The notes beneath the pieces were generated by a model. It did not search any database. It was not told the DNA's origin and saw only the letters and a program-made list of their open reading frames with translations. The position numbers and the translations under genes are program-made. Shown here in pieces: positions 1-64,000 of a stretch of 64,000 nt of DNA. Source of the stretch: Nocardia nova SH22a (GTDB lineage Bacteria; Actinomycetota; Actinomycetes; Mycobacteriales; Mycobacteriaceae); the NCBI RefSeq assembly GCF_000523235.1, contig NZ_CP006850.1, positions 1,736,001-1,800,000 on the forward strand. Reading direction: 5' to 3'. How positions within the stretch are numbered: position 1 is the stretch's first letter; each line of letters starts with the position of its first letter.

Positions 1-20
1 CGTGACCGTAGGGTGGACAG

Positions 21-980
21 GTGGAGATGCTGCACCTGCGCTACTTCATCGCCGTCGCCGAGGAGCTCAACTTCACTCGTGCGGCGGCCCGCCTGCGCCT
101 GTCGCCGTCGCCGTTGAGCCGGCGGATCCGCGATCTCGAGCGCGAACTCGGCCGCGAGTTGTTCATCCGCGGTCATCATCGGGTCGAGCTCACCGCCGCC
201 GGTACGACTCTGCTGCCCGCGGCCCGCGAGATCATGCGGCGGGTCGACGCGGTTCCGGCCCTCGTGCGCGAGGCCACCGGATCCTGTCCGCACACTCTGA
301 CTCTCGGGATCGCACCCGAAGTGTCGGCCGCGGTGCGGACCGCGGTGCTGTCGGCGCTGTCGGCGCATCCCGATATCGCCGTGCGGTTGCATCCGGACGA
401 CGGCGCCCGCCTGCTGCACGCGCTGCAGACCGGGGCGGTGGACGTGGCACTGGTCACCGAACCGGTCGGCGGGCCGGGGATCGGTCGCGCCCGCCTGGAG
501 TGCCAGCCGATCGGGGTGGTCGTCGCGGCCGGTATCGGCTTCGACGAGCGCACCTCGGTCCGGCTCGACGAACTCGCCCATCTGCCTTATGTCCCCATGA
601 GTTTCGGCGCGGGGCCGACCCCGCTGGCGTCGGTGGAGGAGGCGATCGGCCGGCGCGGTGCCCGCCGCTGCGCCGCGACCGCGACGCTGAGCGCCGACGG
701 CATCGCGCACGTGGTCGCCAGCGGTCAGGCCTTCACCATCGCCGGACACTGCACCGGCGCGGGGAAGGTCTTCGCCGGGGAGCGGGTGCGTGTGCTGCGC
801 CTGGAGGGAATCGACGCCTCGATCACGACGGTCGCCGCGTGGCGCGAGGAGCGGCTGCGGTCCGGTGGCGCACTCGCCGCCCCGGTCGCGACGCTGCGCG
901 GTCTGGCCGCCGACCGGATTCGGTCCGCCCCGCGGTCGTGGCCGCTGCCCGCTGTCGGCGATCGCCGCTTCGCCCGATAG
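21..980 (+). CDS. LysR-family transcriptional regulator
   Basis: A 319-residue LysR-type regulator. The N-terminal winged helix-turn-helix (residues 1-60) contains the family pattern LNFTRAAARLRLSPSPLSRR followed by the helix that begins RDLERELG. The rest is the usual periplasmic-binding-like effector domain. The GTG start at 21 was chosen; an ATG two codons later is an equally good start. It lies 95 bp upstream of, and on the same strand as, the FAD monooxygenase at 1076, so it may control that gene; this is inferred from position only. The effector cannot be deduced. Confidence 0.9.
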   Translation: MEMLHLRYFIAVAEELNFTRAAARLRLSPSPLSRRIRDLERELGRELFIRGHHRVELTAAGTTLLPAAREIMRRVDAVPALVREATGSCPHTLTLGIAPEVSAAVRTAVLSALSAHPDIAVRLHPDDGARLLHALQTGAVDVALVTEPVGGPGIGRARLECQPIGVVVAAGIGFDERTSVRLDELAHLPYVPMSFGAGPTPLASVEEAIGRRGARRCAATATLSADGIAHVVASGQAFTIAGHCTGAGKVFAGERVRVLRLEGIDASITTVAAWREERLRSGGALAAPVATLRGLAADRIRSAPRSWPLPAVGDRRFAR

Positions 981-1075
981 TGGTCGGCGCGGCCCGAACA
1001 GGGGTGTGCTGTCGCGCCGAACCCGGGTTCCATCCTTTGTGACACAGACGATCTCAGGACAAGGACCCGGCGCCG

Positions 1076-2614
1076 ATGAGCATTTCCGGAAACTCCGAAC
1101 GTTGGGATGTCATCGTGACCGGCGCCGGTCCGGCCGGACTGATGCTGGCCTGCGAGGCGCGGTTGCACGGTGTGTCGGTGGCCGTGCTGGAACGACTGCC
1201 CGAGCCCGACACCACGATCAAATCACTCGCGATCAACGCCGTGACGGTGGAGGCGTTCCGGCGCCGCGGCCTGTACCCGGAGCTGCGGCGGGCGTGGGAC
1301 CGGATGCTGGTCCGGATGGCGCCGCTGCGGCGGCTACCCGGTGAACCCGAACCCGATCTGGCCACCATGCGCCGCCGGACCCGCCATCTCGGTGGGCATT
1401 TCGCGGGAATCTCCACCCTCGACCCCAGCCGGGTGGACCGCACCGATCCCGACTTCGCCGGTGCGGAGCGGACTTTGATGCTGATTCCGCAGGCGGAGAT
1501 CGAACGCATCCTGCTGGCCCGGGCCCGGCAACTCGGCGTCCGGTTGATCCGCGCCGCCACGGTGTGCGGCGTCGACGCCGACGAGCACGGGATCACCGTG
1601 CGGCTCACCGACGGTGACACGCTGTCCGGCGCGTATCTGGCCGGTTGCGACGGCGGTCGCAGCACCGTGCGCAAACTCGCCGGAATCGCCTTTCCCGGAA
1701 CGGATCCCACGATGACGGCCTACAACGCCGAGGTGACCCTCGACCGGCCCGGACTGCTGAACAGAGGCTGGACCAGGACCTCCGGCGGCATGCTGTTGTA
1801 CGGTCCGCAGCCCGGCCGCGTCGTCACGGTCGAATTCGACGCGGCGCCCGCCGATCGGGACGCACCGGTCACCGCCGCCGAACTGGAGGCGAGCCTGCGG
1901 CGCATCACCGGAACGAATGTGGCTGTGCTGCAAGTGCACTCGGCCGCCCGGTTCACCGACAACGCCCGGCTCGCCGAGACCTATCGCACCGGGCGGATAC
2001 TGCTGGCGGGTGACGCGGCCCATGTTCATTCCCCGTTCGGCGGGCAGGGCCTCAATCTGGGTATCGGCGACGCGATGAATCTCGGCTGGAAACTCGCCGC
2101 CGTGGTGCGCGGTGCGAACGAGGCGCTGCTCGACACCTATACGGCCGAACGCCGCCCGGTGGCCGACCGGATCCTGGAGATCACGCGCGCGCAGATCGCG
2201 CTCATGCGACCTGATCCGGGAACCACCGCGTTGCGGCGCGTCGTGGCCCAGCTGATCGAAACCGGCGACGGCAACGCCTATTTCGTGAAAATGGCGGCGG
2301 GTATCGAACACCGCTACGACCTCGGTGACGACCATCCGGCGGTGGGCCGTCCCGCACCGCTGATCGACCTCGGCGACGGCACCTCGCTGGCCGATCACTG
2401 CGCGGACGGTGGCTTCGTCCTGCTGGACACCACCGACGTCGGCGCGGCCGCGGCACTGGTGTCGGCGGACCCTCGGATCCGTGTGGTCACGACCACCGCC
2501 GACCGGGCGCGTGCGCTGCTGGTGCGCCCGGACGGCTGCGTCGCGTGGGCCCGCGACGACGGCGCGACCACCGGGCTGGCCGCCGCGGTCGAGCGGTGGT
2601 GCCCGGCGGTGTGA
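1076..2614 (+). CDS. FAD-dependent aromatic hydroxylase (PheA/TfdB, rifampicin-monooxygenase-like)
   Basis: A 512-residue class A flavoprotein monooxygenase. The sequence shows the dinucleotide-binding GAGPAG at residues 16-21 and the second FAD motif GDAAHVHSPFGGQGLN at about residues 311-326. After residue 390 there is a thioredoxin-like C-terminal domain, as in phenol hydroxylases, polyketide hydroxylases and rifampicin monooxygenase. The family hydroxylates aromatic substrates using NAD(P)H and O2 in the cytosol. The substrate is unknown; detoxification of an aromatic compound or antibiotic is plausible but inferred. It follows the LysR gene in the same direction and ends 12 bp before the convergent deaminase gene. 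Confidence 0.9.
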   Translation: MSISGNSERWDVIVTGAGPAGLMLACEARLHGVSVAVLERLPEPDTTIKSLAINAVTVEAFRRRGLYPELRRAWDRMLVRMAPLRRLPGEPEPDLATMRRRTRHLGGHFAGISTLDPSRVDRTDPDFAGAERTLMLIPQAEIERILLARARQLGVRLIRAATVCGVDADEHGITVRLTDGDTLSGAYLAGCDGGRSTVRKLAGIAFPGTDPTMTAYNAEVTLDRPGLLNRGWTRTSGGMLLYGPQPGRVVTVEFDAAPADRDAPVTAAELEASLRRITGTNVAVLQVHSAARFTDNARLAETYRTGRILLAGDAAHVHSPFGGQGLNLGIGDAMNLGWKLAAVVRGANEALLDTYTAERRPVADRILEITRAQIALMRPDPGTTALRRVVAQLIETGDGNAYFVKMAAGIEHRYDLGDDHPAVGRPAPLIDLGDGTSLADHCADGGFVLLDTTDVGAAAALVSADPRIRVVTTTADRARALLVRPDGCVAWARDDGATTGLAAAVERWCPAV

Positions 2615-2625
2615 GTCGTCGGTGC

Positions 2626-3126
2626 CTACTCGGCGGTCGGCGCTCCCGGCACCCGGCGCTCACCGTTGTTGCGTTCCTGCCAGCGGCGGTAGACGTCGAC
2701 GGCGTCGTCGCGGGATTCGTGCCGCATCGGCAGGCGGCGCTGATCCCACGGTTTGTCGAACTCACCGTAGAAGGTCTCGAGTTCGAAGTATTTGCGATCG
2801 TCGACGTAATGCGGCGCGTACTCCTCGCGGGTGGTCAGGAAGACCACCTCGGCGGGGGAGCAGTAGTACAGCGCGCCCAGGCACATCGGGCACGGCAGCG
2901 CCAGGATGTAGATGGTGGCGCCGGTGAGGTGCTCGGTGCCGAGTTTCGTGCATGCCTCGCGGATCGCGAGGATCTCGGCGTGGGCGGTGGGATCGCTGGT
3001 CTGCGCCACCAGATTCGGGCTCTCGGCGAGAACCTCGCCGTCCTGCACGATCACCGTCGCGAACGGGCGGCCGCCCGCCTCGACATTGCGGCGGGCGAGG
3101 TCGATGGTGCGCTGCGCGAAATCCAT
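2626..3126 (-). CDS. Zinc-dependent nucleobase/nucleoside deaminase
   Basis: A 166-residue cytidine/deoxycytidylate-deaminase-fold enzyme. The zinc site is complete: HAE at residues 49-51 (His ligand, catalytic Glu) and PCPMC with Cys79 and Cys82. The ATG at 3126 was chosen over a longer frame because GGGAG lies five bases upstream. Family members deaminate guanine, cytosine or related heterocycles. It is the last gene on the strand carrying the cynR, cynT and cynS-like genes, but 258 bp of repeat-rich DNA separate it from cyanase, so operon membership is uncertain. The substrate cannot be read from the sequence. Confidence 0.85.
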   Translation of the reverse strand: MDFAQRTIDLARRNVEAGGRPFATVIVQDGEVLAESPNLVAQTSDPTAHAEILAIREACTKLGTEHLTGATIYILALPCPMCLGALYYCSPAEVVFLTTREEYAPHYVDDRKYFELETFYGEFDKPWDQRRLPMRHESRDDAVDVYRRWQERNNGERRVPGAPTAE

Positions 3127-3209
3127 AGTGCTCCCTGTTGTTTGGAAAAGATTGACGTGGTCTGATCCGGCGAGGCCGGGCACGGTGTGGGCGGACCCGG
3201 CATGGTCGG

Positions 3210-3362
3210 TCTCGGTATGGCAGGTGTCTCGGAATAGCAGGTGTCTCGGTATGGCAGGTATGGCCGAAGCCGGTGTGGCTCCACCCGATGCGGCCGGACC
3301 TGGAGTGATCGGACTTCGGTGTGTTCGGGCCCCGGTATGCCAGGGCTCGGTATGCCAGGGCT
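3210..3362. repeat. Short tandem repeats between cyanase and deaminase genes
   Basis: Three head-to-tail 17-bp units (3210-3226, 3227-3243, 3244-3260; consensus TCTCGGTATGGCAGGTG) are followed by two 15-bp units at 3333-3362 (CGGTATGCCAGGGCT). Both share the core CGGTATGSCAGG. The 3127-3384 gap otherwise shows no supportable gene. Such minisatellites can vary in copy number between strains. Confidence 0.8.
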
Positions 3363-3384
3363 CGGTGTGGTCGGGGTGGTGTCG

Positions 3385-3855
3385 TCAGAACGGCTTGGTG
3401 GGCAGGTATTTGCCGTCCAGGGTGATCACGGCGCGTTCGCCGCCCTCCGGATCGGCCACCTTGCGCACATCGAGCCGGAAGTTGATCGCGCTGATGATGC
3501 CGTCGCCGAACTGCTCGTGGACCAGCGCCTTCAGCGTGGTCCCGTACACCTGCAGCATCTCGTAGAACCGGTAGATGGTCGGATCGGTCGGCACGCCACC
3601 GGGAATCGAGCCGCGGGTCGGGATGGTCTGCAGCAGGGTCGCGGCGTCGTCGCCGAGTTCGAGCAGATCGGCGACCGCGCGTGCGGACGCCTCCGGTAGC
3701 GGATGCTGGCCGAGGATCGCCGCGGTGACGAAAGCCGTGGAGTACCCGGCGGTTTCGGCGATCTGCTCCCAGGTCAGATCCTTGGCGATCTTGGCCTCGA
3801 CGGCGGCCGTGGCCAGGGCCTGACGAGCGGTCGGGTCGAATTGTGCGTGCACCAT
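3385..3855 (-). CDS. cynS: Cyanase (cyanate hydratase)
   Basis: Cyanase converts cyanate and bicarbonate to ammonia and two CO2 in the cytosol, detoxifying cyanate and releasing nitrogen. With the ATG at 3855 (AAGGA seven bases upstream) the protein is 156 residues, the same length as E. coli CynS. The catalytic triad falls at the same numbers: Arg96, Glu99 (in [11 protein letters not shown]) and Ser122. The N-terminal half is the expected helical DNA-binding-like domain. It lies 87 bp downstream of the beta-carbonic anhydrase, which would supply bicarbonate, as in the E. coli cyn operon. Confidence 0.97.
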
Positions 3856-3942
3856 GGGTGATCCTTCCAATTATCCGATTGCCGCCGCGTGGGCGGAGGT
3901 GGTTCGGTTCCGCCGGGCAGGGGCACCCGGCGGGACGGTTTC

Positions 3943-4524
3943 TCAGGCGGCGAGCCGATCGGTGCGGTCGACGATCGTGATCGCGCCGCTGCCGATGTCG
4001 AAGACCCAGCCCTCGACGGTCACCGCTCCGGTCGCCAGTGTGCGGGCGACCGCCGGGTGGGTTGCCAGATTCGCTTGCTGTGCAATGACATTCGCCTCGA
4101 TCAAGGTTTCGGTGGACGCATCCGCGCAGCGCGCCGCGGCCGCATCGGCATGCCGCAACCACGCGGCCACCGTCGGCACCGCACTCAGATCCTGTCCCTC
4201 GGCGAGGGCGGTCATCGCGCCGCAACCGGAATGTCCGCACACCACAATGCGATTCACGCCCAGCACGCTGACGGCGTATTCGATACTGCCCGCCACACCG
4301 TCGACCCCGGGGCCGTAGGCGGGGACGATATTGCCCGCGGTGCGAATGACGAACAGTTCACCCGGTCGGCTGCTGGTGATCAGCTCGGGAACGACCCGCG
4401 CGTCGGAACAGCCGATGAACAGGGTTTCCGGCGCGTGGTTCGTGGCCAGCCGGGCGAACAATTCGGCCTGGGCGGGAAACACCGTGTCGTGGAAGTGGCT
4501 GACACCGGATGCGAGATCGTGCAT
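3943..4524 (-). CDS. cynT: Beta-class carbonic anhydrase
   Basis: A 193-residue beta-carbonic anhydrase interconverting CO2 and bicarbonate. Zinc ligands and the catalytic dyad are present: Cys39-Ser-Asp41-Ala-Arg43 and His98-Ser-Gly-Cys101 within CGHSGCGAM. In cyanate operons this enzyme keeps bicarbonate available, because cyanase consumes it and CO2 would otherwise diffuse away. It sits directly upstream of cyanase and 99 bp downstream of the CynR-like regulator, all on the minus strand. The gene symbol rests on this context; the family alone would not separate it from a housekeeping carbonic anhydrase. Confidence 0.93.
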   Translation of the reverse strand: MHDLASGVSHFHDTVFPAQAELFARLATNHAPETLFIGCSDARVVPELITSSRPGELFVIRTAGNIVPAYGPGVDGVAGSIEYAVSVLGVNRIVVCGHSGCGAMTALAEGQDLSAVPTVAAWLRHADAAAARCADASTETLIEANVIAQQANLATHPAVARTLATGAVTVEGWVFDIGSGAITIVDRTDRLAA

Positions 4525-4623
4525 GGAGCGCTCCGTTTCGGGTCGGCGAGGAACTGATTCCAGCCTGCACGACCTGGAGCTATAGCGTCCAATATTTGTC
4601 TTTGATGGTAACGATAGACTTAC

Positions 4624-5508
4624 TCAATAGTCTTGAGCGACCGAGCGCACCACCGTGGTGAACGCGCGTGCGGCGGCCGAGTGATAGGCGCTGTGGCGGC
4701 GCAGTAGTTCCACGGTGCGGATCGGCAGGGGCGGGTTCAGCGGTATCGGCCGCAACTCGGGGTGTGCCCGCGTGATCGCGTCGGGCAGGACGGTGGCCAG
4801 GGCGCCGCGGCGGACGAATTCCAGCAGTGCGCTGATCGAATTGGCCTCGATGGCGATCTCCGGGCGCACCGAGTTGTCGTCGAAATACCGGTCGATGTGC
4901 AGGCGGGTCGCGAAGTCCGGACTGAGCAGGCCCAGTGGCTGTCCGGCGAGTTCGGCCACCGGCAGGGCGGGGGTGGTCGCGGTCAGCGGATGGTCCGGGC
5001 CGACGACCAGGCTGAGCTGCTCGGTGAACAGTGCCGAGTGCTCGATCCCCGCGGCGTGCGCGCCGGTGAACGCGATACCGAGATCGAGCCGGTCGGCGGC
5101 GAGATCCGCCTCGATCCGATCCTGGGTGGTCTCCCGGACGGTCAGCGTGATGCCCGGATGTTCGCTGCGGAATCGGTGCACCAGCGGTCCGATCAGGTAC
5201 GCCGTGAAGGTGGGGGTCGTCGCGATCCGCAGATGTCCGCGGCTCAGATCCTGGACATCGTGGACCGCGCGTTCCCCGGCGTCGAGATCGCGCAGTGCCA
5301 GCCGGGCGTGCCCGGCATACGCCGCACCGGCGTCGGTGAGCCGCACGGTGCGTCCGGACCGGTCGAGCAGTTCCACGCCGAGGGCGCGTTCGAGCTGTTT
5401 GATCTGCTGGGACAGGGTCGGCTGCGAGATGTGCAGCGACTCGGCCGCGCGGGTGAAATTGCCGTGGTCGGCCACCGCGAGCAGATACTTGATGTGGCGC
5501 AACTCCAT
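4624..5508 (-). CDS. cynR: CynR-like LysR transcriptional regulator
   Basis: A 294-residue LysR regulator, close in length to E. coli CynR (299). It begins MELRHIKYLLAVADHGNF and has the helix-turn-helix TRAAESLHISQPTLSQQIKQ. The ATG at 5508 gives the canonical LysR N-terminus; the frame is open upstream but without family similarity. It lies upstream of and co-directional with the carbonic anhydrase and cyanase genes, and is divergent from the deaminase at 5627. In E. coli CynR activates cynTS in response to cyanate. The same role here is inferred from gene order. Confidence 0.85.
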   Translation of the reverse strand: MELRHIKYLLAVADHGNFTRAAESLHISQPTLSQQIKQLERALGVELLDRSGRTVRLTDAGAAYAGHARLALRDLDAGERAVHDVQDLSRGHLRIATTPTFTAYLIGPLVHRFRSEHPGITLTVRETTQDRIEADLAADRLDLGIAFTGAHAAGIEHSALFTEQLSLVVGPDHPLTATTPALPVAELAGQPLGLLSPDFATRLHIDRYFDDNSVRPEIAIEANSISALLEFVRRGALATVLPDAITRAHPELRPIPLNPPLPIRTVELLRRHSAYHSAAARAFTTVVRSVAQDY

Positions 5509-5548
5509 CGACTGACTATAGGCCGTGTCGATGGCTGCGATGGCAACT

Positions 5549-5561
5549 GTGTCTTGGACAC
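5549..5561. promoter_or_regulatory. Candidate LysR operator in the cynR-deaminase divergent region
   Basis: A perfect inverted repeat, GTGTC-TTG-GACAC, lies in the 118-bp divergent region between the CynR-like gene and the deaminase. It has the size and location expected for a LysR binding site controlling both promoters. Binding is inferred. Confidence 0.35.
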
Positions 5562-5626
5562 TATCGAGCCTGTTCGGCATCGTGGAATTCGACCAGTGGA
5601 ACGCGACAGTGCCAGGAGGACCAGCG

Positions 5627-6133
5627 ATGAGCGGCGACACCGAACTCGATACCGGACTACTGCGCAAGGCGATCGCACTCGGCGAGGAAGCGGGCCGCCG
5701 CGGCAACCGCCCGTTCGGCGCGGTGATCGCCACCTCCGATGGCGTGGTGCTCGCGGAGGGACGCAATGAGGTGGCCGAATCGGGCACTGTCACCGCGCAC
5801 GCCGAACTCACCGCACTCACTGCGGCCGGTCGGCTCCCCGATCTGGCCGACGCCACGGTCTACGCCAGTGGCGAACCCTGCCCGATGTGTTCGGCCGCGA
5901 TGGTCTGGGCGGGCGTCTCCCGGATCGTATTCGCCGCCGCAGAACCGGATTTCGGCGCGATCATCGGTGGCCACCCGCGATTCACCCTGCGATGCGCACA
6001 GGTCGTCGCCGCGAGCGATGCCGAGATCGAGGTCTCCGGGCCGCATTTGGGCGAGGAAGCGCTGGCGCCGTTCGTGAGATATGCAGACAAGCTTCGGGAG
6101 AGCGGCACGGACGGCAGGGGACCGGTGCGGTGA
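5627..6133 (+). CDS. Nucleoside/guanine-type deaminase
   Basis: A 168-residue zinc deaminase of the cytidine-deaminase fold. Ligands are His58 and Glu60 (HAE) and PCPMC with Cys85 and Cys88; NRPFGAVI and the C-terminal region resemble guanine and tRNA-adenosine-type deaminases. The ATG at 5627 has AGGAGG eight bases upstream. It is transcribed away from the CynR-like gene and may share its operator. With the deaminase at 2626 it brackets the cyanate genes, which suggests nitrogen recovery from heterocyclic bases. The substrate is unproven. Confidence 0.85.
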   Translation: MSGDTELDTGLLRKAIALGEEAGRRGNRPFGAVIATSDGVVLAEGRNEVAESGTVTAHAELTALTAAGRLPDLADATVYASGEPCPMCSAAMVWAGVSRIVFAAAEPDFGAIIGGHPRFTLRCAQVVAASDAEIEVSGPHLGEEALAPFVRYADKLRESGTDGRGPVR

Positions 6134-6267
6134 GCGACAAGAGATCCGCGGGCGGACGCGGGCAATCGACCGTGGATTCCCGGGGCGCCATGGGGGCCGC
6201 GTCTTCCGTCCGAACCGCGGCGGGAACAGATCGGTATCCGGCTCGGCGGCAGTGTGCGGCGGCGAGC

Positions 6268-6975
6268 TCAGCGGTCGAGCAGGGCGTAGATCGTCGCCGG
6301 TGAGCCGGATCCGCCCGCGGCGACGAATCCGCCCACCACGACGGTGAAGTCGCGCGCGGGCAGATCTCCGAGGCCGGTGAGGATCTCCAGACTCAGGCGG
6401 TGTTCGCGGTACAGCAGCTTCGACACCTGGAAGGTGTCGTCGGTCCCGGCGTCCGGGCCGAAGGTGTCGGTGCCGAGCGCACCGCGGCGGCCCAGCACGC
6501 CGTGGTCGAGCAACCAGTGCGCGGCGGCCACCGAGAAACCCGGCTGATGCAGTCGTCCCGATGCGTCCATACCGCTGAAATCCGCTGTGCCCCAGTACTT
6601 GTCCCAGCCGGTGTGCAGCAGAACCGCGGCCTCGGCGGGAAACGGTCCGTGGCGGTCCTGCCAGGTCAGCAGATCCTCGACGGTGAGAACGCAGTCGCGG
6701 TCGCGTGCCGCCCGCTCGGCGATATCGACCACCACCCCGGGCAGGACGAAATCCCCGGCATCGAGCTCGTCGGCCGTCGCGGCGCCCGCGGTGAAGTGGG
6801 CCGGTGCGCCCCAGTGGGTTCCGGTGTGCTCCCCGACGGTCACGGTGCGCAGGAGGTAGCCGTCGTCGGCGAGGGTGCTCACCGTCTCGATCCGTAGCGG
6901 CGGGTCACCGGGGAACAACGATACCCGTGTGGTCGACAACGGATGCGACAGATTGCGTACCGGCGAGCCAGTCAC
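6268..6975 (-). CDS. Cyclase-family (kynurenine-formamidase-like) metal hydrolase
   Basis: A 235-residue protein of the cyclase/formamidase superfamily. It carries the metal-site pattern EHTGTHWGAPAHF (family HxGTHxDxPxHF; the usual Asp is replaced here by Gly-Ala spacing) and a later GTDTFGPD loop. Members hydrolyse N-formylkynurenine, isatin or cyclic amides. The GTG at 6975 was preferred because GGGAGG lies eight bases upstream. A longer open frame would translate a tandem DNA repeat, giving an implausible N-terminus. Substrate is unknown; the catabolic neighbourhood fits an amide hydrolase. Confidence 0.75.
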   Translation of the reverse strand: MTGSPVRNLSHPLSTTRVSLFPGDPPLRIETVSTLADDGYLLRTVTVGEHTGTHWGAPAHFTAGAATADELDAGDFVLPGVVVDIAERAARDRDCVLTVEDLLTWQDRHGPFPAEAAVLLHTGWDKYWGTADFSGMDASGRLHQPGFSVAAAHWLLDHGVLGRRGALGTDTFGPDAGTDDTFQVSKLLYREHRLSLEILTGLGDLPARDFTVVVGGFVAAGGSGSPATIYALLDR

Positions 6976-6995
6976 CGCCACGGCCTCCCTTCTTG

Positions 6996-7035
6996 TTCGT
7001 AGGTTTGTTCGCAGGTTCGTAGGTTTGTTCACGGG
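6996..7035. repeat. 20-bp tandem repeat at the 5' side of the cyclase gene
   Basis: Two units of TTCGTAGGTTTGTTCGCAGG (6996-7015, 7016-7035; two mismatches) are followed by a degenerate third unit to about 7058. They lie just upstream of the chosen GTG start and could affect its promoter spacing. Confidence 0.75.
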
Positions 7036-7475
7036 CTCGATTTGTTCGCAGGCTCGATCGCCTCAGACTGTCACACGGTCGGCCGCGGTGACCCGGCGTG
7101 AACACACGAAATCCGCGTGTCGCGCTGTCCAGCGGGCCGTCGCGGGATACGCCGAGACCACCGCAACCCGATCACCGGCGGTCGCCGAGGCGTCCGCGCA
7201 CCTACCCGACCGATGGCGCACCTGCCAGACAGAGACGGCGCTCCTCAGCAGGTGCGCCCGCCCGCGCCACAGCGTCGCCGATGCCCTCCGAACGACACCG
7301 CGAACACGATGCTCGGCTCGGACGACGGGATGCCGGGCCCGGACGGCAGGGGATCAGCTCACCGACGAGGAATGCCCGGAGTCCGCACCGTTGCACCGGC
7401 TTTCGCGGACCGGCCGTACCGCCGCGCGAACGTACCTTGTCCGCGCGGCACCACGGCACAACCTGCGTCATAACA

Positions 7476-7517
7476 GCGAACGCGGTCCCGTGACACTCAC
7501 CACCGGACCGCGTTCGC
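7476..7517 (-). terminator. Hairpin terminator after the P450 pair
   Basis: A perfect 13-bp inverted repeat (GCGAACGCGGTCC at 7476-7488 with GGACCGCGTTCGC at 7505-7517, 16-nt loop) lies 9 bp past the stop of the minus-strand P450 gene. There is no clear U-tract, which is common in high-GC actinobacteria. Confidence 0.65.
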
Positions 7518-7526
7518 GTGCGGGAA

Positions 7527-8741
7527 CTACAGATACACCGGAATCGAGGTGTGCCCGTTGGACAGGAAGCTTCCCAGCGGCTTCAGCTCGCCCGGATCCA
7601 CCGCCAGGCGGAGATTCGGGAACCGTTCGAAGAGTGCGGGCAGTGCGATCGCGGCCTCCATCCGGGCCAGCGGTGCGCCCAGGCAGTGGTGGGCGCCGTG
7701 GCCGAAGGCGATGTGCTCCTTGTTCTTCCGGTGCACATCGAATTCGGCGGTGGTGTCGCCGTGCAGTCGCGGGTCGCGGGAGGCGGCGGCGTAGGAGGCG
7801 AGGATCGCCTCACCCTTGGGGATGAGCGTTTCGCCGACCGCGATGTCCTCGACCGCGTAGCGCAGCGGAAGGTGGGCGATCGGCGACTCGTACCGCAGCG
7901 CCTCCTCGATCAGCTCCGCCCACGACACGCGCCCGGAGACCACGTCGTCGCGCTGCCCCGGATGGGTGAGCAGTGCCACGACGGCCTGGTCGATCAGGTT
8001 CTGCGTGGTCTCGTGACCGGCGTTGATCACCAGCATCAGAGTGTCGACCAGTTCGACCTCCGACAACCGCGAACCGTCCTCGTCGCGGGTGGTGATGAGC
8101 ACGCTGGTGATGTCGTCACCGGGGTTGTCGCGCCGATAGGCCACCAGTTCGCCGATGAGACGGCCCATTTCGATGAAGTTGGCCTGCGCCTGCTCCGGCG
8201 TGAACGAGGTGTCGAAGAAACCGTCCACGCAGGCGTGGATGTCGGCGTCGAGATGTTCGGGCACACCCAGCAATTCGCTGATCACGCGGATCGGCACCGG
8301 GTAGGCGTAGTTCGGGCGCAGGTCCACGACCTCACCGGGCGCCACGGCGCTCAGTCGCTCGAGCAGGTCCGCGACGATGGCCTCGATCCGCGGCCGCATC
8401 TCGACGGTGCGGCGGTTGGTGAACGCCGGTGAGACCAGTTTGCGCAGCCGCCGATGGTCGGGACCGTAGGCGGTGAACATGTTCTGCGCCGCCACCCACG
8501 GCTGCAGCGGCCAGGATTCGTTGATGTCGCCGTTCATGTACGCCGACCAGTGCTGGCGCGGGTCCTTCGACACCCGGGAATCCGACAGCAGACTCTTGAG
8601 CACGACCGCATCGGTGACCGACCAGGCCGGAACCCCGCCCGGTAGTTCCACCAGCGCAACCGGACCGCGGGCGCGGATCCGCTCGTTCTCGGCCTGGATA
8701 TCCGCACCGGTCAGATCGAGTACCAGTGGTTCAACTGTCAT
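7527..8741 (-). CDS. Cytochrome P450 (CYP154-like)
   Basis: A 404-residue soluble bacterial P450. Canonical motifs are present: I-helix AGHETT, K-helix EALR (ExxR), and heme loop FGHGAHHCLG with Cys353 as axial ligand. The N-terminal LDLTGADIQAEN and VSKDPRQHW, and its pairing with a neighbour lacking ExxR, resemble actinobacterial CYP154 proteins, some of which hydroxylate steroids. The subfamily is inferred by recall. It starts 27 bp after the stop of the upstream P450 with AAGGAG in the gap, so the two form an operon. Ferredoxin and reductase partners are not encoded nearby. Confidence 0.92.
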   Translation of the reverse strand: MTVEPLVLDLTGADIQAENERIRARGPVALVELPGGVPAWSVTDAVVLKSLLSDSRVSKDPRQHWSAYMNGDINESWPLQPWVAAQNMFTAYGPDHRRLRKLVSPAFTNRRTVEMRPRIEAIVADLLERLSAVAPGEVVDLRPNYAYPVPIRVISELLGVPEHLDADIHACVDGFFDTSFTPEQAQANFIEMGRLIGELVAYRRDNPGDDITSVLITTRDEDGSRLSEVELVDTLMLVINAGHETTQNLIDQAVVALLTHPGQRDDVVSGRVSWAELIEEALRYESPIAHLPLRYAVEDIAVGETLIPKGEAILASYAAASRDPRLHGDTTAEFDVHRKNKEHIAFGHGAHHCLGAPLARMEAAIALPALFERFPNLRLAVDPGELKPLGSFLSNGHTSIPVYL

Positions 8742-8754
8742 CGAAACGCTCCTT

Positions 8755-8782
8755 CTACACCAGATTCACTACACCAGATTCA
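8755..8782. repeat. 14-bp tandem duplication of the upstream P450's 3' end
   Basis: CTACACCAGATTCA occurs twice without spacing (8755-8768, 8769-8782). The second copy contains the stop codon of the CYP157-like gene; the first lies in the spacer before the ribosome-binding site of the CYP154-like gene. Confidence 0.85.
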
Positions 8783-10043
8783 ACGGAGGTGAGGCGGGGA
8801 AGACGACCGGCAACGCCGCCATCGCGCGGTGGAAAGGTCCGGGGCGCCAGCTGATCTCGCCCGGTTCGACGGCGAGACGCATCTCCGGCAGTGCGTCGAG
8901 GAGTTGGTCGATGGCGTCCTGCACCACCAGATATGCCACCGATCGCGCCGGGCAGGCGTGCGGACCGGCACTCCAGGCCAGATGCGACCGGTTACCGGTG
9001 CGATCGCCCCCGGCGATGACCGGATCGTTGTTGCAGGCCGAAAGGCTGATCACCACGGGCTGATGGGCGGGCAGCCAGTTGTTGTCGATCAGTACGGGCT
9101 GGCGCGGATAGCTGATGGAGAAGTTGGCCATCGGCGGATCCTTGAACAGCACCTCGTCCAGCGCGTCGCGGGTGGACAGGGCGCCACCGAGCATGCCGCC
9201 GCCGAACCGGTCGTCGGTGATCATCAGCAGCAGGGTGTTGGAGATCAGATTCTGCTGCGGTTCGATACCCGCGCCGTAGAAGCTGATCAGGTTGTAGAGC
9301 ATCTCCTCGTCGGAGAGTTTGGCCGGATGGTGGGCCATGCGGGAGGTGACGTCGTCACCGGGTTCGGCGCGGCACAACTGGATCAGCTCCATCAGAGCCT
9401 GGCTCAGATGTTCCATCCCCCAGGCGGCGTTGACGGTATCGAACAGCGCCGCCATACCGGTCGCGACGCGCTGGCCCAGCTCCGCCGAACAGCCGACCAT
9501 CCGGTTGAGTGACTCGAAGACCAGCGGGAACGCGTACTGTGACACCAGATCCGCCGAGCCGGTCTGGCAGAAGTCGTTGATCAGCGGGGTCGCGATCTTC
9601 TCGACCGTGCTGTGCAGTGCGTGCAGATCGATGCCGTCGACGGCGGCGGTGTAGGCCTGCCGGTAGCGCAGATGGGTATTCCCGGCGTTGCGCAGGGCAT
9701 TCGGATACCACTGCATCATCGGCCGCACCGGGCAATCCGCGGGCACGGAGTCCTGCCACGCGCGCGGGTCGGCCGGAAAGTGCTCCGGGTCGTTGAGGAT
9801 TCGCAGTGCGGTGTGATAGCCGATGACCAGTGTCGCCGGAACGCCCGGTGACAGTTCGATCGGAACCATCGAACCGTAGCGTCGCCGCATCTCCCGATAG
9901 GTGCCGTGCGGGTCGGCCGCGAATTCCGGTGTGTCCAGCAGGATTCGGGGCCCGTCGGTGTCGACCGGTGATCCCCTGTGCTGAACCGGGCAGGCGGCCT
10001 CGCCGCCGGAAACTACGGTGAGTGCGGAACGTGGTGTGGTCAA
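8769..10043 (-). CDS. Atypical cytochrome P450 lacking ExxR (CYP157-like)
   Basis: A 424-residue P450-fold protein. The heme-loop Cys364 is kept in WSAGPHACPAR, but the K-helix ExxR motif is altered: Glu297-Val-Leu-Phe300 has Phe where the invariant Arg should be. The I-helix reads FYGAGIEPQQN without the acid-threonine pair. Loss of ExxR is a known hallmark of the Streptomyces CYP157 family, which is often encoded beside a CYP154 and within conservons. Here it heads a two-gene operon with the CYP154-like gene. No conservon kinase, roadblock or GTPase genes are adjacent. Whether it is catalytically active is unclear. Confidence 0.88.
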   Translation of the reverse strand: MTTPRSALTVVSGGEAACPVQHRGSPVDTDGPRILLDTPEFAADPHGTYREMRRRYGSMVPIELSPGVPATLVIGYHTALRILNDPEHFPADPRAWQDSVPADCPVRPMMQWYPNALRNAGNTHLRYRQAYTAAVDGIDLHALHSTVEKIATPLINDFCQTGSADLVSQYAFPLVFESLNRMVGCSAELGQRVATGMAALFDTVNAAWGMEHLSQALMELIQLCRAEPGDDVTSRMAHHPAKLSDEEMLYNLISFYGAGIEPQQNLISNTLLLMITDDRFGGGMLGGALSTRDALDEVLFKDPPMANFSISYPRQPVLIDNNWLPAHQPVVISLSACNNDPVIAGGDRTGNRSHLAWSAGPHACPARSVAYLVVQDAIDQLLDALPEMRLAVEPGEISWRPGPFHRAMAALPVVFPASPPLNLV

Positions 10044-10292
10044 AAGATGTGACTCCAGAGAATGAACCGTCTAGCGCGACGAAGGGTTCCGCTGCCGGAA
10101 CGACTCCACAGCGTCACCTCACATCGGTTGCAGGACAAGAGGCTTCGCAGCCGCTCGGCCAGGTGTCCGTTGTCGGACCGACGACCAGGGTAGCAGGACC
10201 GGGCCCAACATATCGGCGATGATCAACGACCGGGCGAATCGCTTCCGCGCGCCGGGATGAAATCCGGGCGGTACCCATGTTCGTATATCGAT

Positions 10293-10805
10293 ATGACGAG
10301 CGCTGATCTACTGGTGGACGCCTTCGGGCGAATCAAGGAGAACGTGCACGGCGCGGTCGCGAACCTGACCGCGGCGGAACTGGCCGCCCGGCTGGACCCG
10401 GGCGCCAATTCCATCGCCTGGCTGATCTGGCATCTGACCCGCGTCCAGGACGACCACATCGCCGACGTCGCCGGAACCGAGCAGGTGTGGACGAGCGGCG
10501 GGTGGGCCGGCCGCTTCGATCTACCCTTCGACGACGCCGCCACCGGCTACGGGGACGGCCCCGACGCGGTGGCGGCGCTGGACGGCGTGAGCGCCGAATC
10601 GCTGCTGGGCTATCACGACGCCGTGCACGAGCACACGGTCGGCTACGTTCGCGGGCTCACCGACGCCGATCTGCCCCGGATCGTAGACACCCGCTGGGAT
10701 CCGCCGGTCACCCTCGCGGTGCGGTTGATCAGCGTGGTCGACGACGATATCCAGCATTCCGGGCAGGCGGCGTTCATTCGCGGGGTGCTGCTGCGCCGCC
10801 GCTGA
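10293..10805 (+). CDS. DinB-like mycothiol-dependent metalloenzyme (DUF664 type)
   Basis: A 170-residue four-helix DinB-superfamily protein. Candidate metal-binding histidines sit in IWHLTRVQDDH (about residues 48-58) and DDIQHSGQA (about 150-158), the spacing typical of DinB/mycothiol transferases. Known relatives use mycothiol or a bound metal for detoxifying transfers. The ATG at 10293 was chosen because the family starts near this point; no strong ribosome-binding site is visible. It abuts the convergent fusion gene at 10806 with no gap. The substrate is unknown. Confidence 0.8.
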   Translation: MTSADLLVDAFGRIKENVHGAVANLTAAELAARLDPGANSIAWLIWHLTRVQDDHIADVAGTEQVWTSGGWAGRFDLPFDDAATGYGDGPDAVAALDGVSAESLLGYHDAVHEHTVGYVRGLTDADLPRIVDTRWDPPVTLAVRLISVVDDDIQHSGQAAFIRGVLLRRR

Positions 10806-13640
10806 TCACCGGCGGTGCAGGGTCACCGGAATCGCCGAGGGGGACAGGACGAAGTCCCGGTTCGAGGCGCGCACGACGTAATCCGGATCGGGTTCGGGGC
10901 GCCAGCGGGCCAGCAGGGCCGCCGAGGCCAGGGTGATCTCCAGCAGTGCGAAATGATCGCCGAGGCAGCGGCGGCGGCCCACCCCGAAGGACAGATTGGC
11001 CTTCTTGTCGATCTCCTCGGCGCGTTCGGGTGACCAGCGGTCCGGGTCGAACGCCTCCGGATTCGGGAAGTGCCGCTTGTCGTGCTGCACCAGATAGGGA
11101 CTGAACATGATCGCGGTGCCATCCGGAATGGTGAGTCCGCCGACGGTGACCGGTCCGGAAGCATTACCCGCGCTGATCCACGGACCCCAGAACCGAAGTG
11201 TCTCCGAGACAACCTGTTTCAGATAGTTGAGTTTGCCGATGTGATCCGCCCGGACCGGACCGGAACCCACCACATCGTCGAGTTCGGCCCACAGCCGCTC
11301 GGCGATCGCGGGGCGGCGCATCACCTCGTGCCACAGCCAGCCGGTCAGCGAGGCCATCGAGCCCACCCCACCGGCGAGCATCAGAATGGCCTCGTCGATG
11401 ATGTGCTCGTCCGACAAACGCGCCCCCGTCTCGGGATCGGTGTGGCGGATCAGGGCGGACACCACATCGTTGAAATCCTCGTCGCGGCGGCGATATTCGG
11501 TGACCGCGGCCCCGATCTCCGAACGCAGCTCCCGCGCCTTGTGCCGCCAGCGCGCATTCGCGATCAGCCGCATCCGGCGGATCTGCGGCGGCAGTGCGGT
11601 GCGCAGGATGACCTGGCTCAGCAGCCACGGAACGTTGTCGCGGATGCGGCGGCGCACCGGATCACTGAATTCGGCGGTGAACAGGGTGGAGGACACGGTG
11701 TCGAGAATCAGGCCGTGCGCCTCGTCCATCAGATCCACGCGGGTACCCGCCGGTAGCCCCGCCGACCAGCTATCGGCCAATTCCGCCGCGGTGACGGTGT
11801 ATTCGGCCAGCCGGGTCTGCCGCAGGGCGGGTGCGATCATCCGGCGACGCAGTTTGTGCTCGGTGCCGCGCAGCACATTGACCGAACCGCCCGCCACATC
11901 GGCGATGGCCTCGCGCAGATCGTCGCGGTTGAGCTCCGCCTCGCCGAGGCCGACTTCCCGTACCAGCTCCGGCGTGGTCAGCACGTAGCCGGTCTTGCGG
12001 CCGAAGCGGATGCGCACGACCGGGCCCAGATCCGCCAGCGAGGTGACGAAACCGGGCGCGTCACGCAGCGCGGCCAGGCTGTGACCGATCAGCGGCAGCG
12101 CGCCCGGTGCGGTCGGCACCTCGGACAGGTGCTGCGGCACGGCCGGATGCGGGGCGGGGTCGGTGTCGGCCCGGGCCTGCCGGTAGACGTCCGTGATCTC
12201 CTCGACGGTGCGGGACTGCCGCACCGAATCGCGGTGGCGGGCCATTTCGGTGCGCAGTGCGGTGAGCCGGGCGCGGTCGGCCGCGAGAGTGCCGATGGCC
12301 TCGGCGAGCGCGGCGGGGGAGGCGTCCGTGGCGCAGATCCCGGCTCCAGCCGGGACAGATTCGGCGAGGTCGGGATCGCAGTGCACGACGGGCAGGCCCA
12401 TGGCGACCGCCTCCAGCAGCACCATGCCCTGGGTGTCGAAACCCATGGACGGGAACAACAGCGCATCGGCGGCGGCCATGGCCTCGAGGCAGCGCTGCTG
12501 GGAGACCCGGCCGTGCAGCGTGACGCGGTCTCCGAGGCCGTACTCGGCGATGAGGGCGGCGGCGCGTTCGGACAGGTCCCCCTCACCGTAGATGTCGAGC
12601 GTGCAGGCGGTGACGTGCCGGACGGCCTCGATCGATTCGAGCAGACGCTTCTCCGCCGAGAGCCGCCCGCACCAGATCAGCCGTAGTGAAGTGGTGGTAG
12701 CGGTATCGACAGCTCGGCCGGGCTGGGCGTCGTCGGGCTGTGTAGTGCTGGGTGGCGTGTTGCCGGGCTGAGCTGCGCCGGGCGTTGCGCTGCCGGGCTG
12801 TGTGGTGCCAGGCGTTGCGTTGCCGGGTGGTGTGCCGTTGATGGGAGCCTTGCCGGGGTGTGTGTCGATGGCCAGTGTGTTGTCGGGCGGCGTGCTGCCG
12901 ACCGGAGCGCCGCCGGGGTGTGCCTTCTCGACCAGCGCGCGGTCGATCAGCGCATCGTCCACACCGTTGGACACCACTCGCACCGGCCGGGTCAGCCCGT
13001 GCGCCGTCAGCAGATCCGCGAAATGCCGGGTCGGCGCGATCACCGCGTCGGCCGCCTCCGCCTGCCCCACGATGGTGTGCCAGGCATGCCGCGCCGCCCG
13101 GCTCTCCGGGCGGTGCGGTACGTCGGGGTGATCGACGAAGCGGCCGTGCAGGGTCCGCAGTGCCAGCGCCGACAGGTACGGGGCCGGTGAGGTGTGCTCG
13201 ATGAAGGCGTCGTCGCGGCTCTGCGCGGTGTGCACCAGCGGAATCCGGTGCCGCCGTGCGGCTTTCATCCCGGCGATGGCCACGCCGTAGGTGGTGTGGG
13301 TGTGCACCACGTCGATCGGGCCGCGGGCGGCGAAGGCGGCGTCGATGAGGGCGGCGTTGCGTGCGGTGGGCAGCACCATCGGGAAGCCGTTCACCACCGC
13401 GCCCGCCAGCGGCGCGAGCTCCACGACATCCCCGTCTGCCTCGTCCGGGTCCGCTTCGGCGGATGCGCCCGGCAGCGGCGCAGCGAACACGGTCACCCGG
13501 TGCCCGGCGCGTTCGAGTCCGCGGCGCAGTGCCGCGACGGCGGTTTGCACCCCGCCGAGCGTCGTGGGGTGATAGTCCATGAACATGGCGATGTGCACGC
13601 TCGGCACGATACCCACGCGCCCGTGTATCTGAGAGCCCAT
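10806..13640 (-). CDS. Glycosyltransferase (GT4)-cytochrome P450 fusion
   Basis: One 944-residue frame encodes two enzymes. Residues about 15-490 are a GT-B glycosyltransferase: N-terminal HPTTLGGVQT, C-terminal donor site CGRLSAEKRLLE and GFDTQGMVLLEAVAMG. Residues about 505-944 are a P450 with ExxR (SETLRFWGP), heme loop FGVGRRRCLGD (Cys892) and an I-helix AGGVGSMAS where Ser replaces Thr. A Pro/Thr/Gly-rich repeat of about 65 residues sits between the two Rossmann lobes of the transferase. The start is uncertain (13640, or a GTG 14 codons in). It is divergent from the GT1 gene, suggesting oxidation plus glycosylation of one metabolite. The frame is unbroken, so a true fusion is likelier than a sequencing error. 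Confidence 0.88.
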   Translation of the reverse strand: MGSQIHGRVGIVPSVHIAMFMDYHPTTLGGVQTAVAALRRGLERAGHRVTVFAAPLPGASAEADPDEADGDVVELAPLAGAVVNGFPMVLPTARNAALIDAAFAARGPIDVVHTHTTYGVAIAGMKAARRHRIPLVHTAQSRDDAFIEHTSPAPYLSALALRTLHGRFVDHPDVPHRPESRAARHAWHTIVGQAEAADAVIAPTRHFADLLTAHGLTRPVRVVSNGVDDALIDRALVEKAHPGGAPVGSTPPDNTLAIDTHPGKAPINGTPPGNATPGTTQPGSATPGAAQPGNTPPSTTQPDDAQPGRAVDTATTTSLRLIWCGRLSAEKRLLESIEAVRHVTACTLDIYGEGDLSERAAALIAEYGLGDRVTLHGRVSQQRCLEAMAAADALLFPSMGFDTQGMVLLEAVAMGLPVVHCDPDLAESVPAGAGICATDASPAALAEAIGTLAADRARLTALRTEMARHRDSVRQSRTVEEITDVYRQARADTDPAPHPAVPQHLSEVPTAPGALPLIGHSLAALRDAPGFVTSLADLGPVVRIRFGRKTGYVLTTPELVREVGLGEAELNRDDLREAIADVAGGSVNVLRGTEHKLRRRMIAPALRQTRLAEYTVTAAELADSWSAGLPAGTRVDLMDEAHGLILDTVSSTLFTAEFSDPVRRRIRDNVPWLLSQVILRTALPPQIRRMRLIANARWRHKARELRSEIGAAVTEYRRRDEDFNDVVSALIRHTDPETGARLSDEHIIDEAILMLAGGVGSMASLTGWLWHEVMRRPAIAERLWAELDDVVGSGPVRADHIGKLNYLKQVVSETLRFWGPWISAGNASGPVTVGGLTIPDGTAIMFSPYLVQHDKRHFPNPEAFDPDRWSPERAEEIDKKANLSFGVGRRRCLGDHFALLEITLASAALLARWRPEPDPDYVVRASNRDFVLSPSAIPVTLHRR
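12715..12920. repeat. Minisatellite-like repeats inside the GT-P450 fusion gene
   Basis: Degenerate 15-30-bp units built on GTTGCCGGGYTGTGTGGTGCC-like words encode repeated Pro-Gly-Asn-Thr-Gln peptides (for example TPGTTQPGSATPGAAQPG). They extend the loop between the two lobes of the glycosyltransferase domain. Confidence 0.65.
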
Positions 13641-13745
13641 ATTTCGTCATCGGGTTTCTCGGCCGAAAGTGTTGCGCTCACGGCGAAAGGGGAGATAACT
13701 CGACATGACGCTTCCGGTTCCGATCGTCCACCGGGCGGTGACGCG

Positions 13746-15020
13746 GTGAAAATCGCCATCCCCCTGACCGGTACCCGCGGTGATGTGCAGCCGGTTCTGG
13801 CCCTGGGGCTCGAACTGCAGCGCCGCGGACACGATGTGCTGCTCGGCGCGCCGCCGAATCTGGTCGATTTCACCACCTCGGCCGGTCTCGCCGCGCAGCC
13901 GTGCGGCCCCGACGTGCAGCAGCTCTACAGTTCCGACGAGGGACAGCGGGCCCTCGTCGCGGGCAATACGCTGCGGCTGATGCAGCTCGTCGCGCGGCAG
14001 ATGGCCGACTACGCGGACCGGATGAACCGCGAGGTCGTCGAGGTGTGCACCGGCGCCGATCTGATCGTGGCCAGTACGGTCACCGAGGACCGGGCGGCCT
14101 CGGTGGCCGAGGCGATGCAGGTGCCGCTGGTCAGCCTGCACTACTACCCCGCCCGGGCCAACAGTGCCTATCCCTTTCCGGGCGCGCTCCCGCCGAGCTG
14201 GGCGCCGCCCGCCCCGATCAATCGCGTGACCTGGGCGGTGGCGGAGAATCTGCGCCGGGTCGTGTTCATGCGCTACCTCAACGAGCTGCGCGGGCTGCTG
14301 GGCCTGCCGCCTTCGCGGGCGAGTGTCGCCGCGGAGCTGGCGCGTCGCCGCGTCCCCGAGATCCAGATCTACGATCCCGCATTGGTACCGGGCCTGCGGG
14401 CGCAATGGGACGAGCGCCGCCCCTTCACCGGATTCCTCACCCTGGACCAGGACACCCGCCGGGCGATCGGAGAACTCGGCGACGATCACACCGACATCCT
14501 GGACTGGGTCGCCGCGGGCGAACCGCCGGTGTTCTTCGGATTCGGCAGTATGCCCATCCGCAATCCCGCCGCCGTCATGGCGATGGTGCGCGAGGTCACC
14601 GCGCGTCTCGGGGTGCGCGCGTTGGTGAGTGCCGGCTGGGCCGGGATGGAAGCCTCCGAGGCGCAATCGGATTCGGTGAAGGTGGTCGGCCCGTTCGCTT
14701 ACGATCTGGTGTTCCCGTACTGCGCGGCCGCGGTCCATCACGGCGGCATCGGAACCCTGTTCGAAGGGCTTCGGGCAGGATTGCCGACCCTCGTGTGCTC
14801 GGTGTCGTTCGAGCAGCCGATGTGGGGCGGTCAGGTCGAACGGCTCGGACTGGGCGCGCATCTGCGCTTCACCCAGCTCGATACCGAACGTCTGGTGCGC
14901 GGGGTGTCGACGCTGCTCGAGCCCGGCCGCCGGGAACGGTCGGCGCGGTTCGCGACCACGCTGCGCACCGAGGGCGCCGCCGCCGAGGCCGCCGATATCG
15001 TCGAGGCGTCGGCCGGGTGA
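13746..15020 (+). CDS. GT1-family glycosyltransferase (UGT/sterol- or macrolide-glucosyltransferase-like)
   Basis: A 424-residue GT-B enzyme. It opens with VKIAIPLTGTRGDVQPVLAL and carries the nucleotide-sugar motif HHGGIGTLFEGLRAGLPTLV at about residues 331-350, typical of the MGT/UGT and sterol-glucosyltransferase group. The GTG at 13746 gives the canonical N-terminus; the frame stays open upstream without similarity. It transfers a sugar to a lipophilic acceptor, here unknown. Its stop overlaps the start of the ABC permease, so synthesis is coupled. The divergent GT-P450 fusion suggests a shared pathway. Confidence 0.9.
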   Translation: MKIAIPLTGTRGDVQPVLALGLELQRRGHDVLLGAPPNLVDFTTSAGLAAQPCGPDVQQLYSSDEGQRALVAGNTLRLMQLVARQMADYADRMNREVVEVCTGADLIVASTVTEDRAASVAEAMQVPLVSLHYYPARANSAYPFPGALPPSWAPPAPINRVTWAVAENLRRVVFMRYLNELRGLLGLPPSRASVAAELARRRVPEIQIYDPALVPGLRAQWDERRPFTGFLTLDQDTRRAIGELGDDHTDILDWVAAGEPPVFFGFGSMPIRNPAAVMAMVREVTARLGVRALVSAGWAGMEASEAQSDSVKVVGPFAYDLVFPYCAAAVHHGGIGTLFEGLRAGLPTLVCSVSFEQPMWGGQVERLGLGAHLRFTQLDTERLVRGVSTLLEPGRRERSARFATTLRTEGAAAEAADIVEASAG

Positions 15021-15775
15021 GGGCGGTCGCCGCGGATTCGGCGGTCATGTTCCGGCGCTGTGCCCGCCATACCCTGCGCAGCCCGGACACGCTGATCATC
15101 TCGCTGCTGATGCCGATCTTGGTGATGATGCTGTTCACCTACGTCTTCGGCGGCGCGATCGAGGTGGGTGGCTCCTACCTCGACTACGTGGTGCCGGGAA
15201 TCATGTTGCTGTGCACCGGATTCGGCGCCTCCATCACCGCCACCGCGGTCTCCGCCGATATGACCAAGGGCAGTATCGACCGCTTCCGCACCCTGCCGAT
15301 GTTCCGGCAGGCGATCCTCGCCGGACATGTGGGCGAGGGCGTGGCCCGCAACCTCGCCGCCATCGCGATCGCGGTGGCCGTGGCGGCGGTCCTCGGCTAC
15401 CGCCCGGAGGCGAACCTGCTCGGCTGGCTGGGCGCACTGGCGATGATCGTGTTGTTCGTGGTCGCGATCTCGTGGATCGCGGTCGCATTGGGTCTGGTCG
15501 CCAAGAACCCCGAGGCGGCCGGGGGCATGACCTACGCCATCATGTTCATCCCCTACATCAGCAGCGCCTTCGTCCGCACCGAGACCATGCCCGGCTGGCT
15601 GCAGAGTTTCGCGGACTATCAGCCCGCCACACCGGTGGTGGATACCGTGCGCGGGCTGCTGAATTCGACCGGGGCCGGGGGAAGCGCTGTGCTCGCCGTG
15701 GTGTGGTGCGCCGGTCTCGCCATACTCGGATTCGGCGCGGCGAGCGTGATATTCGACCGGCTCTCGCGGCGGTAG
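15017..15775 (+). CDS. ABC-2 type transporter permease (DrrB-like)
   Basis: A 252-residue integral membrane protein with about six hydrophobic segments and the DrrB/ABC-2 layout: a cytosolic start RCARHTLRSPDTLIISLLMP, then a loop EATAVSADMTKGSIDRF-like region around residues 75-95. DrrB-type permeases export glycosylated antibiotics or lipids. The GTG start overlaps the glycosyltransferase stop (GTGA), implying translational coupling. No ATP-binding DrrA partner is encoded beside it; the ATPase must be elsewhere or shared. Its cargo is plausibly the product of the adjacent glycosyltransferase (inferred). Confidence 0.85.
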   Translation: MRAVAADSAVMFRRCARHTLRSPDTLIISLLMPILVMMLFTYVFGGAIEVGGSYLDYVVPGIMLLCTGFGASITATAVSADMTKGSIDRFRTLPMFRQAILAGHVGEGVARNLAAIAIAVAVAAVLGYRPEANLLGWLGALAMIVLFVVAISWIAVALGLVAKNPEAAGGMTYAIMFIPYISSAFVRTETMPGWLQSFADYQPATPVVDTVRGLLNSTGAGGSAVLAVVWCAGLAILGFGAASVIFDRLSRR

Positions 15776-16156
15776 CGCTCGCTGCCGACGGTCCGTTCCA
15801 GCGCTCCCGCTGACCATTGTGGCGGCCACGCCGGTACCACGAACCGCGACAGCATCTTTCGGCCCCGCTCGCGTGTTCGGTTCGTCCGACGCTGATGCAC
15901 ATCGCCCGGATACTCGCGCGGGACCGCGGCCCACAGTCGCGGTCCGGCGAATGCTCGCGTATCTCGGCCAGGTCCGGTGCGGTGGCGGAGTCGGTGACCG
16001 AAAGGGGGCATGTGAGCTGGATCGATCCCGGCGCGTGTCGGCGAGCGAGATGTATTGCACCACCGTTTGTTTCGGTCGACCGTCCAGAGGGGTGCGGGGA
16101 TCCGTTTCGTGCTCGGAACTCTTTTCGGGGCGACAGCTGATTGCTATTGTTCGAAC
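15776..16156. other. 381-bp intergenic region before the DUF222 gene
   Basis: No supportable gene is visible. The right end carries the SOS-box-like palindrome that overlaps the DUF222 start codon. Nothing else was recognised. Confidence 0.55.
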
Positions 16157-16166
16157 ATGTATTCGA
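16151..16166 (+). promoter_or_regulatory. LexA-type SOS box overlapping the DUF222 start
   Basis: TCGAACATGTATTCGA matches the mycobacterial SOS consensus TCGAAC-N4-GTTCGA at 11 of 12 fixed positions. The ATG start at 16157 lies inside it, so LexA bound here would block transcription or initiation directly. SOS control of 13E12-family genes is known in M. tuberculosis; here it is inferred from sequence. Confidence 0.7.
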
Positions 16167-17671
16167 GCGATGGTGGGTCGGCGGGGCAGGTGGCAGAGGG
16201 GCTGTCGGCTGCCGTCTCCGCGCTGATCGAGCAGCCGCTGACGCCGCTGTCGGACGATGAGGTCATGGCGGTGATGCGGGAGGTGGAAGAGTCCGCTCGG
16301 CGGTTGGTGTCGGTGCAGAGTCGGTTGTTGATCGAGGCCGAGAACCGGTCCATTCCGAGCCGGACGGGTGCCAAGACCGCGAAGCGGTTCCTGATGCAGA
16401 CCTTCCGGCTGTCGGCGGCCGAGGCGGGTGGCCGGGTGCGGCTGGCTCGCTTGGTCGGTCAATTCCATGATTCCGGCGGAGAGTTGCTGGATCCGGAGTT
16501 GCCCTGTACCGCACAGGCTTTGGCATCGGGTGAATTGTCCGCCGATCATGTGCGGGGCATCGCGATTGTCATGAACCGAGTCCCGCAACGAGTGTCGGAG
16601 GCGGATCGTGAAGCGGCCGAACAACTTCTGGCCGAGTTCGCGCGGTCCGGTTCACCGGACGACATCGGCAAGGTGGGTGACCGGATTCTCGCCCATCTCG
16701 ATCCGGACGGACGGCTGACCAACGACACTGATCGGGCCCGCATGCGCGGAATCATGGTCGGCAGGCAGCGCGCCGACGGTATGTCGCCGATTCGCGGGGA
16801 TATCGACCCGACGTTGCGCGCTCTGCTCGATCCGCTCCTCGCCAAATACGCGAGACCCGGCGTCTGCAATCCCGACGACCCGAACAGTCCGTCGGCGGAT
16901 ATCGACAATGCCGATTCGGCCGTGCTCGCCGAAGCCGCGCGTGCCGACCATCGCACGGCCCAGCAGCGTAACCACGATGCGCTGAAGGCGATCCTGCAAT
17001 CAGGTCTGGTGTCCGAGGATTTGGGATCCCATCGTGGTATGCCGGTGAGCACGGTGCTGACGATCGGACTCGATGACGTGGAGCGAGGGTCCGGCGTCGC
17101 GAATACCGCCACCGGCACGGTGGTTCCGATGCGGGAAGCGCTGCGGTTGGCGGAGCGGTCGCGTCCGTACCTGGCGGTGTTCGATCACGCCGGTCTCCCA
17201 TTGCATCTGGGCCGGATGAAACGTCTCGCGTCTCCCGCTCAACGTCTGGCGTTGATCGCTGCCTTGCGCGGATGTTCGCGGCCGGGCTGCGATGCTCCGG
17301 CGAGTCTGTGTGCGGTGCATCATATTCGCGACTATCGCAAGGGCGGGGCGACCGATATCGGCAATCTCGTGCTGGCCTGCGACGCCTGCCACGCGCTGAT
17401 CCACGACGGCCCAGGCGGCTGGAAGACGGTGGTGGAAGGTGAGTTTTCGCCGTTCCCCGGCCGCACCGCGTGGATTGCTCCCGCGCACATCGACCCGAGC
17501 GGGACGCCCAAGGTGAATCACCGCCACCATGCCGGCGAACTCCTAGCCGACCTCCTGGCCCGAATTCACCACCGCGACGAACGCGAGGGCCAGGAGCGGC
17601 GGCAACCGGCACAGAAACAACGCGGGCAGTGGCCGTCGCGACCGGACCCGCCCGACACCACTGCCGCATGA
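16157..17671 (+). CDS. DUF222 / HNH endonuclease domain protein (13E12 repeat family)
   Basis: A 504-residue protein of the mycobacterial 13E12 (REP13E12) family. The N-terminal DUF222 helical domain spans about residues 20-340. The C-terminal HNH nuclease motif (about 385-415) has CAVHHIRDYRKGGATDIGNL followed by CDACHALIH, with paired Cys ligands from CSRPGCD upstream. The tail is charged and Pro/His-rich. These genes are often multicopy, serve as prophage integration sites in M. tuberculosis, and several are LexA-regulated. An SOS box overlaps the start, and a strong hairpin follows the stop. Function is unknown beyond probable DNA cleavage. Confidence 0.92.
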   Translation: MYSSDGGSAGQVAEGLSAAVSALIEQPLTPLSDDEVMAVMREVEESARRLVSVQSRLLIEAENRSIPSRTGAKTAKRFLMQTFRLSAAEAGGRVRLARLVGQFHDSGGELLDPELPCTAQALASGELSADHVRGIAIVMNRVPQRVSEADREAAEQLLAEFARSGSPDDIGKVGDRILAHLDPDGRLTNDTDRARMRGIMVGRQRADGMSPIRGDIDPTLRALLDPLLAKYARPGVCNPDDPNSPSADIDNADSAVLAEAARADHRTAQQRNHDALKAILQSGLVSEDLGSHRGMPVSTVLTIGLDDVERGSGVANTATGTVVPMREALRLAERSRPYLAVFDHAGLPLHLGRMKRLASPAQRLALIAALRGCSRPGCDAPASLCAVHHIRDYRKGGATDIGNLVLACDACHALIHDGPGGWKTVVEGEFSPFPGRTAWIAPAHIDPSGTPKVNHRHHAGELLADLLARIHHRDEREGQERRQPAQKQRGQWPSRPDPPDTTAA

Positions 17672-17675
17672 CTGT

Positions 17676-17706
17676 CCCCGGCAGGGCCGATCGGTGCCTG
17701 CCGGGG
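17676..17706 (+). terminator. Hairpin terminator after DUF222 gene
   Basis: Perfect 10-bp arms CCCCGGCAGG (17676-17685) and CCTGCCGGGG (17697-17706) with an 11-nt loop lie five bases past the stop codon. Confidence 0.6.
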
Positions 17707-17791
17707 GTGGCGGTCGTTGCCCGCTGATGGCCACGGAAACACGGACCGCAGGAACATGTCTGGTGATCTGGGGGATTGCTCCCTATTTATT

Positions 17792-17835
17792 GAGTGTGCA
17801 CTCGAAATATGCTAATCCTGAGTGTGCACTCGAAA
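17792..17835. promoter_or_regulatory. Paired palindromic operator-like repeats
   Basis: GAGTGTGCACTCGAAA occurs twice (17792-17807 and 17820-17835), 28 bp apart centre to centre. Each contains the dyad GAGTG-TG-CACTC. The size, symmetry and place, 46 bp before the membrane-protein start, fit a TetR-type operator pair. The cognate regulator is not identified. Confidence 0.5.
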
Positions 17836-17880
17836 ATTGTGAGGCGGTGTCGTGCACCGCTCGTTCTCCGAGGAGTCTCC

Positions 17881-18402
17881 GTGCCGAGTCCGCTGCTGCT
17901 GGCCGTCCACATCACCATCGCTCTCGCGCTGACCATCCTGGTCGGTGTTCAATGCGCGGAGCTGGGTCGAATCCGATTGCGGCACAACATGGAATTACCA
18001 TCCGCCGCGGTGCGGACGATCGGGCTCACGTTGTGGTCCATACCGTTGTTCGCGGTGCTCACCTTCGCCACCGGCGCCGCGGTCATCGCCGACGGGGCGA
18101 AGGGCGGGCCGTGGGTCGGCGCCGGGGTGATTTCCACGGTGGCCATCGGCGCCGCGTCGGGGTGGGTCCGTCGCCGTCTGCGGCGGTCCAGTACCCATGC
18201 CGCCGGTCACGGCGCCGGGGTACTGGCGGCGGTGCAGTGGGGTGTGCCCGCGCTGACATTGGCCGCGGCGTTCCTGATGGCGGCCCGCCCCGACAACCCG
18301 CTGATCGCCTTCGCGCCCGTGGTGCTGGCGCTCGCTGTGACGGCAGCCGCCTATCGCGTGGCATTCCGGCGTGACGGGGCCGCAATGGTGGTCGCGGGCT
18401 GA
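17881..18402 (+). CDS. Small integral membrane protein of unknown function
   Basis: A 173-residue protein, largely hydrophobic, with about four to five predicted membrane helices (near residues 5-25, 48-70, 75-95, 115-140, 143-160). No family was recognised. The GTG at 17881 was chosen because GAGGAG lies six bases upstream; the frame upstream runs through the operator repeats. Two palindromic repeats directly upstream suggest repression by a TetR-type regulator, possibly the convergent TetR at 18458, but that gene also faces another divergent target. Confidence 0.7.
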   Translation: MPSPLLLAVHITIALALTILVGVQCAELGRIRLRHNMELPSAAVRTIGLTLWSIPLFAVLTFATGAAVIADGAKGGPWVGAGVISTVAIGAASGWVRRRLRRSSTHAAGHGAGVLAAVQWGVPALTLAAAFLMAARPDNPLIAFAPVVLALAVTAAAYRVAFRRDGAAMVVAG

Positions 18403-18427
18403 GTTCTCGAATCCGGGCGGCCCGCCG

Positions 18428-18442
18428 ACCGTCATCGACGGT
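18428..18442. terminator. Bidirectional hairpin between convergent genes
   Basis: ACCGTC-ATC-GACGGT sits in the 55-bp gap between the membrane-protein gene and the convergent TetR gene. A larger 10-bp stem (18418-18427 with 18464-18473) encloses it and reaches into the TetR 3' end. Confidence 0.5.
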
Positions 18443-18457
18443 GACTCGGCTCGGGCG

Positions 18458-19057
18458 TCAGCCCGGCGGGCCGGTCAGGTCGAGTTGCGCTCCGGCCGTG
18501 GCGTCCAAGGTGGCCATGCACATCCGCAGTACCTCGTCGCGCGAAATATGTTCGTGAGCAAGCCATTCGATGGTGACCTCACGAATGAAGGCGATCCAGC
18601 CGCGCAGCGCCGTGCCCGCCAGATCCCGGCGGTGGCCGGTGGCGGCACAGGCGTCGAGGATCTGCTCGCACAGGGCGTGCAGGTCCGCGATGACCGGATC
18701 GCGGACGGCCGGATCGGTCGCCAGCGCACTGCGATTGGCGATGAGGACCAGTGGCAGGTGGGCGCGGTAGAAATCCAGGTGCGCGGTCAATGCCGTGTAG
18801 ACCGCGGTGCGCACCGGACAGTCGGGCTCGAGGTGGAGCTCGGCGGACAGGCGCTCGTGCGCGCGCTGCCAGATGGTGGCGAAGAACTGCCCCTTACTGG
18901 GGAAGTAGTGGTACATCAGCGCGCGCGAGACCTCGGCGCGCGCGGCGATCTCCTCCATCGCGATGTCGTCGTAGGCGCGTTCGCCGAATACTTGCTCGCC
19001 GATGTCGAGGAGTTCGTCGCGGCGCTGCTCGGGGGTCAGACGGCGTCGGCTCGGCAT
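18458..19057 (-). CDS. TetR-family transcriptional regulator
   Basis: A 199-residue TetR repressor. The N-terminal HTH (about residues 10-55) reads ELLDIGEQVFGERAYDDI, then EEIAARAEVSRALMYHYFPS, the classic recognition-helix signature. The rest is the all-helical ligand domain. It is divergent from the DUF4345-like membrane gene at 19148; the 90-bp gap has a perfect dyad that is probably its operator. The ligand is unknown. Confidence 0.9.
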   Translation of the reverse strand: MPSRRRLTPEQRRDELLDIGEQVFGERAYDDIAMEEIAARAEVSRALMYHYFPSKGQFFATIWQRAHERLSAELHLEPDCPVRTAVYTALTAHLDFYRAHLPLVLIANRSALATDPAVRDPVIADLHALCEQILDACAATGHRRDLAGTALRGWIAFIREVTIEWLAHEHISRDEVLRMCMATLDATAGAQLDLTGPPG

Positions 19058-19110
19058 CTGGCCATCGTAAGCGCGATGCGGGTTGACGCGCGCCCGTCCG
19101 GCGGCCTACC

Positions 19111-19126
19111 GTTGAGCTTATTCAAC
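19111..19126. promoter_or_regulatory. Candidate TetR operator
   Basis: GTTGA-GCTTAT-TCAAC, a perfect 5-bp dyad with a 6-bp spacer, lies centrally between the divergent TetR and DUF4345-like genes. Binding is inferred. Confidence 0.4.
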
Positions 19127-19147
19127 AACCGTCTAATAGGGGTCGGT

Positions 19148-19582
19148 ATGCGACGAGTACTGCAGATCTGGTTGCTGGTCTTCGGTGTGGTGTGCGTGGG
19201 AATCGCGGTGGCGCACTTGTTCTTCGGTACCGCGAGCATCATCGGCGGCGGGCCGGTCAACGCGACCATCGATTCCGATATGCGCTTCTACGCGGTCCTG
19301 TTCGGCGCCTACGGTCTGGCCGTGATGTGGTGCGCGCGCGATGTGGAACGCAAGGCGACGGCGATCAACCTGCTCGGCGTGATCTTCTTCGTCGGCGGCC
19401 TGGCGCGCCTGCTGGCCTGGGCGGCGACCGGGCAGCCCAATTGGTTCTACGTGCTGATGACGCCGGTCGAGCTGGTGATCCCGATCGTCAACTACCTGCT
19501 GGTCCGGGCGGTGTGCCGGGACGACGCGGCGGAGTTGGGCCGAGCGGAATCCCGAGGGGTGCCGCATCCGTCCGTGGGGTGA
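19148..19582 (+). CDS. DUF4345-like membrane protein
   Basis: A 144-residue membrane protein with four hydrophobic helices (about residues 4-24, 42-62, 70-90, 103-122). The central DSDMRFYAVLFGAYGLAVMW and a conserved Arg/Glu pattern match the DUF4345 group, small inner-membrane proteins of unknown role. The ATG at 19148 is used. It is divergent from the TetR gene and likely repressed by it. No catalytic residues were recognised. Confidence 0.75.
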   Translation: MRRVLQIWLLVFGVVCVGIAVAHLFFGTASIIGGGPVNATIDSDMRFYAVLFGAYGLAVMWCARDVERKATAINLLGVIFFVGGLARLLAWAATGQPNWFYVLMTPVELVIPIVNYLLVRAVCRDDAAELGRAESRGVPHPSVG

Positions 19583-19718
19583 GCGGGCCACGGAGTCGAC
19601 GAGGCCGCCGGAGCCGAGTGCGCTGTGGCATGCCTTCGGTGACACCGCGGTTCGTCATCGACCGCCGATGCGGGGCCTGCCGACCGCTCATACGCTGTCG
19701 GTGGGTCCGGCGGTGATC

Positions 19719-20114
19719 TCAGGCGATCGCAGCGGCCCGGCGGAGAGCGTCGAGTGTGGTCTCGGGAGATGTGTTGAAGCAGAACCGGATTCCCGGCGCG
19801 GCATTGGCGACGAGATTGACGATGCGTTCGAACAGCAGGGTGTGCTCGGGTACGGCTCGCACCGCACCGCCCACCATGACGAGGTCGAACGACTGTCCGT
19901 TCAGTAATTCGCGGACCTCGGCTTCGGCCTCGTCCGGTGCGGACGAAACCAGGCACGGAGTGATGTCGAACTCGGAGTCCCGCAGTGCGGCATTGGCAGC
20001 GTTCACCCGGGCGGTGAGTTGCTTCTCGTCCAGATCGGGGAATCGGCTGTAGTCCAAGGTCTTCGGATGTAGCCCGATGGTCAGCGCCCGCAGACGTTCG
20101 GCTGATTCCGGCAT
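19719..20114 (-). CDS. Conserved hypothetical protein (Rossmann-like)
   Basis: A 131-residue soluble protein. It contains KTLDYSRFPDLDEKQL near the N-terminus, a central strand DLVMVGGAVRA, and PGIRFCFNTSPETTLDALRR at the C-terminus. These are conserved blocks of an uncharacterised actinobacterial family that I recognise only as hypothetical. Alternating strands and helices suggest an alpha/beta fold. The ATG at 20114 has GAGGAG six bases upstream. It stands alone between the convergent DUF4345-like gene and a GNAT gene on the same strand. Function is unknown. Confidence 0.75.
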   Translation of the reverse strand: MPESAERLRALTIGLHPKTLDYSRFPDLDEKQLTARVNAANAALRDSEFDITPCLVSSAPDEAEAEVRELLNGQSFDLVMVGGAVRAVPEHTLLFERIVNLVANAAPGIRFCFNTSPETTLDALRRAAAIA

Positions 20115-20252
20115 CGACTCTCCTCGTGCGGTGGCGTACTGCTCGCCCGGTGGGGCGATTGATCGCACTCACCATTCGACTTCGACTACAAACGTAGCGC
20201 CGGATCGGTCGGGTTGCTGTGGGGAGTGGCCGGAGGTGGGAATCCGGCGGGT

Positions 20253-20807
20253 TCAGCGCGTGGGGCGGTTGTCTCCCGCGAGCCGTCCTCGCCGGATCAG
20301 CGCACGCTTGGTTCCGGGCGGTACGGGCGGTAGTGGCGCCTCCGAATCCGATTCCGGCTCAGCAGGATTCGGCCGCACGAACAGCGTCACCGAGGTGGCC
20401 GGGGCGAATCCACTGCGGGTCATGAGAGTCGCCGAGGCGGTATTGCTCTGCTCCACATCGGTGACGATGCGCCGCGCCCCGCGCGCGAACAGCGCCTCCG
20501 AGCAGATGTCGACCAGTCGCCGGGCCAGCCCGCGCCCCTGCATATCCGGAGCCACCGCGATCCATTCCAGATATCCCCAGTCGTCGCGCAGTTCGAACTC
20601 CATCGATCCGAGTACGAACCCCACCACCCGGTCCGAATCCAGAGCGACCCAGCACGCCTCGTCCGGCGAATCCAGATGTTCGGCCACCGAGGTCAGCGAC
20701 CACGACGTATAGGGTTTCGCCGCGGTGTCGAAAACCTCGTATCCGAGATCCAGCACCTGCCGCAAATGCCCGAGCCCCATCGGAACGATCGCCACATCGC
20801 CAGCCAT
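20253..20807 (-). CDS. GNAT-family N-acetyltransferase
   Basis: A 184-residue GNAT enzyme. The acetyl-CoA-binding motif A is visible as WIAVAPDMQGRGLARRLVD (about residues 87-105), preceded by the beta4 strand and followed by the motif B segment SNTASATLMTRSGF. It transfers an acetyl group from acetyl-CoA to an amine; the acceptor is unknown. The ATG at 20807 fits the family; an upstream open stretch is Arg-rich and unlikely. It lies just downstream of the MarR gene on the same strand with a 29-bp gap, so co-transcription is likely. Confidence 0.85.
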   Translation of the reverse strand: MAGDVAIVPMGLGHLRQVLDLGYEVFDTAAKPYTSWSLTSVAEHLDSPDEACWVALDSDRVVGFVLGSMEFELRDDWGYLEWIAVAPDMQGRGLARRLVDICSEALFARGARRIVTDVEQSNTASATLMTRSGFAPATSVTLFVRPNPAEPESDSEAPLPPVPPGTKRALIRRGRLAGDNRPTR

Positions 20808-20836
20808 TTCCCCAGTTTGCCAGAGGTGTGCCGAAA

Positions 20837-21292
20837 TCAGGTGCTGGTGGGCTTCGGCGCTTCGCTCGCCACGATCGCCTCGAGCGTCGTGCGCAGCACG
20901 CGTAGTTCGTGTGCGCCGATCGTGCGCGACCATTCGGCATCGATCTCGTCGAGTATCGCCCGGCTGCTGGCCTGTGCGTCGACGCCGCGTGCGGTCAGGC
21001 GCACGGTTTTGGCCCGCCGGTCGTCCGGATCGGCGGTGCGCTCCACATATCCCATCTGCTCGAGTTCGGTCACCAGTTCGCCGACGCCCTGTTTGGTGAT
21101 TCCGGATCGGGCGGCCAGATCGGTGATGCGTGCGCCCTCCTCGCCGATGAAGCGGAAAACATGCCCATGGCGGTAGGCAATGCCGTCGAATCCCGTGGCG
21201 GCCAGACGCCGGTGCAGTTTGGCGAGGGTGATGCCCTTGACCTGTTCGAGCAGAGCGGGCAGTGGTTCGTCGGGGGTGGTGTCGGTGCTCAT
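20837..21292 (-). CDS. MarR-family transcriptional regulator
   Basis: A 151-residue MarR regulator with the winged-helix segment RITDLAARSGITKQGVGELV (residues about 51-70) and the wing VERTADPDDRRAKTVRLTARG. It is divergent from the FAD oxidoreductase at 21413. The intervening 120 bp carry three direct repeats likely to be its operator. The ligand is unknown; a substrate of the oxidoreductase is a reasonable guess. Confidence 0.92.
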   Translation of the reverse strand: MSTDTTPDEPLPALLEQVKGITLAKLHRRLAATGFDGIAYRHGHVFRFIGEEGARITDLAARSGITKQGVGELVTELEQMGYVERTADPDDRRAKTVRLTARGVDAQASSRAILDEIDAEWSRTIGAHELRVLRTTLEAIVASEAPKPTST

Positions 21293-21310
21293 GGCCGGTC
21301 CACTGTACCA

Positions 21311-21354
21311 GTCAACTTACTTGATAAACATACTTGATAAAGCTACTTGACTAA
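21311..21354. promoter_or_regulatory. Candidate MarR operator array
   Basis: Three copies of TACTTGAnnAA lie at 13-bp intervals (starting 21318, 21331, 21344), and an outer dyad GTCAA (21311) / TTGAC (21347) spans them. They sit between the divergent MarR and oxidoreductase genes. The 13-bp spacing is not a full helical turn, which is unusual for co-operative binding. Confidence 0.5.
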
Positions 21355-21412
21355 CTGTGCGGCGCGTCCCTACCGTTGGCCCCGTTCGACCGGATCGATC
21401 GAAGGGGAAGTT

Positions 21413-22846
21413 GTGGAACGTGGGAACGGTCGAGGGAGCACACGCCTGACCGATGCCGCAGTGGGCGGATCGGTGGTGTTCGCCGGGGAACCGGGGTTCG
21501 AGGCGGTCGGTGCGGGATATCAGACCCGGCGGCGGCATCGCCCGGATGTGGTGGTCACGGCTGCCAATGCCGAGGATGTCGTCACCGCCGTGGAATTCGC
21601 TGCCGCGCGGGATGTTCCGGTTGCGGTGCAGTGCACCGGTCACGCGCTGGCGGCGGTCGCGGGGGAGGGCGGCGTGCTGATCGACACCTCCCGGATGAAC
21701 GGGTTCCGGATCGATCCCGCGGAGCGGACCGTGCATCTCGCGGCCGGAGTGCGCTGGGGTGCGGTGATCCGGCGGGCAGCGCGATACGGTCTGGCTCCGC
21801 TGTCCGGTTCGGCGCCGGACATCGCCGCGGTGCCGTACACCCTCGGCGGTGGGCTCGGCTTGCTGGCCAGGCAATTCGGGTACGCGGCCGATCTCGTACG
21901 CGAACTCGATGTGGTGACGCCGGACGGTCGGCGGCGCCGGGTCACCGCGACGCGGGACGCGGATCTGTTCTGGGCGCTGCGCGGTGGCCGCGACAACTTC
22001 GGCGTGGTGGTCGGGATGGAGATGGCGTTGCTGCCGGTGCGATCGTTGTACGGCGGCGGGCTGTATTTCGCCCCGACATCCGCCGAACAGGTCTTCCATC
22101 ACTACTGCGAATGGACGCGGCGCGTGCCTCCGGAACTCTCCTCGTCGTTGGCGCTGGTCTCGTTGCCGGATGTTCCGGCGGTTGCCGAACCGCTGCGCGG
22201 CCGCCGGGTCGTGCATCTTCGCCTTGCCTACAACGGGCCGCCGGGCGAGGGACGGGAATTGATCGCCGGATTCCGCGCGATTGGTCCGCTACTCGACACA
22301 GTGGCCGAAATGCCCTTCACCGCAAGCGCTTCGATCTACAACGAGCCGGGACCGGGCGCATTCGAGGCAACCAACATCCTGCTGGGCCCGATCGGCGACG
22401 ATCTGATCGGACGGCTGCTCGACACCGCCGGTCCGGCCGCGGATCTGCCGAATATGGTCGAGTTGCATCATCTGGGCGGCAGGCTCGCGGAGCCGCCCGT
22501 GATCGGAAGTGCGGTGGGGTACCGAGATGCCGAGTTCCTCCTGCTCATGGCCTCACGCGGGGATGAGCGACGGCTCGATGCCGCGCGATCGGCCCATCGC
22601 GAACTCGTCGAATCGATGTGGCCGTGGTGGACCGGCGGGCGGTGCCTGAACTTCCTCACCTGTGATGCCGATCCGGAGATGGTCCGGAGTTGTTACGCGG
22701 CAGCGGATTACCAGCGTCTGCGGCAGATCAAGGCGCGGGTGGATCCGCGAAACCTCTTCCGCCACAACCACAATATTCCGCCCGTGGGTAATTTCCGCGC
22801 CGCGCGCAATCTTCCGCCCGTGGCCAGCGGGGCCGCAGACGGCTGA
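21413..22846 (+). CDS. FAD-binding oxidoreductase, berberine-bridge-enzyme/6-HDNO type
   Basis: A 477-residue PCMH-type flavoenzyme. The FAD-binding domain spans about residues 40-210, with RHRPDVVVTAANAEDVV, the flavin-site segment VQCTGHALAAVAGEGG, and PYTLGGGLGLLARQFGYAAD. The C-terminal BBE segment ends YQRLRQIKARVDPRNLFRHN. The His normally attached to FAD appears as GH in CTGHA. The GTG at 21413 follows GGGG by five bases. Such enzymes oxidise alcohols, sugars or alkaloids with O2. Control by the divergent MarR is likely. Confidence 0.9.
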   Translation: MERGNGRGSTRLTDAAVGGSVVFAGEPGFEAVGAGYQTRRRHRPDVVVTAANAEDVVTAVEFAAARDVPVAVQCTGHALAAVAGEGGVLIDTSRMNGFRIDPAERTVHLAAGVRWGAVIRRAARYGLAPLSGSAPDIAAVPYTLGGGLGLLARQFGYAADLVRELDVVTPDGRRRRVTATRDADLFWALRGGRDNFGVVVGMEMALLPVRSLYGGGLYFAPTSAEQVFHHYCEWTRRVPPELSSSLALVSLPDVPAVAEPLRGRRVVHLRLAYNGPPGEGRELIAGFRAIGPLLDTVAEMPFTASASIYNEPGPGAFEATNILLGPIGDDLIGRLLDTAGPAADLPNMVELHHLGGRLAEPPVIGSAVGYRDAEFLLLMASRGDERRLDAARSAHRELVESMWPWWTGGRCLNFLTCDADPEMVRSCYAAADYQRLRQIKARVDPRNLFRHNHNIPPVGNFRAARNLPPVASGAADG

Positions 22847-22893
22847 GACCGGGGAGGGCGCGCCGCGCCGCGCATGCGCGACGCGCCCCGGTC
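22847..22893. terminator. GC-rich hairpin between convergent genes
   Basis: GACCGGGG at 22847 pairs with CCCCGGTC ending at 22893, with further GCGCG pairing inside. It starts right after the oxidoreductase stop codon and faces the minus-strand small secreted protein gene. Confidence 0.6.
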
Positions 22894-22956
22894 GGCGGTG
22901 TTCGAGGGGTTCCGCCGACGTCTGGAGATCAGAGTCGCGGCATCAGAGCCGCGTGA

Positions 22957-23214
22957 TCACGGCAGCGGAATCCAGGTGCCGAAGAACCAGAAGCCGTGGC
23001 CGGAGGGCTGCTGGGCCTGGTCGTGCCGATCCTGGTCGTGGCGGTTCTGATCCTGGCGGTTCTGGTCGTTCTGCGGATGCTGATCGTTGTGCTGCTGTTG
23101 CTGCGCGGGCTGCTGGGCGGGCTGAGCGCTCGCGATTCCGGCACCCAGGCCGACGATGCCGACCGTCAGCGCGCTCGCGGCGGTGACTTTCGCGATTCTC
23201 GACTTCACGGACAT
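22957..23214 (-). CDS. Small secreted Gln/His/Asp-rich protein
   Basis: An 85-residue protein. Residues 1-30 are a signal peptide (SAASALTVGIVGLGAGIASA-like core, cleavage after ASAQ region). It is followed by a low-complexity stretch of about 40 residues rich in Gln, Asn, His and Asp (HPQNDQNRQDQNRHDQDRHD), then an aromatic end GFWFFGTWIPLP. No family was recognised. The His/Asp runs could bind divalent metals; this is speculation. An overlapping plus-strand frame of leucine and valine codons is a mirror of the repeats. Confidence 0.7.
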   Translation of the reverse strand: MSVKSRIAKVTAASALTVGIVGLGAGIASAQPAQQPAQQQQHNDQHPQNDQNRQDQNRHDQDRHDQAQQPSGHGFWFFGTWIPLP

Positions 23215-23354
23215 GGGATCCTCACTTGTTCAGAGAACTCGTAAATTGTTCTGGTACTTGATATTTCGCCGTCTCTGGAGGGTTAGGCGATACGCATACT
23301 CTCGCGTGCCGATGTGGGGCGGCGGTGGGTGCGAGTTAGGTGCGGCCTGTGAGA

Positions 23355-24083
23355 TCAGCTGCCGGACTGATTCGGCGCGCCGTCCATCGGCGGAGCCATA
23401 CCGGGCCCGGCATTCTGCCCGGCCGCATTACCGCTCTGCCCGGGCCCGGTACCGCTCTGCCCGGGCGCACTGCCGTCCTGTCCCGGCCCGCTGCCCGGGA
23501 ACATCCCGCCGGGGCGCCCCATCCGTCCGCCGCGGCCGTCGGCCATCTGCCCGGATTCCGCGCCGCTGGTGATCGCCGTCGCGGTGGCGGTCCCGTTCGC
23601 CTCGGTGCCCTGAATGCGCACGGTGTCACCGACTTTCACCTCCGAGCGCTGGGTGCTGTCGGAGATGGTGTAGGTCTGGCTGAAATCGTCCGCGCTCTTG
23701 GCCGTGATGGAGGTGTCCGATACCGCCGTGACGGTCCCGGTCTGGGTGATCTCGGTGGTGTAGCCACCGTTGCCGTCGGAGATCACGAACTGGCCGTGCA
23801 GACTCTGACCGGAGGCGTTCATCCCGCCGGGACCGGCGGAATTGTGCCCGCCACCCCAGCTCATCCCGGGGCCACCGCCCGGACCGTGGCCGCTGTTGCC
23901 GCTGGAATGAGTCGCCGCGTACACGATGCCGCCACCCGCGGCGGCGATCACGACGGCGATCCCGGCCGCGGCCAGCGACCGCTTCGTCGACCAGGTGGCC
24001 GGTGGTGCGGTCTGCGGCGCGCCCCAGGTGTGTTCCGGCTCGCCCGGCTGTGGTCCGGGCGGCTGTGAGGTGGGCTCTGACAT
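23355..24083 (-). CDS. DUF5666-like membrane-anchored protein
   Basis: A 242-residue protein with a short Pro-rich cytosolic start, one membrane helix (about residues 36-58, AAAGIAVVIAAAGGGIVYAA) and an exported part. Residues about 95-175 form a beta-rich segment with GTVTAVSDTSITAKS and VKVGDTVRIQGTEANGTATA, the pattern of DUF5666/OB-like domains. The tail repeats GPGQ/SGN. The ATG at 24083 has AAGGAG upstream. It is divergent from the response regulator at 24316 and probably part of the same envelope-stress module. The function is unknown. Confidence 0.8.
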   Translation of the reverse strand: MSEPTSQPPGPQPGEPEHTWGAPQTAPPATWSTKRSLAAAGIAVVIAAAGGGIVYAATHSSGNSGHGPGGGPGMSWGGGHNSAGPGGMNASGQSLHGQFVISDGNGGYTTEITQTGTVTAVSDTSITAKSADDFSQTYTISDSTQRSEVKVGDTVRIQGTEANGTATATAITSGAESGQMADGRGGRMGRPGGMFPGSGPGQDGSAPGQSGTGPGQSGNAAGQNAGPGMAPPMDGAPNQSGS

Positions 24084-24315
24084 CGGCACAACTCCTTGTC
24101 GGTCGAATGCGTCGCCGGTCGAGGGACCGCGATCGCGCCGTTGCTGGAACAACCCTGCGGTGCGAAGCTGGGTGTGCGCTGTGGATCGCTTCGGTAGGCG
24201 CTGTGGCGGGCGGAGTCAGCGAGCATCCTGCCGGGCGGAACCGGCGCGGATCGCTCACAGCCAAGCCCCAGGAACGGCACAGCGCAGACATAGCACGGCA
24301 GCTCATGATCGGATC

Positions 24316-25056
24316 ATGACCATGGCGAACACCCCTGCAGAACGTGTTGTGATGCAGCACGCGGACGGCAGTCCCGTCACCGTCCTCGTCGTCGACGACG
24401 AGCCGGTCCTGGCCGAGATGGTGTCGATGGCGCTGCGCTACGAGGGCTGGAACGTGGTGACCGCCGGTGACGGCCGCACCGCGGTGACCGCCGCGCGCGA
24501 ATCCCGCCCGGACGTGGTCGTCCTGGACGTCATGCTGCCCGATATGACCGGTCTCGAGGTGCTCGCGAAGCTGCGCCGCGACCTGCCGTATCTGCCGGTA
24601 CTGCTGCTGACCGCCAAGGATTCGGTGGAGGACCGCATCGCGGGCCTGACCGCCGGTGGCGACGACTACGTGACCAAGCCGTTCAGTATCGAGGAGGTCG
24701 TGCTGCGATTGCGTGCGCTGCTGCGCCGCACCGGCATCACCGCCGTCGACAACGACGCCCAGATCGTGGTCGGCGATCTCGTGCTCGACGAGGACAGCCA
24801 CGAGGTGACCCGGGCCGGTGAGCCGATCACCCTCACCTCCACCGAATTCGAACTGCTGCGCTACTTCATGCGCAACCCGCGCCGGGTGCTCAGTAAGGCG
24901 CAGATCCTCGACCGCGTCTGGAGCTACGACTTCGGCGGGCGCTCCAATATCGTCGAGCTCTATGTCTCCTATCTGCGCAAGAAGATCGACAACGGGCGCG
25001 AGCCGATGATCCACACCCTGCGCGGCGCCGGATATGTCCTCAAACCCGCAGGCTGA
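24316..25056 (+). CDS. OmpR/PhoB-family response regulator (TrcR-like)
   Basis: A 246-residue two-component regulator. The receiver domain has the acidic pocket VVDDEP, phospho-acceptor Asp71 in VVLDVMLPD, and Lys in DDYVTKPFS. The C-terminal winged helix ends LYVSYLRKKIDNGREP and RGAGYVLKP. An ATG two codons later is an alternative start. It resembles M. tuberculosis TrcR by recall. It overlaps the histidine kinase by 23 bp, so they are co-expressed, and it likely controls the GT39 gene downstream and the divergent DUF5666-like gene. Confidence 0.93.
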   Translation: MTMANTPAERVVMQHADGSPVTVLVVDDEPVLAEMVSMALRYEGWNVVTAGDGRTAVTAARESRPDVVVLDVMLPDMTGLEVLAKLRRDLPYLPVLLLTAKDSVEDRIAGLTAGGDDYVTKPFSIEEVVLRLRALLRRTGITAVDNDAQIVVGDLVLDEDSHEVTRAGEPITLTSTEFELLRYFMRNPRRVLSKAQILDRVWSYDFGGRSNIVELYVSYLRKKIDNGREPMIHTLRGAGYVLKPAG

Positions 25057-26629
25057 GCGGCTGCCGCGGCGATCGTGGTCGCCGCGCGGCTGGTCGCTGC
25101 GGGCGCGGTTGCTCGTGGGCCAGGTATTGCTGCTGGTCGTCGTGGTCGTCGGAATCGGGGCGGCCACCGAGTTCGCGCTGCAGCAGTTCCTGGTCCATCA
25201 GCTCGACACCGAACTGGTCGATGTGCAGAAGCGCTCCCTCGGCGAGGCCGGAGGCGGGCCGAGCCTGGGACCGCCACCCGGCGCCGACACCACTCATCGC
25301 CCGCCGCCGCCCCCGCCGGACACCGAACGTGGTCCCGGCCCCGACTTCCTGGACCGCCGCGGCATCCAGGCCGACACCGTCGGCGCGATGGTCGACGGCG
25401 GCGTCACCACCGCCGCCAAGATCGACGCCGACGGCACCCAGACCGCGCTGTCGGCCGAGGCGCAACGCCAACTGGCCCAGGTGTCCTCCGACGGCGATCC
25501 GGTGACCGTGGATCTCGACGGCCAGGGCTCCTATCGGGTGGTCGCCAATTCCACCTGGTCGGGCGCCACCGTGGTGACCGGTATGCCGCTGACCGCGGTG
25601 CACGCGACCCTGATGCGGGTGCTGTTGATTCTGGTCGTGGTCGCCGCGATCGTGCTGGTCGTCGCGATCACCGTCGGTATCTGGGTGATCCGCCGGGCGC
25701 TCACGCCGCTGGACCGGGTCGCGGCCACCGCGGCCCGGGTGGCCGATCTGCAACTCGACAAGGGCGAGGTCGTGCTGCCGGTCCGGGTTCCGGCCGCCGA
25801 CGCCGATCCGCGCACCGAGGTCGGCCAGCTCGGCTCCACGGTCAACCGCATGCTCGACCACATCGACGGCGCGCTCTCGGCCCGCCATGCCAGTGAGACG
25901 CGGGTGCGGCAGTTCCTCGCCGACGCCAGTCACGAGCTGCGCACCCCGCTCGCCGCGATCCGCGGCTATGCCGAACTGGCCCAGCGCAAACGGGCCGAGG
26001 TCCCCGGCGATGTCGCCAACGCGATGAGCCGGGTCGATTCGGAATCACGGCGGATGACGGCCCTGGTCGAGGACATGCTGCTGCTGGCCCGGCTCGACTC
26101 CGGCCGCGGCCTCGAACACGAACCCGTGGACCTGACCCGGCTCACCGTCGACGCTGTCAGCGATGCCCACATCGCCGGACCGGACCATCGATGGAGTCTG
26201 GACCTGCCCGACGAACCGGTGATGATCACCGGTGACGCCGCGCGCCTGCACCAGGTGCTGACGAATCTGCTCGCCAACGCCCGCGTGCACACTCCTCCCG
26301 GTACCACGGTCACCGTCTCGCTCGAGCGCGACCGGTCCGGCGCGATCTGGCGAGTGGCCGACGACGGTCCCGGAATACCCGCCGAACTGCAGCCCGAGGT
26401 GTTCGAACGCTTCGCCCGCGGCGACTCCTCGCGATCGCGCCGCGCCGGCAGCAGCGGTCTCGGCCTGGCCATCGTGGCCGCGGTCGTGAAATCGCACAGC
26501 GGGGAGATCGGCCTGGACAGCGCCCCCGGGCACACCGTTTTCACCGTCCGGTTACCGGGCGAATCGGGCGCCGAAGGCTCACAGCGGGCCCACAGAGAGG
26601 ACCCAGGTGACAACCACCTCGGCCGATGA
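25034..26629 (+). CDS. Sensor histidine kinase
   Basis: A 531-residue membrane kinase. TM1 (about residues 25-47) and TM2 (about 193-220) flank an extracytoplasmic sensor of about 145 residues containing a Pro-rich run. HAMP and HisKA follow, with phospho-acceptor His300 in DASHELRTPLAAIRGY. The HATPase has the N-box around residue 414, DDGPGIP near 443 and GSSGLGLAIV. The start lies inside the response-regulator gene. Signal unknown; the paired outputs suggest cell-envelope sensing. Confidence 0.93.
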   Translation: MSSNPQAERLPRRSWSPRGWSLRARLLVGQVLLLVVVVVGIGAATEFALQQFLVHQLDTELVDVQKRSLGEAGGGPSLGPPPGADTTHRPPPPPPDTERGPGPDFLDRRGIQADTVGAMVDGGVTTAAKIDADGTQTALSAEAQRQLAQVSSDGDPVTVDLDGQGSYRVVANSTWSGATVVTGMPLTAVHATLMRVLLILVVVAAIVLVVAITVGIWVIRRALTPLDRVAATAARVADLQLDKGEVVLPVRVPAADADPRTEVGQLGSTVNRMLDHIDGALSARHASETRVRQFLADASHELRTPLAAIRGYAELAQRKRAEVPGDVANAMSRVDSESRRMTALVEDMLLLARLDSGRGLEHEPVDLTRLTVDAVSDAHIAGPDHRWSLDLPDEPVMITGDAARLHQVLTNLLANARVHTPPGTTVTVSLERDRSGAIWRVADDGPGIPAELQPEVFERFARGDSSRSRRAGSSGLGLAIVAAVVKSHSGEIGLDSAPGHTVFTVRLPGESGAEGSQRAHREDPGDNHLGR

Positions 26630-28799
26630 GGATCGACCTATGACGACGACTGTGCTGGACGCGCCCCCCGCCGAGGCCATCGAGCCCGCCCCGGCGCGCG
26701 TCCCGAATCCGCGATGGCGGCGGCTGTCCCTGGTGGCCCTGCTGGTGGGTACGGCACTGCTGTACATCTGGGATCTGGGCGCCAGCGGGTGGGCCAACGA
26801 GTTCTACGCCGCGGCCGTGCAGGCCGGATCGCAGAGCTGGAAGGCGATGCTGTTCGGATCCAGCGACGCCGCCAACGCGATCACCGTGGACAAGACGCCC
26901 GGCGCGCTGTGGATCATGGACCTCTCGGCGCGGATCTTCGGCTTCAACTCGTGGAGTCTGCTCGTACCGCAGGCCGTCGAGGGCGTTCTCGCGGTCGGTG
27001 TGCTGTATGCCGCCGTGCGGCGGGTCTCCGGGCATTGGCCGGGCATCCTGGCGGGCGCGATCCTGGCCCTGACACCGGCCGCGGCGTTGATGTTCCGCTT
27101 CGACAACCCCGACGCGGTGCTCGTGCTCCTGCTCACCGTGGCCACCTACTGTGTGGTGCGCGCGATCGAGAAGAACAGTGCCGCATGGTGGTTGCCGCTG
27201 GCCGGGGCCGCGATCGGCTTCGGGTTCCTGGCGAAGATGATGCAGGCGTTCGTGGTGCTGCCGGTCTTCGCGGTGGTGTATCTGCTTGCCGCGCAAGCAC
27301 CTTGGCGCACCCGGTTGATCCGCTCGGTCCTGGCCGTGCTGTCGGTGATCGTGTCGGCGGGCTGGTACCTGGCCGTGGTGGCGCTGTGGCCCGCCTCCTC
27401 CCGGCCGTACATCGGCGGCTCCCAGCACAACAGCGTGCTCGAACTGGCCTTGGGCTACAACGGTTTCGGTCGCCTGACCGGTGACGAGGTCGGCGGCCTG
27501 GGCAATATGAACTACGACGTGGGCTGGGCCCGGCTGTTCGGTTCGGAGATGGGCGGCCAGATCGCCTGGCTGATCCCCGCGGCGCTGATCCTCGGCCTGG
27601 CCGGGCTGTGGCTCACTCGCCGCGCGCCGCGCACCGATCCCGTGCGCGCGTCGCTGCTGCTGTGGCTGGGCTGGCTCGTCCTAACCGGCGCGATCTTCAG
27701 CTTCGCGGGCGGCATCCTGCACCCGTATTACACCGTGGCGCTGGCACCGGCCATCGCCGGGAGCGTGGCGATCGGCGCGGCGCTGTTGTGGCAGCGGCGC
27801 AATGACATTCGCGCCACGGCGGTACTGTCCGGAGCCCTGGTGGTGACCACCGTGACCTCCTGCCTGCTCCTCGCGCGCACCAGCGATTGGATGCCGTGGC
27901 TGCGTCCGGTCGTGGCCGTGGTGGGCGTCGGCGCTGCCGCTCTGCTGCTGGTCGTGTCCCGGTTGCCGCGGGCGATGGCCGCCGGTGTGGTGGCGCTGGC
28001 CCTCGCGGCGGGCCTGGCCGGGCCCACCGGATACGCACTGGCGACCGCGTCGACCCCGCACACCGGGGCGATACCTTCCGCCGGACCGTCGAGCGGGCAC
28101 TTCCCCGGCGGGATGCCGGGTGGTGGGCCCGGAAACTCGCAATCCTCAACTGGCAGTGCGCAATCGGGCACCGCGCCGGGGCAGTCCGACACCGCCGGTG
28201 CGCCCGGCCAGCCGGGAACTGCGGGAAGCCAGTCCGGCACTCGGGGGAGCCGAAACGGCACTCCGCCCGGTCAATCGGGGACTGCTGGTAGTCAGTCGGG
28301 GACGGCGGGTAGCCAATCCGGCACTGCGGGTGCCCAATCCGGAACCGCGGCCAGCCAGTCGGGGAGTGCGACCAGTCAGTCCGGCACTTCTGGTAGCCGA
28401 TCCGGGCGCACCGCCGGCGGCCCGATGGGCGGACTACTCGGCGGTATCTCCGTCGGCTCGAATATGGTTGCGGCCCTTGATGACAATGCCTCCGACTACA
28501 CCTGGGTAGCGGCAGCGGTCGGTTCCAACAGCGCCGCCGCGTACCAGCTCGCCACAGACCATCCGGTGATGGCGGTCGGCGGATTCAACGGCACCGACCC
28601 CGCCCCGACCCTGGCCCAGTTCAAGGAGTACGTGGCCCAGCACAAGATCCACTACTTCATCGGCGGCTCCGGCATGGGCGGTATGCGCGGCACCGACAGC
28701 GGCGGCAGCCAGGAAGCAGCCGACATCGCGAAATGGGTCGAAGCCAATTTCACCGCCCGAACGATCGACGGAGTGACGGTCTACGACCTCACCTCGTGA
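26607..28799 (+). CDS. GT39-family membrane glycosyltransferase (ArnT/PMT-like), copy 1
   Basis: A 730-residue polytopic protein with about eleven to thirteen membrane helices. The first external loop carries the acidic GWANEFYAAAVQAG (residues 61-74) expected of GT39/ArnT enzymes, which use a lipid-linked sugar on the outer face of the membrane. Residues about 505-605 are a repetitive SGTAGSQSGT linker, followed by a soluble C-terminal domain (YTWVAAAVGSNSAAAYQLA to VTVYDLTS). The GTG at 26607 overlaps the kinase; an ATG at 26640 is an alternative. It has a paralog at 33518. The acceptor, cell-wall glycan or protein, is unknown. Confidence 0.9.
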   Translation: MTTTSADEDRPMTTTVLDAPPAEAIEPAPARVPNPRWRRLSLVALLVGTALLYIWDLGASGWANEFYAAAVQAGSQSWKAMLFGSSDAANAITVDKTPGALWIMDLSARIFGFNSWSLLVPQAVEGVLAVGVLYAAVRRVSGHWPGILAGAILALTPAAALMFRFDNPDAVLVLLLTVATYCVVRAIEKNSAAWWLPLAGAAIGFGFLAKMMQAFVVLPVFAVVYLLAAQAPWRTRLIRSVLAVLSVIVSAGWYLAVVALWPASSRPYIGGSQHNSVLELALGYNGFGRLTGDEVGGLGNMNYDVGWARLFGSEMGGQIAWLIPAALILGLAGLWLTRRAPRTDPVRASLLLWLGWLVLTGAIFSFAGGILHPYYTVALAPAIAGSVAIGAALLWQRRNDIRATAVLSGALVVTTVTSCLLLARTSDWMPWLRPVVAVVGVGAAALLLVVSRLPRAMAAGVVALALAAGLAGPTGYALATASTPHTGAIPSAGPSSGHFPGGMPGGGPGNSQSSTGSAQSGTAPGQSDTAGAPGQPGTAGSQSGTRGSRNGTPPGQSGTAGSQSGTAGSQSGTAGAQSGTAASQSGSATSQSGTSGSRSGRTAGGPMGGLLGGISVGSNMVAALDDNASDYTWVAAAVGSNSAAAYQLATDHPVMAVGGFNGTDPAPTLAQFKEYVAQHKIHYFIGGSGMGGMRGTDSGGSQEAADIAKWVEANFTARTIDGVTVYDLTS
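28130..28410 (+). repeat. Ser-Gly-Thr repeat-coding segment in GT39 copy 1
   Basis: Imperfect 21-bp units encode repeats of the type AGSQSGT (consensus GGGACTGCGGGTAGYCAATC-like). They form a flexible linker before the soluble C-terminal domain and are likely length-variable. Confidence 0.65.
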
Positions 28800-28806
28800 T
28801 CCCCAC

Positions 28807-28844
28807 GCGGTGGCCGCATCCCGCAAGAGGAGCGCGGCCACCGC
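28807..28844. terminator. Hairpin terminator after GT39 copy 1
   Basis: Perfect 11-bp arms GCGGTGGCCGC (28807-28817) and GCGGCCACCGC (28834-28844) lie eight bases past the stop, between the GT39 gene and the opposite-strand Rpn tail array. Confidence 0.65.
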
Positions 28845-28945
28845 CGCCCGCCTCCACGAACTGATTGCCATGACTCCCTCGCTCCGGAGCCCGTCTTTCG
28901 CAAGTTCCGGTCCAAGCGACGAGTTGGTCGACCAAGTGCTTCAGG

Positions 28946-29131
28946 TCAAGCGAAGAATTGGTCGAGGGTTGTCGCCGTCAGGATTCGCTCGGTCCGCGCT
29001 TCCAATTCGGCTGGATTAGCGGCTTGCACGCGACGGACGATGTCGTCTGGGAGGGAGCCGAATTTGAGTGAAAGTAGCCGGAGCAGGGTTCTGACTTGGC
29101 CTTCTGCGCGGAGTTGTTCGGCTGTGGTCAT
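28946..29131 (-). CDS. Stand-alone Rpn C-terminal cassette, copy 3 (candidate RpnS-like antitoxin)
   Basis: A 61-residue ORF, MTTAEQLRAEGQVRTLLRLL to ILTATTLDQFFA, homologous to the last 65 residues of the Rpn-like nuclease at 29440. It has lost the EARGQTK segment and has the weakest ribosome-binding site (GAGAG six bases from ATG). It ends with the same stop context as the parent. In E. coli RpnA an internally started C-terminal protein inhibits the full-length toxin; the same role for this detached copy is inferred. It could instead be a decaying duplicate. Confidence 0.6.
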   Translation of the reverse strand: MTTAEQLRAEGQVRTLLRLLSLKFGSLPDDIVRRVQAANPAELEARTERILTATTLDQFFA

Positions 29132-29180
29132 GGCGTTCTCTCTCGCGGGCAGGCTGCGGTGGTCGGCCGCGCGCTTCAGG

Positions 29181-29390
29181 TCAGGCGAAGAATTGGTCGA
29201 GGGTCGTCGCCGTCAGGATTCGCTCGGCCCATGTTTCCAATTCGGCTGGGTTACCGGCTCGCACTCGGTCGATGACGTGGTCGGGGAGGGGGCCGAATTT
29301 GACGGTCAGCTGGCGCAGCAGGAGCTTGGCCTGCCACTTGGTCTGGCCCCTGGCTTCGCCTTCTGCGCGCAGTTGTTCGGCTGTGGTCAT
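29181..29390 (-). CDS. Stand-alone Rpn C-terminal cassette, copy 2 (candidate RpnS-like antitoxin)
   Basis: A 69-residue ORF starting MTTAEQLRAEGEARGQTKWQ and ending ILTATTLDQFFA, closely related to the C-terminus of the full Rpn-like protein. AAAGGAGG six bases before the ATG is a near-perfect ribosome-binding site, so it should be translated well. It carries a four-residue insertion (WQAK region) relative to the parent. The frame is open a further 13 codons upstream, where the sequence is the duplicated VDQLGPL region. A role as inhibitor or oligomerisation partner of the nuclease is inferred. Confidence 0.7.
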   Translation of the reverse strand: MTTAEQLRAEGEARGQTKWQAKLLLRQLTVKFGPLPDHVIDRVRAGNPAELETWAERILTATTLDQFFA

Positions 29391-29439
29391 GGCGGCCTCC
29401 TTTGTCAGCGGGCCGAGTTGATCGACCACGCGCCCCAGG

Positions 29440-29637
29440 TCAAGCGAAGAATTGGTCGAGTGTAGTCGCCGTCAGGATTCGTTCGGCCCACGTTTCCAAC
29501 TCGGCAGGGGTACCGGCTCGCACGCGCCGGATGACGTCGTCGGGCAGGAGACCGAACTTGAAGTCCATCTGCCGGAGCAGGGTTTTGGTCTGGCCTCTGG
29601 CTTCGCCTTCTGCGCGGAGTTGTTCGGCTGTGGTCAT
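29440..29637 (-). CDS. Intragenic small Rpn protein (RpnS-like), inside the nuclease gene
   Basis: An in-frame ATG at 29637 within the rpn-like gene is preceded by AAGGAGG at a six-base distance, an ideal internal Shine-Dalgarno. It would yield a 65-residue C-terminal protein, MTTAEQLRAEGEARGQTKTL to DQFFA. E. coli rpnA is reported to make such an internal product that neutralises the nuclease. The same signal recurs at duplicated copy 2, which supports its functional use. Expression is unproven. Confidence 0.65.
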   Translation of the reverse strand: MTTAEQLRAEGEARGQTKTLLRQMDFKFGLLPDDVIRRVRAGTPAELETWAERILTATTLDQFFA

Positions 29638-30405
29638 GGCGGCCTCCTTCGCCAGCGGGCCGAGTTGATCGACCACGCGCCCCAGGTCCCGGGAGCTGGT
29701 CTCGGACACCTTACTAATGTACGTGAACAGGCTGAACAGGTCATCGGCCGCGTTGGGGGATTCTTCTACAGCCCGCAGTGTTCCGATATGCGGCTGTAGG
29801 TCTCGATCGAGATGTTCGTTCTTGAATGCCAGGCGGTGCAGGATCAACATCATCAGGACCGCCGGTGTCAGGTTGCGGGCGTAGAGGTCACGGAGGTCGA
29901 GTTCGGCAAGGTCGTCGACGATGATCCGGAACCGTGGTACCAGGTCTCCGAGGTGTTCGCGGATGGCGGGGTCGGTGCCGATGCGGTCCCACAGTTCGGT
30001 GCTGTAGGTCCAGCGCCAGGTATTGGGGCCGGAGTTGACCACGACGGGGATGACCAGCGGATAGTGGTCGGACCGGGGGTGTTCGTTCAGGTGCTGGGTC
30101 CACGTGCCGATCATGTACTCCAGCACCCGAAGCGGCATGTGCTTGTCGGGGGTGCTCTGATGTTCGAGGAGCAGGTGGATGTACCCTTCGCGGCCCGCCA
30201 CCGTTGTCTTGAACAGCACGTCGCTGTCGCGGTTGCGCAGGTTCGGTAGCACGTACCTGCTGGGGGCCAGCTCCATCGCATCCCAGTCGATCAGTGCCAC
30301 AAGCCAATCCGGCAGTACGGCCCGAAGTTCGCCCGCAGCCGCGGCGGCATTCGACATGATCTTGCGAAACAAGGAGTCGTGTGGATTGTCCTGCCGCGCA
30401 GTCAC
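29440..30405 (-). CDS. Rpn family recombination-promoting nuclease / putative transposase
   Basis: A 321-residue protein of the RpnA/PD-(D/E)XK transposase-like family. It starts near DNPHDSLFRK, the family's conserved opening. Nuclease-core residues are visible: SDVLF (Asp), then LLLEHQS (Glu-x-Gln) followed by MPLRVLEYM. The C-terminal 65 residues form a separate helical tail. The GTG at 30405 was chosen because the family starts here; a longer frame to 30474 adds an unlikely leader. Family members cleave DNA, promote recombination and act in phage defence. It lies between two GT39 genes, an accessory position. Confidence 0.88.
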   Translation of the reverse strand: MTARQDNPHDSLFRKIMSNAAAAAGELRAVLPDWLVALIDWDAMELAPSRYVLPNLRNRDSDVLFKTTVAGREGYIHLLLEHQSTPDKHMPLRVLEYMIGTWTQHLNEHPRSDHYPLVIPVVVNSGPNTWRWTYSTELWDRIGTDPAIREHLGDLVPRFRIIVDDLAELDLRDLYARNLTPAVLMMLILHRLAFKNEHLDRDLQPHIGTLRAVEESPNAADDLFSLFTYISKVSETSSRDLGRVVDQLGPLAKEAAMTTAEQLRAEGEARGQTKTLLRQMDFKFGLLPDDVIRRVRAGTPAELETWAERILTATTLDQFFA

Positions 30406-30513
30406 ATTCGGCAAACTACCCGAGAGCCGGCAACACGCCCAAACTGCATTCGAGATGACACACCGCAGCGACACCGTCGCGGCACGGTCGATGGAATGAG
30501 ATTCGGCATCGGT

Positions 30514-31065
30514 TCAGGCTGTGGGGTGAGAGGTGATGTCGACCGGATAGGTGAAGGTCGGCACGTTGCGGAGGCCGCCGCTGATTTCGAACGCCAAATC
30601 CGTGTAGGCGACGGCCAGTTCGGCGAGCCGCTGCCAGCGAAAGTGGCAATCCGGTTCGGGTGCGGAGCTGTTCAGTGCGGCGTGGGCATCGACGCGATAT
30701 CGGGCGATGCGGTCGATGACCATGCCGACGGATTCGGTGTGGAGGTATGTGGCGGCGCGCGTCTGGGGGAGGTGTGCGGTCACCCAGCGGTCGATGCCGC
30801 GCACGAGTTCTGTTCTGGAGCAATATATTTCGCCGATATCGCGACCACGACCAGCGTGATGTTCGGAATGAAGTGCGGCGAGTGAACATGCGGCGCGCAG
30901 TACAGGGTGATTCGGGTGGACTGTTCCGTGGCACGCTTGCTCGATTTCGGTAGCCCGCGGCTGCCGACTCTGGGCTGGTCGGAGACAGTGACGCAATCGG
31001 CTATCGTCGAAGACGAAACTGAGGTCAGCAGTATGGCCTACGCCTTCGCGCAAGCTCTGACCCAA
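30514..31065 (-). CDS. DUF4254-like protein, start unresolved
   Basis: The frame encodes the DUF4254 pattern of actinobacteria: HPVLRAACSLAALHSEHHAG, ELVRGIDRWVTAHLP, TESVGMVIDRIARY and RWQRLAELAVAYTDLAFEI. The conserved region begins near 30940, but no ATG or GTG precedes it in frame; only TTG codons at 31065 and 31053 are available. Either TTG is used, overlapping an opposite-strand small ORF, or the 5' end is damaged. DUF4254 has no known function and is often near DUF397 and regulator genes, as here. Confidence 0.65.
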   Translation of the reverse strand: MGQSLREGVGHTADLSFVFDDSRLRHCLRPAQSRQPRATEIEQACHGTVHPNHPVLRAACSLAALHSEHHAGRGRDIGEIYCSRTELVRGIDRWVTAHLPQTRAATYLHTESVGMVIDRIARYRVDAHAALNSSAPEPDCHFRWQRLAELAVAYTDLAFEISGGLRNVPTFTYPVDITSHPTA

Positions 31066-31119
31066 GCGTTGAGCGTGGCCGATTCGGTGGCATTGATAAA
31101 GGATTCTTTACGTGAGTGA
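31033..31119 (+). CDS. Possible 28-residue leader/small protein before DUF397
   Basis: An ATG at 31033 with GAGG eight bases upstream opens a 28-residue helical peptide (MAYAFAQALTQALSVADSVA...). Its stop overlaps the DUF397 GTG start, a typical coupling arrangement. No homology is recognised. It may be a small partner or translation-coupling leader, or chance. Confidence 0.35.
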   Translation: MAYAFAQALTQALSVADSVALIKDSLRE

Positions 31120-31480
31120 TATGCAGAAGGTCGACGTTTCAGTCTGGTTCAAGTCCACCTTTTCCGACCACGGTAATGCCTGTGTCGAAGTGCGGATCTG
31201 CGATCACGAGGTGTTGGTCAGGGACAGCAAGTACGTGGGAGACGTTGCGGCCCAGCCGATGATCGCTGTCCGCGCCAGCAGGTGGCACGAGTTCTTGGAA
31301 ACGGTTGCCGGACGAGGCGCAGGCGGCAAGGACGGGCTACCGCTGATCGACTACCGCAACGACGGCAGCGTCTCCCTCAGCGCGGGTACGGTCACGCTGA
31401 CCTACACGCGGCCGGAGTGGGATGCCTTCCGCGACGGCATCGAGCACAACGAGTTCGACTCCGTACCGTCGGCAGCCTGA
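31112..31480 (+). CDS. DUF397-domain protein
   Basis: A 122-residue protein with the DUF397 signature WFKSTFSDHGNACVEV and VLVRDSK, then a second, degenerate half with TYTRPEWDAFRDGIEHNEFD. Usual members are 60-80 residues, so this looks like an extended or tandem form. DUF397 proteins usually pair with XRE/DUF5753 regulators in Streptomyces-type abaA-like systems; no such regulator is adjacent. The GTG at 31112 has AAAGGA eight bases upstream. Confidence 0.8.
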   Translation: MSDMQKVDVSVWFKSTFSDHGNACVEVRICDHEVLVRDSKYVGDVAAQPMIAVRASRWHEFLETVAGRGAGGKDGLPLIDYRNDGSVSLSAGTVTLTYTRPEWDAFRDGIEHNEFDSVPSAA

Positions 31481-31570
31481 ATCGAAGTCCCGGGCAAGAT
31501 CGCCCGGGTTGGCGAGCCGGGGCCGCCGACGCTGATCGAGTATCGGCTGACGTCGCCGGGGCACCGCGAT

Positions 31571-31624
31571 TCATTCGTGAGCGAGATGCCGCGCGAATCA
31601 TTCGTGAGCGAGATGCCGCGCGAA
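31571..31624. repeat. 27-bp perfect tandem duplication of the TetR gene's 3' end
   Basis: Two identical 27-bp units (31571-31597, 31598-31624) lie head to tail. The second unit contains the last eight codons and the stop of the minus-strand TetR gene (FARHLAHE-stop); the first is the copy just beyond the stop. Confidence 0.9.
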
Positions 31625-32233
31625 TCCGTCGAGCATGGCGGTCAGGCCGATGTCGAAATGGTCGGTACCGGCTCCGGCGTCCGCGGCGGCGGCGAGCGGG
31701 GTGTAGTCGGGGGCGCCGGGGTCGGGTTTGCGGCTGCGTCCGGTGACCGCTGTCGCCCAGCCCATGACGTGGCCGATGGTGTACTCGCGCAGGCATCTGG
31801 TGAGTTGCAGAGCGACGGCCGGGGTGAAACCGGCCGCGCGTAGCCGGTCGATCATCCGGTCGCCTGTCTCGATCGCGGCGGGAGCGCGGACCGGTCGGGT
31901 GGCGAAGACGGGCACCGCGTGCGGGTGATGCCGGAGGGTGACGCGCATGCGTTCCACGTACTCGCGCATCAGATTTCGCCAGTCGTCCTGCCAGGCCAGG
32001 CCGTCGAGATCCATCTCGATGAACAGGCGGACCGCCACCGCGTCGAACAGGTCCTGCTGATCGGTGACATGACGATAGGCGGCCATCGGATCGACGCCCA
32101 GCGCGGTGGCGAGTCTGCGCATCGAGAATCCGTCGAGACCGGCCGCGTCGATGACCGACAGTGCTACTGCCGCAATGTAATCGCGGTTCAGTGTGGTCCT
32201 GGTGGTGCGCTTCGGTGTGTGCCTCGCGGTCAC
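31598..32233 (-). CDS. TetR-family regulator with TetR_C-type ligand domain
   Basis: A 211-residue repressor. The HTH is VIDAAGLDGFSMRRLATALG then VDPMAAYRHVTDQQDL. The C-terminal region with LREYTIGHVMGWATA and DHFDIGLTAMLDGF resembles the classical Tet-repressor C-terminal domain. The GTG start overlaps the upstream hydrolase stop by four bases (GTGA), so it is the second gene of that operon and likely autoregulates through the dyads at 33155-33188. Its last 27 bp are duplicated beyond the stop. Confidence 0.88.
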   Translation of the reverse strand: MTARHTPKRTTRTTLNRDYIAAVALSVIDAAGLDGFSMRRLATALGVDPMAAYRHVTDQQDLFDAVAVRLFIEMDLDGLAWQDDWRNLMREYVERMRVTLRHHPHAVPVFATRPVRAPAAIETGDRMIDRLRAAGFTPAVALQLTRCLREYTIGHVMGWATAVTGRSRKPDPGAPDYTPLAAAADAGAGTDHFDIGLTAMLDGFARHLAHE

Positions 32234-33147
32234 CGGTCGAGCTCCGTGAACGTCTGCGTCAGTTGCCGGACGAAGTCCTCGGGGCGGGTCTGATAGGCGG
32301 TGTGCCCGCCGGAGAATTCCGCGCATTCGATGCCGAGCCGGGCGGCGAGCGCCTCGGTGGTGACGAAGTACGGGCGGCCCGCACTGTCGCGGCCGACCGC
32401 GGGCCGCCACGGCACCGAGGTGGTGCGCAATGCCGCGATGGCGGGGCGGTAATCGAAACAGAAGGCGGGGATTTCGCGGCGCATCAGCAGATCGGTGTTG
32501 CCGAGCATCCTCGTCATCGGCGATACCGGCCGACCGGTGATCCGGTGGACGACCGATGCCGCGGCCACCGCGGCGGTGCTACCCACGGCCAGTGCGGTCT
32601 GCCCGGCCGATGATCGCAGCGGCGCGGGGAGATGCGGTGCCGTCATCGCGCCGAATGCGGCGAACCCGCGCATCGGGGACTTGTCGAGCGCCAGCCGATG
32701 AATCCGCGTGATCTCCTGTCGCGCAGGATCTTCCGCCGCCAGCAACTGCACCAGTGGCGGCTCGTGCACCACCGCCGCGCGGACCCGCTTGCCGTGGTGC
32801 GCGATCAATTCCAGGGCGATGATCGCGCCGCCGCTGTTGCCGAACACCAGCGCCCGGTCGATGCCGTAGGCGTCCAGGATCGCCACCACATCGGCGGCCT
32901 GGGTCGCGACATCGATATCGGCGTCGCGTGCGGTGAGGGGGCTGCGAGAGTTGCCGCGCCGATCGAAGGTGAGCACCGTGTAGTGCTCGGCCAGCGACCC
33001 GGTCACCTGCTCGTACATCGCCGCGTCACCGCCACCGCCGGAGATCAGCACCAACGCCGGGCCCGACCCGGCGGATTCCGTGTACAACCGGGCACCGGGG
33101 GCCTCGACCATCAGCGTCTTCCCGTTCGCCGCCACCGGCACCTCCAT
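32230..33147 (-). CDS. Alpha/beta-fold hydrolase
   Basis: A 305-residue alpha/beta hydrolase. The nucleophile elbow is GNSGG (VFGNSGGAIIALEL, about residues 101-114), the oxyanion strand is LVLISGGGGDAAMY, the acid lies in the later strands and His is in FSGGHTAYQ near residue 286. Members hydrolyse esters, epoxides or C-C bonds. It is the first gene of a two-gene operon with the TetR gene, and two matching 15-bp dyads sit directly upstream. The substrate is unknown; regulation by substrate binding to the TetR protein is likely. Confidence 0.88.
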   Translation of the reverse strand: MEVPVAANGKTLMVEAPGARLYTESAGSGPALVLISGGGGDAAMYEQVTGSLAEHYTVLTFDRRGNSRSPLTARDADIDVATQAADVVAILDAYGIDRALVFGNSGGAIIALELIAHHGKRVRAAVVHEPPLVQLLAAEDPARQEITRIHRLALDKSPMRGFAAFGAMTAPHLPAPLRSSAGQTALAVGSTAAVAAASVVHRITGRPVSPMTRMLGNTDLLMRREIPAFCFDYRPAIAALRTTSVPWRPAVGRDSAGRPYFVTTEALAARLGIECAEFSGGHTAYQTRPEDFVRQLTQTFTELDR

Positions 33148-33517
33148 CGCGCTTGTCTACAACGTAGATTCAAGTCTACACCGTAGACAATCCGGGCTTC
33201 TGTCGCGTATCGGCAGGGGCGTGGCCGGTGCTCGCGGACCGGAAGGGATCGTGCGGCGCGGTTCAACCTCGGCCGCCTCGGCAAGGGCTCGGTGAAGTGC
33301 CCGTGGGTCGGGCCGTGCGAGGCGTTGTGCGGCACGTTTCGATCGCCGGGTTCGCCGCCGGTGTCAGGAAACCGGGGCGTCGGCGACCGCTTTCGAACCG
33401 GCCGCGCGCTCACAGTCGGCGCATAGCTTCGGCAAAGAGTCGGCCCACCTCCGCGCGTGATCATCGTTTCGATGGCCTCGGCGACAGCCGGGTGACGAGG
33501 CGGAGGAGAGGAATCCG
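33148..33517. other. 370-bp intergenic region before GT39 copy 2
   Basis: The left end holds the paired TetR-type dyads of the hydrolase operon, and the right end the ribosome-binding site of the GT39 gene (GGAGGAG). The 280 bp between show no supportable gene or structure. Confidence 0.55.
33155..33188. promoter_or_regulatory. Paired TetR operators upstream of the hydrolase-TetR operon
   Basis: Two 15-bp dyads, GTCTAC-AAC-GTAGAT (33155-33169) and GTCTAC-ACC-GTAGAC (33174-33188), are 19 bp apart centre to centre, just upstream of the hydrolase start. They fit autoregulation by the operon's TetR protein (inferred). Confidence 0.65.
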
Positions 33518-35587
33518 ATGACGATCACAGAGGCGCCGCGACGGCGGGCCGAGCGCGGCGAATCCACCGGGTCGCCGCCGCAGTCGGCCCGGTGGGGGGC
33601 GTGGATTTCGGGGGCGGCGGATCAGCCGCGGTGGGCGCGGCCCGGGCTGTTCGTGCTGCTCGCGGCCACGGCCGTGCTGTATCTGTGGGGGTTGTCGGCC
33701 TCCGGGTGGGCGAACGATTTCTATGCCGCCGCGGTGCAGGCCGGGACGCAGAGCTGGAAGGCGCTGCTGTTCGGGTCGCTGGACTCGGGTAATGCCATCA
33801 CCGTCGACAAGCCACCGGCGGCGCTGTGGGTGATGGGGCTGTCGGGGCGGTTGCTCGGCTTCAGTTCGTTCTCGCTGCTGCTGCCGCAGGCGTTGATGGG
33901 TGTGGCGTCGGTGGGGCTGCTCTACGGCGCGGTGCGGCGGTGGGCGGGGCCCGCGGCCGGGCTGATCGCCGGTGCGGGTCTGGCGCTGACTCCCGTCGCG
34001 GCGCTGATGTTCCGGTTCGACAATCCGGACGCGCTGCTGGTGCTGCTGCTCGTGGCCGCCGCGTACTGCACGGTGCGGGCGACCGAGAACGGCAGCGGCC
34101 GCTGGCTCGCACTGGCGGGCGTCGCGGTCGGATTCGGATTCCTCACCAAGATGTTGCAGGCCTTCCTGGTGCTGCCCGCCTTCGGGCTCGTATTCCTGAT
34201 CGCCGCGCCGATCGGCCTGGGCCGCCGCATTCTGAAACTGCTGGGAGCGCTTGTCGCACTGGTGATTTCGGGCGGATGGTTCGTGGCACTGGTGAGTCTG
34301 TGGCCCGCCGATTCCCGCCCGTACATCGGTGGTTCCACCAACAACAGCCTGCTCGACCTCGCCCTGGGTTACAACGGCCTGGGCCGGGTCATGGGCGGTG
34401 AGGGCAACGGCGGCGGCGGTGGCCCCGGCGGCGGCGGTAACACCGCATTCGGCGGCAGCACCGGCATCACCCGGCTGTTCGGCGATTCGATGGGCACCGA
34501 GATCTCCTGGCTGCTCCCCGCCGCGCTGATCGGCCTGGTGGCCGGACTGTGGTTCACCCGCCGCACCCCGCGCACCGGACACACCCGCGCGAGCCTGATC
34601 CTCTGGGGCGGTTGGCTTCTCGTCACCGGCGTGGTGTTCAGCTTCATGCAGGGCACGATTCATCCCTACTACACGGTGGCGCTGGCTCCCGCGATCGCGG
34701 CGCTGGTCGGCATCGCGGTGGCCGAACTGTGGCGGGGGCGGCAGTTCCGTTCGGCGCGTGTGGCTCTGGGGGCGATGCTCGCCCTGACCGGTATCTGGAA
34801 TTTCGTTCTCCTGGACCGCACCCCGGACTGGTATCCCTGGCTGCGCTGGGTAGTGCTGATCGGCTCGATCGCCATCGCCGCCGTGCTCATCGCCGGTGCG
34901 CACGCACTGGGCCGGTTCACGGTGATCGTCGCCGCGGCCGGACTGCTGTTCGGTTTCGCCGGAACCACCGCCTACGCCCTCGAGACCGCGGCGACACCGC
35001 ATTCGGGCTCCATCCCGACCTCCGGGCCGAATGCCGGCCAGGGGATGGGCGGCCCCGGCGGGAATTTCGGCGGCACCCCGACTGGTGGAAATGCCAGTGG
35101 CACAACGGGTTCGGGTGCCGGTAATGCCGGGGGAGCGACACCCCCCGGATCCGCCGACGCACCGGGTACCGACAGCACCTCTTCGGCGCCGGGCACGGAC
35201 AGCACCTCGCAGTCCGGCGCGCACAGCGCGGGACCGAGCGGCGGGATGTCCGACAACACCGCCCTGCAGGAACTGATCAAGAGTGCGAACAATCGCTGGG
35301 CCGCCGCCACGGTCGGCTCCCAGTCCGCGGGCAGTCTCGAATTGTCCACGGGCGCATCGATCATGGCGATCGGCGGCTTCACCGGAAGTGACAACTCGCC
35401 GACCCTGGCCCAGTTCCAGGAGTACGTGAACAACGGCGAGATCCACTACTTCTTCGCCGGCGGCGGCGGTGGACCCGGTGGCGGCTCCGGCAGTGCGAGC
35501 GAGATCACCTCGTGGGTCGAATCGCATTACACCGCAATAACAGTGGGCGGAACCACCGTCTACGATCTCACCCAGCCCACCGGCTGA
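33518..35587 (+). CDS. GT39-family membrane glycosyltransferase (ArnT/PMT-like), copy 2
   Basis: A 689-residue polytopic membrane protein, paralogous along its full length to the one at 26607. Shared blocks include SGWANDFYAAAVQAG, ALMFRFDNPDALLVLLL, GFGFLTKMLQAF, DSRPYIGGS, LALGYNGLGR and the C-terminal PTLAQFQEYVNNGEIHYFF. A Gly-rich loop (GEGNGGGGGPGGGG) and a Gly/Ser/Thr-rich linker (about residues 500-570) differ from copy 1. The ATG at 33518 follows GGAGGAG. It probably transfers sugar from a polyprenyl donor on the outside of the membrane. A perfect terminator follows. Confidence 0.9.
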   Translation: MTITEAPRRRAERGESTGSPPQSARWGAWISGAADQPRWARPGLFVLLAATAVLYLWGLSASGWANDFYAAAVQAGTQSWKALLFGSLDSGNAITVDKPPAALWVMGLSGRLLGFSSFSLLLPQALMGVASVGLLYGAVRRWAGPAAGLIAGAGLALTPVAALMFRFDNPDALLVLLLVAAAYCTVRATENGSGRWLALAGVAVGFGFLTKMLQAFLVLPAFGLVFLIAAPIGLGRRILKLLGALVALVISGGWFVALVSLWPADSRPYIGGSTNNSLLDLALGYNGLGRVMGGEGNGGGGGPGGGGNTAFGGSTGITRLFGDSMGTEISWLLPAALIGLVAGLWFTRRTPRTGHTRASLILWGGWLLVTGVVFSFMQGTIHPYYTVALAPAIAALVGIAVAELWRGRQFRSARVALGAMLALTGIWNFVLLDRTPDWYPWLRWVVLIGSIAIAAVLIAGAHALGRFTVIVAAAGLLFGFAGTTAYALETAATPHSGSIPTSGPNAGQGMGGPGGNFGGTPTGGNASGTTGSGAGNAGGATPPGSADAPGTDSTSSAPGTDSTSQSGAHSAGPSGGMSDNTALQELIKSANNRWAAATVGSQSAGSLELSTGASIMAIGGFTGSDNSPTLAQFQEYVNNGEIHYFFAGGGGGPGGGSGSASEITSWVESHYTAITVGGTTVYDLTQPTG

Positions 35588-35600
35588 GTCCGAGTGAACG

Positions 35601-35635
35601 ACGAGGCCCGGACGACATCGTCGTCCGGGCCTCGT
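35601..35635. terminator. Strong bidirectional terminator
   Basis: Perfect 16-bp arms (35601-35616 and 35620-35635, 3-nt loop ATC) sit between convergent genes: the GT39 stop at 35587 and the SapA-like stop at 35660. Confidence 0.85.
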
Positions 35636-35659
35636 GCTGTCATCGGTGCGAGCGAACGA

Positions 35660-36067
35660 CTATCGCCCGCAGTGCACGCCGAAGTCCTGCCACAGATCGT
35701 CCTGGATGCGCCCGCCCCAGTCGATGCACTTGCCCTCGGCCTCGACCTTCGCGTAGGCGAACTCGCCGAACTTGCGGTCGTCGTTGATCACCACCGCGGA
35801 GTGGTCCTTCGACTGCCGCACCGCGGCGCCCATCGAGATCGGCTCGCCCGGATGGTCCCGCACGGTCACCACACAGTTGGTCCGGCCGTTGTAGGTGAGA
35901 AAGACCGTGCCGCCCTTCAGTTCGTGCTTGTCGATCACGTTGAAACCGTCACCGCACTGGCCGTGGTAGGACGCCGCGGCGGCGGTGGCGGGAAACAGCA
36001 CCGCCGCCCCGGCGGTGATCCCGAGGGCGGCCGCGCATGCGGCGATGGACTTGGTGACGTCGATCAA
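35660..36067 (-). CDS. Secreted SapA-like (spore-associated protein A-like) protein
   Basis: A 135-residue exported protein. Residues 1-32 are a signal peptide ending ATAAAA. The mature part has YHGQCGDGFNVIDKHEL, GTVFLTYNGRTNCVVTV and GKCIDWGGRI, with four cysteines, matching Streptomyces SapA-type proteins. Streptomyces SapA is found on spores; its biochemical role is unknown. The only suitable start is a TTG at 36067 with AGGA at a long distance, so the start is uncertain. It stands alone. Confidence 0.8.
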   Translation of the reverse strand: MIDVTKSIAACAAALGITAGAAVLFPATAAAASYHGQCGDGFNVIDKHELKGGTVFLTYNGRTNCVVTVRDHPGEPISMGAAVRQSKDHSAVVINDDRKFGEFAYAKVEAEGKCIDWGGRIQDDLWQDFGVHCGR

Positions 36068-36327
36068 TCTGGACCCGATTCCTTTTCTGCTCTGCTGCCG
36101 AGGGTTCGGCGGGCTCCCCGATCCGGGTACCCCGCATGTCGGCGCTGTTCACCGACCCCCTGCTCCGAACCTACGACGGCGCCCGCCGTCGGCGCCTCGG
36201 CGCACCTCCCACATCTGGGGGCCCGCACCCGACGCGAACCGCCGACGGGAACGGCACCGGGCGCGTGTGCGAATCATTCGCCCACGCGCCCGGAAGCGAT
36301 CTCCGACGACTGCCGCCGCCCGAGCGA

Positions 36328-37011
36328 CTACTGGTCGTACGGCTGGCTCATGGTGTGCTGGAACTTGATCGCGGACGCGATGCCGACCGGCACGCCGAGG
36401 AGGGCGGCGCCGAGGATGGCGCCCAGACCGCCGAGGATGCCCGCACCGGCCAGGCAGCCCGCGATGAGGGTCAGCCCGGCGCCGTCGAGAACCGGTGCGC
36501 CGACCACGCCGCCCGCGATGGCGCCGACACCGCAGCCGACCGCGACACCGATCAACCCGCCGGTCATGGTGCCGACCGAGGTGGCAAGGCCGAACTCGTT
36601 GATGGCGGCCTGGATCGCCGCGTCGAAACGCTCGGTCTGCGGATCACCGTCGATGTTCTCGAGATGCAGTTCCGGCGTGGCGGCGCGCACGGCCTTCCGC
36701 ACTTCGGGAGCGGCGTGGGTGGCGGCCAGCGCCTTCGGCTCGGACGCGAATTCCGGTACACCGGAGATCGTGGCGCCCGAGGCGTCGCGCACCTGGAACT
36801 GCCCACCGGCGGTGACGAGTGTGGCCGCGCCGGTCTCGATGACGACGGACTGGTCCTCGGTGGAGCTGGTGTAGAGCACACCCGGCATGATCTCGGTGCT
36901 CAGGACGTGATCCGCGGTCTTCGCGGGCGCGGCCGACGCGGTGGCCGTGCCGATGCCCAGCGCGCTCACCGTCGCGACCGCCAGCACGGACATACGAGTG
37001 ATCTTGTTCAT
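36328..37011 (-). CDS. Secreted protein with hydrophobic Gly-rich C-terminus
   Basis: A 227-residue exported protein. The signal peptide covers residues 1-28 (VSALGIGTATASAAPA). A beta-rich middle region (about 35-110) is followed by a long Gly/Ala/Val-rich hydrophobic segment (about 145-215), which could form membrane helices or insert into a lipid layer. The ATG at 37011 has AGGGA upstream. I recognise this layout from nocardial hypothetical proteins but know no function. It is a single gene on the minus strand. Confidence 0.75.
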   Translation of the reverse strand: MNKITRMSVLAVATVSALGIGTATASAAPAKTADHVLSTEIMPGVLYTSSTEDQSVVIETGAATLVTAGGQFQVRDASGATISGVPEFASEPKALAATHAAPEVRKAVRAATPELHLENIDGDPQTERFDAAIQAAINEFGLATSVGTMTGGLIGVAVGCGVGAIAGGVVGAPVLDGAGLTLIAGCLAGAGILGGLGAILGAALLGVPVGIASAIKFQHTMSQPYDQ

Positions 37012-37219
37012 GTCATCCCTGTTCTCTGCTGCGTTCTGTGCGGTCCCGGCAATGCGGAACCACCTGCCGCCCGGATCGGACGGCCCCTCATCCGGGAGCC
37101 GCACAGACGGACGTCGTCGACGCCCGCGTGTGCGGCTCCCGGCAGCGAGAACAGAGATTAACGGAAATGATTTCCATTCTCCATTCGGGTGGGAGATCGG
37201 TGTGTGTGGGGTGTGTGTG

Positions 37220-37834
37220 CTAAGGCTCGTCGTCGGCGGCGGGAGCGGCGCGCAAGGCGGGCAGCAGGTAGCTGCGCAGGTGGCGGCGGACCGCGGTGGC
37301 GTCGTCGGGGTCGATGGTGTCACCGGCGATGGTGCCGAGACTGATCAGGACGCGAGCCACCCATTCGGCGACCTCGGCCAGGTTGTGGGCCGGGTGGATC
37401 TCGCCGCGTTCGGCGGCGCGGTCGATGTAGGGGCGCCAGAAGGCGGCCAGCGCGGGGACCAGGGCGGCGACACCGGCACCGGCGCAGGCGGCGAATTCCT
37501 CCGGTTCGGAGGTGCGCAGGCGCATGAGCAGGGCGCCGGGATCGTCGTAGGCGCCGCGGCCGATCCGCACGCCGACGGTGAGCTGATCGGCGAAGCTGCC
37601 GAGGGCGTCGAGTTCGGTGCGCGCGTCGTTCCACCAGGTGTCGGTCAGGCGCACGATCGCGGCGCCGATGAGCGCCTGCTTGTCCGGGAAGTGCCGGTAC
37701 AGCCAGGCCCGCGACACACCGGCCGCCTCGGCCACCTCCATCATGGTGGTGGCGCGAATTCCCTTGGCCGCCAGTAGTTTCTGGGTGGCCTCCAGTAGCC
37801 GATCACCCACCGTCGTGGTTGTCGTTTCGGTCAT
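37220..37834 (-). CDS. TetR-family transcriptional regulator
   Basis: A 204-residue TetR repressor with HTH LLAAKGIRATTMMEVAEAAG then VSRAWLYRHFPDKQALIGAA. The ATG at 37834 has AAGGGG seven bases upstream; the open leader beyond is Arg-rich and unlikely. It is divergent from the monooxygenase-hydrolase-SDR operon starting at 37978. A perfect 16-bp dyad in the 143-bp gap is its likely operator. A ketone or lipid substrate of the operon could be the inducer (inferred). Confidence 0.9.
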   Translation of the reverse strand: MTETTTTTVGDRLLEATQKLLAAKGIRATTMMEVAEAAGVSRAWLYRHFPDKQALIGAAIVRLTDTWWNDARTELDALGSFADQLTVGVRIGRGAYDDPGALLMRLRTSEPEEFAACAGAGVAALVPALAAFWRPYIDRAAERGEIHPAHNLAEVAEWVARVLISLGTIAGDTIDPDDATAVRRHLRSYLLPALRAAPAADDEP

Positions 37835-37922
37835 CCGCCGCCCCTTCCGCCGCGCGCCCGATCGGGCCGCGTTCGCCCGGTTCACCGAAAACCCTAGCAA
37901 TCTGTGGACAGATCTGAGAATG

Positions 37923-37938
37923 TGTCTACTCGTAGACA
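37923..37938. promoter_or_regulatory. TetR operator for the FMO operon
   Basis: TGTCTAC-TC-GTAGACA is a perfect 7-bp dyad, followed by an isolated half-site TGTCTAC at 37951. It lies between the divergent TetR and monooxygenase genes. It shares GTCTAC/GTAGAC half-sites with the hydrolase-operon operators at 33155-33188. Confidence 0.65.
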
Positions 37939-37977
37939 TAATTCCGAATCTGTCTACTGGGTGTGAAAGGAGTGGTG

Positions 37978-39354
37978 ATGTATCAACCGCGTACCGCGGT
38001 GATCGGCGCCGGAATCAGCGGGTTGACCGCGGGCAAGATGCTCGCGGACTACGGGGTTCCGTATACGTGCTTCGAATCGTCGGACCGGGTCGGCGGGAAC
38101 TGGGCCTTCGGCAATCCGAACGGGCACAGCAGCGCCTATCGCTCCCTGCACATCGACACCTCGAAACATCAGCTGTCGTTCCGCGATTTCCCGATGCCCG
38201 AGGAGTTTCCCGACTTCCCGCACCACACCCAGATCAAGCAGTACCTCGACGACTACTGCGCGGCCTTCGATCTGTACCGGTCGATCGAGTTCGGCAACGG
38301 TGTCGAACACGCGCGCCGGTTGCCGGGCGGCGGCTGGGAACTGCGCACGCAGCGAAACGAGGTGCGGCACTTCGATTTCCTGGTCGTCGCCAACGGGCAC
38401 CACTGGGATCCGCGGTATCCGGAGTTCCCGGGTGAGTTCACCGGCCGGACCATGCACGCCCACCACTACATCGACCCGCGCACCCCGATGGACTTCACCG
38501 ATCAGCGCATCCTGGTGGTCGGGCTCGGCAACAGCGCGGCCGACATCGCCGTGGAGCTGTCGTCGAAAGCGCTGGGCAACAAGCTGACCCTGTCCACCCG
38601 CTCCGGCGCGTGGATCGTGCCCAAGTACATCGCGGGCCGCCCCGCCGACAAGTACTACCGCACCAGCCCGCACATCCCGTTCTCCTGGCAGCGCAAGATC
38701 GCGCAGTGGGGTCAGCCGCTGACCGCGGGACGGCCGGAGAACTACGGCCTGCCCAAGCCCAATCACAAATTCTTCGAGGCGCATCCGACCCAGTCGGTGG
38801 AGTTGCCGCTGCGGCTGGGCTCCGGCGATGTGATCCCCAAGCCGAATATCGATCGATTCGACGGCGCCACAGTGCATTTCGCCGACGGCACCTCCGACGA
38901 CTTCGATGTGATCATCTACGCCACCGGCTACAACATCACCTTCCCGTTCTTCGATCCGGAGTTCATCAGCGCACCGGAGAACAGGATCGACCTCTACAAG
39001 CGGATGTTCCTGCCCGGTATCGAGGATCTGGTCTTCGCGGGTTTCGCCCAGTCCACGCCGACGCTGTTCCCCTTCGTCGAATGCCAGGCCCGGCTGATCG
39101 GCGCCTACGCGGTGGGCCGCTACCGGCTGCCGTCGGCGGCGGAGATGAAGCAGGTGATCGTCGCCGAACAGCAGCACTACACCGGGCACATGGTGCCCAG
39201 CGCCCGGCACACCCAGCAGGTGGACTACTTCCTCTACGAACACGATATGCGGGTGCGGGAGATACCCGCCGGTGCGCGCCGCGCCGCGAGCGACGGACCA
39301 CCGCCGTGGGCGCGGGTGACCGAGACCGACGAGCCGGTGGGAGTGGGACAGTGA
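37978..39354 (+). CDS. Flavin-containing monooxygenase (FMO type)
   Basis: A 458-residue flavoprotein monooxygenase. FAD-binding GAGISG (residues 9-14), the FMO fingerprint region FTGRTMHAHHY (about 156-166), NADPH-binding GLGNSAAD and the late ATGYN are visible. FMOs and related Baeyer-Villiger enzymes insert one oxygen atom into ketones, amines or sulfides. The ATG at 37978 follows AAAGGAG. It is the first gene of a three-gene coupled operon with an alpha/beta hydrolase and an SDR, an arrangement that resembles the mycobacterial mymA region. Confidence 0.9.
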   Translation: MYQPRTAVIGAGISGLTAGKMLADYGVPYTCFESSDRVGGNWAFGNPNGHSSAYRSLHIDTSKHQLSFRDFPMPEEFPDFPHHTQIKQYLDDYCAAFDLYRSIEFGNGVEHARRLPGGGWELRTQRNEVRHFDFLVVANGHHWDPRYPEFPGEFTGRTMHAHHYIDPRTPMDFTDQRILVVGLGNSAADIAVELSSKALGNKLTLSTRSGAWIVPKYIAGRPADKYYRTSPHIPFSWQRKIAQWGQPLTAGRPENYGLPKPNHKFFEAHPTQSVELPLRLGSGDVIPKPNIDRFDGATVHFADGTSDDFDVIIYATGYNITFPFFDPEFISAPENRIDLYKRMFLPGIEDLVFAGFAQSTPTLFPFVECQARLIGAYAVGRYRLPSAAEMKQVIVAEQQHYTGHMVPSARHTQQVDYFLYEHDMRVREIPAGARRAASDGPPPWARVTETDEPVGVGQ

Positions 39355-40286
39355 CCTATCGTCAGATCAGCTTCGAATCCGCCGGGACCGTGTGTGACGC
39401 TTGGTATTTCGAGGGTGAGCCGGGGCCGTTCGACGGACCGGGCGGCCGCCCCGTGGTGGTGATGGCGCACGGCTTCGGTGGTACCAAGGATTCCGGCCTC
39501 GAACCCTTCGCGCAGCGGTTGAGCGCGGCCGGGCTGGCCGTATTCGCCTTCGACTACCGGGGTTTCGGCGCCTCGGCCGGTGAGCCGCGCCAGCGCGTGT
39601 CGATGGTCGCGCAGGCGCGGGACTATCGCGCCGCGCTGGCGGCGGCCGCGCGGCAGCCGGGCGTGGATCCGAATCGGCTGGTGCCGTGGGGTATTTCGCT
39701 GTCGGGCGGGCACGCGCTGACCGTCGCCGCCGATCGCCGCGACATCGCCGCGGTGATCGGGGTCGTGCCGCTGGTGAACGGATTGGCCGCGGGCCGAGTG
39801 GCTTTCGAGCAGGTCGGTGCGGGCGCCATCGCGAAATCCACGGTGTCGAGTGTGCGCAGTGCGCTGGCGGGCCGATTCGGCGGCAACCGGGTCATGATGC
39901 CGCTGGTGGGCAGGCCGGGTGAGCGGGCCGCGCTGACCGCCGAAGGCTATTACGAGGCATACACCTCGATGGCCGGTCCGACCTGGCGCAACGAGGTCGA
40001 CGCGGCGATCGGCCTCGAACTGGGCGGTTACCGGGCCGACCGGATCGCCGCGCGGATCGCCGCACCCGTGCTGTTGCAGATCGCCGATTTCGACCGGGCC
40101 GCGCCCGCCCACGCCGCGGCCAAGGCGGGCTTCGCCGCCCGCGCGGAGGTCCGGCACTATCCCTGCGATCATTTCGACCTGTTCGCGGGCAGCCCGTTCT
40201 TCGAGGCGGCGGTCGGACATCAGGTGCACTTCCTGGCCCGGCATCTCGGCGTCGAGCGCGAATCCGCCGCGGAGGTGGCGCGATGA
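39351..40286 (+). CDS. Alpha/beta hydrolase
   Basis: A 311-residue hydrolase of the dienelactone/X-Pro-peptidase-like group. Oxyanion region VVVMAHGFGGTKDSGL, nucleophile elbow GISLSGG (about residues 120-126) and a terminal His in PCDHFDLF are present. The GTG start overlaps the monooxygenase stop (GTGA), so translation is coupled. A sensible pathway is hydrolysis of the ester made by Baeyer-Villiger oxidation (inferred). The next gene overlaps by four bases. Confidence 0.88.
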   Translation: MTYRQISFESAGTVCDAWYFEGEPGPFDGPGGRPVVVMAHGFGGTKDSGLEPFAQRLSAAGLAVFAFDYRGFGASAGEPRQRVSMVAQARDYRAALAAAARQPGVDPNRLVPWGISLSGGHALTVAADRRDIAAVIGVVPLVNGLAAGRVAFEQVGAGAIAKSTVSSVRSALAGRFGGNRVMMPLVGRPGERAALTAEGYYEAYTSMAGPTWRNEVDAAIGLELGGYRADRIAARIAAPVLLQIADFDRAAPAHAAAKAGFAARAEVRHYPCDHFDLFAGSPFFEAAVGHQVHFLARHLGVERESAAEVAR

Positions 40287-41044
40287 CCGCGCGCGGTGCG
40301 ATGGTGGTCGGCGGTGGCTCGGGCATCGGCCGCGCCACCGCGCACGCCCTGGCCCGCGACGGGTTCCGGGTGGTGATCGCCGATGTGAATCCCGAGGCGG
40401 CCCGCACCGTGGCGGGGGAGCTGGGTGAGTCCGCGACGGCGCTGGAACTCGATGTCACCGACGAGGATTCGGTGGCCGCCGGGTTCGGTGCGGCCGGGCA
40501 ACTGCACGCGGTGGTCAACTGCGCCGGGCTGTCCATGCCCGGCCCGATCACCGAACTCGAACTGGCACACTGGAAGACGACCGTCGACGTCTGCCTGACC
40601 GGTTCGTTCCTGGTGGTCAAGTACGCGGGACGGCATCTGGCCGACGCCGGATCCATCACCTGTATCGCCTCGCTCAATGCCCGCCAGCCGGGAACGGGCA
40701 TGGCGAGCTACTGCGCCGCCAAGGCCGGGGTGCTGATGCTGGTGGAGGTTGCCGCGCTGGAACTGGCCGAGCGCGGAATCCGGGTCAACGCCATCAGTCC
40801 CGGTCTGGTCGATACGCCGCTGGTGGCGGGCATCGCGTACGTGCCGGGGCTCACCGAGGAGTATCTGGAGAACACCCCGCTGGGCCGTAGCGGGCGGCCG
40901 GAGGAGATCGCCGAGACGGCGGCCTTCCTCGCCTCCGACCGCGCCTCCTGGATGACCGGTGCGACCATCGATCTCAACGGCGGCGCGCACCTCAAGCGGT
41001 ATCCGGATGTGCTGGCCCGGGTGCGGGCACTGCAGGACGGCTGA
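40283..41044 (+). CDS. Short-chain dehydrogenase/reductase (SDR)
   Basis: A 253-residue classical SDR. Cofactor motif GGGSGIGRA (residues 10-18), NCAG, active-site Ser in ASLNARQ and the YCAAK catalytic pair are present. The C-terminal LGRSGRPEEIAETAAFLASDRASWMTG and IDLNGG complete the family signature. It interconverts alcohol and ketone using NAD(P)H. The ATG overlaps the hydrolase stop (ATGA). As the third gene of the operon it could supply the ketone for the monooxygenase or process the released alcohol (inferred). Confidence 0.92.
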   Translation: MTARGAMVVGGGSGIGRATAHALARDGFRVVIADVNPEAARTVAGELGESATALELDVTDEDSVAAGFGAAGQLHAVVNCAGLSMPGPITELELAHWKTTVDVCLTGSFLVVKYAGRHLADAGSITCIASLNARQPGTGMASYCAAKAGVLMLVEVAALELAERGIRVNAISPGLVDTPLVAGIAYVPGLTEEYLENTPLGRSGRPEEIAETAAFLASDRASWMTGATIDLNGGAHLKRYPDVLARVRALQDG

Positions 41045-41050
41045 CGCGGA

Positions 41051-42547
41051 CTACCCGCGGGAGTCGTCGCGGCGGAAGATCGCCAGCGTCGAGGGGCCGC
41101 CGACGAAGTCGAAAGACGCGCTGCGCGTGTCGACTTCACCGTCGGTGGCCAGCGAGACCGGCGCTCCCTCGACGCGCACGCGCAGTTTGTCCGCGTGCCG
41201 GTGCGCATAGGTCGGGGAATCGCCGAGGGTTCCGGTGATCGAGGCCCAGATCAGCCGTAGCCGGGAGAACCGGCGATCGGCACGCAGGAACCGGATGTCG
41301 AGACCCGCGCCGTGCAGATCGGTGCGCGCGGTCGGAACCTGGTCGCCGGGGCGGTAGGTTCCGTTGCCCACGAACAGCATCCACACCGCGGCGCGGTCGC
41401 CGTCGATGGTCGTGCGCAGCGGCTGGGCACGCAGCAGCACCCGTACCATCGCCACCGCCGCGGCGGGCCACTTGCCGACCCGGTGTTCCCAGCGCTCGCG
41501 CAACCGGACGAAGTCGGGATGTCCGCCGAGACTGGCGGTGTTGATCACCGTGCGTTCGGTGCCGTCGTCCAGGCGCACCCGGGCGGTGTCGGCGAGGGCG
41601 ACCCGGCCCGCGGTCAGTGCGGTCAGGGTCGTCGCGATGTCGTCGGCGCCGATGTCGCGCGCGAAGTGATTGAGCGTGCCGCCGGGGAATACGGCCAGCG
41701 GAAGTCCGTGCCGCACCGCGGCTTCGGCGACAGCCGAGACGGTGCCGTCGCCGCCGAGCACGCCGAGCGCCCGGGCCGAACCGTCGCGCACCCGGGTGTC
41801 GATCTCGGCGTCGAGGTCGACGTCCTCGCCGAGTTCCACGACGACGGCGCGGGGCACATGCCGGGTGAGTTCGGCGAGCAGCGAGGTCCCGTCGCCGCTA
41901 CCGGACTGCGGATTGGCGATCAGCAGCAGACCGTCGCCGCCGATCACCGGCTCGATCCGCTGCACGGGCCCCACCAGCGCCGGTTCGTCCCGGCGCACCG
42001 CCCACCAGCGCCGGGTGCCGACCGCGACCGCCGCCCCGAGCGCGGCCCCGGCCAGTACATCGGTGGGCCAGTGCACGCCCACGTGGACGCGGGAGTAGGC
42101 GACCGCCGCCGCCACCGGTGCGACCGCGACCGCGGCCGCGGGCGATTCGAGGGCGACGCCGACCGCGAAGGCCGCCGCCGAGGCCGCGTGCCCGGAGGGA
42201 AACGACGACGACACCGGTGGCGAGATCAGGCGGCGCATCAACGGCACCGCTTCGGCGGGCGGGCGGCGGCGCGGAAACAGTGGTTTGGCAACGCCGTTGG
42301 CGAGCGCACTGGCGATGCCCGCGGCGACCAGACCGCGGGCTCCGGCGCGTCGTTGCCGACCGGTGCCGAAGACGATCGCGGCCGTGCCGACGGCGATCCA
42401 CACGCGGTTGGCGTTGGCCGCGATCGTGAGCGAGCGCAGAACCGTATCCGCCGAACTCGGCCGCAGTTGCGCGCTCCGGCCGACCAGATGCCGATCCACC
42501 GCGTTGATGCCGCGGAGCCGCCGCGGTACGAGCTGAGGCCGTCGCAT
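41051..42547 (-). CDS. PAP2 phosphatase-diacylglycerol kinase fusion
   Basis: A 498-residue two-domain lipid enzyme. The N-terminal PAP2 domain has all three motifs: K88-x6-R95-P96, PSGH (117-120) and SRVHVGVHWPTD (152-163), within several membrane helices. The C-terminal diacylglycerol/sphingosine-kinase-like domain begins near residue 205 (LLLIANPQSGSGDG) and has GGDGT at 265-269 and FPGGTLNHFARD. The halves catalyse opposing reactions, removing and adding phosphate on lipids. Similar fusions occur in mycobacteria. It converges with the SDR operon six bases away. Confidence 0.9.
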   Translation of the reverse strand: MRRPQLVPRRLRGINAVDRHLVGRSAQLRPSSADTVLRSLTIAANANRVWIAVGTAAIVFGTGRQRRAGARGLVAAGIASALANGVAKPLFPRRRPPAEAVPLMRRLISPPVSSSFPSGHAASAAAFAVGVALESPAAAVAVAPVAAAVAYSRVHVGVHWPTDVLAGAALGAAVAVGTRRWWAVRRDEPALVGPVQRIEPVIGGDGLLLIANPQSGSGDGTSLLAELTRHVPRAVVVELGEDVDLDAEIDTRVRDGSARALGVLGGDGTVSAVAEAAVRHGLPLAVFPGGTLNHFARDIGADDIATTLTALTAGRVALADTARVRLDDGTERTVINTASLGGHPDFVRLRERWEHRVGKWPAAAVAMVRVLLRAQPLRTTIDGDRAAVWMLFVGNGTYRPGDQVPTARTDLHGAGLDIRFLRADRRFSRLRLIWASITGTLGDSPTYAHRHADKLRVRVEGAPVSLATDGEVDTRSASFDFVGGPSTLAIFRRDDSRG

Positions 42548-42597
42548 TCAGGCAGACTACCGGCACGGAACCGGAGTGCACCCGGGAGTAATCGGAC

Positions 42598-43308
42598 TTA
42601 CCGGACGTTGCCTTCGGGGCGCGAGGGAAGTTCGGCGTGCCGCTCGAAGGCCTGATCGATGAGTTCCGAAGCCGCCCGGGTGAGGATGAGCCGCGCGATG
42701 GCCAGGTCGGTCTCGAGCCGGGCGCGATCCTTGGTTTCGCGCGGGGAGCGCTCGTAGGCCTGACCCGCGAGGCAGTAGAACACCTCGGTGGCATAGCGGT
42801 CGGCGATCCCGTTGCAATCGGACCGTAAACGCTCGACGACCTGGAAAGCCGTCGTGTCGGGGACGCCGCTGTCCATCAGGCGGGCCGCGAGGTCGCCGCA
42901 GCGCGGATTGGTGACCCGGTAGGCGTCGAGCGGATCCGAACTCCCGGCCAGGGCCTGCTTGACGTAGTCCGGCAGATCGGCGAGCGGATCGTCGCTGTTC
43001 GGTTTGTCCTGTGCCGCAATGGGTTCGCGTTCGGCGGGGGCATCGCTCACGCCGAGGACGTCGGCGAGTCCGTCGCCGCGGTCCCAAGCCTCGAGCAGTT
43101 CCCGGATGCCGTTGAGTTTCATACCGCGACTGAGCAGCCGGCTGATCGTGTGCAGTCGCTCCAGATGGTCGGTGCCGTAATAGCCGATCCGCCCCCGGAC
43201 CTCGGGTGAGGGCAGCAATCCCCGTTCGTGGTACACGCGGACACTGCGCACGGTGGTGTCCGCTGCCCGCGCCAGCTCGTCGATCGTGTACTCCGAGTGC
43301 ACAGCCAT
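42598..43308 (-). CDS. MerR-family transcriptional regulator
   Basis: A 236-residue MerR-type regulator. The HTH is YTIDELARAADTTVRSVRVY followed by HERGLLPSPEVRGRIGYYG; the C-terminal 150 residues are a helical effector region without the metal-binding cysteines of the metal sensors. The ATG at 43308 is used; GTG at 43302 has better spacing from AGAGG and is an alternative. It is divergent from the WhiB-like gene, with 282 bp between. The ligand is unknown. Confidence 0.88.
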   Translation of the reverse strand: MAVHSEYTIDELARAADTTVRSVRVYHERGLLPSPEVRGRIGYYGTDHLERLHTISRLLSRGMKLNGIRELLEAWDRGDGLADVLGVSDAPAEREPIAAQDKPNSDDPLADLPDYVKQALAGSSDPLDAYRVTNPRCGDLAARLMDSGVPDTTAFQVVERLRSDCNGIADRYATEVFYCLAGQAYERSPRETKDRARLETDLAIARLILTRAASELIDQAFERHAELPSRPEGNVR

Positions 43309-43590
43309 ACCTCTTAGGAAATCACAAGTTACCCCGTAGAAAAACGGACCATACAAAAACGTCCCGTTAACCGACGATACATCGGTGCAACGACTTGGTC
43401 AATGTGCCGTTAAATAGCGGCAGAAGTGGTTGCCGCGCGTCGAAGTGTGGGTTAACGTGCCGAGTACGGCAGTTCACTGCCGGTTGCCGGGGACTGTTGA
43501 GCAGCCCCGATGCCCGCCCGACCATGGGCCACGTCTGCGAGCGTCATCCGCGATGGCATACGTGTGTCCTCGGCATCCCCGGAGACGGAA

Positions 43591-44055
43591 ATGAGCACAA
43601 TCCATTCGCGTCGGCTATCCCTAGGATCCACTGTGCCGACAGCACTTTCACCTCTTCCCGCGGTATCCGCGCCCGGCCGTGGCGCGCATCGCCCGCCGTG
43701 TGCGGACGGCCCCGACGACTGGGATCTCGACGTGGGCAACCCCGAATCCTGGCGCGCCGCGGTGCGAATCTGCTCCGGCTGCCCGTTGCTGAGCGAATGT
43801 TCCCAGCTCGCACAGACTCTCATCGCGCGCGGTGACACTCCCCGCGCCATGATCTGGGCCGGGGTCGCCTACGACAGCGCGGGCAGGGTCGTGGAGAACC
43901 TCGATCGCCACCGCACCACCCCTGTCGACCACAAGCGCCCGCTCCGTATCATCCGGACCGGGGCCCGGCCGGTCTGTACCGAACCCGCTCCGCCGACCCC
44001 ACGTCGGCGTATCGTGCTCGGGCATCGGCTGCGGCCGACCGGGATCGGTGCGTGA
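43591..44055 (+). CDS. WhiB-family Fe-S regulator
   Basis: A 154-residue WhiB-like protein. Four cysteines that bind a [4Fe-4S] cluster are seen: Cys37, then Cys61, Cys64 and Cys70 (CSGCPLLSEC). They are followed by the family turn, here IWAGVAYD in place of the usual GxWGG. The N- and C-terminal extensions are longer than usual, and the C-terminus is basic (HKRPLRIIRTGARP, PRRRIVLGHRLRP), likely for DNA contact. WhiB proteins bind sigma factor and sense redox or NO. The ATG at 43591 follows GGAG. The exact subgroup is not assigned. Confidence 0.85.
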   Translation: MSTIHSRRLSLGSTVPTALSPLPAVSAPGRGAHRPPCADGPDDWDLDVGNPESWRAAVRICSGCPLLSECSQLAQTLIARGDTPRAMIWAGVAYDSAGRVVENLDRHRTTPVDHKRPLRIIRTGARPVCTEPAPPTPRRRIVLGHRLRPTGIGA

Positions 44056-44098
44056 GAATCGCCGGTCGATGGAAACGAGTGTGGCGGTGGGTGACTGA

Positions 44099-44989
44099 AT
44101 GACGGTTCTGGCTGTGCAGATCGGCGTGAATGATTTCGCGGCGTGCCGGGTGGCCGAGGATGTCGATGAGGACGATGTCCGCCGGGTGCCGATACCGGCC
44201 GTCGGCGTCTGGGAGGCGTTCCGCGATCTACTCCTCGATGCCGCCGAGGGGCAGGACGTCGAGGCGGTCGGCATCGCCTCGCCGGGCCCGGTCGACATGT
44301 CGGCCGGAGTGGTGGCTCCCGCCGGAATAAGGGAGTGGCAAACGGGTTTCGCGCTGACCGCCGCGGTGAGTGAGGTGTTCCCGGCCGCCAAGGTGCAGAT
44401 CGGGCTCGACGGTGTGTGCAGTGGCCTGGCCGAACACAACTTCGGGGCGACCGCCGAGGTGATGGATTCGATCACCCTCATGGTCTCCGAGCACGTCACC
44501 GCCGGTGTCATGGTCGGTGGTTTCGTGGTGGTCGGGCGCACCGGTAACGCGGGGAATTTCGGCCACATCCTGGTGCCCGGATTCGATGATTCCTGCGACT
44601 GCGGTGGTCGCGGCTGTGTCGATGCGATCGCGGGTGGCCGGTCGCTCGTGCGCTGGGCGCGCGGGCAGGGATTCGGCGGCGACTCGGTCGAGGCGCTGAT
44701 CTCGGCCGCCGCCGCCGGAGACCAGGTGGCGACCGCCGCGCTGCAGCGGGCCGGCACCGCACTCGGCCGGGCGATCGCGTCGGTGGCGCCGCTGCTCGAC
44801 TTCGACCTGGTGGTACTGGGCGGAACCGTGTCGAAAGCCGGTCCGGCACTGTGGAAACCGCTCAACGCGGCGGTGGCGACCCATGCCCGGATCGGATTCC
44901 TGACCGGTCTGCGCGTGATCCCCTCCGAGATCGACGACGTCGGTGTCCTGGCCGGCGCCGGCGTACTGGGACTGATGGCGGCGTCCTGA
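44099..44989 (+). CDS. ROK-family protein with degenerate ATP motif
   Basis: A 296-residue ROK (repressor/ORF/kinase) protein. The ROK zinc motif CDCGGRGCVDA is clear near residues 165-175, with GNAGNFGHILV just before it. However, the N-terminal phosphate loop, normally DxGGTK, reads VQIGVNDFA, and the sugar/catalytic segment usually ENDANAAALGE is GLDGVCSGLAEHNFG. There is no DNA-binding domain. It may be an unusual sugar kinase or a non-catalytic sensor. The preceding WhiB gene is on the same strand, 43 bp away. Confidence 0.8.
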   Translation: MTVLAVQIGVNDFAACRVAEDVDEDDVRRVPIPAVGVWEAFRDLLLDAAEGQDVEAVGIASPGPVDMSAGVVAPAGIREWQTGFALTAAVSEVFPAAKVQIGLDGVCSGLAEHNFGATAEVMDSITLMVSEHVTAGVMVGGFVVVGRTGNAGNFGHILVPGFDDSCDCGGRGCVDAIAGGRSLVRWARGQGFGGDSVEALISAAAAGDQVATAALQRAGTALGRAIASVAPLLDFDLVVLGGTVSKAGPALWKPLNAAVATHARIGFLTGLRVIPSEIDDVGVLAGAGVLGLMAAS

Positions 44990-45054
44990 ATTCCGGTCGG
45001 TCTGTTCGTATTCGGTCCGGTTCCGGTGTCTACCTGCGAGGAAACCGAAACCGG

Positions 45055-45083
45055 TTGATCGAACCGCTATCCAACGGTACATT
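45055..45083 (+). promoter_or_regulatory. Candidate sigma-70-type promoter
   Basis: TTGATC (45055-45060) and TACATT (45078-45083) are separated by 17 bp, each matching the consensus hexamer at four positions. They lie about 50 bp upstream of the GTG at 45134. Confidence 0.35.
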
Positions 45084-45096
45084 AAACGGGTAACTA

Positions 45097-45114
45097 CTGG
45101 CTCGACTGAGCCAG
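45097..45114. promoter_or_regulatory. Perfect 7-bp dyad in the 5' leader
   Basis: CTGGCTC-GACT-GAGCCAG lies between the candidate promoter and the ribosome-binding site (AAGGA) of the PAS/GAF-like gene. It could be an operator or a leader hairpin. Confidence 0.45.
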
Positions 45115-45133
45115 GTTCCCGAAGGAACGGTTG

Positions 45134-46300
45134 GTGCGGGCGAGCGCGATGCGGAGCGACGCAGTAATCCCATGGATAACCATTGAAACGTTGATGCCGG
45201 ATGTGATGACGGTGGCATCGGTGGGGGAGACACCGCGGGAGTTCGCGGGCTGGCAGCGAGTATTGCAGCGAATACTGGCCAAGATGCCCGCGGTATACGA
45301 CAGCCTCACCACGGCGGGGCTGGCCGATGCGCTGTACGCGGCACGCGACCGGGCCGAGGACGTGGATCTGCGGATCCCGACCCGGGCCGGACATCACGAG
45401 TTGAAGCTGCGCCCGGTCTTCGGCCCGGCCGGTGATGTGCACGCGGTGCGGTTGTGGATCGGACCGGCCGCCGCGGTGACCCCCGACCCCCGGCCCGCGG
45501 TCGGCGCGATCTGGGATCTCGGCAGCCAGACGTTGCAGCAGCCCAGCGGAATCACGCGATTACCGGGTGTGCCCGTGGAGGAATACGCGCCCCGGATGTC
45601 GATCGCCGAGGTGTTCCATCGGATGACGGCGTTCGATCGTCATTCGGAAGTCCTCGATCTGCTCTACGAGCCGACGGTCGGGGCCAAGATGCAGTTCGAC
45701 GTTGCGGTGCCGCATGATTCGGGCCGTCCGGGTCGATGGCGGGTCAGCGTTCGCGCCCGCGACGACGAACGCACGCGGGGCGCCTGGTGGCTGATCGAGG
45801 ACATGTCCTCGGAGGATCAGCCGGCGAGCTGGTCGACCCTCGAACGGGTCGGGCTGCGGGAGGCGCATCGGCGGGCCGGTACCCATCTGGCGGTGATCGA
45901 ACTCGAGCACACCAGCATCTCGCATTGGCTCACCGATCCGGCGCCGTGGATCCGGTGGGACTATCTGTTCCAGCCGGTCGACGTCTTCCATCCCGACGAC
46001 CGTGCCCGGTTGATCGATCTCGGCGGGCGACTGGCGGCGGGCGACACCGCCGGAGTGACCGTGCGAGCGCTCAACTACGGCGGCGGGTACACGCCCACAT
46101 CGATGCTGTTGTATCCGTATCCCGGATATTCGGCACGGCAACTGGCGATCGCGCAACTGGTCCGGGTCGCCGACGACGTCCCGGTGCTCGAACCGCACCG
46201 TGACGGCTCGGACGCCCGCCACCACCGCGCACCGATCGGCTACGACGATCAGCTCCGGCATCGGCTGGCCTGCCGGATGAAACGCAGTCCGGTGTTCTGA
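45134..46300 (+). CDS. Putative PAS/GAF-like sensory protein
   Basis: A 388-residue soluble protein without catalytic motifs. It appears to hold two alpha/beta sensory-like repeats, about residues 70-210 (LRIPTRAGHHELKLRPVFGP, VRLWIG) and 215-350 (GRWRVSVRARDDERTRGAWWLIEDMS). The C-terminal part has IRWDYLFQPVDVFHPDDRARL. The pattern recalls actinobacterial PAS/GAF-like proteins of unknown function; assignment is tentative. The GTG at 45134 follows AAGGA by seven bases. It precedes the secretion locus by 70 bp on the same strand and could sense a signal for it. Confidence 0.6.
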   Translation: MRASAMRSDAVIPWITIETLMPDVMTVASVGETPREFAGWQRVLQRILAKMPAVYDSLTTAGLADALYAARDRAEDVDLRIPTRAGHHELKLRPVFGPAGDVHAVRLWIGPAAAVTPDPRPAVGAIWDLGSQTLQQPSGITRLPGVPVEEYAPRMSIAEVFHRMTAFDRHSEVLDLLYEPTVGAKMQFDVAVPHDSGRPGRWRVSVRARDDERTRGAWWLIEDMSSEDQPASWSTLERVGLREAHRRAGTHLAVIELEHTSISHWLTDPAPWIRWDYLFQPVDVFHPDDRARLIDLGGRLAAGDTAGVTVRALNYGGGYTPTSMLLYPYPGYSARQLAIAQLVRVADDVPVLEPHRDGSDARHHRAPIGYDDQLRHRLACRMKRSPVF

Positions 46301-46369
46301 CCATCAGATTTCCCAAGTGCGGGAATATGGCGACGATGCCGCTCGGCGTGGCTCTCTACCATTCCGAGA

Positions 46370-47389
46370 GTGCGGACATCGGCTGGTAGACGGGACGATT
46401 CGGGCGAGCAACTGCTTCGCCGAATGGCCGCCCGCCGCCGCCGCGACAACGCGATATTCGCCGTGCTGGCCGTGCTCGCTGTACTCGGCGGCGGACATGC
46501 CGTGCGGAGCTGGTTCGCCACGCCGCCGCCCGGCCCCTCCGACGCGACAACCACCAGAATCATCGGAAACGCCCAACTGGCAGAGTCTTTCGCCGAAGAG
46601 TTCGTGGTGACCTATCTGTCGGCGACCTCCGGTCAGCGGGAGAAGCTCGCCGAATACGTCGGTGGCGAACAGCAGATCAATCTGCCCTCGACCACACGCC
46701 AGGTATCGGATCCGGTGGTGGTGTTCGCATCCCGCAGTATCGGTAACGGCAGCGTCGACGTCTGGGCGGTCACGGTGTCGGTTCACATCGCGAAAAACGG
46801 TGCGGCGGGCGGACTTCGCGAGTATTTCCGGGTGCCGGTGACGGTGACTCCCGACGGTCGCCGCCGCGCGCTGACGGTGCCGCAGGCCGTGGGTCCACCC
46901 GAGCGCGGGCTGGATCTGGTGCAGAACTACGCGTTGTCCTGCGGCCTGGATACGCCGCTGTCACAGGTGGCTTCCGGATTCCTGGCGGCCTATCTCGCCG
47001 GATCCGGCGATGTGGCCCGCTACACCACTCCGAACTCCGGGATCGTCGCGCTGAAACCCGCGCCGTTCACCGCCGCGGAGACGACCGCGGTGTCATCGGA
47101 GGACGCCGGTTGCGGTACCGGCGGCACCTCGGCGAAGGTGCTCGCGACCGTGAACCCGAAGGCCGGTACCGGCGCGACCCCGACGCTGGCCTACCCGCTC
47201 ACCATGGTCAACACGTCCGGGCAATGGCAGGTCCAATCGATGGATGCCGTTCCGGCACTGCGCAATCCGCTGTCCATCGTGTCCGGCCCGCAGGCCGGTG
47301 ACACCCCCTCGACCGGCGCGTCCGGCACCCCCACCACCGCACCGTCGACCGGAGCCGCGGCCTCGGTCCCGCCGGCCACGCAGAACTGA
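46370..47389 (+). CDS. TcpC-family conjugal transfer protein (VirB8-like)
   Basis: A 339-residue bitopic protein. A basic cytosolic start (LLRRMAARRRRDN) and one membrane helix (about residues 28-45) precede two similar external domains, about 60-180 (AESFAEEFVVTYLSATSGQ) and 185-300 (VASGFLAAYLAGSGDVARYTTP). This is the layout of TcpC, the VirB8-like channel protein of Gram-positive conjugative elements. The tail is Pro/Thr/Ser-rich. The start is uncertain: GTG at 46370, or ATG at 46424. It opens an operon of type IV secretion-like genes. Confidence 0.8.
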   Translation: MRTSAGRRDDSGEQLLRRMAARRRRDNAIFAVLAVLAVLGGGHAVRSWFATPPPGPSDATTTRIIGNAQLAESFAEEFVVTYLSATSGQREKLAEYVGGEQQINLPSTTRQVSDPVVVFASRSIGNGSVDVWAVTVSVHIAKNGAAGGLREYFRVPVTVTPDGRRRALTVPQAVGPPERGLDLVQNYALSCGLDTPLSQVASGFLAAYLAGSGDVARYTTPNSGIVALKPAPFTAAETTAVSSEDAGCGTGGTSAKVLATVNPKAGTGATPTLAYPLTMVNTSGQWQVQSMDAVPALRNPLSIVSGPQAGDTPSTGASGTPTTAPSTGAAASVPPATQN

Positions 47390-47407
47390 TCCGGAAAGGA
47401 CAGTGTC

Positions 47408-47677
47408 ATGGGAAGTCAACTCAGCTTCATTCTCTACAACGTCTTGGTCTTCGTGCGGTGGGCGGGCATCATCATCATCGCGATCGCCGGTATGGCGCTG
47501 CTCATCTCCGAGGGCATCAAATCGAAGCTGTCCCCGACGAGGGTGCTCGGTGTGGCGGCCGCGGCCATCATGGCGGCGGTACTGCTCTGGATCCTGCCGA
47601 CGATGGTGAACTACGCCCGGGTCGATTCCAATCGGATCGTGCCCGATCAGCCGGTCGGTGGAGTGTATGGCCACTGA
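47408..47677 (+). CDS. Small two-helix membrane protein (VirB2/TrbC-like position)
   Basis: An 89-residue protein with two hydrophobic helices (about residues 8-32 and 46-66). Size, topology and place between the TcpC-like and TcpE-like genes match VirB2/TrbC-type subunits or small conjugation membrane proteins, but no diagnostic motif is present. GAAAGGACAG precedes the ATG. It overlaps the next gene by 11 bp. Confidence 0.7.
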   Translation: MGSQLSFILYNVLVFVRWAGIIIIAIAGMALLISEGIKSKLSPTRVLGVAAAAIMAAVLLWILPTMVNYARVDSNRIVPDQPVGGVYGH

Positions 47678-48191
47678 CATCATCAAGGTCTACACACCGA
47701 TCAAACGCGTGCCGGTCGTGATCGGCAAGGCGCAGAACGGGCAGAAACTGCCGTTCGGGCCTTATACGCTGCCGCAGATCGTCGGCGGGATAGTGCTGAT
47801 CCTCATCAGCTCGTTGCTGGCCATGTCCCTGCCCGTCAATCCGGCCGTCACGTTCATCGCGGGCCTGATCGTGACGGTGGCCGCGGTATTCGGGATCGGG
47901 CTGATTCCGTATACGGGAGTACGGCTGACCTCCCGGATCCTGTGGATCGGGCGGATGGTGCTGGTCCGGAAACCGGTGTCGGCCTCCGGAATTCCGGTGA
48001 CCGAGGAATCGGCCCGGCATACGGCGTACGTGGAGGAGAGCGTGGTGGTGATCCTGCCGAACCGAGTGGTGTCCGAGCCCGACGAGAACGGGCCGGTGCA
48101 TACGAGTATGCCGGTGACCGCGCTCGACGGATGGAACAGGGCACTGGCGAAAGTGAATGGCGAACGTGTGCCGTCCGGGGAGCGTGGCTGA
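47667..48191 (+). CDS. TcpE/PrgI-family conjugation membrane protein
   Basis: A 174-residue protein. It starts with a polar segment (YTPIKRVPVVIGKAQNGQKL), then two membrane helices (about residues 38-60 and 64-84), then a soluble tail. This is the TcpE/PrgI plan; these proteins sit beside the VirB4 ATPase in Gram-positive type IV systems and recruit it to the membrane. The ATG at 47667 lies inside the upstream gene. The stop overlaps the VirB4-like start (TGATG), implying tight co-translation. Confidence 0.75.
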   Translation: MATDIIKVYTPIKRVPVVIGKAQNGQKLPFGPYTLPQIVGGIVLILISSLLAMSLPVNPAVTFIAGLIVTVAAVFGIGLIPYTGVRLTSRILWIGRMVLVRKPVSASGIPVTEESARHTAYVEESVVVILPNRVVSEPDENGPVHTSMPVTALDGWNRALAKVNGERVPSGERG

Positions 48192-50722
48192 TGGCATTCG
48201 TCCGGGACCTGCAGCCGACCGCGGCGGTGCGCGGCAATCTCCAGTTCACCCATTCGGGACTGGTGACGGCGACCTACTTCATCGAGCCGCTCGGCTACGG
48301 ATTGCGCAATGCCAGCGACAAATACAACGTGAAATCGGCGCACCACGCTCTGGTGAACAGCCTGCCGGCCGGATCGCTGCTGCTGGGAATCCAGGCCCGG
48401 CTCAACACACTCGACGTGCTCGGCAAAATGGTCGAGGGTGTGGACCTCGACGAATGCGAGGACTACGCGCTGGAGGTGGTCGCCTCCTACGAACGGGTTC
48501 GCGCGATCAATCCGCAGACCCGGGTGTTCCTGCTGACCATTCCGGTCGGTAACGCCGGCGCCGGAATCTCGGGGCTGTCGCGGATGTGGCGCGGCGGTTC
48601 CGGCGGTGTCGACATGTCGTCGATCTCGCGCGAGGACCTCGATCAGTACGACGAGAAGGCCGCGGAGATCCTGTCCAAGATCGGCGGCGAGTTCAATCCG
48701 GTTCCGGTGCCGGCCTCGATCTTCCAGTGGATGTGGGAGCACTACCTGTCGCGCGGTCTGCCCGGGGATCCGGTGGCGCCCACGCGCGCCGGAGTCGTCG
48801 ACGATGTGACCGCGGCGGTGTTCCGCTCCGCGGCGCTCGACGAAGGCGCACAGGCCGACAATCGCCGGTTGCGCCCGTCGTTCGTTCCGGTGATCAAGGT
48901 GGTTCAGCCGGATTACGGATTCCTGCCCTCCTATCAGGCCGTGCTGACGCCGCACGCCTTCCCGTACGGCGGGATGGCCTTTCCCGGTGGCAGCGAATTC
49001 CTCAGTGTCCTCGAAGGACTCGGGGATGTGACGGTCGACTGGGCGATCCGGGTGTCGACCAAACCGGCCGAAACCGTGCTCAAGAACAACGAAGTGAACC
49101 TGCGCCGGCTGGGTGAGCAGATGGACCAGCGCGATCAGGAGGTGTCGTTCGCGCAGAACACCCTGATGTCCAAGGCGCAGATGCTCGCCGAGTACAACCA
49201 GCATTTCGAGGTCAACAGCGGTGAGTCGGAGGTGTCGTTCACGACCGTGATCGCCGTCGGCAGTTCGTCACGTGATGCCACGATGGACGCGGTCAACAAT
49301 CTCAAGCGCCGATACAAGCGCTTCCAGGTCGAGATGACCGCGCCGCTCGGCGCGCAGGTCGATCTGTGGTCGATGATGATTCCGGGCAGTCCGCCGCGGC
49401 GCGCCTACGACGACTTCGCCCACATCCTGCCGTCGGACATGTGGGCCGGATTCGTTCCGTTCACCACCAGTCAGGTGGGCGACGACAGCGGTCCGGTCAT
49501 CGGTGTGAATCTGCTGTCGCGGAATTTCGAACCCATCCACTTCGGCATCATGGAGGCGGCGCTGCACGACCTGTCCGCGTCCTTCGCCGTCACCGGCGAA
49601 TTGGGTTCGGGCAAGTCGTATTTCCTGAAACTCATGGCCGTGCTGGTGCACGATATGGGCGGGCAGTTCCTGGCCATCGACCGCAGTCAAGTGGGCGAGT
49701 GGGAGTATTTCGCGGCATCCATCGACGATGCCGTCGTGATCGATCTGAGCAATCCGAGTGTGTCGCTGGATCCACTCCGGCTGTTCGGCCCGCGGGTCGC
49801 CGGTGAGCGGACGCTGGATTCGATTCTGCCCCTGCTGGATCTGTCGCCGACCAGCGGTGCGGGCGCCGCGGTGAGCGCGTTGCTGACACCGCGCGGCATC
49901 GCCGAACACAGCATCCGGAGCATGCTGGATCTGTACAACGTGGTGGGCCGCTTGCGCGACACTCCCGGCAGCGGTGAGGAATATGCGGATCTGTTCGCAC
50001 GGCTGGGCACCATTCTCGACCGGGTGCCGGTGCTGTTCGATCCGAACCTGCCGGCGCTTCGGCTCGATGCCGCCGCCACCGTCGTGCGCAGCCACAATCT
50101 GGCCCTGCCGACCGCCGAAGAACTGATCACCCCGCACCTCTACAACCGGTTGCCGCTGACCAAACGGCTGGGAACAGCCCTCTACGAACTCGTGGGTGTG
50201 GCCGCGCGCGAGGCGTTCCTGGCCGACAACGGCCGGTTCGGGCTGCTCGTCGGCGACGAGGCGCATCACTTCACCCAGACGCACGTGGGCGCGTCGGTCA
50301 CCTCCGATTTCAGTCGTGACGGCCGAAAGCATCTGGCCGCCATCGGTCTGGCCTCGCATGATCCGGCGACGGACTTCCAGGGCGCCGCCCACAACCTGAT
50401 CCCGAACCGCTTCGTGTTCCGGCAGCGCGATGAAACCTTGGCGCGCAACAGTTTGCAATGGCTCGGCGTCGATTTGGAGGAGACGCCGTTCCTGCTGCAG
50501 ATCCTGCGGGAGGAGACCTCGCCCGCGACCGGTCCGGGCCGCACCGTCCCGGAGGAACGGCGCGGCGAGATGTTCATGCGCGATGCGCTCAACCGCATCG
50601 GACGCGGCAAGGTGCTCGGCCCGGCACGTGAGGACCGGGCCGACGCGATCGGCAGTACCCCCCAGACCGCGAGCATGGTGGCGCGCCGCGCGTCGGCCGA
50701 GCGGCAGATAACAACGGCGTGA
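48191..50722 (+). CDS. VirB4-like type IV secretion ATPase (TcpF/ConE/SCO6880-like)
   Basis: An 843-residue HerA/FtsK-superfamily ATPase. The N-terminal 440 residues are the VirB4-type domain; Walker A is GELGSGKS at residues 469-476 and Walker B is LLVGDEAHHF near 686-695. A finger region follows (LAAIGLASHDPATDF). VirB4 ATPases power the assembly and operation of type IV secretion channels at the inner face of the membrane. The ATG overlaps the TcpE-like stop. This is the strongest evidence that the operon is a type IV system. It is not the coupling protein (TcpA/VirD4), which is not seen. Confidence 0.9.
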   Translation: MAFVRDLQPTAAVRGNLQFTHSGLVTATYFIEPLGYGLRNASDKYNVKSAHHALVNSLPAGSLLLGIQARLNTLDVLGKMVEGVDLDECEDYALEVVASYERVRAINPQTRVFLLTIPVGNAGAGISGLSRMWRGGSGGVDMSSISREDLDQYDEKAAEILSKIGGEFNPVPVPASIFQWMWEHYLSRGLPGDPVAPTRAGVVDDVTAAVFRSAALDEGAQADNRRLRPSFVPVIKVVQPDYGFLPSYQAVLTPHAFPYGGMAFPGGSEFLSVLEGLGDVTVDWAIRVSTKPAETVLKNNEVNLRRLGEQMDQRDQEVSFAQNTLMSKAQMLAEYNQHFEVNSGESEVSFTTVIAVGSSSRDATMDAVNNLKRRYKRFQVEMTAPLGAQVDLWSMMIPGSPPRRAYDDFAHILPSDMWAGFVPFTTSQVGDDSGPVIGVNLLSRNFEPIHFGIMEAALHDLSASFAVTGELGSGKSYFLKLMAVLVHDMGGQFLAIDRSQVGEWEYFAASIDDAVVIDLSNPSVSLDPLRLFGPRVAGERTLDSILPLLDLSPTSGAGAAVSALLTPRGIAEHSIRSMLDLYNVVGRLRDTPGSGEEYADLFARLGTILDRVPVLFDPNLPALRLDAAATVVRSHNLALPTAEELITPHLYNRLPLTKRLGTALYELVGVAAREAFLADNGRFGLLVGDEAHHFTQTHVGASVTSDFSRDGRKHLAAIGLASHDPATDFQGAAHNLIPNRFVFRQRDETLARNSLQWLGVDLEETPFLLQILREETSPATGPGRTVPEERRGEMFMRDALNRIGRGKVLGPAREDRADAIGSTPQTASMVARRASAERQITTA

Positions 50723-50738
50723 ACGGACTGACGGGCCT

Positions 50739-53306
50739 ATGAGCGTCACAACCGATACTCGCGAACGTCGCGACAGACGTCGGTCCGACCTGGCCCGGCA
50801 ACTGGAATCGTTCGATCCCGTCGAGTGGCAGCCCCGGGTGGTGGCGCGGCGGACCTGGTGCAAGATCACCGCGACCCGGCGTCGCAAATGGGTGACGTGG
50901 TCGGTGATCGTCACGCTCGCGCTGCTCGTGATTTCGGTGGCGTTCGCCGCGGTCGCCGCGGCGGCGGGCGACGGCGGCGAAGCGTCGGGGTCCGGCAACA
51001 GTGCGCTGGGGTTCACTCAGGTGCGCGATTCGCACGGTGTCTACCTGGCGAACTACATCTACGCCACCAATCACGGTGGACTGACCCATCTGGACGACAC
51101 CGGGACATCGACCGTCATCGGGTTCGTCTTCGCCATCTTCATGGTGGTCGTCACGATCCCGATCTGGCTGGTGGGGTGGGTGCTGGGATTCGGCTGGATG
51201 GCCGTGTTCAGCGGGCCTCTGAACGGGATCGCGCACGCGCTGTCCGGGCAATTGGCCACCACGATCATGCTCCTGACCTTTGCCACCATCGGTGCGTTCT
51301 TCGTCGCCTATTTCGTGGTGCGCGGGTTTTTCAGCAAAGCCGCTGTGCAAGGCGTCACGATGCTGGTCGTGGCCGTGATCGGACCCATGTATCTGGCCGA
51401 TCCGCTCGGTGAGGTGCTGTCACCGCACGGGCTGCTTGCCGAGGGCCGCGATGTCGGATTGTCGGTGTCGGCGGGGCTCAACGGCAACAGCAATCCCAAT
51501 CCCTCGCAGATGGTGGCCTCGCTGCAGGAGGACATGGCCGACAATTTCGCGCGAAAGCCGGTACAGGTCTGGAACTTCGGGCATGTCGTCGACGATCGGT
51601 CCGGGTGCGGGGAGGCATGGTCGGCCGGGGTGCGGGCAGGCAGTGAAGGCCGGATCAAGGACGGGATGAAACAGTGCGGCGACTACGCCGCCTACTCCTC
51701 GGCGAACAATCCCAGCTTCGGGCAGATCGGCGCCGGGTTGGTCCTGCTGTTCACCGCGCTGGTACTGCTCATCTTCGCGGTCTATCTGTCGATCAAAATC
51801 ATTTGGTCCGCACTGGATTCGGTGTACTGGGGGCTGATGACGATCTTCGGATTCGCCGGCCTCGGATTGGTATACGGTCCGACCCAGACCTTCACGGTGC
51901 GTGCGGTCGTGCACGGCATGATGTCGGCCGTGCGAATGTGTTTCCAGATCATCGCGCTGGGCATCTATCTGCTGTTCTTCGGCGACCTCTTCCGGCAGGC
52001 CAAGGGGCAGGAGATGTCGATATTCGTCATCGGCGCGATCGTCATGATCGTGGCGGCGCTGCAGTTCGACCGATTGAGTTCCAGCCTGGAGAGCGGGAAC
52101 GAATGGGTGGCGAATCGCCTCGCGCTGACGATTCAAGGGCCGCCGGGTGGGGGCGGTGGTGGTGGCGGGGGCGGGCGCGCGCTCGGTATGGGTGAGGCGG
52201 CAGCCGGTCACAAGGCGGGCAGTCACATGATGATGGCATTGGCGGGGGCCAGTACCATTGCCGGATCGCCCATTTCGGAGTGGCTCCTCGGTGGTCTCCC
52301 AGGGACCATTCATCCACAATCGAGGATAAAGAAGATAATCGCCCAGAATTCGGCGGTCATTTCCAGTATGCAGCTTCCTTTCTGGGCGGATCCGGAAATG
52401 GGTGGTGAATTCGGTGCTTACAAGGCTTCATATCGGAAGTGGAGTCTGCTTCGCAATTCAGCGATCAACTGGGCCGCTGAGACCGGTGGCAGCAACAATG
52501 GTGGTGTCGGTACGGCGCGAGGGGCAGCGAAGGCGCTGCTGTCCCTCGACAAGCGGATGGGAGTAACCGGGCCGGATGCTGGAGCGGTCCTGCTTTCCGG
52601 AGGGTGGGACGGCCGAGAAGAGGTAGTCAGACATGCCGTCGAAGTGTCCGGATTGATGGCATCGATGGCCAAGACGAATCCATTGGCCGATGGCCATCTG
52701 GCCGGAATCATGGCCGGTCAGAATCTGGCGGAGAACGCTTTGCAGAGACTTCAACACATGCGCGGCCGCACTCCGACCCGCCATGACGAGCAACATCTGG
52801 AAGCTGCGGTATATGCAATGCGCGAACATGCTTGGCATTACCGTGATACTTTGCTGCCCGGCGGGGTGACCCTTGCTTACGACGGAATCAATGAATTCAA
52901 TGGTATGCCGTTTCACGGTATAGATTTGGCAGCAATCAGGGATGATTATGTGGCCAGGCCCAGTGAAGCAAAGATGAAAGCGATTCAAGAAGCAACCGGT
53001 GGTAATGTCACCAGTTTGTCCACCGCTTTCAATGGCCTTCACAACAGTGCCGGTAATGCCGTCGATTTCGAATCTCTTGCCAGAGATCCTGCTGCTCGCC
53101 TTATGAAACATATTTCGAACGGGGAGGCAATGAATTTGATCGACGCGGCAGATGATCTTGCCGATGGCTACGGCACCCTGACTCATCAGCAACTCACCGA
53201 TCGCGTAACGGAAGTGCGGAGATTGGCGAACTTGAGGGCCAACACCGAAAACTGGTCCTCCGGCAGTAAACGCGCCCTGACCCACCCGGCTCCGCCGCGG
53301 CCTTAG
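50739..53306 (+). CDS. VirB6/TrbL-like polytopic membrane protein with atypical C-terminal extension
   Basis: An 855-residue protein. Residues 1-480 hold one early membrane helix (about 52-77) and six to seven more between 125 and 450, the VirB6/TrbL channel plan, with an external loop carrying two cysteines (about 288 and 308). A poly-Gly run (about 470-480) leads to a hydrophilic C-terminal region of about 370 residues (HMRGRTPTRHDEQHLEAAVY, ATGGNVTSLSTAFNGLHNSA). From about 52270 the GC content drops near 50%, against about 67% around it, so this half was probably acquired separately. VirB6 with swappable C-termini is known in other type IV systems. Confidence 0.8.
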   Translation: MSVTTDTRERRDRRRSDLARQLESFDPVEWQPRVVARRTWCKITATRRRKWVTWSVIVTLALLVISVAFAAVAAAAGDGGEASGSGNSALGFTQVRDSHGVYLANYIYATNHGGLTHLDDTGTSTVIGFVFAIFMVVVTIPIWLVGWVLGFGWMAVFSGPLNGIAHALSGQLATTIMLLTFATIGAFFVAYFVVRGFFSKAAVQGVTMLVVAVIGPMYLADPLGEVLSPHGLLAEGRDVGLSVSAGLNGNSNPNPSQMVASLQEDMADNFARKPVQVWNFGHVVDDRSGCGEAWSAGVRAGSEGRIKDGMKQCGDYAAYSSANNPSFGQIGAGLVLLFTALVLLIFAVYLSIKIIWSALDSVYWGLMTIFGFAGLGLVYGPTQTFTVRAVVHGMMSAVRMCFQIIALGIYLLFFGDLFRQAKGQEMSIFVIGAIVMIVAALQFDRLSSSLESGNEWVANRLALTIQGPPGGGGGGGGGGRALGMGEAAAGHKAGSHMMMALAGASTIAGSPISEWLLGGLPGTIHPQSRIKKIIAQNSAVISSMQLPFWADPEMGGEFGAYKASYRKWSLLRNSAINWAAETGGSNNGGVGTARGAAKALLSLDKRMGVTGPDAGAVLLSGGWDGREEVVRHAVEVSGLMASMAKTNPLADGHLAGIMAGQNLAENALQRLQHMRGRTPTRHDEQHLEAAVYAMREHAWHYRDTLLPGGVTLAYDGINEFNGMPFHGIDLAAIRDDYVARPSEAKMKAIQEATGGNVTSLSTAFNGLHNSAGNAVDFESLARDPAARLMKHISNGEAMNLIDAADDLADGYGTLTHQQLTDRVTEVRRLANLRANTENWSSGSKRALTHPAPPRP

Positions 53307-53332
53307 CGATCCGGCAGATCCTGGCGCACAGC

Positions 53333-54223
53333 ATGAACGACAAAGCTTCGAAGCCGGCCGCACAGTCGACCTATGGTCTGCTGGCGAAGGCGGCGTGGCT
53401 GGTGACCTTCCTGCCCGGCTGGGTGCTGGTGGGGTTGCTGCTGTTCACGGGTTTGGTGACAGCAGTGATCCTGATCGCGCTGATTGTCGGCAGCAGCTAC
53501 TCGGGTGCGGCGGAGGATTTCCGGTACCAGTGCGACAGCGCCCTGGGGCCCGATACCGAGACCAGCGGGATCGAGACGACCACCACGGCGCGCGGCGCCG
53601 CCCGCGAGACGCAGGAACAACCGCCCGCCTCCGATATCCCCACGGCCAATCCCTATGCCGAGATGACCGTCGACCCCGATGACCCGGATGTGTCGCAGTG
53701 GCAACGGGATTGCATCGCGGCGATGGCCTCCGCGCCGTATCAGCTCCCCGAATCGCAGGCGTTCAATACGGGGCCGGCGGTGGACTGCGCCCGGCAGCTG
53801 GCGATGTCACTGGTGGGGCAGCCGGTGGGCGGCGCGGCCGTGCTATCGAAGAACGTGATCTATCAGGCCTCGGCGGGTGCGGCGACCGGGCGCTGTGCGA
53901 TCGCTGGTGCCGAACCCGCACCGGTGGCGGGCGGGTGCGATCGGACCCCGGCATCGGTCGGGCAGACCCCTGCCCTGCTGGTCGTGCTGCCCGATACCGT
54001 TGCGGCACAGGGAGTGTGCGGTCAACGAGTCGATCCGGCGGCGGCCTCAGCCGGTGATCTGGTCTTCTGGGACTATCGCAGGCACGCGCCGACGAGAGTG
54101 GGAATCGCGGTCGGCTCGCAACTGATGGTCACCGTCGACCCGGCCACCGGTGGGGTCGTCGAATCCGTGTTTCCCTCCGGTGGCGGGGTGCGCGTCAAGC
54201 GGGTACTTGGGAGTAGCTCATGA
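53333..54223 (+). CDS. Membrane-anchored protein with degenerate NlpC/P60-like domain
   Basis: A 296-residue protein with one membrane helix (about residues 28-52, WVLVGLLLFTGLVTAVILIAL) and an external domain. The C-terminal SAGDLVFWDYRRHAPTRVGIAVGSQLMV copies the NlpC/P60 strand GDLVFF...HVGI, but the His before VGI is replaced (TR) and no DCSG cysteine motif precedes it, so peptidase activity is unlikely. It may bind peptidoglycan or scaffold the channel. The stop overlaps the active NlpC/P60 gene (ATGA). Confidence 0.7.
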   Translation: MNDKASKPAAQSTYGLLAKAAWLVTFLPGWVLVGLLLFTGLVTAVILIALIVGSSYSGAAEDFRYQCDSALGPDTETSGIETTTTARGAARETQEQPPASDIPTANPYAEMTVDPDDPDVSQWQRDCIAAMASAPYQLPESQAFNTGPAVDCARQLAMSLVGQPVGGAAVLSKNVIYQASAGAATGRCAIAGAEPAPVAGGCDRTPASVGQTPALLVVLPDTVAAQGVCGQRVDPAAASAGDLVFWDYRRHAPTRVGIAVGSQLMVTVDPATGGVVESVFPSGGGVRVKRVLGSSS

Positions 54224-55683
54224 CAACTGCGGATGTGTGGCATACCGGAATCGATCCGGAGCCCGAGCCGGCCGACGGTGCGGAACAGAATCCGGAGACG
54301 CCCGGTGCGAAGGTCGGCCGACCGAATCAGGATCGGCGCGCTCCGTCAGCGTCGCCCGGTGTTCCGTCGAATCCCGGTGGGACGCCGGATAATTCGAGTC
54401 GCCAACAGGCCGCGCCTACGGCCCCGCCGCAGTCCCCGCCTGCTGCCGCACCGGGACAGCCCGCCGCATCCGGTGTCGTTCCCTCGGGGGTCGGTGCGCA
54501 GGGCGTCGGTGTGGGCCCGCCGGTGCAGGCGGCGCCGCCGGGAACGGGCGCGGCGGGAGTCCCGCCGCAGGCGAATCAGGGGCAGGTCGCTCCCGCGCAG
54601 AGTGATACCGGGCAGAAGGATCCCGGCGGGTTGCTCGATCCGGACACCATGATGGCGTTGGCACCGGCGGCCATGATGGGAATGAGCATGCTCCCGATGC
54701 TCGCCATGGCACTGTCCGGGCTCGGCGGCGGAAACGGTTCGGGCACAGCGCAGCCGGTCGCGGGCGAGGCCGGTGGTACGGCGCTGACTCCGGAAGCGCG
54801 GCAGGCGCGCAACGCGCTGCAGAAATTGAAGGACACTTACGGTGACGAGGACAAGGACCCCTCCGATCCCGAAAGCGCCTCCGGTAGAAAGCGGCTCGAT
54901 ACCGGAGGCACCGGTTCCAGCGCGGGGAAGGGCGCGACGGCCACCCGAATCAAACTGAGCAAACTCTACGAGCGCAATGTCGCGAACGCGTTCAACACCC
55001 TCGACAACGACCTCGTCGACTACATGCGCAAGCTGGCCGGCAAGCACAAGGTGGACAAGAAGGCCGTCACCGAACTTCTGCGCGATGTCGACGCCCAGCT
55101 CGCCGAGATCGGTTCCGCCGCCTACACCAAGACCGGGGTGCAACAGGTCCACAAGATTCTCACCAATGCCTTGAAGAAGGCGACCCAGATCGTCTCCGGC
55201 GGCAATGTCAACTCCAAGGAGGCCGCGGCCGAAATCAACCGCCTGACAAAGCAATACATCTACAACCTCGCCGGTAAGGAATACAAGCAGGCCAGCGCGG
55301 TCGGTGGCGCCGGTGGCGGGTCGGCCGCGGGGCAGCGAGCGGTCCAGGTGGCCCTGCAGCAGCAGGGCGACCCCTACGTCTGGGGTGCGGAGGGGCCGAA
55401 CTCGTTCGACTGTTCCGGTCTGACCCAGTACTCCGCGCGAGCGGCGGGTGTCAGCATTCCGCGAGTGGCGGCGCAGCAGTATCAGCAACTTCCGAAGGTC
55501 GCTCCGTCCGATATCCAGCCCGGTGACCTGATCTTCCCGGCCGCCCAGTTCAACAACGGCAACCCGAGTCACGTCATGATGTACATCGGGAACGGCCAAT
55601 GCATCGAGGCGCCGAAACCCGGGTCGTCGGTGCGAGTCACCAATTTGCCCAACGGCTACTACGCGTCTCGCTGGGCGAAATGA
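54220..55683 (+). CDS. NlpC/P60 peptidoglycan endopeptidase with secretion-module N-terminus
   Basis: A 487-residue protein. Residues 1-135 are Pro-rich; 143-170 are a Met-rich hydrophobic segment (MMALAPAAMMGMSMLPMLAM). Residues 195-355 form an all-helical module (ARNALQKLKDTYGD, ERNVANAFNTLDNDLVDYMR, INRLTKQYIYNLAG). The catalytic NlpC/P60 domain spans 370-487, with Cys398 in FDCSGL and His451 in SHVMMYIG. It cuts peptide stems of peptidoglycan. There is no classical signal peptide, so export probably uses the helical/Met-rich part. The helical module is shared with the transglycosylase at 56886. Confidence 0.85.
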   Translation: MTTADVWHTGIDPEPEPADGAEQNPETPGAKVGRPNQDRRAPSASPGVPSNPGGTPDNSSRQQAAPTAPPQSPPAAAPGQPAASGVVPSGVGAQGVGVGPPVQAAPPGTGAAGVPPQANQGQVAPAQSDTGQKDPGGLLDPDTMMALAPAAMMGMSMLPMLAMALSGLGGGNGSGTAQPVAGEAGGTALTPEARQARNALQKLKDTYGDEDKDPSDPESASGRKRLDTGGTGSSAGKGATATRIKLSKLYERNVANAFNTLDNDLVDYMRKLAGKHKVDKKAVTELLRDVDAQLAEIGSAAYTKTGVQQVHKILTNALKKATQIVSGGNVNSKEAAAEINRLTKQYIYNLAGKEYKQASAVGGAGGGSAAGQRAVQVALQQQGDPYVWGAEGPNSFDCSGLTQYSARAAGVSIPRVAAQQYQQLPKVAPSDIQPGDLIFPAAQFNNGNPSHVMMYIGNGQCIEAPKPGSSVRVTNLPNGYYASRWAK

Positions 55684-55692
55684 ACCCGGCGA

Positions 55693-56886
55693 TCAATATC
55701 CGACATATCCGGTACCGCGGCGCATGCCGACGATGCCGGGAACATTGCTGACCGAACCGTAACGATCGATCGAGTAGCGGATCCCGGCGATGATGTTGTC
55801 GACCGGATTCCAGATGTCGCGATGTCCGGGCAGGGCATGGGCGTTGAAGGTCGGATCGATGCACTGCATCAGCCCCTTCGACGGAGTTCCCTTGGCGGCG
55901 TTGCTGTCCCAGTCGTTGATCGCGTGCGGGTTACCGGCGGATTCGTGCGCGATGATGGCGGCGACATCGGCCGGATCGATCCGGCTCGTGTCGTAGCCGT
56001 TCTGCGCCAGTACCTGCATGGCCTGATCGATCCACTGTCCCACGGCACCGGAGGGCCGGGTGGCCGGCGGGCCGCCGCTGACGCCGCTGGAACGATAGGC
56101 GCGTGTCGGCCGTCCGCCCCCCGACTCGCGAACATAGCGCGCCGCCAGCGCGTCGATCTGCGCCGCCGTGACGGCCGACTGCGCCCGGCCGTTGCCGACC
56201 ACCGCGCCCGCGCGCTGCAGTGCCGAATCCAGGGCGCTCACGACCTGCTGTTGTGCCGCCGCCGAATTGCCGACCTTGCCGAGCGCGGTCAATGCCGCAT
56301 CCGCCTCGGCGATGATCGCGGACATGGCCGCGCGGCCCTGCATCGTGTCGTCGACCGCACCGCCGAGTATCCGCCGGAGCTCGGAGTTCACCGCGCCCAG
56401 CGCTCCGGCAGCCTCCGAACTGCCTTGCTGCACAGCCGAATACCGTGCTCCGGCGACGCCGCTGTCCCAGGCGATCGGCCCGGTCGGCGCGCCGGTACCG
56501 GCGAGAGTGGCCGGTGCCGTGGGTTGCCCGGTGTCGGCGGTGGGGCTGCCGCCGCCGTAATGACCGGCCATCGCGTTCAGCGCGCTCATCGCGGCCATGG
56601 CCAGCGGGCCCGCGGCGCCGGCCACCATCGCCATGTCCGAGCCGCCACCCGCCGACGCGGAGGCGACCGGGCCCGGGGCGCCGGACCCCGAAGGCTGCTG
56701 CGCGGCCGGACCCGATGCCGTCGCCGCGGTACCGCCGGTGGTGAGCGGGGACCGCGGCGCACCCCGAGACGGCTTGGCCTGCGCCGGTTTCGAACGCGAG
56801 TCACGTGAGCCGGGTGCGGTGGTCGCGATACCGGCCTGCGCCCCGCCGCTGGTGTGCGGAGCGTCCGGCTCGCGCGGCCCGGACAT
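55693..56886 (-). CDS. Lytic transglycosylase (SLT) with helical N-terminal module
   Basis: A 397-residue protein. After a Pro/Ser-rich start there is a Met/Ala-rich segment (DMAMVAGAAGPLAMAAMSAL, about residues 84-103) and a DUF4226-like helical region (about 145-255). The SLT catalytic domain (280-397) has Glu315 in AHESAGNP and GLMQCIDPTF. It cleaves glycan strands of peptidoglycan. No classical signal peptide is seen. The start overlaps the stop of the next transglycosylase upstream (TGATG). The SLT domain is near-identical in pattern to that gene's, indicating duplication. Confidence 0.85.
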   Translation of the reverse strand: MSGPREPDAPHTSGGAQAGIATTAPGSRDSRSKPAQAKPSRGAPRSPLTTGGTAATASGPAAQQPSGSGAPGPVASASAGGGSDMAMVAGAAGPLAMAAMSALNAMAGHYGGGSPTADTGQPTAPATLAGTGAPTGPIAWDSGVAGARYSAVQQGSSEAAGALGAVNSELRRILGGAVDDTMQGRAAMSAIIAEADAALTALGKVGNSAAAQQQVVSALDSALQRAGAVVGNGRAQSAVTAAQIDALAARYVRESGGGRPTRAYRSSGVSGGPPATRPSGAVGQWIDQAMQVLAQNGYDTSRIDPADVAAIIAHESAGNPHAINDWDSNAAKGTPSKGLMQCIDPTFNAHALPGHRDIWNPVDNIIAGIRYSIDRYGSVSNVPGIVGMRRGTGYVGY

Positions 56887-58391
56887 CAGTAGCCCCGATA
56901 CGAGCCGCCGCTGCGGACGGCGACCACACCCGGCACATTCGACACCGACCCGTACCGGGAGATCGCGTATCGGACACCGGCGACGATATTGTCCACCGGG
57001 TCGTAGATATTCGTATGTCCCGGCAGCGCATGGGAATTGAAGGTCGGCCCGATCGTCTGCATCAGCCCGATCGACGGAGTCCCCTTGGCGGCATTGCTGT
57101 CCCAGTTGTTGGTGGCCGACGGATTACCGCCCGACTCGTGCTGAATGATCATCGCGATGGCTTCCGGATCCATCCGGCCGGTGTCGTAGCCCGCGTCCTG
57201 CAACACCTTCATCGCCTGCTGAATCCACTGTCCCACCGAGCCGCCGACGGTCGTCGCCGTACCCGTACCTCCCGAGCCGCCGCTCGCCTTCCCGTACTGC
57301 TTTCCGGCGAGGTTGTAGACGTATTGTTTGGTGAGCCGGTTGATTTCGGCCGCCCCGCTTCTCGAAACACCCGTACTCCCGGTTACGATCCGGGTGGCCT
57401 GCAGCAGCGCCTTGATCAGGATTCGATGGACTTGTTGCGCCCCGGCCTTGGTGTAGGCGGCCGGGCCGATCCGGGCGAGCTGGATATCCACCTCACGCAG
57501 CAGCTGAGCGACCGCGTTCTTGTCGACCGTGTGCTTGCCGTCCAGGCTGCGCATGTAATCGATGAGATCGTTGTCGAGATTGTTGAACGCGCCCGCGACA
57601 TTTCGCTGATACAGCTGATTCCTGCGAACCTGGGCCGCGGTCTTCCCACTGCCACGCGTACGGGGTCCGGATTTCGTGTCGAGCTGTTTCTTCCGGGGTA
57701 CGGATCGGGACTCGGCCGAGGCTTTGCTGTCGTCGCCGTAGGTGTCCTTCAATTTCTGCAAGGCATCGCGGGCTTGCTGCGCCTCGGGAGGTAGTGCCCC
57801 GTCGCGGTCGTCACTGCCGGTGGGTTCGGTTGTGCCCGAACCGTTCTTCTTGCCGAGCCCGGCGAGTGCGGAGGCGAGCATGGGCAGCATGCCCATCGTC
57901 GATTGCGCCGGACCCAGCGGTGAAGCCGGATCCGGCACCCCCGGATCGGCCGGTCCGGGATCGACCTGTGCGGGAAGGGTTCCGCCCGGGCTCGGCCGGG
58001 CAGGTGCGGCCGTGGCGCTCACGGCCGGCGCTGCTGTCGGCACCCGGCCACCGAGACCCGCATCGTGCCCGCTCTGCGAGGGACCGGTCTGCACGGCGGG
58101 GGTGGGTGCACGCGCTGCCGACCAGGGGGAGCTCGGTGCCGGGGAGGCCGCGACCTCGGCCGCCGCGGGTACGGCATGGACGGGCGGGCGGCTCGAATCC
58201 GTGACCGCGGGAGCATTGTCGGCTGAACCCGGCGGCAGCGGTGCCGTGGGGTTGCGCTGGTCACGTTCCCGCCGGTTCGGCCGCGTCCACGGTGTTGTCG
58301 ATGCCGGCAGGGCCTCGGCGTGGTCGTCGGATTCCGTGGCGTCGGCGTCACCCGATTCCGTTTCCCACTGAGTGTCTGCGCTGGTCATCAC
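56886..58391 (-). CDS. Lytic transglycosylase (SLT) sharing the NlpC protein's helical module
   Basis: A 501-residue protein. The Pro-rich start (1-160) is followed by STMGMLPMLASALAGLG (164-180), then a helical module (205-365) with ARDALQKLKDTYGD, QRNVAGAFNNLDNDLIDYMR and INRLTKQYVYNLAGK, strongly similar to residues 195-355 of the NlpC/P60 protein at 54220. The catalytic SLT domain (385-501) has Glu419 in QHESGGNP and GLMQTIGPTF. The same carrier module thus bears a different enzyme. It heads the minus-strand operon; its promoter faces the plus-strand operon beginning near 58500. Confidence 0.85.
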   Translation of the reverse strand: MMTSADTQWETESGDADATESDDHAEALPASTTPWTRPNRRERDQRNPTAPLPPGSADNAPAVTDSSRPPVHAVPAAAEVAASPAPSSPWSAARAPTPAVQTGPSQSGHDAGLGGRVPTAAPAVSATAAPARPSPGGTLPAQVDPGPADPGVPDPASPLGPAQSTMGMLPMLASALAGLGKKNGSGTTEPTGSDDRDGALPPEAQQARDALQKLKDTYGDDSKASAESRSVPRKKQLDTKSGPRTRGSGKTAAQVRRNQLYQRNVAGAFNNLDNDLIDYMRSLDGKHTVDKNAVAQLLREVDIQLARIGPAAYTKAGAQQVHRILIKALLQATRIVTGSTGVSRSGAAEINRLTKQYVYNLAGKQYGKASGGSGGTGTATTVGGSVGQWIQQAMKVLQDAGYDTGRMDPEAIAMIIQHESGGNPSATNNWDSNAAKGTPSIGLMQTIGPTFNSHALPGHTNIYDPVDNIVAGVRYAISRYGSVSNVPGVVAVRSGGSYRGY

Positions 58392-58516
58392 ACTCTGCCT
58401 CGGAGTGTGTGCTCACTGGAACTGTTGTGGCCCCGGGGATCCGATGCCGGCGGGCAACGCATGATCGTCATGTGCGTTCTCCCTCCGTGCTGACGGGCAG
58501 GTGCCGGCCGTCGTCG

Positions 58517-58696
58517 ATGACGTATTCGCCGGACCCAATTATCCTGACCGGCACCGGATGGGCGGGCTTCCCGCGAGTGGGAATGATCGACAATGAAGTC
58601 GTCGTCCGGGAGTTGTTCGTGGTGTGTGACTCCCAATCGTTGGCCGACGTAGCGGTTGTTCGGCTCCGAGCCCGGGTGCTCGTCGCGGAGAGGTGA
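58517..58696 (+). CDS. Small conserved-looking protein, start uncertain
   Basis: A 59-residue ORF rich in beta-type residues (SPDPIILTGTGWAGFPRVGM, VVVRELFVVCDS). No family was recognised. ATG 58517 is used; GTG 58487 would add ten residues; neither has a good ribosome-binding site. The stop lies four bases before the next ATG, and the stop region provides its ribosome-binding site, suggesting coupling. It may be the first gene of the plus-strand secretion-substrate operon, or chance. Confidence 0.45.
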   Translation: MTYSPDPIILTGTGWAGFPRVGMIDNEVVVRELFVVCDSQSLADVAVVRLRARVLVAER

Positions 58697-58700
58697 TCTC

Positions 58701-59186
58701 ATGAGCATTTGGAAGGATCTGACTGTCGCGGCCACCAGTGCGGTTCCCGTGGTCGGTCCGCTCCTCGGCGGCGCGGTGGACGGGATCTGGACCGGAGTCG
58801 AGACCGGCAGCTGGGAAGCCGGTTTGAAGGCCGGTGGTGTGACGGCGGCAATCGGACTTATTCCCGGTGCGCCACTTCTCAAGGGTGCGACCATCGGAGG
58901 AGCCCTCGGGAAGATGGCCTTCTCCAAGGGGGTTGGAAAGTGGCTGATCGGCAAGGCGCCCGGGTTCCTTTCGGGGATCGCGGCGCGCGGGGCCGGAACA
59001 GGTCTGCAGCGTTCCGCGGGCCGGGCGCTCGGCCGCGGCGTGTTCGGCGGTCTGTCCAGTCATTTCTACAACCCGGGCGAAAATCAGCCGACGCCTAAGC
59101 CGAAATACTTGCCGACGAGATATATAGAACCCGATGACACGTATTCGATCGTCGGTGGCGCGAGCGGTTCTGTCCAGGCAGTCTGA
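58701..59186 (+). CDS. Gly/Ala-rich hydrophobic protein of the secretion locus
   Basis: A 161-residue protein. Residues 10-110 are Gly/Ala-rich with several hydrophobic helices (SAVPVVGPLLGGAVDGIW, GGVTAAIGLIPGAPLLKG, GKWLIGKAPGFLSGIAARGA), resembling the hydrophobic pre-toxin or membrane-inserting segments found in secreted effectors. The C-terminal 40 residues are polar. No family is assigned. AGAGG eight bases upstream supports ATG 58701. It precedes the coiled-coil protein by 11 bp. Confidence 0.65.
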   Translation: MSIWKDLTVAATSAVPVVGPLLGGAVDGIWTGVETGSWEAGLKAGGVTAAIGLIPGAPLLKGATIGGALGKMAFSKGVGKWLIGKAPGFLSGIAARGAGTGLQRSAGRALGRGVFGGLSSHFYNPGENQPTPKPKYLPTRYIEPDDTYSIVGGASGSVQAV

Positions 59187-59197
59187 GGGGGCGATCG

Positions 59198-60898
59198 ATG
59201 GCGAAGATCCACCCCATGCTGATCCCCGATATGACTGCCGATGGTTATGACCATCGATACGACTATTACAAAAAAGCGGGCGAGTTCGCGCTGGACACCC
59301 TGAAATTCCTCGATCGGATATACCGAAGTTGCGGTGAGAAATCCAAGGTCGAACCGCCCACGGTCAAGCAGGCGCCGCAGCTTCCGGCGAGCTCCTCCGG
59401 GTTGAAGTCGTCCGGAGACGCGTCGCAGACGATCAAGAACTATGCGGTCGTCGCGCAGACGCTGAATCAGACGATCCTGGACATGCAGGAGACGGACAAG
59501 CACCTGGCCCCGATCGCCAAGAAGACAGCGGAGATATCCAGTCAGGCGATGGATGAGTGCGACAAGATAGTCGACGCCGTCAACAAGCAGGCGCCGACGG
59601 TGCCGGACGACGGCATCAGTGAGACCGAATACATTCTCACGTATATGAAGAAGGCGTTCGACGACGGCGAAAAAGCTCTGAAAAAGGCCAAGGACGGCAA
59701 TGGTGAGTCCGCGTCGAAGGTCAAGGAGCTGACCGAGCAGCACAAGAAGGACGAGGAGCGGATCAAGCAGCTCGAACAGAAGGTCAAGGATCTGGAGGCC
59801 GGCAAGAACCCTTCCGATCCGAGTCAGACCGGCAGCCCGTACGACCCCACGCCGATCACGCCGACCAACACGGACACCGATCCGACCGGTCTCGGCGATC
59901 TGGGATTGGGCGATCTCGGTATCGACGATCCCGCCGATACCGATCCGTCCGATCCGACGGGCCTCGGTAATTCACTCGGCGACGATACGTCCACCGGCGG
60001 TGACTCCGGCTCGGATTCGAGCGGCCTCGGTGACGGCTACGGGACGACGCCGGACGGTACGACCCCCGCGGCGGCGGCGACTCCGGCCTCGATGACCTCG
60101 CCCACCTCCGGAATGGGTTCGGGCATGGGCGGTATGGGCGACATGATGAGTCAGATGCTGCCCATGCTGGCCCAGCAGCAGATGATGCGCCAGATGCAGG
60201 ACCAGGACATGGCGGGCCGGCGAAACCAGTTGCGCTCGGCCTATCCACAGCAGCCGCTGACCTCCGCGCAACCGGTCAACGCGAATCCGCAACCCGCGAA
60301 TGCGACACCGGCCGAAGCGCATTCGGGTCCGCCGCAGGGTTCCTCGTCGAGCCAGCAGGGACATCCCGACGGCGCGGCGCCGGCGGCCCGCACCCCGGAT
60401 GCGGACGGCATGGTGGAGTACCCCTTCCCCGACGGTCGCACCCAGCGTGTGCCGGTGGTCGTCGCGCAGGCGCTGGATGCCGCGTTCGGGAACAAGAGCG
60501 GCACCGATGCGAAGAAGGCGTACGAGAAGACCCCGGTGACCTGGAGCGGGCCCAAGCAGATCGGTGAGCACGTGGGCCCGGAGGACGACGAGAAGATGAC
60601 CACCGGCGTGGTCGGCGTCTGGGAGAAGGTCGAGGCCGTGGTGGCGAAGTTCGGCACCGCGGCCGACGGCGGCACCATCGAAGCGATCATCGACGGTGAG
60701 CTGCACGTCCTCGACGGTGACAATATGGACACCTTGTCCGGTAAGGCGGGAGAGTTCGGGCCGTTCAGTGATTTCCAGCGTCCGGCGGGCATCGATGCGA
60801 CCGCTCCGGACGCCTCGGGGGATTCGTCTCCGGGTACACCCATACCCGGAGATCAGTCGGGTGGTGTGCTGTCGGCCGCGGTCGGCACGCCCACCTGA
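59198..60898 (+). CDS. Secretion-locus coiled-coil protein with Met-rich segment
   Basis: A 566-residue protein. Residues 1-150 are helical (QTIKNYAVVAQTLNQTILDM); about 155-203 form a coiled coil (KVKELTEQHKKDEERIKQLE). An acidic Asp/Gly/Thr-Pro stretch follows (about 205-300), then a Met/Gln-rich segment (305-340; MGGMGDMMSQMLPMLAQQQM), and a globular end with EYPFPDGRTQRVPVVV. There is no signal peptide or membrane helix. Its composition resembles ESX-secreted proteins such as the Esp group; that is inference. It belongs to the plus-strand operon. Confidence 0.65.
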   Translation: MAKIHPMLIPDMTADGYDHRYDYYKKAGEFALDTLKFLDRIYRSCGEKSKVEPPTVKQAPQLPASSSGLKSSGDASQTIKNYAVVAQTLNQTILDMQETDKHLAPIAKKTAEISSQAMDECDKIVDAVNKQAPTVPDDGISETEYILTYMKKAFDDGEKALKKAKDGNGESASKVKELTEQHKKDEERIKQLEQKVKDLEAGKNPSDPSQTGSPYDPTPITPTNTDTDPTGLGDLGLGDLGIDDPADTDPSDPTGLGNSLGDDTSTGGDSGSDSSGLGDGYGTTPDGTTPAAAATPASMTSPTSGMGSGMGGMGDMMSQMLPMLAQQQMMRQMQDQDMAGRRNQLRSAYPQQPLTSAQPVNANPQPANATPAEAHSGPPQGSSSSQQGHPDGAAPAARTPDADGMVEYPFPDGRTQRVPVVVAQALDAAFGNKSGTDAKKAYEKTPVTWSGPKQIGEHVGPEDDEKMTTGVVGVWEKVEAVVAKFGTAADGGTIEAIIDGELHVLDGDNMDTLSGKAGEFGPFSDFQRPAGIDATAPDASGDSSPGTPIPGDQSGGVLSAAVGTPT

Positions 60899-60917
60899 CG
60901 GGTGAGAGGAGGCAGGT

Positions 60918-62438
60918 GTGGCGATACCGTTACGAGTCGACCCGGCGGAGCTGGCCGCTGTGGCGGCGGCGCTCGCCGAACTGGCGCGGGGCACCGGCGA
61001 TTCGATGCCGAAGGGGTGGGTGCTGCCCGCCGGGAGCGATCCGATCTCCGCCCAGGCGACACCGCAACTCAATACCCATACGGCGAATCTGATGAACGGA
61101 GTCGCCGGAATTCTGGGCAAGGTGCACGAGACGGCCTACAAGATCGGTTCCTCCGCACAGGATTACACCGCGACCGACGACCAGGGGGCCAGGAAGATCG
61201 GCGGTGGCGGCGGTGAGGTGCTGCAGAATCCGGTGCCGCAGGCGCCGCCGCCCACACCGCGCCGCCCGCCGGGCTTCAATCTGCCCGCCCCCGGTGCGAC
61301 GGTCGATCCGCTGACCTTCGCCGAACAGTTGCGCGCGGGTCCGGGAACGGGTCCCGCCACGAAACTCGTCAGCGATATCCGGAACTATCTGGGGACGTCG
61401 CATGCTGCGGCGCTCTCCGGTGTCGACGGTGCGGCGGCGGCCGTGGAGAACTGGCAGCCGGTGGGAACCCAGGCGGCCACCGAGCTGGGCCGTCACCGCG
61501 GCTGGCTGGACGACCTCGGCGCCACCATGAACAAGCTGGCCGACGGGATCGACACCTACACCAACGCTTTCGACACCGCCAAGGCCAAACACCCCACCCC
61601 CGAGGAGATCAGGGCGGCGCGCAAGGAACTGGTACAGGCCATGCGCTCGAAGAACCAGGCCAAGATCGCCGCGGCGCTCGCGAAGTACGAGGAGCAGAAC
61701 GCGCGCTCGGCCGAGACCATCGGCGACTACTCCACGACCGTCGGCGTGAAAACCGCTGAGAACGCCGATGATTCGGACTCCGCCGCCGCTTCGCAAGCCG
61801 ATGGCAACGGAGGTTCGGGCGACAGCAGTCAGATGATGAGCCAGCTCGCCTCGATGCTGCCCACCTTGATGAGCACCATGATGGCCGCCGGTATGCCGAT
61901 GCTCGGCCAGGACGGCACGGGTATGGAGTCCTCTCTCGAGGACGGCTACGAGGATTACGGTTACGACACCGGTCTGAGCGATTACGGCGGTCTCGGTGGT
62001 GGCGCCGGCGGCGACATGGCCTCGATCGGTGACATCACCGGTTCCATGGGCTCGGAGTCCTCGCCGGTGAGCGTCGGCCCGATGCCGATGGTGGCATCCG
62101 CCTCGATGACCGGGACCGCGACCAACGCGTCGTCGAATGTGGCCCGCACACCGGTCATCGAGCCGCTGCAGAATCCGGCGGCGGCCGCCGGCCGAGGCGC
62201 GGCGAGTGGATCGGCGATGCCGTACATGCCGATGTCGCCGGGTATGGGCGCCGGCCCGGGCGGGGGCAACGAGCGCAATCGCGTGGTGGCCTGGCATCCC
62301 GATCGGCTGATGTATGTCGACGACACACCGCATACCGATGCGGTGATCGGTGAGAAGCCGACGATCGCCCCGACCGTGACACCCGCGACACCCGCCCCTG
62401 GTGGCCAGATGCCGTCCCAATCCGGAGGTTCCGCATGA
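60918..62438 (+). CDS. EspB-like PE-PPE-type fusion protein
   Basis: A 506-residue protein. The N-terminal 90 residues form a PE-like helical hairpin ending in YTATD (83-87), which fits the YxxxD/E type VII export signal. Residues about 130-225 form a second helical pair with W179-Q-P-V-G183, comparable to the WxG of PPE/EspB. A Met-rich segment (QMMSQLASMLPTLMSTMMAA, 305-325) and a Gly/Ser/Pro-rich tail follow. M. tuberculosis EspB has this fused PE-PPE plan. The GTG at 60918 follows GAGAGGAGG. The assignment is by architecture, not by sequence identity. Confidence 0.6.
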   Translation: MAIPLRVDPAELAAVAAALAELARGTGDSMPKGWVLPAGSDPISAQATPQLNTHTANLMNGVAGILGKVHETAYKIGSSAQDYTATDDQGARKIGGGGGEVLQNPVPQAPPPTPRRPPGFNLPAPGATVDPLTFAEQLRAGPGTGPATKLVSDIRNYLGTSHAAALSGVDGAAAAVENWQPVGTQAATELGRHRGWLDDLGATMNKLADGIDTYTNAFDTAKAKHPTPEEIRAARKELVQAMRSKNQAKIAAALAKYEEQNARSAETIGDYSTTVGVKTAENADDSDSAAASQADGNGGSGDSSQMMSQLASMLPTLMSTMMAAGMPMLGQDGTGMESSLEDGYEDYGYDTGLSDYGGLGGGAGGDMASIGDITGSMGSESSPVSVGPMPMVASASMTGTATNASSNVARTPVIEPLQNPAAAAGRGAASGSAMPYMPMSPGMGAGPGGGNERNRVVAWHPDRLMYVDDTPHTDAVIGEKPTIAPTVTPATPAPGGQMPSQSGGSA

Positions 62439-62788
62439 GTGACAGTGATATCCATCCGGAGGTGCAGGCCGCCTTGGACGCGGCGCGCGACCTTCGGCAC
62501 AAGATCGCCGATCTGCGCGAGCGTATCGACGCCATCCGTGCCCGGCGGCCTTCGCCCAGTGGTGCGGTGATCCCCGAGGTCGATGCCATGGGCCGGCTCA
62601 CCGACCTGTACCTGGCGCCGGGCACGGTCGACCGATTCGGTTGTGCGGAACTGATTTCCGAGATCACCGCCGCGATCCGCGAAAGCAGCGCGGACGCGGC
62701 CCGGCAGTACGAGTTGCTGATGGACAGCGATCCGTGGAGCGAGGAGCCGCAAGCGCCGGAAGCGGCCAGGGCGGAGCAGGTGTCGTGA
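62435..62788 (+). CDS. YbaB/EbfC-like protein (EspL-type)
   Basis: A 117-residue YbaB-like protein: an N-terminal helix (VQAALDAARDLRHKIADLRE), short strands (AMGRLTDLYLAPGTVDRF) and a C-terminal helix (ISEITAAIRESSADAARQY). YbaB proteins bind nucleic acid as dimers; a variant, EspL, is encoded in mycobacterial ESX-1 loci and works with EspB-type substrates. The ATG overlaps the preceding stop (ATGA), and the stop overlaps the next start (GTGA), so all three are co-translated. Confidence 0.7.
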   Translation: MSDSDIHPEVQAALDAARDLRHKIADLRERIDAIRARRPSPSGAVIPEVDAMGRLTDLYLAPGTVDRFGCAELISEITAAIRESSADAARQYELLMDSDPWSEEPQAPEAARAEQVS

Positions 62789-63531
62789 CCGAGCCGGGAA
62801 GCGTCACCGTCGCCGACACCGCGCGCTGGTTGCACGGCGAGGGCCTGATCCGGTTGGCCGCACTGGCCGAGCGGACTCCGGACCTGCTGGCCGCCTACAC
62901 CATCGATGTGGCCACCGGAACGGTCAACGCCTACCCGGTGACCGGTGCGGGCGCCGGATCCGATGTGCTGGCCTTCGCCGCCGACGACCTGCCGAATCCG
63001 GAGGGGACCTCACGGCGGCTGGTGATCGTCGGGGTCACCAGCTCCAATGCGATGCTGGTGGTGGATCTGGCGGCCTCCCTGTCGATTTCGATCAACGCCG
63101 GGCATGCCGAGCGGGCCGCGCGCTCCTGGATCCTGCAGCTCCTGCTGAATCCGGAGGTGATGATCACCACCAACAGCGCGGATCTGACGCCGGCGGCCGG
63201 TGACCGGTGCCGCAACAGTTTCATCCCCGGCAGCAGCGCCACCATCATCAACGTCGACGATATGCAACCGCCGCTGACCACCATCACGCTCAATCCCGCC
63301 GCGAACGGCCCGGATCATCTCGACGTCGGAGCCGACGGTGCGGGGGAGATGTATCTGGGTAACAGGTTCTGGCAGCTGCGGCAGGTGATGACCGTCGGCG
63401 ACGACGCGTGGTCGGAGATCTCCGCGCGACTGTCGGAGGCCGACACCGCGCCGGCACCGTCCCCCAGCCCGGCCGTCGCACCGCCCCCGGGCGCGTCGGC
63501 ACCCGGAAGCGTCTCGGCGCCGATCCAGTGA
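62785..63531 (+). CDS. Secretion-locus protein of unknown function
   Basis: A 248-residue protein, mixed alpha/beta for residues 1-215 (TARWLHGEGLIRLAALAERT, RRLVIVGVTSSNAMLVVDLA, RAARSWILQLLLNPEVMIT), with a Pro/Ser/Ala-rich tail. No signal peptide or membrane helix. I do not recognise a family; the strand-rich core and context suggest an ESX-associated chaperone or structural partner (inferred). It is coupled by GTGA overlap to the YbaB-like gene. Confidence 0.6.
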   Translation: MTEPGSVTVADTARWLHGEGLIRLAALAERTPDLLAAYTIDVATGTVNAYPVTGAGAGSDVLAFAADDLPNPEGTSRRLVIVGVTSSNAMLVVDLAASLSISINAGHAERAARSWILQLLLNPEVMITTNSADLTPAAGDRCRNSFIPGSSATIINVDDMQPPLTTITLNPAANGPDHLDVGADGAGEMYLGNRFWQLRQVMTVGDDAWSEISARLSEADTAPAPSPSPAVAPPPGASAPGSVSAPIQ

Positions 63532-63543
63532 CAGGAGTCCCGT

Positions 63544-63897
63544 ATGACAGCAGACAACGAATTCGACGAGTTCGACGAATCGGCCCCGGCCGCACCGGAT
63601 CGGCGGAACACGACCTACGAGGTGTTCAACCCCGATCACACCGTCGGAGTGGCCTGCGACCGCGACGGTGAGGTGATCGGATTGCACATCACCGACGACG
63701 CCCGCGACAACGGCGACGCCTGGCTGGCCGCCGAGATCGTGCGGATCGCCCGGCTCGCGCACACCAAATCGCGGGTGGGCCTGCGGTCGGAGATGGAGGC
63801 CAACGGCACTCGCTCGTACACGATCGACTCGTTCGCACTGCCCACCGAATCGTCGTACCGCGCCATGGAGATCGCCGAGTTCGGGACGAATTCCTGA
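63544..63897 (+). CDS. Small YbaB-like protein, second copy in the locus
   Basis: A 117-residue protein with an acidic start and then the YbaB-like strand-helix pattern: YEVFNPDHTVGVACDRDGEV, GLHITDDA, AAEIVRIARLAHTKSRVGLR. It is 12 bp after the previous stop. Similarity to YbaB/EbfC is by fold pattern only. It may pair with the YbaB-like protein at 62435. Confidence 0.55.
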   Translation: MTADNEFDEFDESAPAAPDRRNTTYEVFNPDHTVGVACDRDGEVIGLHITDDARDNGDAWLAAEIVRIARLAHTKSRVGLRSEMEANGTRSYTIDSFALPTESSYRAMEIAEFGTNS

Positions 63898-63930
63898 CCA
63901 TCGCAGGTACTTTCGAGACAGGAGCCCGCC

Positions 63931-64000
63931 ATGTCGAATCCCGGCAGGTTGCACATCGGCGAACCGGATGATGTCATCGCCTCCTCGAAACACGTCGAGG
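63931..64000 (+). CDS. Start of a further secretion-locus gene, cut by the window edge
   Basis: AGGAG seven bases before an ATG at 63931 opens a frame that begins MSNPGRLHIGEPDDVIASSK and runs off the window after 23 codons. It continues the operon. Too little is present to assign a family. Confidence 0.55.
   Translation, partial: MSNPGRLHIGEPDDVIASSKHVE

Follow-up and report, generated by a model that had tools for sequence, protein, structure and literature searches.

The rpn gene studied here lies in a 64,000-nucleotide stretch of the Nocardia nova SH22a genome (the window) and encodes a putative nuclease, RpnL, whose C-terminal tail is predicted to be produced a second time, from an internal start, as a small antitoxin, RpnS. 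The region encoding this tail (W0 in the gene) occurs twice more directly downstream, as the stand-alone tails W1 and W2 (Table 1). We favor, with middling confidence, the explanation that the extra copies represent antitoxins of separate specificity and a stock for recombination, mixed with decaying remnants. Full-length RpnL would then be a DNA nuclease of the PD-(D/E)XK type, the tail made from the internal start would bind and silence it, and W1, and perhaps W2, would be made as free antitoxin-like proteins after the two tandem duplications of the 3' end of rpn, ribosome site included.

Table 1. Features of the rpn locus, further tail sites in the same genome, and annotated E. coli loci
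Feature	Position or locus	Strand	Remarks
rpn gene, full-length nuclease RpnL	29440..30405	-	PF04754 domain and C-terminal tail, 321 aa
AAGGAGG ribosome-binding site of the internal start	29643..29649	-	sequence, conserved among homologous genes
Internal RpnS (predicted), in-gene tail W0	29440..29637	-	65 aa, helix step 28
Upstream part of the W1 unit	29338..29441	-	96% identical to 29585-29688 (104 nt; find_repeats-type search, family D3)
Stand-alone tail W1	29181..29390	-	69 aa, helix step 32, AAGGAGG at 29396-29402
Stand-alone tail W2	28946..29131	-	61 aa, helix step 24, ribosome site decayed
Two tails in tandem	C1:2227691-2228148 (L007)		window's genome
Two tails	C1:969257-969690 (L153)		window's genome
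One tail and 44-residue nuclease remnant	C1:378087-378281 (L152)		window's genome
rpnE tail marked as pseudogene	L183, L185-L188, L195-L199, L204, L205, L207-L212		E. coli loci

The gene-within-gene toxin-antitoxin system RpnL/RpnS has been described for RpnA, RpnB, RpnC, and RpnP2 of E. coli (Zhong et al. 2023; PMC10327210), the only report among the papers listed by an open-licence library that concerns RpnL/RpnS by title and abstract. Separate rpnS genes downstream of rpn were already reported for E. coli in the same work (PMC10327210), and the arrangement in the window is therefore not new in kind. What is new here is the codon-level conservation of the internal start, the quantization of the first tail helix in steps of four residues, the length mismatch of the copies, and the movement of tails. 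The Nocardia locus shares with the E. coli system an Rpn nuclease, an internal start that opens the tail, a DUF4351-type tail, and four-residue repeats in helix 1. It differs in having two stand-alone copies, one of them one step longer and the other one step shorter, and in being actinobacterial, inhibition and defense being putative functions here. The E. coli rpnE-ypaA (rpnE'S) locus likewise possesses a stand-alone tail just downstream, on the same strand and with a repeated ribosome site, but has one extra copy instead of the two in the window; its product YpaA is produced in E. coli (PMC10327210).

The open frame of rpn extends from 30474 to 29440 on the reverse strand, with a GTG at 30405 as the likely start codon. 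RpnL matches PF04754 with an E value of 3e-40 (138 bits, cut-off 21), bearing out the initial annotation as an Rpn nuclease gene, and is the only PF04754 gene of this genome. The NCBIfam RpnA profile also matches, though below the cut-off of that model. In an alignment of 67 sequences, residues D61, E80, and H81 (counted from the residue after the start) were invariant and Q82 was conserved in at least 90%; we take D61, E80, and Q82 to be the PD-(D/E)XK-type catalytic residues. An AlphaFold model of the full-length protein reached a mean pLDDT of 92, and a Foldseek search with it returned nothing at an E value of 0.001 or better. PADLOC gave no match for Rpn and the three adjoining ORFs, and PADLOC-DB 2023 may not include Rpn. 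A promoter scan of the locus found none, and a pattern scan revealed no terminator-like site on the rpn strand, both such sites being located on the opposite strand.

The first reading of this DNA had pointed to an ATG inside the gene that follows AAGGAGG and would yield a C-terminal protein of 65 residues. Coordinates and peptide proved to be correct, with the ATG at 29637 and a spacer of 5 nt. The codon-level comparison with homologous genes lends further support to this internal antitoxin start. Our comparison set comprised 94 different intact Rpn genes that have a tail (distinct nuclease DNA, 170 or more of the 252 profile positions covered, tail in frame, and stop codon inside the locus), obtained by searching 150 genomes taken to be Nocardia and by a named-genome scan, and including one Gordonia gene (L013). 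From 125 PF04754 matches, 110 lay in surveyed loci (30 loci, 78 regions, the window, and one match inside L044); the 15 left out were short fragments with E values of 3e-21 or weaker. A start codon (ATG, GTG, or TTG) is present at the homologous internal position in all 94 genes, that of L096 having been placed by hand since the profile had misaligned this gene. A run of at least five bases of the ribosome site was counted by script in 90 of the 94, and L096 also carries AAGGAGG. Whenever the internal start codon encodes valine, it is GTG (48/48, compared to 43% for valine elsewhere in the same genes). Lysine at position -4 is always encoded by AAG (80/80 vs. 66% elsewhere), and glutamate at -3 by GAG in 90 of 91 cases (58% elsewhere). 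When each 70%-identity cluster was represented by a single gene (51 clusters), the corresponding chance values were 2e-8, 1e-7, and 5e-11. This bias is telling because amino acid constraint alone cannot choose among synonymous codons. As judged from codon usage, selection acts on the internal start at the nucleotide level, and the pattern argues for use of this start throughout the genus. We infer that RpnS is translated separately in Nocardia.

To describe tail length, we defined the helix step as the distance between the internal start and the conserved Phe that follows helix 1. In 93 of the 94 in-gene tails this value is divisible by four, with a range of 24 to 56; relative to W0, W1 is one step longer and W2 one step shorter. 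In the full AlphaFold model, a single long helix (residues 249-283) runs through the start region and is followed by shorter helices, so that each four-residue step would be predicted to lengthen this helix. The tail modelled alone is helical with a long first helix (residues 3-28; mean pLDDT 93). The layout described for RpnA-S appears to be the same (PMC10327210). Searching PDB sequences with the tail profile recovered no credible relative, RpnA-S (7TH0) included; the best match was a TAL effector repeat (E 0.013), and the best Foldseek match of the tail model had an E value of 2.7. Both stand-alone tails scored above the DUF4351 cut-off of 25 bits (27.4 and 27.5 bits), while W0 taken alone scored 22.1 bits, below this value.

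That the tail is repeated twice downstream as separate ORFs with the same start peptide had been noticed initially and was confirmed: W0, W1, and W2 all begin with MTTAEQLRAEG. W1 starts 49 nt downstream of rpn, and its first 18 residues are identical to those of W0. A DNA repeat search identified the 104-nt stretches of Table 1 and 258-nt copies of 79% and 64% identity, which excludes a chance likeness of the tails at the sequence level. A tandem duplication is thereby confirmed in the DNA, by which the ribosome site and the codons preceding it were copied along. The strong ribosome site ascribed to one detached copy belongs to W1, where the spacer after AAGGAGG is the same as at the internal start; W2 is preceded by GAGAGA only. 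Two further repeats were observed in the window. A 27-nt direct repeat (31565-31618) is present in two copies with 96% identity, and downstream of the rpn array (28209-28397) degenerate 21-nt repeats encode SQSGTAG-like linkers in an ORF that is presumably glycosyltransferase-like.

Rpn loci were surveyed for tandem tails, as suggested at the outset. Tail-like matches downstream of rpn were found at at least 24 of the 94 loci, a lower bound because 4 of the 70 loci without a downstream tail have less than 750 bases of sequence on that side. Stand-alone tails that are full-length and open with a start codon are present, singly or in greater number, at 20 of the 94 loci (23 tails in all), and 16 of these 23 tails carry a ribosome site of at least five matching bases. 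Counted by 70%-identity clusters, extra tails occur in 17 of 51. Locus L043 contains an in-gene tail and one intact stand-alone tail, followed by several broken pieces. At L030 and L105, two tails are fused in one frame downstream of the Rpn gene (134 and 150 aa, respectively). The genome of the window contains nine tail matches, three at the rpn locus and one weak and partial; the five further full tails are located at three sites far from any PF04754 gene (Table 1), and a ribosome site was seen on four of them. The tail-profile matches surveyed were the listed ones plus further ones in eight genomes. Tail-sized relatives amount to at least 1,026 proteins at an E value of 0.001 or better among 7,988 scored candidates, unsorted as to stand-alone status. 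A second Nocardia family of about 300 aa, with no Pfam match above cut-off, has a similar C-terminal tail lacking the internal start motif (L160:799-1677, L172:501-1421 and 1456-1686); detached tandem tails occur here as well, for example in G127. For the E. coli system, a fusion of an N-terminal domain with the rpnS region has been mentioned (PMC10327210).

The initial annotation had offered two interpretations of the duplication, namely that it raises the dose of antitoxin or that the copies bind different toxins. If extra copies merely supplied more of the same antitoxin, selection should favor equal lengths. We compared helix steps in 25 Nocardia pairs of in-gene and stand-alone tails, after excluding 6 of 31 downstream matches that were truncated or had no start or anchor residue. 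The lengths were equal in 3 pairs; of the unequal pairs, 19 were offset by a multiple of four and 3 by other amounts. At E. coli rpnE loci with two tails, none of 23 had equal lengths, and eight distinct combinations were found. In E. coli K-12, where RpnE itself carries an annotation as inactive, the stand-alone YpaA is exactly one KLEG step longer than the in-gene rpnE tail; the main text and legends of PMC10327210 contain no comparison of repeat numbers between rpnE and ypaA. In the case of RpnC, RpnC-L is blocked only by RpnC-S with a matching number of repeats, one extra repeat abolishing the block (PMC10327210). Since W1 and W2 both differ from W0 in step, an increased dose is unlikely. 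W1 nevertheless fits that interpretation in several respects: it shares its ribosome site and its first residues with W0 at a dN/dS of 0.19, and it follows rpn closely, with no terminator-like site on that strand in the pattern scan. By analogy to the RpnC rule, recognition would depend on the step number of helix 1, so W1 and W2 are predicted not to silence the neighboring RpnL, and binding of different toxins fits better than a raised dose. More likely, W1 and W2 would neutralize RpnL forms bearing those tails, i.e., earlier or related alleles or incoming copies. Against this explanation, P0121, with a nuclease 95% identical to that of the window, seems to have a stand-alone tail (P0009, tentatively assigned) of the same step as its own in-gene tail.

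The mismatch itself was also considered as a sign of selection for unequal lengths, and this was rejected, since two controls gave the same level. In-gene tails with a core identity above 0.8 share their length in 3 of 18 pairs, and random pairing of the eight E. coli combinations expects 0.5 equal. Fast repeat turnover alone can therefore account for the mismatch. Mixed tail dimers could also weaken the in-gene antitoxin and thereby tune or trigger the nuclease. RpnA-S does dimerize via its repeat-bearing helix (PMC10327210), but mixed dimers, too, should be weakened by a step mismatch, and we regard such interference as very improbable.

The main rival to antitoxins of separate specificity is that the copies are neutral leftovers. 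In a gene that recombines fast, the 3' end would occasionally be duplicated, the copies would drift to extinction, and their ribosome sites and similarity would be inherited, not maintained. We consider this possible, though on balance doubtful. We analyzed dN/dS between tails, with P(neutral) as a rough value from a simple binomial on Nei-Gojobori counts. W1 and W2 gave a dN/dS of 0.37 (rough P(neutral) 0.015), and W1 and W0 gave 0.19 (4e-4). Two other stand-alone pairs, O153 and L133, gave 0.26 and 0.21 (P 0.0011 and 0.0052), and the pairs of L007 and L030 were not significant (0.48 and 0.56; P 0.056 and 0.12). The values for W1/W2, O153, and L133 speak against neutral leftovers, as do the strong ribosome site kept in 16 of the 23 full-length copies and the production of YpaA in E. 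coli (PMC10327210). On the other hand, the pooled dN/dS between in-gene and stand-alone tails (0.53-0.57) is near the 0.65 that we estimate for one neutral branch, W2 has no ribosome site, and broken pieces accumulate at L043. For comparison, the pooled values are 0.30-0.32 for in-gene orthologues and 0.15 for the nuclease; since in-gene versus stand-alone tails exceed the former, many copies are relaxed. An open frame was rejected as proof of function: in a substitution-only simulation, the frame stayed open in 54% of cases after 22 changes and in 37% after 40, so that open frames prove little against neutral leftovers. From their substitutions, W1 and W2 look as if they evolve as proteins, and part of this signal may predate the exit of a copy from the gene. 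Stand-alone tails in general read as a mixture, with some kept and some decaying.

If the extra tails have specificities of their own, W1 and W2 could in addition act as a homologous reserve. Deletion or gene conversion would put such a copy in place of the in-gene tail, and toxin and antitoxin would be altered together at each exchange. Orphan immunity genes of contact-dependent inhibition systems and other polymorphic toxin loci present a comparable situation, with displaced 3' modules downstream that can be swapped by recombination; at those loci, toxin tip and immunity are swapped. The Rpn loci differ in that the inhibitor is the C-terminus of the toxin itself. Among Nocardia genes, nuclease domains of 95-97% identity occur with tail cores of only 62-77% identity, often of different length (the window and P0121, L008/L009 vs. 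P0128, L070 vs. L078 or L082, L012/L011). In other pairs, both nuclease and tail are kept (L008/L009 97 and 95%, L116/L118 97 and 93%, L027/L032 96 and 93%). Tails of 65 residues were judged too short for a tree, and we counted sites instead. The in-gene tail of L074 sides with the stand-alone tail of L030 at 20 sites to 4 (p 0.0015), the nucleases being 91% identical, and those of L120, L008, and L009 side with W1 over W0 at 13:2, 14:5, and 15:5 (p 0.007, 0.06, and 0.04). The remaining 20 comparisons comprise 14 that lean towards the in-gene tail (L060/L069 and L053/L078 at p ~0.01), 4 towards the stand-alone tail, and 2 that are even, which indicates that the in-gene tail stayed in place at most Nocardia loci. 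Because the p-values are uncorrected for 24 comparisons, tail exchange in Nocardia, including the window locus, is suggested rather than shown by these sites.

In E. coli, the signs of exchange are plain. Our sample of rpnE comprised 30 loci (K-12, 17 of 40 listed matches, and 12 of 14 listed matches), of which 23 have two tails and 6 a single one, the remaining locus being interrupted by an IS2 element. At the two-tail loci, a C-terminus of type B is always found downstream (23/23) and type A in the gene (22/23 by script label, L212 being unlabelled). In all six single-tail strains, the in-gene tail is of type B, agreeing with that type at 27 or 28 of the 28 diagnostic sites. BLAST against 5,426 E. 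coli genomes found 3,101 with type A and 5,363 with type B plus its flank; by subtraction, about 2,262 genomes have type B without type A, although strongly diverged copies could have escaped detection. One-tail and two-tail forms of rpnE are thus each present in thousands of sequenced strains. Judging from these comparisons, tails can change places between the gene and the stand-alone site, plainly in E. coli rpnE and with weaker signs in Nocardia. RefSeq annotates the detached rpnE tail as a pseudogene at 18 two-tail loci out of 23 (Table 1), with start codon and ribosome site seemingly intact, and as a CDS at the other 5.

A more far-reaching possibility, which we put forward tentatively and consider less than probable, is that Rpn loci form a recombining antitoxin-specificity system, in which interchangeable tail cassettes are arranged on a four-residue ladder and stand-alone tails guard against toxins with other keys. 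Deletion or conversion would promote a stored tail into the toxin, re-keying toxin and antitoxin in one step, and the helix steps of 24, 28, and 32 in the window would represent three keys of one locus. Should each copy be a key of its own, an Rpn locus would let toxin and antitoxin change jointly in a compact way, and immunity between strains would arise as a by-product. Such keys would also bear on the fast variation of repeat number, the cause of which was left open, with a phage factor suspected (PMC10327210).
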